IMG/VR virus record: IMGVR_UViG_3300012008_000018
Location: 1-38,594 of that record
DNA length: 38,594 bases
Strand: one strand, 5' to 3'
From: a virus
Shown one piece after another: positions 1 through 38,594 of the stretch; position 1 is the stretch's first letter, and every line of letters begins with the position of its first letter. Below the pieces are notes generated by a model that was not told the DNA's origin, searched no databases, and saw only the letters and a list, made by a program, of their open reading frames with translations. The translations under genes were made by a program, and so were the position numbers.

Positions 1-9
1 GCGGAGTCG

Positions 10-279
10 ATGAAAGAGGCGGCGGAGTGGCTGAAAGAAAACGTGGCGGCGATTAAAAAAGCCGCCAACGCCGACGCCGACGCCAACGCCTACGCCGACG
101 CCAACGCCTACGCCTACGCCAACGCATACGCCTACGCCTACGCCAACGCATACGCCGACGCCTACGCATACGCCGACGCCGACGCCTACGCATACGCCGA
201 CGCCGACGCCAACGCCTTTCGCGAGAAGCTTGCCGTATTCGCGGTCGAGACACTTCGGCTTGCTTGCGCGATTAAATAG
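10..279 (+). CDS. Alanine-dipeptide repeat protein, function unknown (possibly 5'-partial)
   Basis: The protein has three parts: a short charged N-terminus ([17 protein letters not shown]), a central tract in which every second residue is Ala and the other is Asn, Asp or Tyr, and a C-terminus ending [10 protein letters not shown]. The tract has 26 Ala-X pairs; the last X is Phe. The frame stays open to the window edge (codons for A-E-S precede the ATG), and the only Shine-Dalgarno-like GGAG lies 3 bases from this ATG, so the true start may be upstream of the window. Ala-rich low-complexity proteins occur in phage early regions, but I recognise no function. The alternation could favour a helix or a surface-exposed repeat; that is inference. 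It lies just upstream of the first methyltransferase. Confidence 0.6.
64..219 (+). repeat. 26-unit hexanucleotide repeat encoding Ala-(Asn/Asp/Tyr)
   Basis: The unit is GCC(or GCA)-NAC. The variable base is A, G or T and never C, so Asn, Asp and Tyr appear but His does not; the last unit is GCC-TTT. GCA in place of GCC always precedes a TAC codon. A 24-base block encoding ADAYAYAD occurs twice near the 3' end, which suggests slippage or unequal recombination. There are no spacers, so this is not a CRISPR array. Confidence 0.95.
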
Positions 280-311
280 CCCCGCCTTTTAACTGAACGA
301 GAGGAAATGGA

Positions 312-794
312 ATGACATTCAATGCGACAGACACCGCCATGGCGACGACGCACACTTGGTTAACCCCTAAGCACATTATCGATGCGCTAGGGCCGTTTGA
401 TCTAGACCCGTGCGCTGCCCCGGAGCCTCGCCCATTTCCGACGGCTGCGCACATGAACTCGATTCACGCGGGTGGCGTGGACGGCTTGTCTTTGGATTGG
501 TTCGGTCGCGTTTGGCTTAATCCGCCTTACTCTGACAAGCCGATTCAATGGCTGCATAAACTCAAGCAGCACGGCAACGGCATCGCGCTCATCTTCGCTC
601 GCACCGATACTCAGTGGTTCCAGGCGATTGCTGCGGACCACGGGGTTTACTTCATGCGTGGAAGAGTTTCGTTTTTAAAGTCGGACGGTTCGAAGACAAA
701 CCCTGCGGGCGCGCCTTCGGTTCTAATTCCGTTCGGAAAAGAGAACGTCGATAAGATCTTAAATTCTAACATCGAAGGAGTTTGGAAGCCATGA
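312..794 (+). CDS. Phage DNA N6-adenine methyltransferase (Dam family), copy 1
   Basis: The 160-residue protein matches the small phage Dam-type methyltransferase family (Pfam Dam). An N-terminal WLTPKHIIDALGPFDLDPCA block is followed by the catalytic NPPY motif in RVWLNPPYSDKP and by a conserved IALIFARTDTQWF segment. A C-terminal IPFGKENVDKI segment closes the fold. The enzyme should transfer a methyl group from S-adenosylmethionine to N6 of adenine in phage DNA, for restriction evasion or regulation; the target site cannot be read from sequence. The ribosome site is the AGAGGAAA stretch before the ATG. A second copy lies at 1822-2283. The stop overlaps a 14-codon ORF as ATGA. Confidence 0.93.
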   Translation: MTFNATDTAMATTHTWLTPKHIIDALGPFDLDPCAAPEPRPFPTAAHMNSIHAGGVDGLSLDWFGRVWLNPPYSDKPIQWLHKLKQHGNGIALIFARTDTQWFQAIAADHGVYFMRGRVSFLKSDGSKTNPAGAPSVLIPFGKENVDKILNSNIEGVWKP

Positions 795-835
795 CCCCCT
801 CCCGAAAGAGCGAGAAGAGGAGAGGTTCCCAATGA
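791..835 (+). CDS. Candidate 14-residue basic peptide bridging two ATGA junctions
   Basis: This short reading frame encodes MTPSRKSEKRRGSQ. Its ATG overlaps the stop of the upstream methyltransferase as ATGA, and its own stop overlaps the ATG of the next gene at 832 as ATGA. A Shine-Dalgarno AAGGAG lies about ten bases upstream. Overlap at both ends matches the junction style of the rest of this operon. It therefore looks like a genuine member of the chain or a translational relay that carries ribosomes across the 37-base gap. Fourteen codons are too few for any homology argument, so the peptide itself may have no function. Confidence 0.4.
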   Translation: MTPSRKSEKRRGSQ

Positions 836-1161
836 GCACCCCATTCAAGGTAGGCGAGAGAGTCGCGGTTTACGTTTATGAACACCAGTACGGGGAACAC
901 CATCCTGGGAATTCTAAGCGAATTGTGTGCGAGATCAGCGCGATCAAAGGCGATCTAGTATTCTGCGCTCATGTTGAAAACCTAAATCTTTCATGGTTTC
1001 ATTCGAAGCAATGCCGCCGCCTCCGCCCCAAGAAAGCGCTGAGGGAGTTTTGGATCGACACCGACGATTGGGTCGCCTTCGATTTAAAGCCCGGATACTC
1101 GGAAAATATTGTCCACGTCCGCGAAGTCAGACCGGGCAAAGCAAAGAAGGAGCAGTCATGA
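832..1161 (+). CDS. Hypothetical early phage protein
   Basis: The 109-residue protein begins MSTPFKVGERVAVYVY, which resembles the first strand of a small beta-barrel (SH3- or Tudor-like 'VGERVAVY' pattern). A basic patch, CRRLRPKKALREFW, sits near residue 62-75. The fold suggestion rests only on this pattern. GAGAGG lies in a good position upstream of the ATG, and the stop overlaps the next start as ATGA. It lies between the two methyltransferase genes in the same operon. I do not recognise a family and give no function. Confidence 0.8.
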   Translation: MSTPFKVGERVAVYVYEHQYGEHHPGNSKRIVCEISAIKGDLVFCAHVENLNLSWFHSKQCRRLRPKKALREFWIDTDDWVAFDLKPGYSENIVHVREVRPGKAKKEQS

Positions 1162-1523
1162 ACGCCCTCGACACCGCCGCCCTGCGCACCCTCGCGGAGA
1201 ATGCGGAGAAAGTAACACGAGAGTACTTTCACGATTTGAAAGTTCTCGATGTCGAAGAGATTGACGACTTCGCTCTCGCCCTAAACCCCTCGGTCGTCTT
1301 GCGGCTGCTGGAGGAATGGGAACGGATGCGGGAATGCCTTCAGATGTACTCGGATTCGCTAAACTACAAAGAAGGCAAAGTTGCGGTTAATGTATGCGGC
1401 GACGACTGCCCGATCGGATGCGGTGAACACGTCTGGTACCGAAAAACAAAATCGAGAACATTGCCGGACGGTACCGCTGCCCGCCTTTGCCTCGCATCTC
1501 TAAGCGGGAAGGGAACGAAATGA
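1158..1523 (+). CDS. Ead/Ea22-like early phage protein (tentative)
   Basis: The frame is open further upstream, but the ATG at 1158 is chosen because it follows AAGGAG and overlaps the preceding stop as ATGA. This gives 121 residues. The segment FALALNPSVVLRLLEEWERM resembles the 'NP..VL.LL.E' block common in lambda Ead/Ea22-type early proteins, usually followed by a coiled coil; the assignment is tentative. The C-terminal half has three cysteines and a histidine within GDDCPIGCGEHVW, so a metal-binding site is possible. The function of this family is unknown. The next gene starts on an ATGA overlap. Confidence 0.75.
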   Translation: MNALDTAALRTLAENAEKVTREYFHDLKVLDVEEIDDFALALNPSVVLRLLEEWERMRECLQMYSDSLNYKEGKVAVNVCGDDCPIGCGEHVWYRKTKSRTLPDGTAARLCLASLSGKGTK

Positions 1524-1825
1524 GCTGGCAATGTAAAAAGTGCGTGTATAAGTCTGAATTTATTTCGTCACAGTGTCCGTCATGTATGGGCGGTGAGTGG
1601 GCTCAGGTACTAGACAACCCGCCCGTCAGGGCTTCGGAGCAGGACCATCCATGCAAAGAGACGTGCTCGGGATGGAAGCAGGGATTTGAAGCGGGACGCG
1701 CCAACGAGCGGGAGCGGATCAGGATGCTTCTCGATGACGAGAACGTCACCTACGACGGGACCGCATGGTGGCAACTATATGAAAAGATCCTCAACCCCCA
1801 GGACTCGGACGGGGCGGAGGGATGA
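1520..1825 (+). CDS. Small zinc-ribbon protein, function unknown
   Basis: The ATG at 1520 is preferred over an in-frame ATG 33 bases upstream because it overlaps the previous stop as ATGA, like its neighbours. The 101-residue product opens MSWQCKKC and carries a second CPSC pair near residue 20. CxxC-n-CxxC is the usual zinc-ribbon ligand set. Another CKETC pair follows at about residue 47, and the rest is charged and helical (GRANERERIRMLLDDE). Zinc ribbons of this size in phages often mediate nucleic-acid or protein contacts, but nothing here fixes the partner. The stop overlaps the second methyltransferase start. Confidence 0.75.
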   Translation: MSWQCKKCVYKSEFISSQCPSCMGGEWAQVLDNPPVRASEQDHPCKETCSGWKQGFEAGRANERERIRMLLDDENVTYDGTAWWQLYEKILNPQDSDGAEG

Positions 1826-2283
1826 GTTTTACTTCTACCGACTCTCAAAACGCAGAGAGCACGACGTGGTTAACCCCGATTCCACTGGTTCGAGAGCTAG
1901 GGGACTTTGATCTAGACCCATGCGCTTACCCAGGGCACTTGACAGCGAAACGCCTGATTTGTCTGCCAGAGGACGGACTGGCCGCCGAATGGTCGGGCCG
2001 CGTGTGGTTAAATCCGCCGTATGGCAACGAGGCGAAGGAATGGCTTCATAAGCTTAAGGCACACGATAACGGAATCGCTCTAATTTTCGGACGCCTTGAA
2101 ACGAAATGGATTCAACCTTTTCTGACAGGGGGATTTTTTCAGCTTCATGGGCGCATTTCATTCCTATCCAATCGCGACGGCTACAAAGGAAACTCAGGAG
2201 CGGCGTCAATACTAATTCCCTTCGGACGGAAAAATATAGGCGCAATCTTAAAAAGCGATTTATCAGGAAGGTGGTTTCAATGA
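1822..2283 (+). CDS. Phage DNA N6-adenine methyltransferase (Dam family), copy 2
   Basis: The 153-residue protein is a clear paralogue of the enzyme at 312-794. Shared blocks include TTWLTP at the N-terminus, FDLDPCA, RVWLNPPYGNEAKEWLHKL with the NPPY catalytic motif, NGIALIF, and ILIPFGRKNI near the C-terminus. The region between FDLDPCA and NPPY differs most and is shorter here, which is where target recognition or substrate contacts may diverge. All visible catalytic elements are intact in both copies, so neither looks decayed. It is coupled by ATGA to the zinc-ribbon gene upstream and to the next small gene downstream. Confidence 0.92.
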   Translation: MSFTSTDSQNAESTTWLTPIPLVRELGDFDLDPCAYPGHLTAKRLICLPEDGLAAEWSGRVWLNPPYGNEAKEWLHKLKAHDNGIALIFGRLETKWIQPFLTGGFFQLHGRISFLSNRDGYKGNSGAASILIPFGRKNIGAILKSDLSGRWFQ

Positions 2284-2582
2284 CCCCACCAAACCCCCGG
2301 CGTTCGATTGAGGATTTGATCGAGAGCGCGAAGGATTGTGAAGAGGATGCGGAACATTATTACGATGACACCTACGCGGGTAAGTTAATTTGGAAGCAAT
2401 ATAAACCGATGGCCGACTTCAAAGCCGGACACCGCGCGGCCTTCGATAAGCTTGCTCCGGCTTTAACACTAGCCGTCGAATGGCTTGAATATTACGTTCA
2501 TGACGTGCTGAAGACTGACGATCGGATCGCGCAGATAAAGATCCGAGCCCTCCTCGGCGGCGGGGAAGAGGAGGATAAATGA
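2280..2582 (+). CDS. Hypothetical early phage protein
   Basis: The start at 2280 overlaps the methyltransferase stop as ATGA and gives 100 residues; the same frame runs open far upstream, but that part shadows the methyltransferase. The protein is acidic at the N-terminus (EDLIESAKDCEEDAEHYYDD) and C-terminus (GGGEEEDK), with a helical middle (AFDKLAPALTLAVEWLEYY). No family is recognised. The gene belongs to the ATGA-coupled operon and the next start overlaps its stop. Confidence 0.75.
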   Translation: MTPPNPRRSIEDLIESAKDCEEDAEHYYDDTYAGKLIWKQYKPMADFKAGHRAAFDKLAPALTLAVEWLEYYVHDVLKTDDRIAQIKIRALLGGGEEEDK

Positions 2583-2917
2583 GAACGACGTGTGAGTGCT
2601 ACAACTGCATGGCGCAATATCAGGACGATGAATGCGGAATTGAAACCCAATCCTCATGGGCGAGGAGAGTGGGTCACGCAAAGGAAATTGAAGCTTCTCG
2701 TGTATCGGTACTCGAAGCCCGCTGCGCGGATCTAGAAGACTCTTGCCACCGTATGGATCAAGACCGCCAATTCCTTATGAATAAGTGCGCCTGGCAAGCT
2801 GAGATGATTTCCCGAGCAAAGCGAATTATCGAAATGGTCGAGACGGTCGATGAACCGATTGAAGACTGGCTCTCCGACCTCTCCTCGCTCTCGGGGAAGG
2901 GGGAGATCAATGGGTGA
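2579..2917 (+). CDS. Hypothetical coiled-coil protein with N-terminal cysteines
   Basis: The 112-residue product starts MRTTCECYNCMAQYQDDECG, with four cysteines within about 20 residues, which could form a small metal site. A long heptad-rich helix follows, from about residue 35 to 95 (EIEASRVSVLEARCADLED onward). It looks like a small oligomeric adaptor, but no family is recognised. The ATG overlaps the preceding stop as ATGA. The next gene begins at 2910 inside its last codons, preceded by a GGAAGGGGGA ribosome site. Confidence 0.72.
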   Translation: MRTTCECYNCMAQYQDDECGIETQSSWARRVGHAKEIEASRVSVLEARCADLEDSCHRMDQDRQFLMNKCAWQAEMISRAKRIIEMVETVDEPIEDWLSDLSSLSGKGEING

Positions 2918-3077
2918 CGCGAATAGCGGCGGCGATCGACTGGCCGCTTTTTTAGAAGGAAAGTCTCTTTCTCCCCGTGTTTACAGCGTTTTAGTCGTGA
3001 CGAGCCGAAATGCAATTAAGTTCATCGCAGGAAGCGCGGGCTGGCCGCCGCTCCTGCAAGTGCAGGGAGTGAGATGA
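2910..3077 (+). CDS. Small hypothetical protein (55 aa)
   Basis: The ATG at 2910 follows a strong purine-rich ribosome site (GGGGAAGGGGGA) and overlaps the upstream gene by eight bases. An earlier in-frame ATG at 2850 lacks such a signal. The product is 55 residues, with a charged start (MGDANSGGDRLAAFLEGKS) and a mildly hydrophobic middle (SPRVYSVLVVTSRNAIKFI) that is too polar for a confident membrane segment. The function is unknown. The stop overlaps the next ATG as ATGA. Confidence 0.6.
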   Translation: MGDANSGGDRLAAFLEGKSLSPRVYSVLVVTSRNAIKFIAGSAGWPPLLQVQGVR

Positions 3078-3220
3078 CCATTACGATTACGTTTTCTCAA
3101 CCTTACGCGCGCTCGAGAGTTTTAACGTGGCTGAACCGCATTCTTTCGCTGTGTCCGTATACTCCTTCCGAAATCACCTACTCGGCGCCGACGAAAGAAG
3201 AATTGCTAGAACTGCACTGA
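3074..3220 (+). CDS. Small hypothetical protein (48 aa)
   Basis: The reading frame begins MTITITFSQPYARSRVL and ends EELLELH, for 48 residues. Its ATG overlaps the previous stop as ATGA, and GGGAG lies a few bases upstream, so it continues the coupled chain. The sequence has an initial beta-type stretch (TITITF), a WLNRILSLC helix and an acidic tail. It is too short to assign. Placement and the coupling pattern are the main evidence that it is real. Confidence 0.55.
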   Translation: MTITITFSQPYARSRVLTWLNRILSLCPYTPSEITYSAPTKEELLELH

Positions 3221-3221
3221 A

Positions 3222-3362
3222 ATGGCGCGAGTAGTAAGTCTTGTCAAAGAGCGCAGTCATTTAAAATTGTGGCTTAAAAGGGCTTTAAAAACGAAAAGTG
3301 AATTTTTCTTATTTCATTCCCAAAGGAATCATTTTGCCAACCCCCGGGGTACGTCTGCTTAA
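3222..3362 (+). CDS. Candidate 46-residue basic peptide before the helicase
   Basis: An ATG one base after the preceding stop opens a 46-codon frame (MARVVSLVKERSHLKLWLKR at the start), strongly basic, ending PRGTSA. It fills most of the gap between the small early genes and the SNF2 helicase. I see no good Shine-Dalgarno, and local AT-rich sequence with TTGTCA near 3240 could instead be promoter for the helicase operon. The case for coding is modest. Confidence 0.35.
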   Translation: MARVVSLVKERSHLKLWLKRALKTKSEFFLFHSQRNHFANPRGTSA

Positions 3363-3373
3363 AGTAGCGGGTC

Positions 3374-4735
3374 GTGAAAAACTCAGTGATCGAACTCTAT
3401 GATTATCAGAAAGTCGGAGCGGCCTGGCTGGCGGGAAGAACTCACGCGTTACTTGCGGATGAGATGGGTCTCGGTAAATCCGCCCAAGTCGTCCGCGCCT
3501 GTGAAGAAATCAAAGCGAAGAAAGTCCTCGTCATTTGCCCGGCAGCGGCAAGGGTAAACTGGCAGCGGGAGTTTAAGCTGTTTAGCGACCGCGAAATGGT
3601 CGTCGTAGCTAAACCCTCCGATCCGTTCACATCGGACGATTCGCTGATCGTTTCGTACGATCTGATTTCAAAACATCCGAATCTCGGCGTCTTCGACGTC
3701 GTCGTCGCCGACGAATCCCATTTCATCAAAGGGATCGCTACTAAACGCACCCAGGCGATTCTCGGAACTTCTGGCACCATTCACCGCGCGACGCACTTCT
3801 GGGCGATCTCCGGAACGCCCGCGCCCAATCACGTGGGCGAGCTCTGGCCGCTTCTTTACACGTTCGGCGTGACGGAACTCAGCTACTCCAAATTTGTCGC
3901 CCGTTATTGCAATTCCTACGAGTGGACTCACGGTCCGGTGATTACCGGCACCAGAAAAGGCATGGAACCCGAGATCCGCGAAATGCTCAGTAGAGTAATG
4001 CTGAGAAGAAAGAAAGAAGAAGTCATGAAAGAGCTCCCGCCAATTTTCTATCAGACGGTCGTTGTTGAACCAGGTCCAGTGGATCTCGACACGGACATGG
4101 GTTTTGTCTCGTACGTCTTTCCAGTCGATCGCAGGAAAGAGCTCCACGAAAAACTTACGTCGGAAAAAATTCTTCTTGAAACTGCCGTGTCTAAAACCGG
4201 ACTCGGGGGCGACGGTTTGAAGTTGCTAGAAGGTTTAGCGAAGAGCGTTTCTACGCTCCGCAGATATACGGGCCTTCAGAAAATTCAGTCCGTAGCCGAT
4301 GTAATCGAATCGGAATTGGAGGCGAATGCGTATGAAAAAATCGTTTTATTCGGAATTCACCAGGCGGTGATCGAAGGCTTGAGAACGAGGCTATCGAAAT
4401 TCGGCGCGGTCACTCTTTACGGAAAAACTCCCCCCGGGAAACGAGACGAGAACATTGATTCATTTCAAAAAGATCCAAAAACGAGGGTTTTTATAGGGAA
4501 TATTCAAGCAGCCGGTACGGCGATCACGCTCACGGCGGCTCATCACGTAGCGTTTGTAGAGAGCGAGTGGGTTCCGGCGGCGATGGCGCAAGCTGCGATG
4601 CGCTGTCATCGTATCGGGCAAGATAAGCCGGTCACGGTTCGTTTCTTTTCCCTGTCAAATTCCATAGATGAAAAGATTACCGAACGACTGAAGAGAAAGA
4701 CGCGAGAGCTCACCGAAATATTTGATGTGCAGTAA
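3374..4735 (+). CDS. SNF2-family DEAD/DEAH-box helicase
   Basis: The 453-residue protein has a complete two-lobe helicase core. Walker A is DEMGLGKS (about residues 29-36), the DExH box is DESH (113-116) and motif III is SGTPAPN (146-152). The second lobe has GNIQAAGTAITL (about 375-386) and the SNF2-type HRIGQ (412-416). It is compact and SMARCAL1-like, without accessory domains. As an ATP-driven DNA translocase it could remodel replication forks or assist recombination in the phage replication module. The start is a GTG at 3374; another GTG lies four codons later. It heads the replication cluster after a 150-base gap. Confidence 0.93.
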   Translation: MKNSVIELYDYQKVGAAWLAGRTHALLADEMGLGKSAQVVRACEEIKAKKVLVICPAAARVNWQREFKLFSDREMVVVAKPSDPFTSDDSLIVSYDLISKHPNLGVFDVVVADESHFIKGIATKRTQAILGTSGTIHRATHFWAISGTPAPNHVGELWPLLYTFGVTELSYSKFVARYCNSYEWTHGPVITGTRKGMEPEIREMLSRVMLRRKKEEVMKELPPIFYQTVVVEPGPVDLDTDMGFVSYVFPVDRRKELHEKLTSEKILLETAVSKTGLGGDGLKLLEGLAKSVSTLRRYTGLQKIQSVADVIESELEANAYEKIVLFGIHQAVIEGLRTRLSKFGAVTLYGKTPPGKRDENIDSFQKDPKTRVFIGNIQAAGTAITLTAAHHVAFVESEWVPAAMAQAAMRCHRIGQDKPVTVRFFSLSNSIDEKITERLKRKTRELTEIFDVQ

Positions 4736-4788
4736 TATGCAGTATGTATATAGATTGTCTAAAATGATCTCATCGGGACTCAGGGGGT

Positions 4789-5145
4789 ATGCCAGTGTTT
4801 AAAATTGAAATTTGTGCGGCGTCGTTTGAAGAGTTACGCGAGAAGATCGCGAACCTCGCGGTGAGCATGGGATTCGGAGGCTTCTCAGAGAAGCCTGAAC
4901 CGGAGACTAAGAAAGCCAAACCGGCGAAAAAAGAAAAAGCAGTCGCGCCTGAACCGGAGACTCCTCCCGCTCTTGAACCGCCATCGTTGGAAACCGCGAC
5001 CTCACTTCTGAAAAAAGTGAACGACACGAAAGGGCTCCCCGCAGCCCGAGAAGTTTTGACCGCTGTCGGCTGTAACCGCATGAGTGAAGTACCCCACGAA
5101 AAATACGCCGACGTAATCGCGGCGTGCGTACGAATCTTAGCCTAA
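4789..5145 (+). CDS. Small replication-module protein, function unknown
   Basis: The 118-residue protein has an N-terminal domain (VFKIEICAASFEELREKI), a Pro/Lys/Glu-rich linker (roughly residues 37-66) and a C-terminal helical domain (AREVLTAVGCNRMSEVPHEKY). The C-terminal pattern resembles small domains seen in phage proteins next to DUF2800/DUF2815 genes, but I cannot name it. AGGGGG ends one base before the ATG, too close. It sits seven bases before the in-frame GTG at 4795, so translation may begin two codons later. It lies between helicase and nuclease genes and is probably co-transcribed with them. Confidence 0.8.
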   Translation: MPVFKIEICAASFEELREKIANLAVSMGFGGFSEKPEPETKKAKPAKKEKAVAPEPETPPALEPPSLETATSLLKKVNDTKGLPAAREVLTAVGCNRMSEVPHEKYADVIAACVRILA

Positions 5146-5164
5146 ACCTCAGGACTCATTTCAG

Positions 5165-5944
5165 ATGAATCAACTCGTTCTCATTGATGAGCTCGAGGGT
5201 GCAACTGCGCCCGCTCATTCTAAAATAGGCGCAAGCTCGATGTCCCGCTGGTCAAAGTGCCCAGGGTCCGTGCGTATGTCGGCGAGTATTCAAGACGTGC
5301 CTTCGAAGTATGCGGCTGAGGGTAGCCGCGCTCACGCTTTGGCGGAAACTATTCTGAGCGACCGCACTCTGGGTGCTCTCGCCGACGCGAGTGAAGATAT
5401 GCTCGCCGCGGTCCGCATTTACGTGGACTTTGTCCGCAGCATTTCCCGCGGGGCGGTTCTCTTTATCGAGCACAGGTTTGATCTTTCTTCCCTTCACAAA
5501 GGACTCTTCGGTACGGCGGACGCAGTAGTTTACCAAGCATCCACTAAGCATCTAATCGTGGCCGACTACAAACACGGGAGTGGAATCCCAGTGGAAGTAG
5601 TCGGCAACGTACAGCTCATGTACTACGGCTTAGGCGCTTTGCTCAGTTTCGGTTATCCGTGTGAAACGGTTGATCTCGTAGTGGTCCAGCCGAGATGTCC
5701 CCATGTAGGCGGGCCGATTAGGTCTTGGCGTATAGATTCTTTTAGGCTTCTCGACTTTGCAGCGGACCTAGTAGAATTCGCGAAGTGCACAGAAGAACCA
5801 GATGCACCTCTCGTGCCGGGAGATCACTGCCAGTTTTGCCCGGCTAATTTTTACTGCCCCGTCGCCGCGCCTAGACCCAAGTGGAAGCCTGCGCCGCGGG
5901 ATCCCGCCCTCGATTTTCAACCCGTGGATTCATCCACCGCATAG
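5165..5944 (+). CDS. DUF2800 family nuclease (PD-(D/E)XK, RecB/Cas4-like)
   Basis: The 259-residue protein carries the DUF2800 hallmarks: an N-terminal SRWSKCPGSVRMS block, AAEGSRAHALAE, and a nuclease core with E102, GTAD (D119) and VADYKHG (D134, K136), then QLMYYGLGALL. Cys32 combined with C222-x2-C225-x5-C231 reproduces the spacing style of the iron-sulphur cluster in Cas4/AddB nucleases. It is therefore predicted to be a DNA exonuclease used in replication or recombination. It sits directly before the single-strand-binding protein, the usual arrangement in phages that carry both families. AGGA lies upstream of the ATG. Confidence 0.9.
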   Translation: MNQLVLIDELEGATAPAHSKIGASSMSRWSKCPGSVRMSASIQDVPSKYAAEGSRAHALAETILSDRTLGALADASEDMLAAVRIYVDFVRSISRGAVLFIEHRFDLSSLHKGLFGTADAVVYQASTKHLIVADYKHGSGIPVEVVGNVQLMYYGLGALLSFGYPCETVDLVVVQPRCPHVGGPIRSWRIDSFRLLDFAADLVEFAKCTEEPDAPLVPGDHCQFCPANFYCPVAAPRPKWKPAPRDPALDFQPVDSSTA

Positions 5945-5984
5945 CCCACGTTACGGGCACACCACTAAAACGAAAGGTACTGTT

Positions 5985-6530
5985 ATGGCTAATATCGTTA
6001 CTCCAAAATTCCGCGTCTCCTATCCCAAGGTTTTTAAGGCCGAGATTAATAAGCTCTCCGGAAAGTCGGAATACGGGGTCGTCGCTTTGTTCGATAAAGG
6101 CGCCGATCTCTCGGCTCTTCGTGAAGCAATTAAGGCCGCAATCGTTGAGAAGTGGGGCCCAGATGCTTCCAAGCACCCGAAGAATCTTCGCAATCCTCTT
6201 CGCGACCAAGCCGACAAGGCGAAGGACGGGATCATGCCCGACGGCCACGTTGAAGGCGCTTATTTCCTCAACCTTAAATCAACCCAGAAACCAGGCGTTG
6301 TGGATGAGAACGTGCAACCAATTCTCGATGAGTCGCAGTTCTATGCGGGCTGTTACGCTCGGGCTTCTGTTTCCGTTTATGCCTACGATCAAGCTGGAAA
6401 TCGGGGAGTGGGGATTGGGTTAACGAACATCCAAAAGGTCGCCGATGGAGATCCGTTCTCGGGTCGTCCGAAACCGGAAGATTCGTTTAAGCCCGTAGCC
6501 GGCTCGGCTAACAACGCTTCTATTTTCTAA
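5985..6530 (+). CDS. DUF2815 single-stranded DNA-binding protein (Enc34-type)
   Basis: The protein starts MANIVTPKFRVSYPKVFKAE and contains the family's LFDKGADLSALREAIKAA segment, GAYFLNLKS, and QFYAGCYARASVSVYAYD near the end. These match the DUF2815 family, whose phage Enc34 member is a characterised OB-fold ssDNA-binding protein. The C-terminal tail (about residues 158-181) is flexible and ends in IF. The ATG at 5985 follows AAAGG; the frame upstream is open but shadows the nuclease. It protects ssDNA at the fork and probably works with the neighbouring nuclease and polymerase. Length is 181 residues. Confidence 0.9.
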   Translation: MANIVTPKFRVSYPKVFKAEINKLSGKSEYGVVALFDKGADLSALREAIKAAIVEKWGPDASKHPKNLRNPLRDQADKAKDGIMPDGHVEGAYFLNLKSTQKPGVVDENVQPILDESQFYAGCYARASVSVYAYDQAGNRGVGIGLTNIQKVADGDPFSGRPKPEDSFKPVAGSANNASIF

Positions 6531-6534
6531 AGTT

Positions 6535-7596
6535 ATGGCGAGCGTAGCGTTCATCGACTTCGAGACCCGTAGCACGGTTGACCTTAAGAAATCGGGGTCG
6601 GACGTTTACGCTCGCCATCTAAGTACCGAGATCATGTGTCTGAGTTACGCATTTGATAACGGTCCTGTAAAAACGTGGCGACGGCTGGACGACAGTCCTT
6701 CACTCCTTTTGCGTCATGTGAGTGAGGGGCATCCAGTCGTCGGTCACAATATCGGCGGCTTTGAAGTTCCAGTTTGGAATAACGTCGGAAAGCGGCTCGG
6801 CTGGTCGGAACTTAAAATTGAACAATGCCGAGACACGATGGTCATGGCCTACGCGATGTCACTCCCGGGAAGCCTTGAGCATGCAGCCGCGGCCGTCGGA
6901 ATCGAAGCGCAGAAAGATCTGAAAGGTTCGCGGATCATGCTCACCCTATGTAAGCCGAAGGGATTTACGGACTACGGCGCACCGACGTGGGATGAGGATC
7001 CGGATAAGCTGGAAGCCTTATATCGGTACTGCGAGCAGGACGTCGAGGTGGAACGGCAGCTCTATAATAGACTTCAGCCTCTATCGGCCGACGAGCAGGC
7101 GGTATGGGTTCTGGATCATAAGATCAATCAGCGGGGAGTGAAGCTCGCGGCGAAAGAGTTAGACGCCGCGATTAAAATCGTCGATCTCGAGAAGCGGAAG
7201 TTCAATCAACGCATTCAGAAAATCTCAAAAGCGTTTATCTCGACGTACAACGAGACGGGGCGGTTCAAAGAGTGGATTGAGAGCCGGGGAGTAGCGAATG
7301 TACCGAGCATCGCGAAAGCCGATGTCGTCGAACTCTTATCTCGCGAGGACTTACCGGCAGACGTTCGTGAAGCATTGATGCTTCGCCAAGAGGCCGCGAA
7401 GTCGTCGACTGCAAAACTAGAGTCGATGATTTCGTCCACCGGCTCCGATGGCCGTATCCGGGGAATATTTCAATATCACGGAGCGGGCACGGGCCGGTGG
7501 GCTGGCCGGAGAATTCAGCCTCAAAATTTCCCCCGTGGGAACTTGAATCCCACGCAAGTGGAAGAGGTGTTCGGCGTTCTAGGAGGTATTTCATGA
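6535..7596 (+). CDS. Family-A DNA polymerase, N-terminal part (3'-5' exonuclease, start of polymerase domain)
   Basis: The 353-residue product begins with a proofreading exonuclease: Exo I FIDFETRS (D8, E10), Exo [10 protein letters not shown] (N72; E77 where other families have Asp), Exo [11 protein letters not shown] (Y165, D169). The rest enters the polymerase domain up to the [15 protein letters not shown] block (about residues 322-336), which in undivided homologues immediately precedes the palm. It then stops. The palm and catalytic motifs lie in the next gene, which begins on an ATGA overlap in another frame behind its own AGGAGG ribosome site. The two products must assemble if the polymerase is active; that is inference. 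Confidence 0.9.
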
Positions 7597-8522
7597 ATTC
7601 TCCACAAGCCGCCGAATACCTAGACTGCTTCTTCGGATCTCCGCTGGATGTAGTCTCAAGCTGTCTCCGCGGCTTCTTTGTTCCGGAGGCGGGAAATGAT
7701 TTTATCTGCGCTGATTACTCGTCCATTGAGGCGCGAGTGCTAGCCTGGCTGGCTGGCGAGGAACAAGTTCTCGAGATTTTTAGAACCCACGGGCTTATTT
7801 ATGAGCATGCTGCCGCGGGTATCTTCAGCGTCTCGATGGAAGATGTTTCAAAATTCCAGAGGCTTGTCGGAAAGGTCGCGATTCTGGCGCTTGGTTACCA
7901 AGGCGGCATCGGATCTTTTCAAACGATGGCAAAAAACTACGGGGTTAAAGTTCCGGATGCGGAAGCGGAAAACATCAAAGTAGCGTGGCGGACAAAGCAC
8001 CGTAATATCGTGCAGTACTGGTACGATTTAGAGCGCGCGGCTATCGCCGCTATCGAGAACAAAGGCTCTGCGTTCCCTGCGGGATACGAAGGTCGCGAAG
8101 TTAAATACAAAGTTTCTGGTTCGTTCTTGTGGTGCCTTTTACCCTCGGGCCGCATGATCTGCTACCCATACCCAGAAATGCGAATGGTCGACACTCCCTG
8201 GGGAGAACCGAAATACGCCGTCACTTATATGGGCACAAACCCGAAGACTAAGAAATGGGAGCGCCAGAAAGCTTACGGAGGCTTACTCGCCGAGAACGTC
8301 ACCCAGGCGGTAGCCAGAGACTTACTCGCGGCGGCGTTACTCCGGTTTGAATCGTCCGGCTATCCCGTCGTAATTCATGTCCACGACGAGGTTGTCTCAG
8401 AAGTCCCTGAGGGTTTTGGATCGGTCGAAGAGTTTGAACAAATCATGTGCGCAAGTCCGGCTTGGGCGAAAGATCTCCCCGTCGCGGCCGAAGGTTGGCG
8501 CGGAAAAAGGTACAGAAAATGA
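7593..8522 (+). CDS. Family-A DNA polymerase, C-terminal part (palm and fingers)
   Basis: The ATG at 7593 lies six bases after AGGAGG and overlaps the upstream stop as ATGA, giving 309 residues. All catalytic motifs are here: motif [19 protein letters not shown] (D41), motif B R90-x3-K94 with Y102-QGG, and motif [12 protein letters not shown] (D265, E266). The N-terminal segment up to [15 protein letters not shown] continues the sequence left off by the upstream gene, so nothing essential seems lost at the split. The frame is open upstream to 7497, but that part shadows the first gene. The stop overlaps the primase start as ATGA. Confidence 0.92.
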
Positions 8523-10684
8523 CGAAGCTTGATAGTGCGCTACTCCTGGCTCGTAAGGGCTTTCATGTTTTCCCGCTCGTAGCGAATACGAAAATTCCGC
8601 CACGGGAAATGGACGACTTTCCTTCTCGCGCGTCGAACGATCCGGAGACTATCCTTGCCTGGTGGACGGAATCCCCTAACGCAAATATCGCCATTTCCAC
8701 GACAAAATTTAATGGGTCGGGAGCACTCCTCGCCGTGGACGTCGATAACAAGAACGGCGTCTCCGGAGATGACACCCTCTTTGGGCTCGAGATTGAGGGT
8801 CATCTTTTACCCAAGACGTTTACGCAGCACACCCCCACCGGCGGAAAACATCTTCTCTATTACTGTTCCCGCCCGGTGCGGAACAGCGCTAAGAAAATCG
8901 GGGCCGGAATCGACACCCGCGGAATTGGCGGATACGTGGTCGGCGCCGGATCCACTATCGGCGGGATTGCATACACGTTTGAAGACTTTGAACTTGTCGA
9001 TGCTCCCGAGTGGCTGGTCGAGAAGTGTTTGGATACCAGAACTAAGGGCGAGAAACTTCCCGCAGTGGAAGGCGTGAATCAGGGTTTCGCAATCAAGCGC
9101 GCCGAACACTATCTGTCGCATGAGGCTTTCAGGGGTATCGAGGGATCGCGTAATCACACTGCGTTTTGTGTAGCTTCAAAAATTAAAGACTACGGCGTTT
9201 CCGAGGTCGATTGCATCCTACTTATGAATGAGAAATGGGAGTGCAATCCTCCGCTCGAGAAACACGAGTTAACTGCGGTTATCTCAAGCGCATACAAGCA
9301 CGGCGACAATCCTCCTGGATCGCTCTCGCCGGAAGCCGTTTTCTCTCCGGTGGGGGAGGAGCCGACGCCATTTTATTTAGACGAGATCAATAGAGAATAT
9401 GCGCTCCTCTACGAGGACGGCGGGCACGTCGTTATGAAAGAGGTCCGCGATACCAACGGCGACGAGCGCCTAAAGATGTATCCCGAAGTTACTTTTAACC
9501 GAATCTTCTCTACCCGCACGGTACAGGAAACTGACGGCAAGACGATTAGAGAAGTTCCGTATTCAAAGAAGTGGCTTAACTGGCCTGGTCGCCGCGAGTA
9601 CGAAGGCCTGTGTTTCAGCCCAGGCCGCGAGCCTCCGGAAGGTTATTACAATCTCTGGCGTGGGTTCAGGGTTCAGCCTCTCGCGTACGAGAAGGCGGAT
9701 CTCTTTCAGCGCGCGGGTTTTGATGCGTTCATTGCTCACGCCAAAGAGAACGTGTGCGGCGGCGACGAAAGCCTCTTCATCTGGTTAATGGGTTATTTCG
9801 CGCACATGATTCAGAAGCCTTTTGAGCGCCCGCTCACGACGCTTGTTTTCCAAGGGCGAAAGGGGACCGGTAAAAATACGCTCGTTGACCGAGTAGGATT
9901 TCTGCTCAGAGAGCACTACAAGGTCGCGGCAGATTCGCGTTACCTCACTTCCCATTTCAATGGGCATCTCGATTCCTGTCTCATGCTCGTTCTCGACGAA
10001 GCTTTCTGGTCCGGCGACAAGTCGGCGGAAGGTAATCTTAAAAGCTTAACGACCTCGCCTAGGATTATGATCGAGCGCAAAGGCAAAGAGCCCTACATGG
10101 TGGATAACCTCGTCCGCCTGGTCGTGATCGGAAACGAGGAGTGGTTAGTCCCTGCATCGGCCGATGAGCGGCGGTACGCCGTCTTCCGAATGGGGGAGGC
10201 GAAGATGCAGGATACGAAGTTCTTCCGCGAGATGGTTCAGAATATGGACGTCCACGGGGGCTCCCGGGTCCTTCTCGATTATCTCCTCCACTTTGATCTC
10301 TCGGTTACGGATCCGAACATCGCACCCCAGACGGAAGGACTCCTTAGTCAGAAGACGGCGTCGCTTGGCGCGTTCGGATCTTGGTGGCAGGAATGCCTGA
10401 CTGAGGGCGCCATCACGGGTAATTCCTGGTCGCTGATTATCGATAAAGTTCACTTCCGGGATTCGTACGAAAAGTACTGCGACTCTATCCGGAGCTCGCG
10501 TTGGCTGTTCGATAACCGGAAGATTGGCCATTTTCTCAGGAAGTACTGCCCGTCTGCCCGGACCGATACCAAGCGCCGAGACGGCGAGGGTTTCGTCCGT
10601 ACCTACACGATGCCCGATCTAGAAACCGCCCGTGCCGAGTGGGCAAAGTATCTCGGCTTTGACATCGATTGGAGCCAAGAATGA
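8519..10684 (+). CDS. Primase-polymerase / superfamily 3-type helicase fusion
   Basis: The 721-residue protein starts at an ATG that overlaps the polymerase stop. The N-terminal archaeo-eukaryotic primase (prim-pol) domain covers about residues 5-170, with the metal-binding DVD (D74, D76), TPTGGKH (H111) and [13 protein letters not shown] PriCT-like helical segment follows (about 205-268). The C-terminal ATPase has Walker A GRKGTGKN (446-453), Walker B LVLDEA (490-495) and a downstream [18 protein letters not shown] sensor block, as in DUF5906/NrS-1-type helicases. It should prime DNA synthesis and unwind the template ahead of the divided polymerase. The next gene starts on ATGA. Confidence 0.92.
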
Positions 10685-10923
10685 GCAGCTTAAAACTTCA
10701 CCTTACCGCGGCCGAATTAAGCAAACGCTGGGGGGTTCATGCCAACACCCTTCAGCGTTGGCGCACCGAAGGCGGCGGGCCAAAGTTCGTCCGCATCGGG
10801 CTTAAGCGTATCCTCTATCCGGTCGCTGAGATCGAAGCTCACGAGAATCAGACGGTGAGTTCGACCTCGGAAAAGTCGGCCGTAAAAAGTAGGCCAGGTG
10901 TAGGCCCAAGAAAAAGGACTTAA
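10681..10923 (+). CDS. Excisionase-like MerR/AlpA-type HTH protein
   Basis: The 80-residue protein is a small winged-helix of the HTH_17/AlpA class: LTAAELSKRWGVHANTLQRW forms the helix-turn-helix, then FVRIGLKRILYPVAEIEAHE gives the wing and final helix. The tail is basic (RKRT). It lies next to attP and upstream of the integrase, the usual place of a recombination directionality factor, so it probably directs excision and bends attachment-site DNA. The start overlaps the primase stop as ATGA. The 3' end carries one 18-bp attP repeat, and the stop codon lies inside a terminator hairpin. Confidence 0.82.
   Translation: MSSLKLHLTAAELSKRWGVHANTLQRWRTEGGGPKFVRIGLKRILYPVAEIEAHENQTVSSTSEKSAVKSRPGVGPRKRT
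10889..10906 (+). repeat. Left 18-bp direct repeat flanking attP (candidate arm-type site)
   Basis: The sequence GTAGGCCAGGTGTAGGCC is repeated exactly at 11141-11158 in the same orientation. Each copy holds two TAGGCC hexamers spaced 11 bases apart, close to one helical turn, so each could seat two integrase N-terminal domains. This copy lies 47 bases left of the attP core and within the last codons of the excisionase-like gene. Confidence 0.75.
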
Positions 10924-10945
10924 CCGGAGAATCGGCTAAGTCCTT
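10914..10945. terminator. Bidirectional hairpin terminator at the end of the early operon
   Basis: AAGGACTTA (10914-10922) pairs with TAAGTCCTT (10937-10945); after one mismatch the inner CCG/CGG extends the stem over a GAGAAT loop. On the - strand the stem is followed by TTTTTCTT, a good U-tract. On the + strand it is followed by the weaker GATTTGTTT. The excisionase-like stop codon lies within the left arm, so the early operon probably ends here. Confidence 0.7.
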
Positions 10946-10953
10946 GATTTGTT

Positions 10954-10998
10954 TGGCGCGCCCTGAGAGATTCGAACTCCCGACCAACTGGTTCGAAG
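10954..10998 (-). other. attP core: 3' part of a tRNA-Arg gene (anticodon TCG) from anticodon loop to CCA
   Basis: Read on the - strand, the sequence gives an anticodon loop CTTCGAA, then CCAGT, a variable loop TGGTC, T-arm GGGAG-TTCGAAT-CTCTC, acceptor AGGGCGC, discriminator G and CCA. The T stem pairs fully (with one G-T), and the acceptor end is the same as that of E. coli tRNA-Arg genes. No matching 5' anticodon stem (ACTGG) is present on the other side, so this is a fragment, not a tRNA gene. It is the shared core where the phage integrates into a host tRNA-Arg, restoring its 3' end. Crossover is probably within the anticodon loop. Confidence 0.88.
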
Positions 10999-11005
10999 TC
11001 TGTTT

Positions 11006-11023
11006 TTGTAAACCTATTTACAA
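11006..11023. promoter_or_regulatory. Inverted repeat TTGTAAA-CCTA-TTTACAA beside the attP core
   Basis: Seven-base arms pair perfectly across a four-base spacer. It starts eight bases right of the tRNA-derived core, upstream of the integrase. It may be an integrase, excisionase or host-factor site or an operator. Very similar sequences occur at 34343-34360 and 18309-18326. Confidence 0.5.
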
Positions 11024-11085
11024 CAACTCTCATCCCTGTTAATCACCATTTCGCGTGCGATTCCGACGACGTATGCAGAGATTGT

Positions 11086-11110
11086 GAATATATTCGTGCA
11101 TAAGTTGCAC
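11086..11110. promoter_or_regulatory. Palindromic elements upstream of the integrase
   Basis: GAATATATTC (11086-11095) is a perfect 10-bp palindrome and contains TATATT, a fair -10 box, though no convincing -35 lies at the right distance. GTGCA (11096-11100) and TGCAC (11106-11110) form a second inverted repeat with five bases between. The region 11024-11174 holds no gene. It probably contains the integrase promoter and accessory protein sites. Confidence 0.35.
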
Positions 11111-11140
11111 CATTAATAACCGCTCTAAAACGCAAAGTTG

Positions 11141-11158
11141 GTAGGCCAGGTGTAGGCC
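11141..11158 (+). repeat. Right 18-bp direct repeat flanking attP (candidate arm-type site)
   Basis: This is an exact copy of GTAGGCCAGGTGTAGGCC at 10889-10906, same orientation. It lies 142 bases right of the attP core and ends 16 bases before the integrase start. Bound integrase here could also repress its own gene. Confidence 0.75.
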
Positions 11159-11174
11159 GAGACTGGAGTTCAAA

Positions 11175-12344
11175 GTGACCATACTCGAGATGATGAAGGC
11201 CGCAGCAGACGGCGAAACCGTACGGGACTCGGGCGAGCGCGGGAGTGTGAAAGGTCTCCACCTGAGAGTAAGAGGCGCAAGCCGATCCTTCTACCTGTAC
11301 TACCTTTCCCGATCGGGAGTGAAGCGTTGGCCGAAGATCGGGGACTTCGGGCCGATGACGCTCGCTCAGGCTAGGGACGTCGCTAAGGAGCTAAGTCTTC
11401 GCGTATCCCGCGGCGAGGATCCTCAGGGCGAGTGGAGTATAGCGCGCGGGGAAATGACCGTAGGCGAGCTATTTGAGCGGGCCTATAAGGACTATTGGAA
11501 CAAGCCTCGGTTCATCAAATCCGGCTGGGCCAAAGAAGTTCGCGCTATCTGGGAAAGGAGCATAAAGACGGAGTTCTCGAGTCGCTCTCTTTCCGCAATT
11601 AAAGTAGTTGAAGTGAAGAGGTGGCATTCTCGGTTTGAGGCCACCCCATACGCCGGTAACCGTGCCCTGGAAGTCCTTACTAAGATGTTCAATATCGCCG
11701 AAGCGGAAGGCATTATCCCAAGGAACACGACGCCGTGCTGGAAGATCAAGGGCTTCACCGAAAAGAAGCGCAAGCGGTACGCTACCCCCGCCGAACTCGT
11801 AAAGATCCTGGCAATTCTCGAGCGCGAGAAGCTTAAGAACCCGGGCGCCGTCGCTTTCCTGTACTGTATACTCTTCACGGGCAGCCGGCCATCAGCTCTC
11901 GAGAGAGCAACCTACGATCAACTTAAGGAAGTAACCGTAGACGGGGAAATTAGGGGCGTACTCGTTTTCGCCGGCAAGGGCACCGCCGAGAGCGGAGAAG
12001 ACGAACTCATCGTTATACCAAAAGAGGCTATGGACATGATCCGCGAACTCCCCAGGAACCGGGATGGTCGAATCTTCGGTCGCAAAAACCCACGCCGCTT
12101 TTGGGTGGATACGCGGAAAGAAGCCGGCTGCGATGACCTTTGGGCAAGAGACCTTCGCCGAACCTTTGCCACGGTAGGTATGAGCGGGGGAGTGAATAAA
12201 GCGGTGATTGGAGAACTCCTGAATCACGCCTCTCTACAGACCACCGACATCTATGCCAAACTCGACCTTACCGCGCGATTGGACGCCTCTAAGCGCATCT
12301 CCGATAGGATACTTGAACTTGGAAAGGTAGTTTCGATCCGTTAA
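11175..12344 (+). CDS. int: Tyrosine recombinase integrase (DUF4102 arm-binding type)
   Basis: The 389-residue protein has a DUF4102-type arm-binding domain (about residues 10-85), a SAM-like core-binding domain (95-185) and a C-terminal catalytic domain. Catalytic residues are R238 (TGSR), K268 (GKG), R328 within RDLRRTF, H351 (LLNHAS) and Tyr360 (TTDIY). The residue usually His before DLRR is Arg325 here, a substitution I recall in other integrases of this group. The start is GTG at 11175 after a CTGGAG ribosome site; an ATG five codons on is possible. It integrates the phage at tRNA-Arg through the adjacent attP. The 3' end overlaps the convergent endolysin gene by four bases. Confidence 0.95.
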   Translation: MTILEMMKAAADGETVRDSGERGSVKGLHLRVRGASRSFYLYYLSRSGVKRWPKIGDFGPMTLAQARDVAKELSLRVSRGEDPQGEWSIARGEMTVGELFERAYKDYWNKPRFIKSGWAKEVRAIWERSIKTEFSSRSLSAIKVVEVKRWHSRFEATPYAGNRALEVLTKMFNIAEAEGIIPRNTTPCWKIKGFTEKKRKRYATPAELVKILAILEREKLKNPGAVAFLYCILFTGSRPSALERATYDQLKEVTVDGEIRGVLVFAGKGTAESGEDELIVIPKEAMDMIRELPRNRDGRIFGRKNPRRFWVDTRKEAGCDDLWARDLRRTFATVGMSGGVNKAVIGELLNHASLQTTDIYAKLDLTARLDASKRISDRILELGKVVSIR

Positions 12345-12745
12345 GCTTTGAGCTGAAAATGATCCAGGTCTTTGAAGTGCTTCCAAGATCCGCCCCACTC
12401 GATAGGAGCGTTTTGATCATCGATCCAATTCGCGATCTGAACGTAAAAGCCAGCACGGAATTCAGCCGATTGGCCTTGGGCGGTTTCAATTAGACGAAAG
12501 AGATCCATCGCAAGCGAACACGGTTTTCCGTCTTCCATGTGGTTGTGTTTTGAGTTCGGCCATTTCAAGAGCGACTTCTTATCGGCCACGAGTTGGTCCT
12601 GCATCTCTTTGCCGCACCACACGCGGTCAACGTGAACGTCGGGGAATGCTTCCTCGATACGATAGTACCAGTAACGGATCTGTTCATGCGCTTCTTCGAG
12701 CATCTCCGCGCAGCGCTTACAGTTGCCGCCGTTATCATGTTTCAT
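12341..12745 (-). CDS. Endolysin, M15 family (L-alanyl-D-glutamate type) peptidase
   Basis: The 134-residue protein carries the M15 zinc-peptidase ligands. H67 lies in KWPNSKHNH, D81 in CSLAMDLFRL and H129 in the terminal KHFKDLDHFQL, with the typical EWGGSWKHF block before it. This layout matches phage peptidoglycan endopeptidases that cut the stem peptide. No signal peptide is visible, so it needs a holin or equivalent. An N-terminal extension of about 30 residues has a CKRC pair not usual for the family. It is the last late gene, starts on ATGA with the lipoprotein upstream, and converges on the integrase. Confidence 0.88.
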   Translation of the reverse strand: MKHDNGGNCKRCAEMLEEAHEQIRYWYYRIEEAFPDVHVDRVWCGKEMQDQLVADKKSLLKWPNSKHNHMEDGKPCSLAMDLFRLIETAQGQSAEFRAGFYVQIANWIDDQNAPIEWGGSWKHFKDLDHFQLKA

Positions 12746-12999
12746 TGGTCCTCCAGAATCTTAGTGATCGGATCAACCGGGAAACAGACATAGCCACCGT
12801 CTTGAAGGTTTTGGAACGGTCTAGTCTGCGCGCTGCCGTCTGCAAGCGCACACTGAAGGGCATCGTTGCGAGGATCCGGCACGCAAACTTCTATACGAGC
12901 TCGCTTGCGCACCGGACCCTGCGTCGTCGAGCAGCCTATCATTGGTGTCGTGATGACGGCGCTAACGAAACAAAGCGTCTTGATAAGCCCTTGCGGCAT
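12742..12999 (-). CDS. Small lysis lipoprotein, candidate outer-membrane spanin (Rz1-like)
   Basis: The 85-residue product has a signal sequence ending in a lipobox, MIGC, with Cys23 as the predicted lipidated residue. The mature part contains three further cysteines and VCVPDPRNDALQC and YVCFP motifs of a type seen in phage lysis lipoproteins. Its 5' end overlaps the 3' end of the membrane protein at 12962-13180 out of frame, as Rz and Rz1 do. It lies directly before the endolysin. It would act with the inner-membrane partner to fuse or disrupt the outer membrane. The spanin role is inferred from architecture. Confidence 0.65.
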   Translation of the reverse strand: MPQGLIKTLCFVSAVITTPMIGCSTTQGPVRKRARIEVCVPDPRNDALQCALADGSAQTRPFQNLQDGGYVCFPVDPITKILEDQ

Positions 13000-13180
13000 T
13001 CTGTCTTTCCTCAGTCGTCTTGGCGTTCTTTAATAAATCGGCAGCCCCATCGACCCGTTCCTTAAACGCAGGATCGCTTCGATACCTTTCCTCGAACTTC
13101 AGGAAGATATACGAAAGCGCAGGGAACAGAATCTTCTGAACCCACGGACTCGACAGAGCTGCCAAAAAGAATGCGGGCAT
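12962..13180 (-). CDS. Small membrane protein, candidate inner-membrane spanin or holin
   Basis: The 72-residue protein has an N-terminal hydrophobic segment (FFLAALSSPWVQKILFPALS) and a charged helical C-terminus (AADLLKNAKTTEERQNAARA). One N-terminal membrane anchor plus a cytoplasmic or periplasmic helix suits an i-spanin, although it is short for Rz. A class III holin-like role is an alternative. The overlap with the lipoprotein gene favours the spanin reading. The ATG overlaps the upstream stop as TAATG. Confidence 0.55.
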   Translation of the reverse strand: MPAFFLAALSSPWVQKILFPALSYIFLKFEERYRSDPAFKERVDGAADLLKNAKTTEERQNAARAYQDALFR

Positions 13181-13440
13181 TAGGCTTTGGCAATCTCAGC
13201 GTCTACGAGTGCCTTAAGCGCAGCCACTTCACCGGCAATGACTGGGAACTTAGCAGATACGATATCAAGGCCGGCATCGATCAAAAGCTTAGACTCAAGA
13301 TCAACTTCGATATTCGCCGATCCCTTAACGAAACCAGCAACACTACCGCCGCCAGCCGATTGCGCGATTGCGACGGTGAGTTTAAATTCGCCGCCATTTT
13401 CACTGATCATAACCGGACCATATTGTTTACTGAAGCTCAT
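13180..13440 (-). CDS. Hypothetical protein in the lysis region
   Basis: The 86-residue product begins MSFSKQYGPVMISENGGEFKLTVAIAQS and has a Gly-rich turn (SAGGGSVAGF). It then appears as alternating beta strands (SANIEVDLESKLLIDAG) followed by a helix (AGEVAALKALVDAEIAKA). There is no signal peptide or membrane segment. No family is recognised. It lies between the coiled-coil gene and the candidate spanin, and its stop overlaps the next ATG. A structural role is possible. Confidence 0.75.
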   Translation of the reverse strand: MSFSKQYGPVMISENGGEFKLTVAIAQSAGGGSVAGFVKGSANIEVDLESKLLIDAGLDIVSAKFPVIAGEVAALKALVDAEIAKA

Positions 13441-13452
13441 GTGATTCTCCTT

Positions 13453-13653
13453 TTACTTACGTTTGTTGGTGGGCTCTGGTTCCGCTATCGACACGAACGG
13501 GGTGTTCATGACGAAAGCGAGATTCTTTAGGTTTATTTCGAAATTCTGAGCGGCAAGCGAGAAGCGGTTACGGTCCTGATTCACGTCCACTTGGAGCGCG
13601 ATTAGGCGGTTCTTTAGGTCGTCCACTTCTTTGGCGAGCTCCTCTATGGTCAC
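13453..13653 (-). CDS. Small coiled-coil protein, late region
   Basis: The start is GTG at 13653, overlapping the preceding gene's stop as GTGA, after an AGG-containing site. The 66 residues open with a heptad-patterned helix (MTIEELAKEVDDLKNRLIAL) and end in a basic tail, TNKRK. It looks like a small oligomerising protein, possibly associated with tail or lysis functions. No family is recognised. Confidence 0.65.
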   Translation of the reverse strand: MTIEELAKEVDDLKNRLIALQVDVNQDRNRFSLAAQNFEINLKNLAFVMNTPFVSIAEPEPTNKRK

Positions 13654-13907
13654 TTGCCTGGTCCTCGGTCTTCCGGTGGAAGCGCCTTCGCGATCCGCCG
13701 GTTTAAGACTGCTACCTGATCTTGAAGCACCTTCACTTCCGCCTCTAACCGCTCGACTTGCTCCGGGCTAGACGTGTTTTCTTTAACGTCTTTCGCCGTC
13801 GCATCTAACTTAGCGTTTCCCATGTGGCGAGACACCCACTGTGATCCAACGATGACCACTGAGCAGACCGCTGTGATGACGTTCGGGTTAAACGCCTCGT
13901 CAGTCAT
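13650..13907 (-). CDS. Membrane-anchored coiled-coil protein (candidate holin or i-spanin)
   Basis: The ATG at 13907 overlaps the upstream stop as TAATG, so it is preferred to the in-frame ATG at 13967. The 85-residue product has one transmembrane segment (VITAVCSVVIVGSQWVS) followed by a coiled coil (EQVERLEAEVKVLQDQVAVL). N-terminal anchor plus coiled coil is the classical i-spanin shape, so this competes with 12962-13180 for that role. If the other is the spanin, this could be a holin-type protein. The sequence cannot decide. Confidence 0.6.
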   Translation of the reverse strand: MTDEAFNPNVITAVCSVVIVGSQWVSRHMGNAKLDATAKDVKENTSSPEQVERLEAEVKVLQDQVAVLNRRIAKALPPEDRGPGK

Positions 13908-14233
13908 TATGGCCCCTTCGCCACAATCGTTGCGGAGATGGTTCCCGTGCCGCTGGTCTGCGTCCATACAGCGCGGATGTAGAGATATGCGTAATCGACA
14001 AGCGGCGGGATAACTCCAGTAGTTACCGAGCTAATCGATGCGGAGGCGGTTGGAATGTCCACCCAGTTCACGTTGTCGTTAGAGGACTGAAGCTTGAGCG
14101 TCCCGGTGGGCGCCGTTCCGGTCGTCGTGTACTGAGTGGAAATTAAAACCGACTCGCCACAGTTGAACGAAGAACTATCTACGGCTGTGGTTATATCTGC
14201 GGCGTCGAAAAGTTTCTTTATAAAAGTTCGCAT
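13907..14233 (-). CDS. Beta-rich phage protein, probable virion component
   Basis: The 108-residue protein contains strands typical of a beta-sandwich: GTLKLQSSNDNVNWVDIPTA, then YAYLYIRAVWTQTSGTGTIS. The 'SNDNVNWVDI' block resembles repeats in carbohydrate-binding-like or discoidin-like tail-associated proteins, but no family can be named safely. AAGGAAAA precedes the ATG. It follows the fibre genes, so it may be a fibre accessory or virion decoration. Confidence 0.7.
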   Translation of the reverse strand: MRTFIKKLFDAADITTAVDSSSFNCGESVLISTQYTTTGTAPTGTLKLQSSNDNVNWVDIPTASASISSVTTGVIPPLVDYAYLYIRAVWTQTSGTGTISATIVAKGP

Positions 14234-14242
14234 AAATTTTCC

Positions 14243-14287
14243 TTATATTAACGAGTGAAGAAGTCTAAGTTGCGCTGGATTTGGCAT
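14243..14287 (-). CDS. Candidate 14-residue peptide between fibre gene and next gene
   Basis: The frame MPNPAQLRLLHSLI starts two bases after the fibre stop, with AGGA seven bases upstream. It stops just before the AAGGAAAA site of the next gene. It may be a true micro-gene or a relay that keeps ribosomes moving across the gap. Its shortness makes coding uncertain. Confidence 0.3.
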   Translation of the reverse strand: MPNPAQLRLLHSLI

Positions 14288-14289
14288 GA

Positions 14290-16077
14290 TTAAATCCTGT
14301 TAATAGAAAGGGTACTTGAGGCCGGTGTGCCGCCGCTGTTTACAGAGCGAACATCGAGAATGTCGCCAGCCACGCAATTAGGAACAATAAGACTTCCCGC
14401 CGCACCAAGAGAACTTGCGCTCTGTGAAAGATTCGCGAAAGTTGTTCCATTTTTGGTGACGTAAAATATACCAGGACCGTTATTAAAATTAACGAATGCT
14501 GAGATATTAAAATCACCTGGCGTGCCGACCGTGTATCTCCCCGTGCTCGCGCTATATCCGCCGTGAGAATCCTTCTGAACAGTAGGGAAAATTACGATTC
14601 CGTTTGCTGCCCACGTTGCTGGAGTTCCGGTTACAACTGCGACTACCTTCTCCGAAGCGGCGATTTGAGCGGGGCCGGAGAGGCGGAAGATAGAGATCGA
14701 CTGTAAGTTATCGGTAGCGAGAGTTCCGCTGGTACCCGGGCGAAGGTCGATATATTCACCGGCATTCAAGTAAACTAGGGTTCCATTGCCGCCGTAAGTT
14801 GTATTGTTGATCCAACCAAATCGCTTGAAAAGAGATCCATTTTTATAAAGGTCAAGGCCACAGCTAACCGAAGTTGTACTTAGGGTGGTATCGACTTGAT
14901 AGAACCCAGGGACAGGCGCAGTAAACTTCCACGAGGCTCCTACCGTCACCGCGCCGTTGGTGTCTTGCGTAAGGGTCGCGAAGTTAATTGGACTGCCACC
15001 AGTTAGAGTAACGGAACCAGACGTATTATAAATCGCAGCCACCACGTTCGTCGCCGTATCCGACGACAATACTTGAGACGTGCCCCAGCCTTGGATTGCG
15101 ACGGAGAAGAAAAACTCGAAGGTATTACCGCTAGCAGAGAGTGCGCTACCATTTGCGAAGTTTGTTCCCGCTGTAGTCGAAGACTGTGCACCAAATCCAA
15201 CGGTAGATGAGGACGGCACGGCGATTACGGTAACTTGGGTAGGTGTGGCCTGACCAAATGCGCCCGTGCCTAGGACTTGTCCGGCCGAATCTATGGATGA
15301 ACTTGTGGTTAAACCTCCGTTAACTCCGCCGTATCCGAGAGTTACAGCCGCTTGAACTGCTGTAGGAGTTCCGGAAGTAAATCTACCCTGAACTTCAAGA
15401 CTTCCGCCGACTCGACGAGATTTAACATCAACCGAGGTAGGCGTACCGAAACCTGTAATTGTAGGAGTATAAGCAACCCAGTCCGTAATCACCGCACCGC
15501 TCGTAGTCGTGTTTGGCGCTACAGAGAAATTATCGAACCGAAGCGAATACGCCAATGCGCTCGTTGAAGCGACGTGGAAGATGAGGCGATAACTCGTGGA
15601 GTTTGAGTTCGTTTGGAATTCGAGCTTCTTTGTAGCCGCGCCGAGGACGTTTTGAATCGTGCTGCCGGACGGTTGAATGAGCACGCCGTTAGTGACGTCG
15701 TAGAGCCAGACGGTCATGTCACCGTCGGCGTAAGTGCCTGATGCCACCGAGTATAACAGCGAGACGGAGAGGGGCTTCGACTGGTAGCCAGCGTCGATAG
15801 TGAACGGGTAACTAAAGCCTTGGCCCTGGGAGTTTACAGCCGTCTTCGTGAAGAGGAAGTTCTGTGCGCCTACGAGAGAGGAGTCAGTCGAGGTCGCGAA
15901 CGTGACGGTCGGAGTGCCTCCCGTTCCGTTTACTGGAGTCGCTTGTGCAGTGTTGGCGTATGCTACCCACCCCTGGAGCGGCGACCCGGATGCCTCGGCA
16001 TCGCCAGTAGAAATATAATTCGTCTCGGCTTTCAAGCCACGGATGATGTCTGCCGTTAATACGCGCTTAGTACCCAT
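14290..16077 (-). CDS. Tail fibre or spike protein with two C-terminal C1q-like domains
   Basis: The 595-residue protein is rich in Gly, Ser and Thr, with no Lys/Arg-rich stretches. After a helical start (MGTKRVLTADIIRGLKAET) there is a beta-sandwich region resembling a carbohydrate-binding module (about 75-195). Two consecutive C1q/TNF-like jelly rolls follow: one around TLTQDTNGAVTVG and WKFTAPVPGFYQVD, the second around YTVGTPGDFNISAFV. Such domains trimerise and bind surfaces in phage fibres. It follows two other fibre genes and is probably the distal receptor-binding part; that is inference from position and folds. Confidence 0.75.
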   Translation of the reverse strand: MGTKRVLTADIIRGLKAETNYISTGDAEASGSPLQGWVAYANTAQATPVNGTGGTPTVTFATSTDSSLVGAQNFLFTKTAVNSQGQGFSYPFTIDAGYQSKPLSVSLLYSVASGTYADGDMTVWLYDVTNGVLIQPSGSTIQNVLGAATKKLEFQTNSNSTSYRLIFHVASTSALAYSLRFDNFSVAPNTTTSGAVITDWVAYTPTITGFGTPTSVDVKSRRVGGSLEVQGRFTSGTPTAVQAAVTLGYGGVNGGLTTSSSIDSAGQVLGTGAFGQATPTQVTVIAVPSSSTVGFGAQSSTTAGTNFANGSALSASGNTFEFFFSVAIQGWGTSQVLSSDTATNVVAAIYNTSGSVTLTGGSPINFATLTQDTNGAVTVGASWKFTAPVPGFYQVDTTLSTTSVSCGLDLYKNGSLFKRFGWINNTTYGGNGTLVYLNAGEYIDLRPGTSGTLATDNLQSISIFRLSGPAQIAASEKVVAVVTGTPATWAANGIVIFPTVQKDSHGGYSASTGRYTVGTPGDFNISAFVNFNNGPGIFYVTKNGTTFANLSQSASSLGAAGSLIVPNCVAGDILDVRSVNSGGTPASSTLSINRI

Positions 16078-16781
16078 TAGAAATTCCTTCCAGTTTCGAC
16101 CATGCGGGCGAGGGTGGAGTTGTACTCAAAACTGATGCAGTTACCTTTACCGAGAGTTGAATTCCCGTTCGTAAGCCAGCCGTCCGCCACGTCGTTATTA
16201 TTAATCGTGAGCGTATTCGTCTGATCGGATCCGATGATCCGGAACCGCGTCCCGTTCGTGAGGCCGGAAAGAGTACCGAACCCAGTGAATGTCTGTGCGG
16301 AGGTGCCTGTGTAAAGAAACGTCTGGTCCATGTTCGTGCCGGGCGTAATGGCCGTGCCTGTGAACGCTACTACCGAACGAGTGTTCTTCGTCGAAGTCGC
16401 GATCATGAGTTCAAGCTGATCGCGTACGGCGTTCTTAGAAGGTGCGATCGTGGTTACCGCGTCCCAAGTCGTGGCGTCGTACGCGGTGTCCGAAACTTTG
16501 GCGTCGATAGCAGTTTGAAGGTCGGTCTGCGAAGATAGAGTTCCCGTGATGGAACCCCAGGTGCCGCCTCCGCCCGCGCCGCCATCAGTGGCCCAGTCGC
16601 TATTGGTAATGCCCGTCTTTAAGATGTAAGTCGTGGTATCCGCTATGCTGAACACCTTCATGCCTTGGTACCGAACACCCGATGCAAGCGCATCTCGAGC
16701 GGTTGTATCGGCGACGACCAGACGGTCGTCAATCGGCAGCGCGGCGGTTACATGGAACTGGGATGCTACGTTGATTGCCAT
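16077..16781 (-). CDS. Tail fibre-associated protein
   Basis: The 234-residue protein has a short N-terminal domain (AALPIDDRLVVADTTARDAL) and a Gly-rich hinge. The following WGSITGTLSSQTDLQTAIDA segment and IAPSKNAVRDQLELM are repeat-type sequences common in fibre shafts of environmental phages. A beta C-terminal part (TFTGFGTLSGLTNGTRFRII) ends it. It lies between the gp17-like fibre and the C1q-type fibre, starts after a short gap, and its stop overlaps the next ATG as TAATG. It probably forms a middle segment or adaptor. Confidence 0.7.
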   Translation of the reverse strand: MAINVASQFHVTAALPIDDRLVVADTTARDALASGVRYQGMKVFSIADTTTYILKTGITNSDWATDGGAGGGGTWGSITGTLSSQTDLQTAIDAKVSDTAYDATTWDAVTTIAPSKNAVRDQLELMIATSTKNTRSVVAFTGTAITPGTNMDQTFLYTGTSAQTFTGFGTLSGLTNGTRFRIIGSDQTNTLTINNNDVADGWLTNGNSTLGKGNCISFEYNSTLARMVETGRNF

Positions 16782-16790
16782 GATCGCCCC

Positions 16791-18293
16791 TTATTGTTTG
16801 AAGGTGTACTGGTACGAGCCCGTGACACCGATAGCGTTGTTGAAAGCGTAAATCTTGTACGACACCGCGTTCCCATCCAATCCCGTGATGCTAGACGTGG
16901 AGAGCGTCCAGTCGGAGATCGTTTCGAAGTTGTTCACGTCGAGAATAGAAGTCAGCGAGGAGTAGCTTGCGGGGTAGGCGAAGTAGAGTTTGTCCCCCGC
17001 GTTCGCCGAGAAGGTCTCGGCCTTGGTGCCCGTATTAGAAATGATCTGTTTGTTGAGCATCGCAACTTGTGCAGGGGTAAGTCCGGACGCTCCGTTACCG
17101 TAGTAGTACGGGTAGACGAACGAGTAGGAAACCGAAACGTCTCGGTTCTGCGGGGTGCCCCCATTACTTGCCCCGGTATCTCTAACTCGAGACCAGAAAG
17201 TCTTGTTGGCCGAGAATGTAAGCGAAGTGGCCTGAGTGTTCGTGCCACCGGAGGGAATACCTCCTCCAGATGTTTGCGTAGTTCCTATCTGGTTTGGTCC
17301 CGAAATGGAGTCAGCATAAAACGCAACATCGAGAATAGGATCGGACTTTTCGGTGATAGAAACGGAGAGCGTTGGATTCGTCTGCGTATCGCCGTTCTCG
17401 CGAAGCGTGCCCGATCCAGTTCCACTAAGAGACGCGCTTGGAAGTGTGTAGGTAATCCGGATGATCTTATCGAGCGTGTCTTTGATTCCGGTGGAGGAGA
17501 AAGATGCTCCCGTTAACGCCGAGATCCCACTATAGGAAACGGGCCCAGTCAGTTCAAATCCAGTCTCAGCCGGGTTTACTTGTAGAACCTTATAAGCGTC
17601 TCCAGTGGTAACAGCAGGCGTACCTCCAGAGTTATTTACCCAATTCGTGTTGTAGTCGGTGCCGTCAATTTTGGAGAGGATTTGCCCGGCTGTTCCGCCC
17701 GTTGGAACACCCTGCCCATTGGTACCATTTGTACCGTCCGCACCCGCAGGACCAGTTGCACCCGTTGGCCCTGGAGGGCCGGCAACCGTGTCCTGGTACT
17801 CAAACCCATCTGCTCCCGTATTGATGACAAGAACATTTCCAGCCACCGGGTTAGGCGGAAGCTTTGGATCAAAGGTGGCAGTAGCCCCGTCCCGCATTCT
17901 AACAGACCTAGTAGCGAGATCTTTCAAATACTGCGTAACACGAGTTAGAAGATCGAGTTCAGACACCACTGGAGCAGGAGGAAAGGCAGAGTTCTCATAA
18001 ATTGTAAGTGTCTGGGTAAGCGCGGGAGCTCCGATAATTACGAGTTTATAGTTTACAGCCGGCGCGACTACCATCGTTAGCGTTGAGCCCGGCTCGGTGA
18101 GAGTGCCCGAAAGCGTGTAATCCGTAGTCAGAGTTTGGGCTACCTCATTTCCTCGACCGGCATCTGCCGGTATGTCGTTAACAAGTAGAACCGTTAGATA
18201 ACTCGAGTTGATGACCGCGAAGGGGATCGAGAAAACCGTCGTGGTTCCGTTCCCTGAAAATGCCTGGCGGTTTGGCGTGGAGGAGATGCTCAT
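16791..18293 (-). CDS. Tail fibre with T7 gp17-like N-terminus and collagen-like segment
   Basis: The 500-residue protein opens with a virion-attachment domain of the T7 fibre type (residues about 8-135, with FSGNGTTTVFSIPFAV and a final helix ELDLLTRVTQYLKDLATRSV). Eight uninterrupted Gly-X-Y triplets follow (about 172-195, starting GPPGPTGATGPAG), which should form a triple helix. The C-terminal part is beta-rich, with a YYYGNGASGLT stretch. It is predicted to anchor the fibre trimer to the tail, with distal proteins encoded next. A possible regulatory motif lies upstream at 18309-18326. Confidence 0.85.
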   Translation of the reverse strand: MSISSTPNRQAFSGNGTTTVFSIPFAVINSSYLTVLLVNDIPADAGRGNEVAQTLTTDYTLSGTLTEPGSTLTMVVAPAVNYKLVIIGAPALTQTLTIYENSAFPPAPVVSELDLLTRVTQYLKDLATRSVRMRDGATATFDPKLPPNPVAGNVLVINTGADGFEYQDTVAGPPGPTGATGPAGADGTNGTNGQGVPTGGTAGQILSKIDGTDYNTNWVNNSGGTPAVTTGDAYKVLQVNPAETGFELTGPVSYSGISALTGASFSSTGIKDTLDKIIRITYTLPSASLSGTGSGTLRENGDTQTNPTLSVSITEKSDPILDVAFYADSISGPNQIGTTQTSGGGIPSGGTNTQATSLTFSANKTFWSRVRDTGASNGGTPQNRDVSVSYSFVYPYYYGNGASGLTPAQVAMLNKQIISNTGTKAETFSANAGDKLYFAYPASYSSLTSILDVNNFETISDWTLSTSSITGLDGNAVSYKIYAFNNAIGVTGSYQYTFKQ

Positions 18294-18308
18294 AGTGTTG
18301 TTCCTATT

Positions 18309-18326
18309 TTGTGCATTACTTTACAA
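18309..18326. promoter_or_regulatory. TTGTGCA-TTAC-TTTACAA motif before the fibre genes
   Basis: The sequence is an imperfect version of the inverted repeat at 11006-11023 (right arm identical, left arm two changes). It lies in the 50-base gap between the large ejection protein and the fibre gene, with AT-rich DNA to its right. The first ten bases recur at 36640-36649. It could be an operator or a weak promoter element. Confidence 0.35.
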
Positions 18327-18343
18327 TAATGGTAATTAATTTT

Positions 18344-21300
18344 TCACTGGCCTGGACTCGCCGACGGGACATTCGAGAACATATTTCGACCGTGTTTCAC
18401 GTTTTCTTGCGCCTTCTCGTAGCGCTTCACTAAGGAATCAGCGAGCTGCGCACGACGCCAAAGTACGGCGTTTGATTGCCGCAACTTCTCGGCCTGAGTG
18501 AGGTCTTTGGCATTGGCGATCGAGTACGCCTGGCCGTAAAGAATGCTCATCGACTTCGAGGTGTCTTTGAAAGCGCCGGCGAATCTCTCCCGTACCTGTT
18601 GAGTCGGATCGTTTTGGAGAGCGCGGAGGTCGGTAAGATTTCCCTCTTTCTCGAGCTGCTTTAGGCTAGGGCCAGCCATGTCGATGTCTTTTTTGTGCTG
18701 ATAGAATTCATCCACCGACTTTGCCGCCATCGGAAGCTGTACGGAAAAAGCCTGCACGAACGGATTTACAGGGTGCTCGCCGGGGCCGACTTCGTCCTTT
18801 GCTTCGCCGAGCCCAAGTTTTTTAAGCGCGTAGTCCGAAGTGTTGAGAACCCAGGAACCGGTATTGCCCAGAAATCCTCTCGCCGCATAGTCGACCATCG
18901 CCGGGCGCGGGATCTTCTGGTCGTTGATTCCGGCGTCGTGAAGGGTTTTAGAAATGAGCTTGGACGTCGCGCTCGTCGAGCGGGTGTACTGCAAGTAAGG
19001 AAGCGAGCGCTCGACGTTGTAGGGGATAATCGATTTGTCGAAGTAGTCGTTATGGTTTGACTTGATGTCTTGCATCGTTTGAAGAACCGGTCCCATCCCA
19101 GGATACAGTTCTTCCTTCAGCGCATTGGCAAAACCCATAGCGGCCTTTGGGTCATGGTCTTTCCACGCGCTCAGGAAAGCCTCGACCGAAGAGCCTACGA
19201 GGCTTCCCAAGGTTTTAGGTTTCGGGAAACGGAGTACTTTCCCGTTATTGATCTCCCACGTACCGTCAGGGCGTTTTCTGGAGTTTGGGAGACCAGCTTC
19301 TAGGTTATTCGCGGGCTCCCACTTATCCAGCATCACGTGCCAGTAGTCGTTCTTCTCGCGGTCGGATAACTCCTTGTACCGGGGGTCATCGTGGTTTGAC
19401 ATCCAAAGAGCAGCCGTACCCGCCATCACGCTAAAGGATTTCAGCATCACGTCGGTACGTTTGTTTTGAAACGCTTCGACGACCTGGTTGATGCCCTGAG
19501 TTTTATCGTTGATGAATGGGATGATGTTATTTAGGCCCTGCATCTGAAGGCCCTTACGATTGAAATCGATCGTAAGATTCCGGGCGTCGAATGCGGCGAG
19601 ACGAGCGGCGTCGTCGGGAGCTTTTCCCTCTGCCATGTACCGGGCTTTCGATTTCGCGAAATCGCCGACGCGCGTGCTCGTGTCGCCAAACTCGGCCATG
19701 GCGTGCAGCGTACGAACGGGCGTCGAAATGACGTTAGGGAGGGTCTTCAGAAATCCCGTGTGAGCCGCGAGATCGGAGATATGCTCGGCGACGAAATCTC
19801 GGTTGATTGCGTTTGCGGCTGCCCCGCGGCCTCCGGAGTTAATGAATTCATTGAAATCATCAGATTTACCGAGTTGCTTGGCGGCGCCGCCCAGGAAATC
19901 GACGATCGGGAGATACATGTTTTTCGAAAACACGTATGCCGAGATCTGGTTGCGGGACATATGGCGGAGGATGAAGTTTGGCGCGATCGTGACGCCGCTC
20001 CTAAAAATCGAAGTCGCCTTCGCCATTGCGTTGAAGAGTGCGAACTGAGGATATTCGATTCCCGAGACGGCCTTTGCGATGTCCGGGCTTACTTTGAAGA
20101 TCTCGCGCTTGCCGTCCTTGAAATACGAAATTTCATTCTCGTCAAGTTTGCGGAACTTTTTAGCTTCCTCGCCGTTCTCGTCGAGGGTGTCCTTTCCCTC
20201 TTCGGTCTCGACGTGTTCAAGACCAGAGTTCGGGTCTTGCGAGAGCATGTCGTGCATCGCGGTCATTAGCCGGTTTCGTTCGGCGAGCACAACCTTTTGC
20301 TGGGCGTCCTTCACCATTTGCTCAACTGGAGAAATGATCGGGGCGTCGGATTCGCCTTTTAAAGCTTTGATCGGGTTCTTAGGTTTAAGGCTGCTACCGA
20401 GAGAGACGGGGTTACCCTCGGAATCAAGCAACCGTTTCGTCGGGACGTAATTTTGTCCCTTTTCGACCATCGCTTCGTGGGCGTCTTGCGAGATGACACC
20501 ACTATCGGCCAGGTACTTGTTCACGCGGTTATTGAAATCAGTGACGCGTTTACCGTCTTCCGAGAATTCTGCTTTTCCGGATTCGTATACTTTCGCGAAG
20601 TTTTTGAGCGCCGTGCCGTCGTCGGCTTTCAGAAGGTTGATACCTTGGCCGGCCTTTTCCACGGCCTTAGCCGAGACGAGCCAATTCTCAAAGTCTTCGG
20701 CCTTCTGAAGACGCGCACCCCGAGTGGCGCGACCCGAAGGAGTAAGCCTTTCGGGCGACATTGTTTTATTTTTGTAGGGGTCGAGAATATCAGAAAGCGA
20801 CTCGCCGTTTAGTTCCTGAGTATTGAAATCCCGAGTTCCCTCTTTCAGAAACCCGATTGCCTTCCCAGTCATGCCAGGCATGAGGCGGGCGAGAATGGCT
20901 GGGTTACTCTTTGCCGGGAGAGCGTCGATGACCTCTTGCTCGGTCGAAGCTCCGGTAGCTCTCTTCGTCGCTTCCATGATCGCGTTCGTGGAATCCACCC
21001 AGTTGGCAAATGCGCTGTCGCGTCCGGCTTTAGAGCTCGCATCGACGATGCTCTGGAGCATGCTTTTTTCGGTGAAGCCGGAAACGATTTTTCCGCGGAC
21101 GAAGGCGTTTGCCGCTTCGAGAGAGTGATCGTTCAGTTCTTCGGGAGTTAGTTTCTTAAGCTGTTCCTGCGGCGACGCTGGCTTTTCATCGCTTGGCGCG
21201 ATCGTTCCTTCCGGAGCTTTCGGAGGCTCTGCCGCCATCGCTACCGGCTTCTCCTGGGCGACCTGATTTATCGTAGGTCCGCCGCCAGTCTGATCGGCCT

Positions 21301-23122
21301 CCGTTTGTTTCACGGGAATATAGGCGGGCTCTTGAGGGAGGTCTTTGCGGCCGACAGTCTGATCGAGATGCTTTAGGCTATCGGGAAGGTTATTACCGCT
21401 CTGAAGGAGTTCTCGGGCGAGCACCGGATCTTCGGACGCCGCTTGCGAAACGTCGGCGGGGTGAAGCTCGGTCTTCTGGTATATCGTGCGAAGCTTCTCG
21501 GCAACTTGAGGGCCCACTTTTGATTCGAGGGCGGCTACTCGTTTCGACTGGATAGCGTCCATTCCCGCGCCTGCTGCTCCAATCATCGCGTGCATACCGA
21601 TGATCGAAGTGGCGGCGACGCCGAAATCGTTCGCGTCCGGGATCTTCCCGTTGATTGCCGAGGTCGAACCCATTTGACCCAGGAACTCGGCGCCGATCTT
21701 AGAGCCGGCTTTGATACCCGCCTGGGCGATACCGCTCTCGAGAGGCGCGGCGATGGCCGCGCCGGCTTTCGCGCCGATCTCGCCGAGCCCGCCAGTCACG
21801 GCCATAATCGTGCCTTCTTTAGTCATGGAAGCCGCGACGCCGCTGAGGCGGTCCCAAACGTCTTGCGCGCTGGTCGCTTCGCCGTTCCGGTAACGGTCCA
21901 TAAAGAATTTGCGCATGCCCGCCGGAACGGCGCCCATACCGAAGAAACCGGCCTTCGCGCCCACCCGCGGGCCGCCGACGGCAGTTCCGCCGAGCCCGCC
22001 TGCGATAGCGCCAACTGTTCCAGGAATGAAGTCCCCGATAATTTGTCCGGCCGACTGCGCGAGATGCTGAGTAAACGGCGCATCCTTGTCGAGCTCGTAA
22101 TCTGGGAGATCCCCGTGAATGGGTAGACCCAGAGCCGAACCTTGGAGACCGCCGAGAAAAGCTTCGCCGGCGCCCGTGGCCGTCTTACCGGGAGCTCCGA
22201 CCATTGGAGCGTGCCAAGGGGTTTGGCCAGCAACGTCTGGAGCTACGTCGGAAGGAGGCTTTGCCTTCCCCGAGTATGACGGCGCATTCGCCATCGGTGC
22301 ATGCCAGTCTTCGGAGTTCTGAAGGTATTCTTTCGCAGCGGCGTGATCGAATTTCGGATCGCCAAAGTAGTCCTTGATCGCGTCGTCCGGCACGTTCTCA
22401 TCACGGAGAGCCTTCTCTGCGCTCGCTCGCCAAGTCGCGATATCACCCTCGGAAATGTGTTCGTCACGGAGAGCTTGGATCTGACGTTTTCCAAGCGGAT
22501 CTTTATTAGGAACTTCGTCATTCGCTCCGGCGTCGGGAATTAGTGACCCGAGAATCGAAGAAGGGCCCCGACCCGGGGTCCCCTGGAGATGCTTTTTGAT
22601 TTCGGCTTCACTAGCGCCGTCAGCGCGCATCTGGTCGGCCATGTTTTTATCAAGCTGATCGTCGAAACTTACTCCCGCGGGAAGATCGCCTCTGTTTTCG
22701 TGGATAATTTTTCCGGACTGATCCCGAATGCGAGTAGAGCCGTATCCCGCGCCTTCGAATGTGAAGCCTTTTTTCTCCATCGCACCTTGGATGCCGTACG
22801 CTTCGTAATCTTCGTCGGCGTTGTGCATCATTGAAATCATCTCTTGAGGTGATTTCCCTACGATCACACTGTCGAAACGAGCGTCTTCAGATTTTTCAAA
22901 GTCGGCGTCAGAAAGCTTGGAAGTGTCAGATTGAGGGGCGACTGGATCCGTCGTCGCATTGGCTAGCGCCGGCGATGGCCCGCGGGTCCAGTCCAGAAAT
23001 GCGCTCTGCTCCGCTCCACTTCGCCCGTCTACCGCCTTATCTGAAATATTGCTGATGTCGCTATCTGATAACCCTTGCGACGAGTCCGAAACTTGACCGG
23101 ATAGGGGATTGACTTGTGCCAT
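18344..23122 (-). CDS. Large internal virion (DNA ejection) protein, T7 gp16-like position, LPD38-like domain
   Basis: The 1592-residue protein is the largest in the window. The N-terminal part is polar and acidic with repeats of DWHAPM and PWHAPM type. A Gly-zipper hydrophobic stretch follows (around residues 365-405, IAGGLGGTAVGG). The C-terminal half holds NFILRHMSRNQISAYVFSKN and NNIIPFINDKTQGINQVVEA, which resemble the large polyvalent-protein-associated domain LPD38 found in phage ejection proteins. I see no clear lytic transglycosylase motif. Such proteins leave the head and build a channel across the cell envelope. Start and upstream stop overlap as TAATG. Confidence 0.85.
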   Translation of the reverse strand: MAQVNPLSGQVSDSSQGLSDSDISNISDKAVDGRSGAEQSAFLDWTRGPSPALANATTDPVAPQSDTSKLSDADFEKSEDARFDSVIVGKSPQEMISMMHNADEDYEAYGIQGAMEKKGFTFEGAGYGSTRIRDQSGKIIHENRGDLPAGVSFDDQLDKNMADQMRADGASEAEIKKHLQGTPGRGPSSILGSLIPDAGANDEVPNKDPLGKRQIQALRDEHISEGDIATWRASAEKALRDENVPDDAIKDYFGDPKFDHAAAKEYLQNSEDWHAPMANAPSYSGKAKPPSDVAPDVAGQTPWHAPMVGAPGKTATGAGEAFLGGLQGSALGLPIHGDLPDYELDKDAPFTQHLAQSAGQIIGDFIPGTVGAIAGGLGGTAVGGPRVGAKAGFFGMGAVPAGMRKFFMDRYRNGEATSAQDVWDRLSGVAASMTKEGTIMAVTGGLGEIGAKAGAAIAAPLESGIAQAGIKAGSKIGAEFLGQMGSTSAINGKIPDANDFGVAATSIIGMHAMIGAAGAGMDAIQSKRVAALESKVGPQVAEKLRTIYQKTELHPADVSQAASEDPVLARELLQSGNNLPDSLKHLDQTVGRKDLPQEPAYIPVKQTEADQTGGGPTINQVAQEKPVAMAAEPPKAPEGTIAPSDEKPASPQEQLKKLTPEELNDHSLEAANAFVRGKIVSGFTEKSMLQSIVDASSKAGRDSAFANWVDSTNAIMEATKRATGASTEQEVIDALPAKSNPAILARLMPGMTGKAIGFLKEGTRDFNTQELNGESLSDILDPYKNKTMSPERLTPSGRATRGARLQKAEDFENWLVSAKAVEKAGQGINLLKADDGTALKNFAKVYESGKAEFSEDGKRVTDFNNRVNKYLADSGVISQDAHEAMVEKGQNYVPTKRLLDSEGNPVSLGSSLKPKNPIKALKGESDAPIISPVEQMVKDAQQKVVLAERNRLMTAMHDMLSQDPNSGLEHVETEEGKDTLDENGEEAKKFRKLDENEISYFKDGKREIFKVSPDIAKAVSGIEYPQFALFNAMAKATSIFRSGVTIAPNFILRHMSRNQISAYVFSKNMYLPIVDFLGGAAKQLGKSDDFNEFINSGGRGAAANAINRDFVAEHISDLAAHTGFLKTLPNVISTPVRTLHAMAEFGDTSTRVGDFAKSKARYMAEGKAPDDAARLAAFDARNLTIDFNRKGLQMQGLNNIIPFINDKTQGINQVVEAFQNKRTDVMLKSFSVMAGTAALWMSNHDDPRYKELSDREKNDYWHVMLDKWEPANNLEAGLPNSRKRPDGTWEINNGKVLRFPKPKTLGSLVGSSVEAFLSAWKDHDPKAAMGFANALKEELYPGMGPVLQTMQDIKSNHNDYFDKSIIPYNVERSLPYLQYTRSTSATSKLISKTLHDAGINDQKIPRPAMVDYAARGFLGNTGSWVLNTSDYALKKLGLGEAKDEVGPGEHPVNPFVQAFSVQLPMAAKSVDEFYQHKKDIDMAGPSLKQLEKEGNLTDLRALQNDPTQQVRERFAGAFKDTSKSMSILYGQAYSIANAKDLTQAEKLRQSNAVLWRRAQLADSLVKRYEKAQENVKHGRNMFSNVPSASPGQ

Positions 23123-24612
23123 TACGGAGCCAAGCCTTTCCGCTTAAGGATCTCGGCGATATGGCTTTGAACGTCTTGGGGTTTGTTTCCCGGGATGGTC
23201 TTTTTGAGAGCCTGGTATTGCTGCGCTTGTTGCTGAACTTTACTTTGAGTAGTCGGCACAAACGGTTTCATGACCGACTTCACAAAATCTGGATTAGTGA
23301 GATCGGCCGGCGTTTTGCCATTCTTAATCCCGTTTTCCCAAGCCGTGTTGTAAGCCTGCTGCGCGCGCATGTACATTTCAGGGGCGCTAGAGTCCTGGGA
23401 TCCGGCGCTCCTATAAATCGTCTGCTTCATCATGTTGAGAGCGGAGTTCTTTTGAATCTGCTCTTGCTTGCCATGGTCTGTTTTTCCGGCAGAGAGTTCC
23501 GTGCGTAAGTGATTGAGATCGGCATACGAAAGCCCGCCGTTGTTAAACTCGGCGTCTAACTGAGAAGGATCGGTAATCTTCGTTGGATCGTTATCTGGTA
23601 CATTCGTGATCCGGTTGAAGAGGTCGTGAAATTTGTCCGGATCCGTAACGAGAGAATTTGGCGCCTGCATACCGCGCTGGATTGAATTAATGAACGTCCG
23701 TTTCTGAGGGCCGGTCATGCTCGACTGGAGAACGTCATCAACCCCGAGCTTATTCTGAGTGCTGAGATCCAGCATCTTCGTGTAGTCGGATTCCGCAGCA
23801 AGGCGCTTTGCCCGGTCTTGGTCTGACTGCACTTGCATCTGCTTGACGCGCTTCACGTTTTCCATGCTCTGGACTTCGCCGTAGAGCTGGTGCTTCATTT
23901 GCCCTGAGAGGTACTTGTCGTACTCGCCGTTATCGAGGAGTGCCTTCGCATCCTCTGGGGAATTCTGAATCCAACCGCGCACTGCACTTTGCGCGAGATG
24001 GGTGTCGCCGGAAGTTTGAAGTTTAAGGGCAGACTCCCTGTCGAGAGCTCCCGAATTAACGAATTGATCGAGCGCGCTGTCGTGGAGCTGTTTTACGGCG
24101 TCAAAAGAGGTTGGGTCGTTGATGAGCGCACTCGCCGAGCTGTCCAAACTCGTCGTGTAATTCTGCATCGTTGCAACACGGTGGAGTTCAGATTGACCGT
24201 TGATCGCGGTGTCTTGGAGTTTTGAACGGAGCTTCGAAAGATTCTGGTCGTAGAAACTTTGCCCTTCGGGAGTCTTGATATCAGAGTCAAGGTCTGAGGT
24301 TTCGTCATCGAATTTCTGAATGAAATTCTTGGCGACATTCTGGTCGTTCGGATCCGCCTTTGCGATAGTATCCGACCAGTCGTTTGCGTATTTTGCGTAG
24401 ACGTTCGAGAGTTTCGTCTGGGCTTGGCCGACATCCTGCTGGGCGTTTGCTTTCTGTACGGCTTCGTAAGCGGCGCCTCCGTCGGCGATTCCTTTACCGA
24501 TCGATTGAAGGCCGGCGGCGATTGACTGAGCGCCATCGCTCGGCCTGCGGCCAGGAGGGGCTAACGGGCCTTCGGGGGTTGCACTCTGATCGTAAACGGG
24601 AATTTGTGGCAT
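23122..24612 (-). CDS. Internal virion protein, T7 gp15-like position
   Basis: The 496-residue protein is almost wholly helical and Gln/Asp/Lys-rich, with long amphipathic stretches such as QTKLSNVYAKYANDWSDTIA and KTPEGQSFYDQNLSKLRSKL. This is the character of the gp15-type ejection tube protein. It sits between the small gp14-like gene and the very large ejection protein, the T7 order. No enzymatic motif is visible. The stop overlaps the next start as TAATG, so the two should be made in a fixed ratio. Confidence 0.8.
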   Translation of the reverse strand: MPQIPVYDQSATPEGPLAPPGRRPSDGAQSIAAGLQSIGKGIADGGAAYEAVQKANAQQDVGQAQTKLSNVYAKYANDWSDTIAKADPNDQNVAKNFIQKFDDETSDLDSDIKTPEGQSFYDQNLSKLRSKLQDTAINGQSELHRVATMQNYTTSLDSSASALINDPTSFDAVKQLHDSALDQFVNSGALDRESALKLQTSGDTHLAQSAVRGWIQNSPEDAKALLDNGEYDKYLSGQMKHQLYGEVQSMENVKRVKQMQVQSDQDRAKRLAAESDYTKMLDLSTQNKLGVDDVLQSSMTGPQKRTFINSIQRGMQAPNSLVTDPDKFHDLFNRITNVPDNDPTKITDPSQLDAEFNNGGLSYADLNHLRTELSAGKTDHGKQEQIQKNSALNMMKQTIYRSAGSQDSSAPEMYMRAQQAYNTAWENGIKNGKTPADLTNPDFVKSVMKPFVPTTQSKVQQQAQQYQALKKTIPGNKPQDVQSHIAEILKRKGLAP

Positions 24613-24615
24613 TGG

Positions 24616-25095
24616 TTACCCTGCTCCGTCTGCGCTGAGATCTGACTCGCTAGTTTTATTGCCACCGTACGCTTGGTACGCGCTCGCAGCGCCACTTGAG
24701 AGATTACCGGCAGCGCCGAGCATTCCACCCGTGGCGGCAGCCTCGCCAGCGTTTCTATCTTGGGCGGCTTCGCCGGTGTACATCGCGGATTTATTCGCGC
24801 CATTCGCGAGAATCGTAAGTTGATCGAGCTTTGCCGCGGCGGCGCTTTGACCCAAGACCGCAAGCGCACTACCCGTGAGACCGATGCCCGATGCGCCGTA
24901 GTTCGCACGCGCTTGGCCGATTACCTTACCCGCGAGAAGTGCAGAACGGCGAGCCTGTTCAGCCGCCTGTTGCGAAGACAGACTCGCGTTTTGTTCGGCG
25001 ACCTGAGCGTTGTACTCGTCGTTATTTTTAGTTGCCTGCCCTTGGTACGCATTTCCAAAAGCGCCAAGCCCGGCCTGTGCGGCTCCTGCCCACAT
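24616..25095 (-). CDS. Internal virion protein, T7 gp14-like
   Basis: The 159-residue protein is Ala/Gly-rich. It has a helical first half (NAQVAEQNASLSSQQAAEQA), then ANYGASGIGLTGSALAVLGQ, a block characteristic of gp14-type virion core proteins. Gly/Ala-rich helices follow (AATGGMLGAAGNLSSGAASA). In T7, gp14 inserts into the outer membrane to start DNA ejection; the same role is inferred here. The ATG overlaps the GNAT gene stop as TAATG. Confidence 0.8.
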   Translation of the reverse strand: MWAGAAQAGLGAFGNAYQGQATKNNDEYNAQVAEQNASLSSQQAAEQARRSALLAGKVIGQARANYGASGIGLTGSALAVLGQSAAAAKLDQLTILANGANKSAMYTGEAAQDRNAGEAAATGGMLGAAGNLSSGAASAYQAYGGNKTSESDLSADGAG

Positions 25096-25553
25096 TATTT
25101 CACCTTCCTTGGTTTGATCTCTTTAACTCTGGCGTACATCGAGCAGTCGTTGCCTTCGCTGTCGTACGCAGCGAGACATTCAGCTTCGGCCTTGAATCCG
25201 AGTGCACTTGCCCATTCATGGCCTTCTGGAAAATCGCATCGTACGGCGATTTCAATGCGGTTTATTTCGCAATCATTCAGCACGGCATTCACTACCCGAG
25301 TGATGTGCGGAATGAATTTCCGAACACGAGGAGCAAGAATTGCCCAGGCCTCTGCACGCCCTTGCCAGCGCGGAGTGACTCCGCCAACTCCGATAAGCCG
25401 GTCTTCGTCTTCACTGTAAATGGAATATGACCACGGAAGGCTCGCAATTCGCTCCGCATCCGACATCGAGATATCCCGCATAGCTCCCAAGGTCTCGGGC
25501 CTTTTCTCGATATCGAAGATATCCTTTGCTTCCAGCTTTCTAACCAGGATCAT
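25095..25553 (-). CDS. GNAT-like protein in the internal virion cluster (T7 gp13-like position)
   Basis: The 152-residue protein has the outline of a GNAT acetyltransferase: an N-terminal strand-helix (MILVRKLEAKDIFDIE), a central sheet with GVGGVTPRWQGRAEAWAIL, and RIEIAVRCDFPEGHEWASALGFKAE matching GNAT motif B. The Q/RxxGxA/G acetyl-CoA loop is only weakly visible, so catalytic activity is uncertain. Similar proteins occupy the gp13 slot in many podoviruses and are needed for virion assembly in T7. The start overlaps the tail-tube B stop as ATGA. Confidence 0.75.
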   Translation of the reverse strand: MILVRKLEAKDIFDIEKRPETLGAMRDISMSDAERIASLPWSYSIYSEDEDRLIGVGGVTPRWQGRAEAWAILAPRVRKFIPHITRVVNAVLNDCEINRIEIAVRCDFPEGHEWASALGFKAEAECLAAYDSEGNDCSMYARVKEIKPRKVK

Positions 25554-28153
25554 TGGTTATCCTGCACAGTCTGCTGAGGCATCACGCCTAAAATCATGAG
25601 GGGAAGCGGCTGATCCTGCCGGATGCAAATAGTGCCGTCTCTGTCGTAATCGCCTGCGATCGGCTGGTCGTCTGTGATGCCGCTTAAAAGCGGGACCGCC
25701 TGGCCCATGACGTCCGAAACTTTCCGGAACGTAAGCTGGGTTAGATTGTCGAAGCTCGAGCCGTGCTTGAACGCTGCGGTCTGATTTACGAGATAGCGGA
25801 TATTGGACAACTTCCGCATTTTCCCCATGGAGGTGCCATTCTGAGATCCGGCCTCAATGCGCACGAGCTTTGCGTCGCTCGTAAAGCCATACCCAATCGC
25901 CACGACTGAACAAGGTTGAGAAATCGTAATCGAGCCGCCCGAGACGACGGTGTCTGGATATACGGCGCCATCGCCGAGAACCGATACCGTTTCACCCTCT
26001 AGGTAGCTAAGTCCTGAAATCGTCGAAGCCATAATGTAGGCGTCGAACGTTCCCGACATCGGGATTTCGGCAGAGGAGTCGATTGAATCAAGGGTAAAGT
26101 TGTCGGCGTCGACAACGGTAACTGACGACATCTTGTCTTCAAGATCCGTGAAAGAGAACACGTTCCGTAAGCGAACCTTTTTACCGGTGGTGAGGCCGTG
26201 AGCTGCTTTGTAGCAAGGCGCCGGAAGAGCTTTCCCGATCGAAACTCCCGAAACGACATTCGAATAGGTCGAGCCGCAATCGACGTGAAACCCGTCAAGC
26301 TGATCGACCGAGTCGTCGAAAGTCTTCTCCATGTACTCGACGTAGCGAACGGTGAGACCATTGATCTGCCGCTTTACGATCATCCAGAGGTCGCTCTTAT
26401 CGCCCGCCGGCCCAGGGATGACCGCGATACTTTCCACAACGGGCTGGCCGTTACCTGGATACCCTTTTCCGCCGAGAATATGCTTGTGCCAGCCCGCGCG
26501 AACTTGATCGAGGTCTCGCGAGTAGGACATGCCGATCAGAGTACCGTCAGTACGGACGGCCCATACGATCGGGTTTGGCTCGTCTTGGTATGCGAGCTGG
26601 GTAATCCCGCCTTGGGTAATGTGGTAAGCGAGTTCGGATAGATTGGTTGAACGGAAACCGGCGACCTGAAAGAAATACGAAAGCTCGAAAATCTTCCGCG
26701 CGGCGAGCTGAATGAAAAGCGTAGCTTTCCCCGCCTGGATTGCCCGTGCGTACGAGGAGCCGTACGAGGTACTTTTCTTGATCGCTATGTTCGTCGCCGA
26801 AATCGCCTCATATGGATTCGAAGCTGTAAGCCAGAACTCTGCGCCGGCGGTGCCCATAAGAAGGCCTTGCTCATCGCTTGAGAACCATCTAATCGGATCG
26901 ACGCCGCCTTCGTTGAGGTTCCCACCGAGGCCGGCGTCCGCGGGCACCGAGCCGTCGGGGTTCGTTTCGGAAAAATTCAAGTAGTCACTCGTCCGGGAAC
27001 TGTCCCACCGCTGAGGAAAACCGGGTGTCCCGCCGAGAAAAAGTCTGTCTTGGTGAAACCCGAGAGCGCTCGGATAGCCTGGGTTTACGACGGTCGGGTT
27101 TGTTCCACTTGCATCGGTCGGCCCGAGTGAAGTTCCGCCGTAATACACTCCGCGCTGCCAAGTTGTGATTGACGTGGCGTTTGGAATCGTCGCGTTCATG
27201 AGTACGGAGACTTCAGCGGTCCCGAAGTAGCTTCCGGCTGACGAAGTGGGTTGAATAACGCCCGTGACCCAGGTCGCACCGTAAAGAAGACGGATGAGCC
27301 TACCGCCATCTCCAGTATACCCGAGAGCCGAGTGCTCATTAACGAAAGGCGAGGGGTTCATAAAGTCCCCCGCCTTATCGTTTGCAGAGCCCGTAAAAAC
27401 GAGACACTGGAAAGTGACCGCATCGATGATCTTCGTAACAAGGTACGGGCCGTAAAGTACGCTCGTCGTATGGTTTTTAAAAATGAGGGGTAGGCCAACG
27501 TAAAAGCCGTTTGCCGCGGTCGTAGTGATCTGACTACCAAGTCCCGCGCCGAGGCTTGTGTTCGTCGCGATCGTAAACTGAGGATTTGCAGTCAGAACCA
27601 TCTGATACTGATTGCCGACTTGGGTAGGGCCAGAAGTGACAACGAGCGGGTAGCCGGGGGTTTCGGGATCCAGAAATGGGCCGTCGTAAAGTGTTGCGAT
27701 CGTCGCGGTCCAGCTTGTACTCGCCAGGCGCTTAATTAAATACGGCGGATAGTTCGGGTGAACCATGTAAAGCACGTCGGCGCTCTGAGTCCAGGCGAGT
27801 AGCGCGAGATCGGCCGAACTCCACGGCGTAACGAGTTCAAATGCAACTCCGGGACTCGTTTCCACGAGCCCATAGTTCACGTACACCCGCATGTAGTAGT
27901 TTCCGAACTCAAGCATGTACGCCTGGCTCTGCGAAAATACGAACGGTACAAGGATCGTTTTGAAAAACGAATCCTTTACCTCGTTCACGTACCTCGTGCC
28001 GGATCGACGCGAGAAAGGGCCCTGATTCGTAGGGATGAAATTCTTACACGTCGCAAGCGCGCTTTTGTACCGGGGGGAATCTACTCTGCCCAGAAGCTCG
28101 GGGCTTACTTCTCCCGTGCTAAAATCACCTTGGTAGGGTGATACGCGGGCCAT
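25550..28153 (-). CDS. Tail tubular protein B (gp12-like nozzle)
   Basis: The 867-residue protein begins with the characteristic YQGDFSTGEVSPELLGRVDS, then YKSALATCKNFIPTNQGPFSRRSGTRY, the hallmark of the gp12-type nozzle family. Long beta-rich propeller-like segments follow. It forms the distal tail tube that the phage opens on contact. It starts immediately upstream of the GNAT gene and directly follows tail tubular protein A, as in T7-like genomes. Confidence 0.93.
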   Translation of the reverse strand: MARVSPYQGDFSTGEVSPELLGRVDSPRYKSALATCKNFIPTNQGPFSRRSGTRYVNEVKDSFFKTILVPFVFSQSQAYMLEFGNYYMRVYVNYGLVETSPGVAFELVTPWSSADLALLAWTQSADVLYMVHPNYPPYLIKRLASTSWTATIATLYDGPFLDPETPGYPLVVTSGPTQVGNQYQMVLTANPQFTIATNTSLGAGLGSQITTTAANGFYVGLPLIFKNHTTSVLYGPYLVTKIIDAVTFQCLVFTGSANDKAGDFMNPSPFVNEHSALGYTGDGGRLIRLLYGATWVTGVIQPTSSAGSYFGTAEVSVLMNATIPNATSITTWQRGVYYGGTSLGPTDASGTNPTVVNPGYPSALGFHQDRLFLGGTPGFPQRWDSSRTSDYLNFSETNPDGSVPADAGLGGNLNEGGVDPIRWFSSDEQGLLMGTAGAEFWLTASNPYEAISATNIAIKKSTSYGSSYARAIQAGKATLFIQLAARKIFELSYFFQVAGFRSTNLSELAYHITQGGITQLAYQDEPNPIVWAVRTDGTLIGMSYSRDLDQVRAGWHKHILGGKGYPGNGQPVVESIAVIPGPAGDKSDLWMIVKRQINGLTVRYVEYMEKTFDDSVDQLDGFHVDCGSTYSNVVSGVSIGKALPAPCYKAAHGLTTGKKVRLRNVFSFTDLEDKMSSVTVVDADNFTLDSIDSSAEIPMSGTFDAYIMASTISGLSYLEGETVSVLGDGAVYPDTVVSGGSITISQPCSVVAIGYGFTSDAKLVRIEAGSQNGTSMGKMRKLSNIRYLVNQTAAFKHGSSFDNLTQLTFRKVSDVMGQAVPLLSGITDDQPIAGDYDRDGTICIRQDQPLPLMILGVMPQQTVQDNQ

Positions 28154-28726
28154 CTATTGCCTCACCGTTTCCCAGAAGTCTGGGGCCGAGAAGCTAGGAC
28201 GATTTTGGATCGCGTTGGCCTTTTTCGCTTCGGCAATCGCCGTTTTGAAATCGTCCTTCAAGTCTTGCTTCTTTACGTTCGACTCGGTGAGCTCGACGAC
28301 CATGTCGATCGCCATCATACTCGCGATGGCGTTGAACAGAAGCGGATCCATTTGGTTAACGTCCGTGATGTCGGCGACATACCGGAGCGGAATTGGAGGC
28401 TCCTGATTCGAGACGATCGAACGCCCTTCGATTTGATAATCGAAGATCTCTGAGTTCATGAGCGGGTCGAGATTCAGGAGGCGCAGAAAATCGGACGGGA
28501 GCGGAAATGCGTTTTGCCTCCCGAACGTAGGCGCGTTCGCGTCCACCGCAAGCTGCACGCGTTTGATTGCGCAGTTCCATGGGTGTCCCTGTAGAACGGC
28601 TCTACGAGCCGTATCGTACGATTTATTGCAGGCATCGGCTTTCGGGGAGCTATCCGACGGCGAAGTGATTTCGCTTAGGCCGAGCTTCTGGAGGGCCCGG
28701 TTGTATAGATCGGTTTGGCTCGCCAC
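28154..28726 (-). CDS. Tail tubular protein A (gp11-like gatekeeper)
   Basis: The 190-residue protein has the gp11 family start (TDLYNRALQKLGLSEITS), ACNKSYDTARRAVLQGHPWN near residues 32-51, and a helical C-terminus (FKTAIAEAKKANAIQNRPS). It connects portal to nozzle as a dodecameric ring. The stop abuts the ATG of tail tubular protein B without a gap. Confidence 0.92.
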   Translation of the reverse strand: MASQTDLYNRALQKLGLSEITSPSDSSPKADACNKSYDTARRAVLQGHPWNCAIKRVQLAVDANAPTFGRQNAFPLPSDFLRLLNLDPLMNSEIFDYQIEGRSIVSNQEPPIPLRYVADITDVNQMDPLLFNAIASMMAIDMVVELTESNVKKQDLKDDFKTAIAEAKKANAIQNRPSFSAPDFWETVRQ

Positions 28727-28737
28727 AAAGTCTCCAC

Positions 28738-29025
28738 TTAATACGTGTACGAAACAGTAACTAAGTCAGCGTAAACTCCAGCCGGAGTTCCGCCCGAACT
28801 GAATAGCCGGTACTGGCCCGCGGGAAGATCGTAATCGGTTTTTCCATTGGCAGTCAGCGTAGCGATATCGATCGCCGTCACTCCGTCTTGACCCAGAAGT
28901 TGAAGCTTCGTCGTCGTTGCAAACGTAGTGGCCAGCAGAACTAAGCAAGACCGTCCGCCGGCGTGGGGAACCCAGTTGCCGGTAGTGGAGCCATTTTTCA
29001 TGAGAGTAAAAGCTTGGGAAGCCAT
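28738..29025 (-). CDS. Small beta-rich virion protein
   Basis: The 95-residue product alternates hydrophobic and polar residues (AFTLMKNGSTTGNWVPHAGG, then TTKLQLLGQDGVTAIDIATL) and ends VTVSYTY, consistent with a small beta-barrel. No family is recognised. It lies between the capsid block and tail tubular protein A, so it may decorate the capsid or join head to tail. Confidence 0.75.
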   Translation of the reverse strand: MASQAFTLMKNGSTTGNWVPHAGGRSCLVLLATTFATTTKLQLLGQDGVTAIDIATLTANGKTDYDLPAGQYRLFSSGGTPAGVYADLVTVSYTY

Positions 29026-29035
29026 CGATTACTCC

Positions 29036-29224
29036 TCAGTTAGGCGGGAAATTGTCTTTAAGAATCTGGTTCGTGATTTCTTCGAGCTTGAGGAGCACTT
29101 GCTCTTTTTCAGTGAAGACGGTGAGGTCGTAGTTCACTTCGATATCTTTGCCTGGGCTTGCGGTGCCGGTGACGATATCGAACTCCGTCTGGCCTTTATT
29201 CGTTCCAATGTACTGACGTGCCAT
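29036..29224 (-). CDS. Small hypothetical protein (62 aa) after the capsid terminator
   Basis: The product starts MARQYIGTNKGQTEFDIVTG and ends in a helix, LLKLEEITNQILKDNFPPN. No family is recognised. Its ribosome site AAGGAG is perfect and six bases from the ATG, but is half of a CTCCTT-TTTG-AAGGAG hairpin in the mRNA. The gene lies just beyond a strong terminator, so translation and transcription are both likely to be throttled. Confidence 0.75.
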   Translation of the reverse strand: MARQYIGTNKGQTEFDIVTGTASPGKDIEVNYDLTVFTEKEQVLLKLEEITNQILKDNFPPN

Positions 29225-29230
29225 TTAGCT

Positions 29231-29246
29231 CTCCTTCAAAAAGGAG
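29231..29246 (-). promoter_or_regulatory. Hairpin sequestering the ribosome site of the 62-aa gene
   Basis: On the - strand CTCCTT pairs with AAGGAG over a TTTG loop. AAGGAG is the only Shine-Dalgarno of the gene starting at 29224. The loop overlaps the U-tract of the terminator immediately before it. Confidence 0.6.
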
Positions 29247-29271
29247 GGCGAAAGAGTTTCCTCTCCCGCCC
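29238..29271 (-). terminator. Strong intrinsic terminator after the capsid/decoration genes
   Basis: On the - strand GGGCGGGAGAG pairs with CTCTTTCGCCC (two G-U pairs) over a GAAA tetraloop, and TCCTTTTTG follows. This is an 11-bp stem with a U-tract. It lies 12 bases after the stop at 29283 and separates the abundant capsid transcripts from the tail genes. Confidence 0.85.
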
Positions 29272-29282
29272 CCCATACTCAA

Positions 29283-29783
29283 TTACTGCGTGTACTGGAT
29301 TTCGACCGCGACCGAGCCCGAGCCATCGGCTGCGCCGGAAAGCGTGAGAACCACGTCGTAGTGCGTACCTGGATCCGAAGCGAGGCCGAGAAGTTCCCAG
29401 ACCCGCTTTTCCATGGTGGCGACCGTGATAATGTTCCCAAGGAGGCATTCCGTCTTGGTGATCGGACCCGCGTTAAGAACGACGCCGGCCTTGAAGAACT
29501 GGGACGAAACGGCAGCGCCACCCGCTTGGGTGGATTGATACAGACCGAAGTCTGCTGCCGTGGTCGTTCCGAGATCCGGCGACGAGATCAGCGCGCTCGA
29601 GACAACCGCGTTGCTCGGGATCGAGCAGGCGATGTATTTCGAAGCGACGGAATCTCCGCTAGCGATCGAGACGACGCCAATGGCTTTCCGAAGGTCTGCT
29701 TTCGTAATCGCACCGTTGTTAAGAACCGAAGGACTTGCATCCCGGTTAGTAATGGCGGCGGACTTGGTAGTAACAACACTCAT
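29283..29783 (-). CDS. Putative capsid decoration or head protein
   Basis: The 166-residue protein has an N-terminal helical part (LNNGAITKADLRKAIGVVSI) and a beta-rich remainder (SKYIACSIPSNAVVSSALIS, HYDVVLTLSGAADGSGSVAVEI), consistent with a small beta-sandwich. It is directly downstream of the capsid gene, with an AAGGAG site before the ATG, and directly before a terminator, so it should be made in amounts near those of capsid. This favours a stoichiometric head protein. No family is named. Confidence 0.75.
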   Translation of the reverse strand: MSVVTTKSAAITNRDASPSVLNNGAITKADLRKAIGVVSIASGDSVASKYIACSIPSNAVVSSALISSPDLGTTTAADFGLYQSTQAGGAAVSSQFFKAGVVLNAGPITKTECLLGNIITVATMEKRVWELLGLASDPGTHYDVVLTLSGAADGSGSVAVEIQYTQ

Positions 29784-29809
29784 GTTTCATTCTCCTTTTC
29801 AGCGAGCGA

Positions 29810-30706
29810 TTAAGCGCACCAGATTTTAACGACTTTTTTCTCTTCAAGGCGCGTCGCTCCGAACGATCCCTTGGCGTAAACCTGCCAAGGCAAGGACGTG
29901 ATGTCCTTACGTTGAGAAACGTCGGTGTTGATCTCGTTCCAGAGACCGAGATACATGCCGGACTTAGCGTAGGCAGGGATTGCATACGAAGTGCCCGACT
30001 GGTCATCCGTCCCTTGCGAGAGGAGTTCCGAGTGGATGAAATTGAAGCCCATGAAGCTCATGATCTTGCCGTCAACGAGGGCTGGCTTCGAGTTGTAGTC
30101 AGCCGAGATGACTTGAGCTTCCGCGAGCAGATTGTCCGCTTGCTTGGCCGTAATCACGCAGTAGAGTGGATCGGTGTCGAGATCCACTTCGTTTTGCATG
30201 AGGATCTTCTTCGCTTGGCGAAGCTTCGCAACGGTGAGGCCGCTGGAAGAGGTAGAACCTTGCTTAACCGACACGACTTGGTTCGTGGAGTCGAACGAGG
30301 TGACGGCCGTTCCGGTAGTGCCGGTGGAGGCGTTACCGAAATAGGCGTTGATGATTTCCATGTCCATCGCGCGGTTCATCGCGGCGCCCGCGTTTTGAAC
30401 GTACGAGGATTTCGGGTCCGTAATCAAACGAAGCATATCGAACGAGTCGATCATTTGTGGAAGTTCGTAATCGTTCGGCGAAACCCAGCGGCGGGAGAGA
30501 GGAGCATCCACTCGGCCCATTGGAGAAAACCGGGAAGTCACTTTCAGCGCGGAGATTGCGCCGATTTGATCGACTGGGCTCGCTTGAGCTCCGACGTGGG
30601 AGCCGGAGGTGACGGCGCCGCGAAGACGCGACTCCATCTGTTGAAGGAGAAGCTTGATATTGGTCGCGTACTGTTGAACGTAAAAACTAGGTAAATTTGC
30701 AGACAT
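29810..30706 (-). CDS. Major capsid protein (HK97 fold)
   Basis: The 298-residue protein shows the podovirus capsid pattern: helical N-terminus (QYATNIKLLLQQMESRLRGA), RFSPMGRVDAPLSRRWVSPN, then VKQGSTSSSGLTVAKLRQAK in the spine-helix area, and KIMSFMGFNFIHSELL. The C-terminal YLGLWNEINTDVSQRKDITS block is typical of these capsids. A GGAGG site precedes the ATG. It lies after the scaffold gene and between a 5' hairpin and the terminator, suggesting controlled, high expression. Confidence 0.92.
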   Translation of the reverse strand: MSANLPSFYVQQYATNIKLLLQQMESRLRGAVTSGSHVGAQASPVDQIGAISALKVTSRFSPMGRVDAPLSRRWVSPNDYELPQMIDSFDMLRLITDPKSSYVQNAGAAMNRAMDMEIINAYFGNASTGTTGTAVTSFDSTNQVVSVKQGSTSSSGLTVAKLRQAKKILMQNEVDLDTDPLYCVITAKQADNLLAEAQVISADYNSKPALVDGKIMSFMGFNFIHSELLSQGTDDQSGTSYAIPAYAKSGMYLGLWNEINTDVSQRKDITSLPWQVYAKGSFGATRLEEKKVVKIWCA

Positions 30707-30715
30707 TGCTGCCTC

Positions 30716-30742
30716 CGAAAATGGTTTAAAGACCGTTTTTCG
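30716..30742 (-). promoter_or_regulatory. Hairpin in the capsid mRNA leader
   Basis: On the - strand CGAAAAACGGT pairs with ACCATTTTCG (one bulge/wobble) over CTTTAA. The stem ends two bases before the GGAGG ribosome site of the capsid gene. It could be a 5' stabiliser, an RNase III site or an attenuator. The 30743-30822 stretch upstream holds no gene. Confidence 0.5.
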
Positions 30743-30822
30743 AAAGGCTTGTCTGAGTTACCAGGGCCGTTTCATGCCCAATGCCAGGGCGGGCTGCGGA
30801 CTTTCCCGCGTGTCGTTCCGGC

Positions 30823-31065
30823 TCAGGAGAGAATGTCTGAGTTCCCGGACTTTTTACCGATGATGACCGCCTTCTTATCGGCTTTGACCGTCGGTGCGTT
30901 TGAAACCGTTTCCGGTTCAACGTTCTCTAAAATAAATTTTTCGTACGTTTTCGCTTCTGACAGAACTTCTTCAAGGCCTTGGCCTCTACGAACGACTAGC
31001 TGAAGACATGCTAAACGGAGCGACTTACTATCCAACGTGTTACCAGATTCGCAACTAGTATACAT
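30823..31065 (-). CDS. Small hypothetical protein between scaffold and capsid
   Basis: The 80-residue product starts MYTSCESGNTLDSKSLRLAC and has a helical core (LEEVLSEAKTYEKFILENVE) and a Lys-rich tail. Short proteins of this pattern occur near scaffold genes in other phages; the role is unknown. TTGGAG lies upstream at a good distance. An overlapping frame of 64 codons in the same strand is Arg-rich and without a good site, and is rejected. Confidence 0.7.
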   Translation of the reverse strand: MYTSCESGNTLDSKSLRLACLQLVVRRGQGLEEVLSEAKTYEKFILENVEPETVSNAPTVKADKKAVIIGKKSGNSDILS

Positions 31066-31096
31066 TTCGTCAACTCCAAAAAAGACTTGAGTCTAA

Positions 31097-31999
31097 TTAC
31101 GGCTGCTCTGGGTAAGCCATGCGGTGCAGACGGTCCATTTCAGCCTTTGCGGAGGCATCCCCCGAAAGGTAGCGCTTACCGAATCCTGGATCGCTCCGGA
31201 GCTCCGTAATCTTCGCTTGGGCCTGGCCTGGGGTCATCGCTGAGAATCCGTTATCGCCGCCGCCGACGAACGTGTCTTCACCGGTTTTAGATCCAATACC
31301 GTGAAAGAGCTTAATCGTCTTTTCGTACCCGATCGCCCGCTCGATTGAGTCGATCGTGTTGGAGTCGACTCCCGCAAGGCGAGCTCCCCTAGCGGCAACT
31401 TTTTGATTCTGATCGTGGGCCATTCCCCATTCTTTTTTAAGCGCTGCCTGTCCTTCGACTGTTTTCGCAGTCTGAGCGTCGGCCTGGGCCTTTTGCATTT
31501 GAGTCGCAAACTCTCCGTACTTTGCCATGAGGGCCTGGCCCTGCTTGGTAGAAAGTCCGGCTTCATAGAAGTTTTGCTGTGCCCAGTTCGTGAAATCGCC
31601 GTTATCGCCTTCTGGGGCTTTGAATCCGTACCCGTCCGGCTTATCCGGGCGTCCTAAACGCCCATAGACCTCTCCCATGGCTTGAGCGTCGTCTAAGCTC
31701 TCCGGAAGCTTCACGAGGCGGCTCGCGGGCACGCCTTGAAGCTTCTCGAGGTTTCGGTAGCTTCCAACGACGGTCGCCGGATCCTTGAAACCTTTAAGCT
31801 GAACCCAGCCGCGGGTTTCTTCGTCCAGACCCGAAGTCCAGTCGGACGGCTGCGCTGCCGTTGCTCCCGTTCCACCGGTCGAAGGAACCGACTGCGGAGA
31901 GGAAGTCGTCAATCCGGGGGAGCCGCTCGCCGGGGCTGAAGTCGTAGTAGGTGCGGCGGCTGCTGGGGCGGAACTCATTGGCTGTGCTTCGGGGGTCAT
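31097..31999 (-). CDS. Capsid scaffolding protein
   Basis: The 300-residue protein begins with a Pro/Ala/Ser/Thr-rich disordered region (about residues 1-50). A helical block with WTSGLDEETRGWVQLKGFKD and VGSYRNLEKLQGVP follows, the signature seen in podovirus scaffold proteins, then long charged helices and a basic end. It guides procapsid assembly and is then lost. The ATG overlaps the Bbp19-like gene stop as ATGA. It precedes the capsid gene, as expected. Confidence 0.88.
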   Translation of the reverse strand: MTPEAQPMSSAPAAAAPTTTSAPASGSPGLTTSSPQSVPSTGGTGATAAQPSDWTSGLDEETRGWVQLKGFKDPATVVGSYRNLEKLQGVPASRLVKLPESLDDAQAMGEVYGRLGRPDKPDGYGFKAPEGDNGDFTNWAQQNFYEAGLSTKQGQALMAKYGEFATQMQKAQADAQTAKTVEGQAALKKEWGMAHDQNQKVAARGARLAGVDSNTIDSIERAIGYEKTIKLFHGIGSKTGEDTFVGGGDNGFSAMTPGQAQAKITELRSDPGFGKRYLSGDASAKAEMDRLHRMAYPEQP

Positions 32000-32262
32000 T
32001 CAAGATCCTTTCGTCCGTAAATCGCCCACAGTTGCTCTTCACTGAGCTTCAGATGGGTTGTGATTCGTAAGAAAACTTCACGGCGTCCTTCCAGAACGGC
32101 ATGAAGTCTCGGGTCAGCGTGAAACGTAGTTTGGTTTGCGCGGCAGAACTTCGCGAGGTCCGCAAGCACACGCTGGGCTGCGCGGTTCTCTGCCTGAAAA
32201 GTCGTAAGGTAGGCGCGCTGGCGCCCGTTGATGAAATCTCTAAGCCGCTCGAGAACGGTCAT
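31996..32262 (-). CDS. Bbp19-like conserved phage protein
   Basis: The 88-residue protein contains FCRANQTTFHADPRLHAVLE and EVFLRITTHLKLSEEQLWAI, the conserved core of the Bbp19 family named from Bordetella phage BPP-1. The family lies between portal and scaffold genes and its function is unknown. Both ends are coupled as ATGA, with portal upstream and scaffold downstream. Confidence 0.88.
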   Translation of the reverse strand: MTVLERLRDFINGRQRAYLTTFQAENRAAQRVLADLAKFCRANQTTFHADPRLHAVLEGRREVFLRITTHLKLSEEQLWAIYGRKDLE

Positions 32263-33947
32263 CCGTTAGCTCCGCCGTATCCGGGCCTTTGCATTGCGCC
32301 CGATTTCGCGATGGCCGCTGCGGCTGGACCAGCTTGAATAAGTTTTTGCTCTTGAGCGTTCTGTGCTCTGTTCGCTCGGATCTGTGCAACGGCGTCTGGG
32401 TCTCTAAAGAATCGTTCTGGTACGCCTTGGATCCGAGCGAGCTCTGGAATCGCGACGTCGAAGTCAAAGAAATCGAGTGCGCTTTGATCTTGCGTGACGT
32501 TCACCACTTGAAGAGCGGTTTCTAAAGCGCGCGCCAGGCCCGACGCTTCTTCAGCTTTCTGCGCCCGGGTGAGCGGGGAATCGTACACGACTTGATACTC
32601 GCCCTTTGCTTCCCTGAGAAGGGGAGGCATTGGAGGTAGAAGGCCTTGCTGAGAAAGGACATCGATCTCGCGGTCAATGAGTGGTCCCAGGTATTCCGAT
32701 TCTTGGCGCCCCAGAGTAGGGGAAATCAAGATCCCTTTCTCTTTCGCGCGCTCGAGAACTTCGGTCGCGGTCATCTGAGGCGTTTCGAGAAGAATTTGGA
32801 AAAGATTTACGAGGAATGCGTCGTTAATGATCGCGCGCTCTTCGTCCATCATCTCTTTGCCGATTTGAACGCTACCCACTGGTAGCGCCTGAATCATCGC
32901 CCGACCTTCAGCCGAAATACCGCCGGGGTTGATCGCGCCGGGCATTAGCGAGAATCCATCGAGGATCCCGTCATCGTGCGCTAACAATACCGGGTCAACC
33001 GCGCGGTGGCCCTGTTTAAGCATGATTTTCTTTTGCTCATTTAGCGTCTTAATCGCTGGCAGAACTTCCATGGCGGGCGATCTGCCGTAAACTTCGTACT
33101 CTGCCTGCTCATAGCGCGAGATTGCGAATGGAAACTTAGGAAAGCCGCCTTCGGAAAGGAGAACTTTGCCATCGATCGAAACGTAATAGGAAACAAAGGG
33201 CATTCCTTTGTAATCGAAACGGTTCGGGTCGTAGTCGTCCGTGCGCGGGCTTACGTGATGGATGAAACGGAACTCCCGGTCTGGATTCGTATCCAACGCG
33301 CCCAGAATCGTTTCCGGAAGTTTATCGCCCCACTTCTGATACGCCTGGCGGGCAGTCATCGGAAAATTACGGACGCCCTTATCAACGTGACCCTGATGGT
33401 TCTCGTCGATGTAGATCTGGCCAAGGTGAATGTTCTTGTACCGGATACCTTTGTTGCCGACTAACTGATCGACGAACATCGCCGCCGTACCGTATCTCCC
33501 AATCGACTTGTACTGTTTTTGGTTCTGCGACTGAAAGTTCGCTTCGGGCGAGTACCGGTATTTGAAAAGGATGTCGGTGACGTTTTCAAAGTACTCCGCG
33601 ACGTCATGGTTCTTCATGAGGTCTTTGTTATTCACGGCGAGTCGGTGCCACTGAGCATTCCGAGGCGTTAAAAGGGAATCTAAGATTGCGCCAAACTTAT
33701 TCATCGCCGAAACAGCCGTAGAGTCTAAAATCTGCGACGTCTGCTTTTGGCCGGGCCAGATCGGAACTTGATTCGCTGAGAATTGCTGAGTTCCGGAAGG
33801 ATCGGTTCGTTCCGCGATCTCCCTCCACTGGGTTTCGAAGTTCGTGCGCTTTCCAGCGAGCCGCTCGTAGTCTCGGATCACATAATCTACGATGTCTTCT
33901 GCCGAGCGCCCGGATTTCACTTTCGTATTCGGGTTGGCAGAATCCAT
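32259..33947 (-). CDS. Portal (head-to-tail connector) protein
   Basis: The 562-residue protein matches the podovirus head-tail connector family. It has an early DYVIRDYERLAGKRTNFETQ, QTSQILDSTAVSAMNKFGAI, then LDSLLTPRNAQWHRL, and NQKQYKSIGRYGTAAMFVDQ. These are the usual blocks of gp8-type portals. It forms the dodecameric ring through which DNA is packed and ejected, and contacts terminase and tail tubular protein A. The stop overlaps the Bbp19-like start. Confidence 0.93.
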   Translation of the reverse strand: MDSANPNTKVKSGRSAEDIVDYVIRDYERLAGKRTNFETQWREIAERTDPSGTQQFSANQVPIWPGQKQTSQILDSTAVSAMNKFGAILDSLLTPRNAQWHRLAVNNKDLMKNHDVAEYFENVTDILFKYRYSPEANFQSQNQKQYKSIGRYGTAAMFVDQLVGNKGIRYKNIHLGQIYIDENHQGHVDKGVRNFPMTARQAYQKWGDKLPETILGALDTNPDREFRFIHHVSPRTDDYDPNRFDYKGMPFVSYYVSIDGKVLLSEGGFPKFPFAISRYEQAEYEVYGRSPAMEVLPAIKTLNEQKKIMLKQGHRAVDPVLLAHDDGILDGFSLMPGAINPGGISAEGRAMIQALPVGSVQIGKEMMDEERAIINDAFLVNLFQILLETPQMTATEVLERAKEKGILISPTLGRQESEYLGPLIDREIDVLSQQGLLPPMPPLLREAKGEYQVVYDSPLTRAQKAEEASGLARALETALQVVNVTQDQSALDFFDFDVAIPELARIQGVPERFFRDPDAVAQIRANRAQNAQEQKLIQAGPAAAAIAKSGAMQRPGYGGANG

Positions 33948-33950
33948 AGA

Positions 33951-34313
33951 TTACGATCCCAGGAGAGTTTGTTTAGCGGTAAGGGGAGCGCTGCCCACAC
34001 CACTACCAGAGGTAAGAATCGTCGAAGCCCGGCCTTGGGCCCGCCGCTGTTCGGCTTCCGCTTCAGAAAGAGCCGCCGCGGAGTTACCCGGCGTCGGTGT
34101 GTCCGTAAGCGCCGGAGGATTTCCGGGATTTGGGGCTGCGGCTTTCGCAGCGGCACGAAACGCGCCGCCTGGATCGCCCGCGCCTTCGGTTAAAATATCG
34201 GTGTACTTCGTGGCACCCGGCGAAAGGAATTTATGGGCAAGGGCCTGCGAGGGGTTCAAAACCGTCTGGGCCCAGCCAGGCAAATTTTTTGTGAGAGGAC
34301 CATTTCCCGACAT
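33951..34313 (-). CDS. Small disordered virion-region protein
   Basis: The 120-residue product is Pro/Ala/Gly-rich (AAAPNPGNPPALTDTPTPGN), with a charged helix (AALSEAEAEQRRAQGRASTI) and an apparently conserved tail, LTAKQTLLGS. Similar short proteins are found between large terminase and portal in BPP-1-like phages; the role is unknown. No clear ribosome site precedes the ATG. The 36-base gap upstream contains the TTGTAAA-type motif and a TTGACA box. Confidence 0.7.
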   Translation of the reverse strand: MSGNGPLTKNLPGWAQTVLNPSQALAHKFLSPGATKYTDILTEGAGDPGGAFRAAAKAAAPNPGNPPALTDTPTPGNSAAALSEAEAEQRRAQGRASTILTSGSGVGSAPLTAKQTLLGS

Positions 34314-34342
34314 ATCTACGATACTGTCAATTGATATACACT

Positions 34343-34360
34343 TTGTAAACTACTTTACAC
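34343..34360. promoter_or_regulatory. TTGTAAA-CTAC-TTTACAC motif at the end of terminase
   Basis: The arms match the 11006-11023 repeat except for the final base, with the same spacing. It overlaps the terminase stop codon (34350-34352). A perfect TTGACA on the - strand lies 13 bases further on. A role as operator or promoter element is a guess. Confidence 0.4.
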
Positions 34361-35915
34361 GATACGGATCTTCTGAGCCTCCGAAGAAATCGTAGTCCAT
34401 TCCGGTCGCGACTTTATTTTGACGTGAGCCGCGGGAAGCTTTCTGCTGTTTTGAGGCGACTTTTACCGCGAAAGTGCACGCAAGTGCATCCCCGTGGTCG
34501 GGCGAAGCTAGGCCCCTTCGCTTCATTTCTTCCTTCGACTCGAGAATGAGTTTGTCCGATCCTTTTTGAAACCGGTACTCCGGTCCCGCCAAGTCGTCAC
34601 ACAGGAATGGATCGCGGTCGATGCACCCGCCGCCCAGCCAATCCCGAACTTTAGCCCACATATAAGTTCTTAGATTGGACCACTCGGGCTCGGGACTGGA
34701 TCCGCCAAACCAAACCTCATGAACTTTGTAGTTCATATGCCTGAGAGCATCGATGATTCCGGTGCCATTGCCCGCATCGATACAGATCGCATCCGGATCA
34801 TACTTCTCCGCAAGCTCCGCGACCTTGTTCGCGACTTGCATATTATCCGCGCCCTTCATTTTCACGAAAGGGATCGAACGTGCATCGCGGCCTTGGCGAA
34901 AACGAATGATCGTGGCGTCGTCGCCGTACCTCGCCGGGTCGACGCCCATGATGAGAGGTGCCCAGGTATCCGGAATGAGTTCGCGTTCTATGGCCTGCGA
35001 GATGAGTTCGCGGTTGATGAACTGCGAGTCGCCTTGGCGCGGAAACTCGCCTTTTACTTCGATCCGCGCTTCGTCCGAGTCTTCGCCGTACTTCTCGACG
35101 ATGTCGTTAAGGACCTTCTTATCCGTTCCCTCCACTTTGCGCGAATCGAGGTGCCGCCGGTTCCAGTAGTCTCTGAACCGGTGGAAGCATTCGAAGAACT
35201 CTCCGGTGTTTCGCCGGGGATTGGAAAAGACAAAGTGATACCGGTCCAGAATAGGCTCGGTGAAAAACCCTTCCGAGACTTTCCAGATAGGAGCGGGGAT
35301 ACCTGACGCTTCATCGAATATAAGTAAGATGCCATTGTGATTGTGAACTCCGGCGAACGCGTCCGGATTCTCCTCCGACCATAATTGCGCTTGGCTGTAA
35401 TAGTATCCGGTGTCGATACCGAGTTGTTTCTTGAGTAAAGCTTCGAACCATTCCGCCGGTTTGAGAGACATCGCGGTCTTTTCGAACCAGTGAGAGTTTA
35501 AAGATGACGTGTGCCACTTGCCTAATTCGGCCCAGGTTCTCGTCTTAAGCTGAGATTCGTTGTTTGCCGTGTTGATGCACGTTGCGCCGAGACGTGTAGA
35601 CATCATCCACATATTGAGCCACGCGACTAAAGAAGACTTTCCGGTGCCACGACCAGAAGTCGTTGCGGATTTATATACCTCGGGAGGCTTGCCCTGGCTC
35701 ATCAGGTTCTTGTTCGTGGCGATGTGAAGGCGGATCTGCTCGAGTTCGTCACGTTGCCAGCCACGGGGTCCGGCGTGGTGCTCGAGAGGAGTGCCGCGTT
35801 TTCCCCAGGGGAATACGAAAAGGACGAAGCGGAGAGGATCGTCCTTCAAGGCGAAGATCTCTGTCATGAGCTTTTGATCGTCTGCGGCCGAGTAGGGGGA
35901 AATTATTTTGGACAA
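34350..35915 (-). CDS. terL: Terminase large subunit
   Basis: The 521-residue protein has Walker A SGRGTGKSS (about residues 87-95) and Walker B LLIFDEAS (D201, E202). The RNase H-like nuclease has D326 (GVDPARYGDD), D380 (CIDAGNGTG) and the HGDALA aspartate near the C-terminus. It packages DNA by ATP hydrolysis and cuts it. The start is TTG at 35915: an in-frame TAG immediately precedes it, and GAAGGTG lies six bases upstream; the next in-frame ATG is 16 codons later without a ribosome site. The weak start may limit its level. Confidence 0.94.
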   Translation of the reverse strand: MSKIISPYSAADDQKLMTEIFALKDDPLRFVLFVFPWGKRGTPLEHHAGPRGWQRDELEQIRLHIATNKNLMSQGKPPEVYKSATTSGRGTGKSSLVAWLNMWMMSTRLGATCINTANNESQLKTRTWAELGKWHTSSLNSHWFEKTAMSLKPAEWFEALLKKQLGIDTGYYYSQAQLWSEENPDAFAGVHNHNGILLIFDEASGIPAPIWKVSEGFFTEPILDRYHFVFSNPRRNTGEFFECFHRFRDYWNRRHLDSRKVEGTDKKVLNDIVEKYGEDSDEARIEVKGEFPRQGDSQFINRELISQAIERELIPDTWAPLIMGVDPARYGDDATIIRFRQGRDARSIPFVKMKGADNMQVANKVAELAEKYDPDAICIDAGNGTGIIDALRHMNYKVHEVWFGGSSPEPEWSNLRTYMWAKVRDWLGGGCIDRDPFLCDDLAGPEYRFQKGSDKLILESKEEMKRRGLASPDHGDALACTFAVKVASKQQKASRGSRQNKVATGMDYDFFGGSEDPYRVK

Positions 35916-36084
35916 CTAGTTCACCTTCTCGTCAATCTTCAGTCGGAGTTGATTTAAAAAAAATATTTCAAAAAATTAAACGGAATGTCCGTGCCACTAA
36001 CTGTATAGGGATCCCATTCCCTGATCCCGGGGGTACCCCACGGCTATACCCCCCCGTTGTCGGAATGCTTTGTGGATCCGGCGT
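35916..36084. other. Terminase intergenic region with GC hairpin and A/T tracts (candidate packaging site)
   Basis: The 169-base gap holds no gene. GGGGGTA (36029-36035) pairs with TACCCCC (36047-36053), and the left half contains the palindrome GGGGTACCCC. Nearby are GGGATCCC (36008-36015) and an A-rich run at 35957-35983 that would bend DNA. Packaging sites often lie in or beside the small terminase gene, so this is a candidate cos or pac; a transcription attenuator is the alternative. Confidence 0.4.
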
Positions 36085-36597
36085 TCACTTGAGGAGCTCC
36101 GCGAACGGGTCAACTGATTCATTCAATTCAGACTGCGCTACAGGTTTGGAACCTGTTGATCGATCCGTATCAATCGCTGATATATCAGTCACTTCAGACT
36201 GAATGAATTTCTCCGGCCTACTTAGGGCCAACGTCCTTGCAGCTGCAGCCTCTAGTGCATCGGTTATAGACGCGGTGGCGGTTACAGTTACGTCGAGTTT
36301 ATCGCCGTAAACGGAAGGTCTTATCTTACTCGCCGTCCATTGCCTCGCTTGAATCATGTTCCGCGCGCGGTTTGGATCAATTGACTCATTGTCTGCAATT
36401 GGAAGGATTTCTTCGACGTATAAGTCAGCTTGAGCCTGGCGCGCGCATGCGTAATCGTCCGCCGATTTTAGATTATGAGAAATGAATTTATAGAATGTAC
36501 TTCGTACAACTCCGTGTTTTTCCAAGCTTCGTGTCAGGCTAAGTCCGTCATAAATGTCGCGGAGTATAGCTTCGAACTTAAGCGGATCAATAGGCAT
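36085..36597 (-). CDS. terS: Terminase small subunit
   Basis: The 170-residue protein has an N-terminal HTH (LSLTRSLEKHGVVRSTFYKF) and the conserved DNAs-binding-family block YACARQAQADLYVEEILPIA, then RARNMIQARQWTASKIRPSV and YGDKLDV. These match small terminase subunits of podoviruses. It recognises the packaging site and feeds the large subunit. The C-terminal tail (from about residue 125) is acidic and variable. It heads the - strand late operon, divergent from the exported protein genes at 36716. Confidence 0.9.
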   Translation of the reverse strand: MPIDPLKFEAILRDIYDGLSLTRSLEKHGVVRSTFYKFISHNLKSADDYACARQAQADLYVEEILPIADNESIDPNRARNMIQARQWTASKIRPSVYGDKLDVTVTATASITDALEAAAARTLALSRPEKFIQSEVTDISAIDTDRSTGSKPVAQSELNESVDPFAELLK

Positions 36598-36715
36598 TCA
36601 CTCAATTTAGTGCACCGCTTAAAATAATTCAAATAGTAGTTGTGCATTAGTCACTATTTATGTATACATATATACATAACCGGTCGAACTAGACCCCTAA
36701 CGAAGGAAAAACGCA
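36598..36715. promoter_or_regulatory. Divergent control region with near-palindrome 36658-36679
   Basis: TTATGTATA and TATACATAA form a perfect 9-bp inverted repeat around CATA, a plausible operator between the late operon and the + strand genes. On the + strand TTGTGC (36640-36645) and TATACA (36663-36668) lie 17 bases apart, a weak sigma70-type pair whose -10 is inside the palindrome. TTGTGCATTA here repeats that at 18309. AAGGA before 36716 is the ribosome site. Confidence 0.5.
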
Positions 36716-36934
36716 ATGAAGTACTTAATCCTCGCCTTGATCACCGTCTCCGCGAACGCCGCTGAATACCGTTCCTATTATGTGGTGAACGGTAAACAGA
36801 CCGAAACGAGCGAAGCTTTGATCCGCGCGCTGAAAGGCGAAGAAGTCGTTAAATGCCAAACGGTCGAAGCGAAACCAAATAAGAGCGGTTCTTCGATCGC
36901 GCTCCACAACGTGAAGAAACCGAAGGCGAACTAA
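36716..36934 (+). CDS. Small exported basic protein
   Basis: The 72-residue product has a Sec signal peptide (MKYLILALITVSANA, cleavage near residue 15-16). The mature part of about 57 residues has a net charge near +4. It includes YYVVNGKQTETSEALIRALK, then EEVVKCQTVEAK with a single Cys. Small proteins of this outline occur in phage accessory regions, but I know no function. It is the first gene to the right of the divergent region and the next gene starts immediately after its stop (TAAATG), so they form a pair. Confidence 0.75.
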   Translation: MKYLILALITVSANAAEYRSYYVVNGKQTETSEALIRALKGEEVVKCQTVEAKPNKSGSSIALHNVKKPKAN

Positions 36935-37204
36935 ATGCTTTTCCTCTTGATGCTACTCGCTTCGAGCGCATTCGCTCACGACTCGACGGAATACGACCTA
37001 TGTATCGACGACGCGAAATGGGAAAATTTCGCGCGAATGGAAGACACGACTAACGACGTGATCATTTCCTTCGACGCCGAGAATTTCCAGGTCGCTGGCG
37101 CATGGACGAATTGCCAGGTCAACTTCGTTCGAAATCCTGATCCCATCTTTTTCTCCGAAGAAGTGTGTGGCGGATTCTATGAGGACGACGACAACTATAT
37201 TTAA
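36935..37204 (+). CDS. Small exported acidic protein
   Basis: The 89-residue product starts with a short signal peptide (MLFLLMLLASSAFA, cleavage before HDS). The mature part is very acidic, with about 18 Asp/Glu against 3 Lys/Arg, ending EDDDNY, and has three cysteines (DLC, TNC, EVC). Its ATG directly follows the upstream stop, so it is coupled to the basic partner. Binding to that protein in the periplasm, or action at the cell surface such as superinfection exclusion, is possible but unproven. Tandem hairpins follow the stop. Confidence 0.75.
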   Translation: MLFLLMLLASSAFAHDSTEYDLCIDDAKWENFARMEDTTNDVIISFDAENFQVAGAWTNCQVNFVRNPDPIFFSEEVCGGFYEDDDNYI

Positions 37205-37210
37205 GTCGAA

Positions 37211-37253
37211 ACGCCTCCAGTGAAAGGGGAGGCGTCTTAGGGTTTTGCCCTAA
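37211..37253 (+). terminator. Tandem hairpins after the exported protein genes
   Basis: ACGCCTCC (37211-37218) pairs with GGAGGCGT (37228-37235); TTAGGG (37237-37242) pairs with CCCTAA (37248-37253) over TTTTG. The two stems are one base apart. There is no proper U-tract, so they may be a processing or stabilising structure or a weak terminator before the gene at 37294. Confidence 0.5.
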
Positions 37254-37293
37254 CTGAAGAGACTAAATAACTCGCTATTACAGGAGATAGAAA

Positions 37294-37752
37294 ATGAGCA
37301 CTAGAGCCACAATCATAATTCAAGATTCCGATTCGAAAGCGATCTTTTACCGCCATTCAGATGGATACCCGAAACTTTGTGGGGCGGAATTAGTTCGCTT
37401 TGTTCAAGGCTACTATTCGGGAGCGATGCGGAAAAACGTATTCCAGTCGTCCGGATGGCTAATCGTTGCGGGCCACAAGGAATATCTCGATCCGGCCGAA
37501 GGCGGATCCGGAAAGTTCACGGGCGTCGCCACGATGGAAGACCGTTACGGCGGATGGAAAGTAGGCGCGTACGAAATTGCGGATTCAATCGGTATGGGCG
37601 AAGAGTTCGTTTACATAATCGACTTGGAAAAATGCACGCTCACTTGCCGCATACCTAATTCCGCTTACTGGGATAAGCCAACGCTGAAAAACACGACGGC
37701 TTGTAAAGAATTTCCAACAGTGTCGTTCGCTCGTCTCGAGGTGGTCGCATGA
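37294..37752 (+). CDS. Conserved phage protein with MSTRATI start
   Basis: The 152-residue protein starts MSTRATIIIQDSDSKAIFYRHSDGYPKLCG. An 'STRATI.I' start followed by 'YRHSDGYP' is shared by a widespread uncharacterised phage and bacterial family. The remainder (YIIDLEKCTLTCRIP) looks like a compact sheet. It is cytosolic, with no signal peptide. AGGAG lies 9 bases before the ATG. The next gene overlaps its stop as ATGA, so they are partners. No function is known to me. Confidence 0.85.
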   Translation: MSTRATIIIQDSDSKAIFYRHSDGYPKLCGAELVRFVQGYYSGAMRKNVFQSSGWLIVAGHKEYLDPAEGGSGKFTGVATMEDRYGGWKVGAYEIADSIGMGEEFVYIIDLEKCTLTCRIPNSAYWDKPTLKNTTACKEFPTVSFARLEVVA

Positions 37753-38012
37753 GCACATCGAAACTCGAAGCAAAGCAGCGAATCGAAAAAGCGTTAGGCG
37801 ATATTGAACGGGCGCAAAATCACCTTCTAAATGCATGTGAATCGCTATCCCGCATAAATGGGGCGTGCGACGAATGGGAACGCATCGGCAAAGTGTACGA
37901 CACGGTCAAAGCGTCATGGTACGTCGTCCGAAATTTAAGTTTTAATGATAGCCTTGATCTCGATAGCGACGCAAAGCGGACCTTCGAAGCGCGAAAGAGC
38001 GGCGCGAGATGA
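37749..38012 (+). CDS. Small helical protein coupled to the MSTRATI gene
   Basis: The 87-residue product is largely helical, with a heptad-like first half (STSKLEAKQRIEKALGDIER, then LLNACESLSRINGACDEWER). The rest has WYVVRNLSFND and a basic end. The ATG overlaps the previous stop as ATGA. No family is recognised. After its stop only very short frames continue on this strand, and the strong small gene in this interval lies on the opposite strand. Confidence 0.7.
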   Translation: MSTSKLEAKQRIEKALGDIERAQNHLLNACESLSRINGACDEWERIGKVYDTVKASWYVVRNLSFNDSLDLDSDAKRTFEARKSGAR

Positions 38013-38043
38013 CCGGAGCAGTAAAATGGTGAAATGGCGGGTC

Positions 38044-38160
38044 CTAGAGAATCGAATAAGCACTAACCGCCCAAACGATACCCGCCCAAACCGCCCATCC
38101 CACGATTACAAACCCCGAAGCGCAAAGAGCCCAAACGCCTAACATCTTAAGGTACCTCAT
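38044..38160 (-). CDS. Trp-rich 38-residue membrane protein
   Basis: The frame begins MRYLKMLGVW, continues as one hydrophobic helix (about residues 6-38, including VIVGWAVWAGIVWAVSAY) and contains four tryptophans. Its ATG overlaps the stop of the lipoprotein gene as ATGA, which gives strong support for translation. The N-terminus is basic, so the helix probably inserts with the N-terminus inside. Small membrane proteins of this size act as holin antagonists, toxins or exclusion factors; which applies here is unknown. It lies opposite a 38-codon basic frame on the + strand. Confidence 0.6.
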   Translation of the reverse strand: MRYLKMLGVWALCASGFVIVGWAVWAGIVWAVSAYSIL

Positions 38161-38567
38161 AGACGCTGTTCGACCACTTGCCTAATGGCGTCTTTCGTTT
38201 CCTGCTCGTCGATCCGGTCCATCGAAAGAACCGGTCCGGTACCTTGAAAAGCCTGGTGATGGGAATACTTCCGGACCTGCTCAGCAAGCGCCGCCCGATC
38301 GCCACGGCATTTCGCAACCGCCGCGTCCGCAACCGTCTCCGGACTTTCCGCCGAGGCTCGGTAACTTACGACTGCCCGCACTATGCATTCGTGGTAAGCG
38401 GCGCGTAAGTCCTGCTCCTTCCGGAGCTGCCTCCCCGCACACCCGCTTGCAGCGGAAACGAGCATGGCCAGGGCGAGAATATGTACCGGAGTTCTCCGGG
38501 TACAAAAAGTCAAAAGGCACACATCCGGTACACACTTAAGATCTTGAATTTCTTTCAATATTCTCAT
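38157..38567 (-). CDS. Lipoprotein of unknown function
   Basis: The 136-residue frame contains a lipobox-like AASGC (Cys43) after a hydrophobic stretch (VHILALAMLVSAA). The first 28 residues are too long and polar for a normal signal peptide. A start nearer residue 16-19 (GTG or TTG) is therefore possible, although AAGGG lies five bases before the ATG. The mature part is helical, with two Cys (AYHECIVRAV, VAKCRG) and the end AIRQVVEQRL. It resembles no family I know. The stop overlaps the small membrane gene as ATGA, so they are probably a membrane pair. Confidence 0.7.
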   Translation of the reverse strand: MRILKEIQDLKCVPDVCLLTFCTRRTPVHILALAMLVSAASGCAGRQLRKEQDLRAAYHECIVRAVVSYRASAESPETVADAAVAKCRGDRAALAEQVRKYSHHQAFQGTGPVLSMDRIDEQETKDAIRQVVEQRL

Positions 38568-38594
38568 TTGTACCCTTTGTACCTTTTATTATTA

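Follow-up and report, generated by a model that had tools for sequence, protein, structure and literature searches.

Family-A DNA polymerases are textbook single-chain enzymes. In the phage locus described here, the layout of one polypeptide that is usual for this family is replaced by two consecutive ORFs, the first with the exonuclease part and the second with the polymerase part. This raises the question of whether the phage makes a genuine polymerase from two genes, or whether an ordinary polymerase gene only appears divided.

Genomic context of the divided polymerase

The material analysed, hereafter the window, is one whole IMG/VR record (IMGVR_UViG_3300012008_000018; 38,594 bases). The record is that of a podovirus-like temperate phage, in which integrase, portal-like head-tail adaptor and terminase genes are present. 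The coordinates given below for the replication operon and its motifs are all on the plus strand. The operon starts with genes for an SNF2-type helicase (3374..4735; Pfam), a 118-aa protein, a DUF2800 protein of the PD-(D/E)XK nuclease family (5165..5944; Pfam) and a DUF2815/Enc34-type single-stranded DNA-binding protein (5985..6530; PF10991, phrog_112). The exonuclease half (6535..7596, P0001) and the polymerase half (7593..8522, P0002) follow, and a Prim-Pol/DUF5906 primase gene (8519..10684; Pfam) lies 3' of the latter. The stop of the polymerase half and the start of the primase form an ATGA overlap (8519-8522). Given that the junction between the two halves is also an ATGA, the boundary between them resembles a normal one between genes of this operon.

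Two further features were seen elsewhere in the window. An array of the hexamers CGCCTA, CGCCAA and CGCCGA (63-217, inside the ORF 10-279) encodes a long run in which Ala alternates with Tyr, Asn or Asp. One early operon contains a pair of paralogous genes for small DNA methyltransferases (312-794 and 1822-2283; phrog_111), which share a 41-nt stretch at 80%.

The two ORFs together cover the polymerase family

P0001 (353 aa) matches RNase_H_2 in Pfam and carries all three 3'-5' exonuclease motifs: exo I, DFE (residues 8-10, 6556..6564), exo II, HNIGGFE (residues 71-77, 6745..6765), which contains a one-residue insertion, and exo III, YCEQD (residues 165-169, 7027..7041). D8, E10, Y165, C166 and D169 are invariant in alignments with relatives. 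Near its C terminus, P0001 also holds the TGR...QNFPR block (residues 319-334, 7489..7536), in which T319, G320 and R321 are invariant and which aligns with TGRLSSTDPNLQNIPVR of Klenow. By this alignment, R321 is the equivalent of Klenow R668, so that the TGR..QN(L/F)P palm segment is present in the split enzyme, but on the exonuclease half.

P0002 (309 aa) matches DNA_pol_A (PF00476) with 69.5 bits against a cut-off of 34.3, as well as phrog_10285. Motifs A, B and C are all found on it. Motif A (D..E), DYSSIE (residues 41-46, 7713..7730), has D41 and E46 invariant and aligns with Klenow D705; motif B (R-x3-K-x7-YG type), the fingers O-helix (7860..7907), has G93, K94, V95, L98, A99, G101, G104 and G105 invariant; and motif C, HDE (residues 264-266, 8382..8390), has H264, D265 and E266 invariant.

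Both halves are 45-60% identical to relatives, and the catalytic motifs of both activities are kept. The two ORFs cover phrog_17 practically contiguously, at positions 670-989 (exonuclease half) and 992-1232 (polymerase half), and therefore nothing of the family is missing from them. An earlier note, made from the letters alone, had assigned the exonuclease motifs and the QN block to the first gene and motifs A, B and C to the second, and had proposed that the family is covered without loss. The motif and Pfam assignments bear out the former; the contiguous coverage and the catalytic residues, which are invariant in both halves when the products are aligned with relatives, support the latter.

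The ORFs meet at a start/stop overlap with a ribosome-binding site

The ATG of the polymerase half (7593-7595) overlaps the TGA of the exonuclease half (7594-7596) in an ATGA (7593..7596), which places the second ORF in the -1 frame relative to the first. A Shine-Dalgarno site, AGGAGG (7581..7586), lies within the last codons of the first gene, six nucleotides (TATTTC) upstream of the start. Both the overlap and the site are as the earlier note had described them. When 40 gene starts of the window were scored, this match (AGGAGGT through 7587, 7 nt) came out longest; the ranking is only rough because a few of the listed starts are certainly mis-set.

This arrangement suggests how a family-A (Klenow-type) polymerase could be made as two polypeptides from adjacent genes. 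A ribosome that ends the first chain on the TGA, or one loaded at the AGGAGG within the last codons of that chain, would start the second chain at the overlapping ATG. With such a linkage, both chains would be made close together and in linked amounts, and they would then be expected to join non-covalently into one polymerase-exonuclease.

Alternatively, one normal polymerase gene could appear broken through an error of sequencing or assembly, or through a recent frameshift mutation, since the source is a single IMG/VR contig and most relatives are undivided. A search of IMG/VR found no other copy of the exact junction. The chance of such an origin was assessed by a script that inserted or deleted one base at each position in turn in 230 distinct undivided relatives. 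Only 46 of the 735,025 simulated indels (6e-5) put an ATG across the new stop and had 6 nt or more of Shine-Dalgarno match; the rate was 1.1e-3 for a 7-nt match and a start no more than 30 nt away. In addition, homology is kept to the very ends of both ORFs. It reaches residue 351-352 of the 353 residues of P0001 (compared with the loci L104, L105 and L031), where the C-terminal stretch resembles the exonuclease halves of other split phages, and it begins at residue 1 of P0002 (compared with L002).

The same cut is found in other phages

Loci were pooled from phage records, IMG/VR and GTDB genomes. Undivided polymerases account for about 237 distinct relatives, and the nearest named record, MW202898 (L002), encodes an undivided protein of 650 aa. 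In 12 other IMG/VR contigs, the same linker is the end or the start of a half. Three of them (L104, L105 and L031) carry the exonuclease half, an ORF of 54-60 aa and the polymerase half in a row, with the small ORF at 4053-4232, 4071-4240 and 2869-3001, respectively. The split relatives closest to the window have such an ORF between the halves, which the window lacks. The small ORFs of L104 and L105 are alike by eye and that of L031 differs; searches of Pfam and PHROGs with these ORFs and with gp14 of phage MEP401 gave no credible family. The polymerase half of L104 is without a clear ATG, GTG or TTG near the expected start and is in frame with the small ORF past its TGA.

Of the remaining split contigs, seven have an exonuclease-only gene, which adjoins an integrase gene in those viewed, and two have a polymerase-only gene. 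The split exonuclease genes of L130, L133 and L138 are about 98% identical and come from different metagenomes. In two of the exonuclease-only contigs, the polymerase half was found about 10 kb away on the opposite strand (G005: exonuclease 1876-2904, minus, and polymerase 12424-13350, plus; G007: exonuclease 1409-2428, minus, and polymerase 12543-13475, plus). In both, a DUF2800-like gene, the integrase gene and the exonuclease gene are in one operon; the opposite operon contains the polymerase gene, 5' of a primase-like gene. The polymerase start of G007 overlaps the stop of an unrelated upstream gene. One cut is seen in three gene layouts: direct overlap, a small ORF between the halves, and separated halves.

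Genuine frameshifts do occur in the set, for example in L103, L016 and L049, and this keeps error or mutation in view for the window. In L103, the frame breaks inside the QN block (about 2912-2962), but there is no ribosome site at the break; that locus illustrates how error or decay looks. The same cut in other phages, with the halves parted by a gene or on opposite strands, also speaks against error, and no one-base error can give the layout of G005 and G007. In view of these relatives, a sequencing error or fresh frameshift appears very unlikely, and the argument of the earlier note against it, made from the ribosome site, has held up.

Five loci that had been candidate splits (L103, L016, L049, L086 and L187) proved not to be split; frameshifts, a short duplication in frame or a false alarm account for them. 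In L187, a short stretch of the exonuclease coding region (about 2230-2300) is duplicated in tandem (GCCATGCCGCGCAGCAGCCCTG type), which shifts the frame. In both L084 and L099, the frame that matches best switches inside the exonuclease domain (about 2230-2420), near a TGATAG of the upstream frame. L139, L158, L160, L182 and L183, with their copies, are undivided and have a few hundred extra residues around motif B, which are probably inteins.

Slippage or splicing at the junction is improbable

Two ORFs in this relation may also be joined by programmed -1 frameshifting in their overlap, which would yield one fused protein. The polymerase frame, -1 relative to the exonuclease frame, is open upstream from about 7371, and the overlap contains the canonical heptamers AAATTTC (7524) and TTTCCCC (7527). 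However, a slip at these heptamers would swap a conserved segment for an unrelated one, whereas the frame-0 segment resembles that of relatives. The same heptamers are present in the undivided L290 and L292, so they reflect the QNFP codons, and the separated halves of G005 and G007 cannot be fused by slippage. No slippery site was found that joins conserved coding segments and is kept in relatives of the same layout. We regard frameshifting as highly unlikely.

Two such halves could also become one product through splicing, if the junction held a group I intron or a split intein. There is precedent, as an intron was suspected by the authors who described phages MEP401 and MEP402 (PMC10580990), and the split PolB of phage MIJ3 is reported to carry an intein (PMC6892783). 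The window, however, has no insert at the junction but just the 4-nt overlap, and an Rfam scan of the window and of L104, L105 and L031 gave no family match. The insert ORFs of the relatives are too short for inteins and match no family. Splicing is thus extremely improbable, and we favour two chains that remain two chains.

The cut lies inside the palm

To place the cut in the fold, undivided relatives were combined in a profile and aligned to Klenow. By this alignment, the palm itself is divided, after the QNxPR segment (Klenow LQNIPVR) and before IRQAF and motif A. A family-specific linker of about 36 residues stands here in place of the few Klenow residues between LQNIPVRNEE and IRQAF, before D705. 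Chain 1 comprises the exonuclease, the thumb and the first palm segment, and chain 2 carries the D705 equivalent, motif B and motif C. The division had been placed just before the palm in the earlier note; this needs correction, as the first product also includes the thumb and the first palm segment.

An AlphaFold model of the undivided L290 polymerase (mean pLDDT 91) has Klenow-type polymerases as its best solved matches, and at the point where the window ORFs would meet, this model has a turn that connects helices 332-340 and 345-352. When chain 1 was modelled alone, pLDDT fell below 50 at residues 311-353 (shallow alignment, 8 rows), and the equivalent segment is ordered in the L290 model (26-row alignment). 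Low confidence at these residues is as expected if the segment folds only against chain 2, which the models support weakly because the alignment depths differ.

The linker at the cut is highly variable in length and sequence among relatives, and in Acinetobacter phage Scuro and Shewanella phage SppYZU01 it holds a Cys-rich insert at the place where the window is cut. Fission would plausibly arise in a surface linker of this kind, in which insertions are already tolerated. Across the split lineages, the cut points agree to within a few residues. A zinc-finger-like Cys-rich insert at this linker was seen in L003, L004 and L010.

In Klenow, R668 contacts the primer terminus and the thumb holds the duplex. 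With the R668 equivalent and the thumb on the exonuclease half, the polymerase half alone should be a poor polymerase or none, and neither product should polymerise on its own. Non-covalent assembly is expected because the polymerase active site would be built from both chains, and we infer an obligate two-chain enzyme.

It may be argued that the halves do not form one enzyme at all, and that they are separate proteins whose new roles are independent (the one as a free nuclease acting in proofreading or on DNA ends, for instance, and the other as a stripped polymerase) or a decaying pair while the host polymerase replicates the phage. The halves of G005 and G007 lie in different transcription units, in keeping with this, and therefore equal dosage is not enforced there. 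Against it, no catalytic motif of either activity has been lost, at 45-60% identity to relatives; the R668 equivalent and its palm segment are still part of the exonuclease half; and the cut points stay within a few residues of each other across lineages. Separate roles or decay are unlikely on this evidence. Since relatives with separated layouts exist, translational linkage would not be essential in all phages.

Taken together, the locus very likely holds a genuine two-gene family-A polymerase, whose two polypeptides would assemble into one polymerase-exonuclease. The DNA itself shows that both ORFs are intact, that signals for coupling are present, that no part of the family is missing and that other phages have this cut; coupled translation in vivo, assembly and activity are what these features predict.

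Number of origins of the split

Maximum-likelihood trees of 75 rows were built, one for each half. The split label needs four changes on these trees. A single origin of all splits was rejected on both (p-AU 2e-7 for the exonuclease half and 6e-4 for the polymerase half), as was one clade of the window with L104, L105 and L031 (p-AU 0.008 and 0.0004). One origin for the window and L104/L105 was not rejected (p-AU 0.50), and because this grouping stands, the claim is of at least three origins, not four. The one-residue exo II insertion (GHNxGGFE type) marks a 10-member clade, which consists of the window, L104, L105 and seven undivided relatives. The trees are explained either by at least three origins of the split or by one early split and repeated re-fusion.

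Comparison with known polymerases

Replicative polymerases in pieces are known from other polymerase families. Split gp43 occurs in some T4-like phages. A split PolB with a split intein and a homing endonuclease has been described in phage MIJ3 (PMC6892783), and a split PolIII alpha in group 2.2 jumbo phages (PMC7824862).

Within family A, a split PolA was published in 2023 for the OM43 phages MEP401 and MEP402 and related genomes, being found in most of that group (PMC10580990; OP830906); it was not characterised biochemically, and the authors suggested an intron (PMC10580990). As in the window, a family-A polymerase lies there in two ORFs, exonuclease first, and is cut just upstream of motif A. 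The small ORF between the halves is a likeness to L104, L105 and L031 and not to the window, which has consecutive exonuclease and polymerase ORFs as in the MEP401 type and lacks the intervening ORF. MEP401/402 belong to a distant polymerase lineage with low similarity to the window, and MEP401 is cut some 15 residues further on, where motif A immediately follows (gp13 ends ...FLSRYGE and gp15 starts MILNADAK). Their gp14 is always between the halves, whereas the window has a direct ATGA and G005 and G007 have separated halves. A single chain is not a defining chemical feature of family A, and MEP401 is a published exception.

MW202898 and L290 have a phrog_17-type PolA in the same neighbourhood as the window (a DUF2800-type gene, the single-stranded DNA-binding protein gene, polymerase and primase), and MW202898 is 58% identical to the polymerase half and 45% to the exonuclease half. 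They differ in that one chain of 647-650 aa has a helical linker at the place of the cut. The HMO-2011-type PolA, with a DnaJ-like zinc domain between exonuclease and polymerase (PMC9038755, PMC6918029), likewise has extra material between these domains, but as an insertion in one chain and with no division.

The open papers searched contain no report of the arrangement in the present lineage or of separated PolA halves (subscription journals lay outside the search). Four aspects are new here: halves that are directly coupled at their junction, halves that lie apart, repeated division at a single linker, and an active site that is inferred to be composite.

Implications for family-A polymerases

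With about even chances, fission of phage PolA recurs at the linker before motif A: at least three lineages here, and the unrelated MEP401 lineage, would each rely on a replicative polymerase of two obligate chains whose active site is composite. In one clade, the chains are encoded on opposite strands, which could let the phage tune proofreading and synthesis separately. Where the halves are separated, annotation pipelines will report an "exonuclease" and a "partial polymerase" and treat them as broken or as having nothing to do with each other. Natural two-chain versions that are cut through the palm would show where the fold tolerates a break, and they may serve as ready-made split polymerases for biotechnology. 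For the phages themselves, they raise the question of whether an active site common to two chains can serve replication, and of why the cut has arisen repeatedly.
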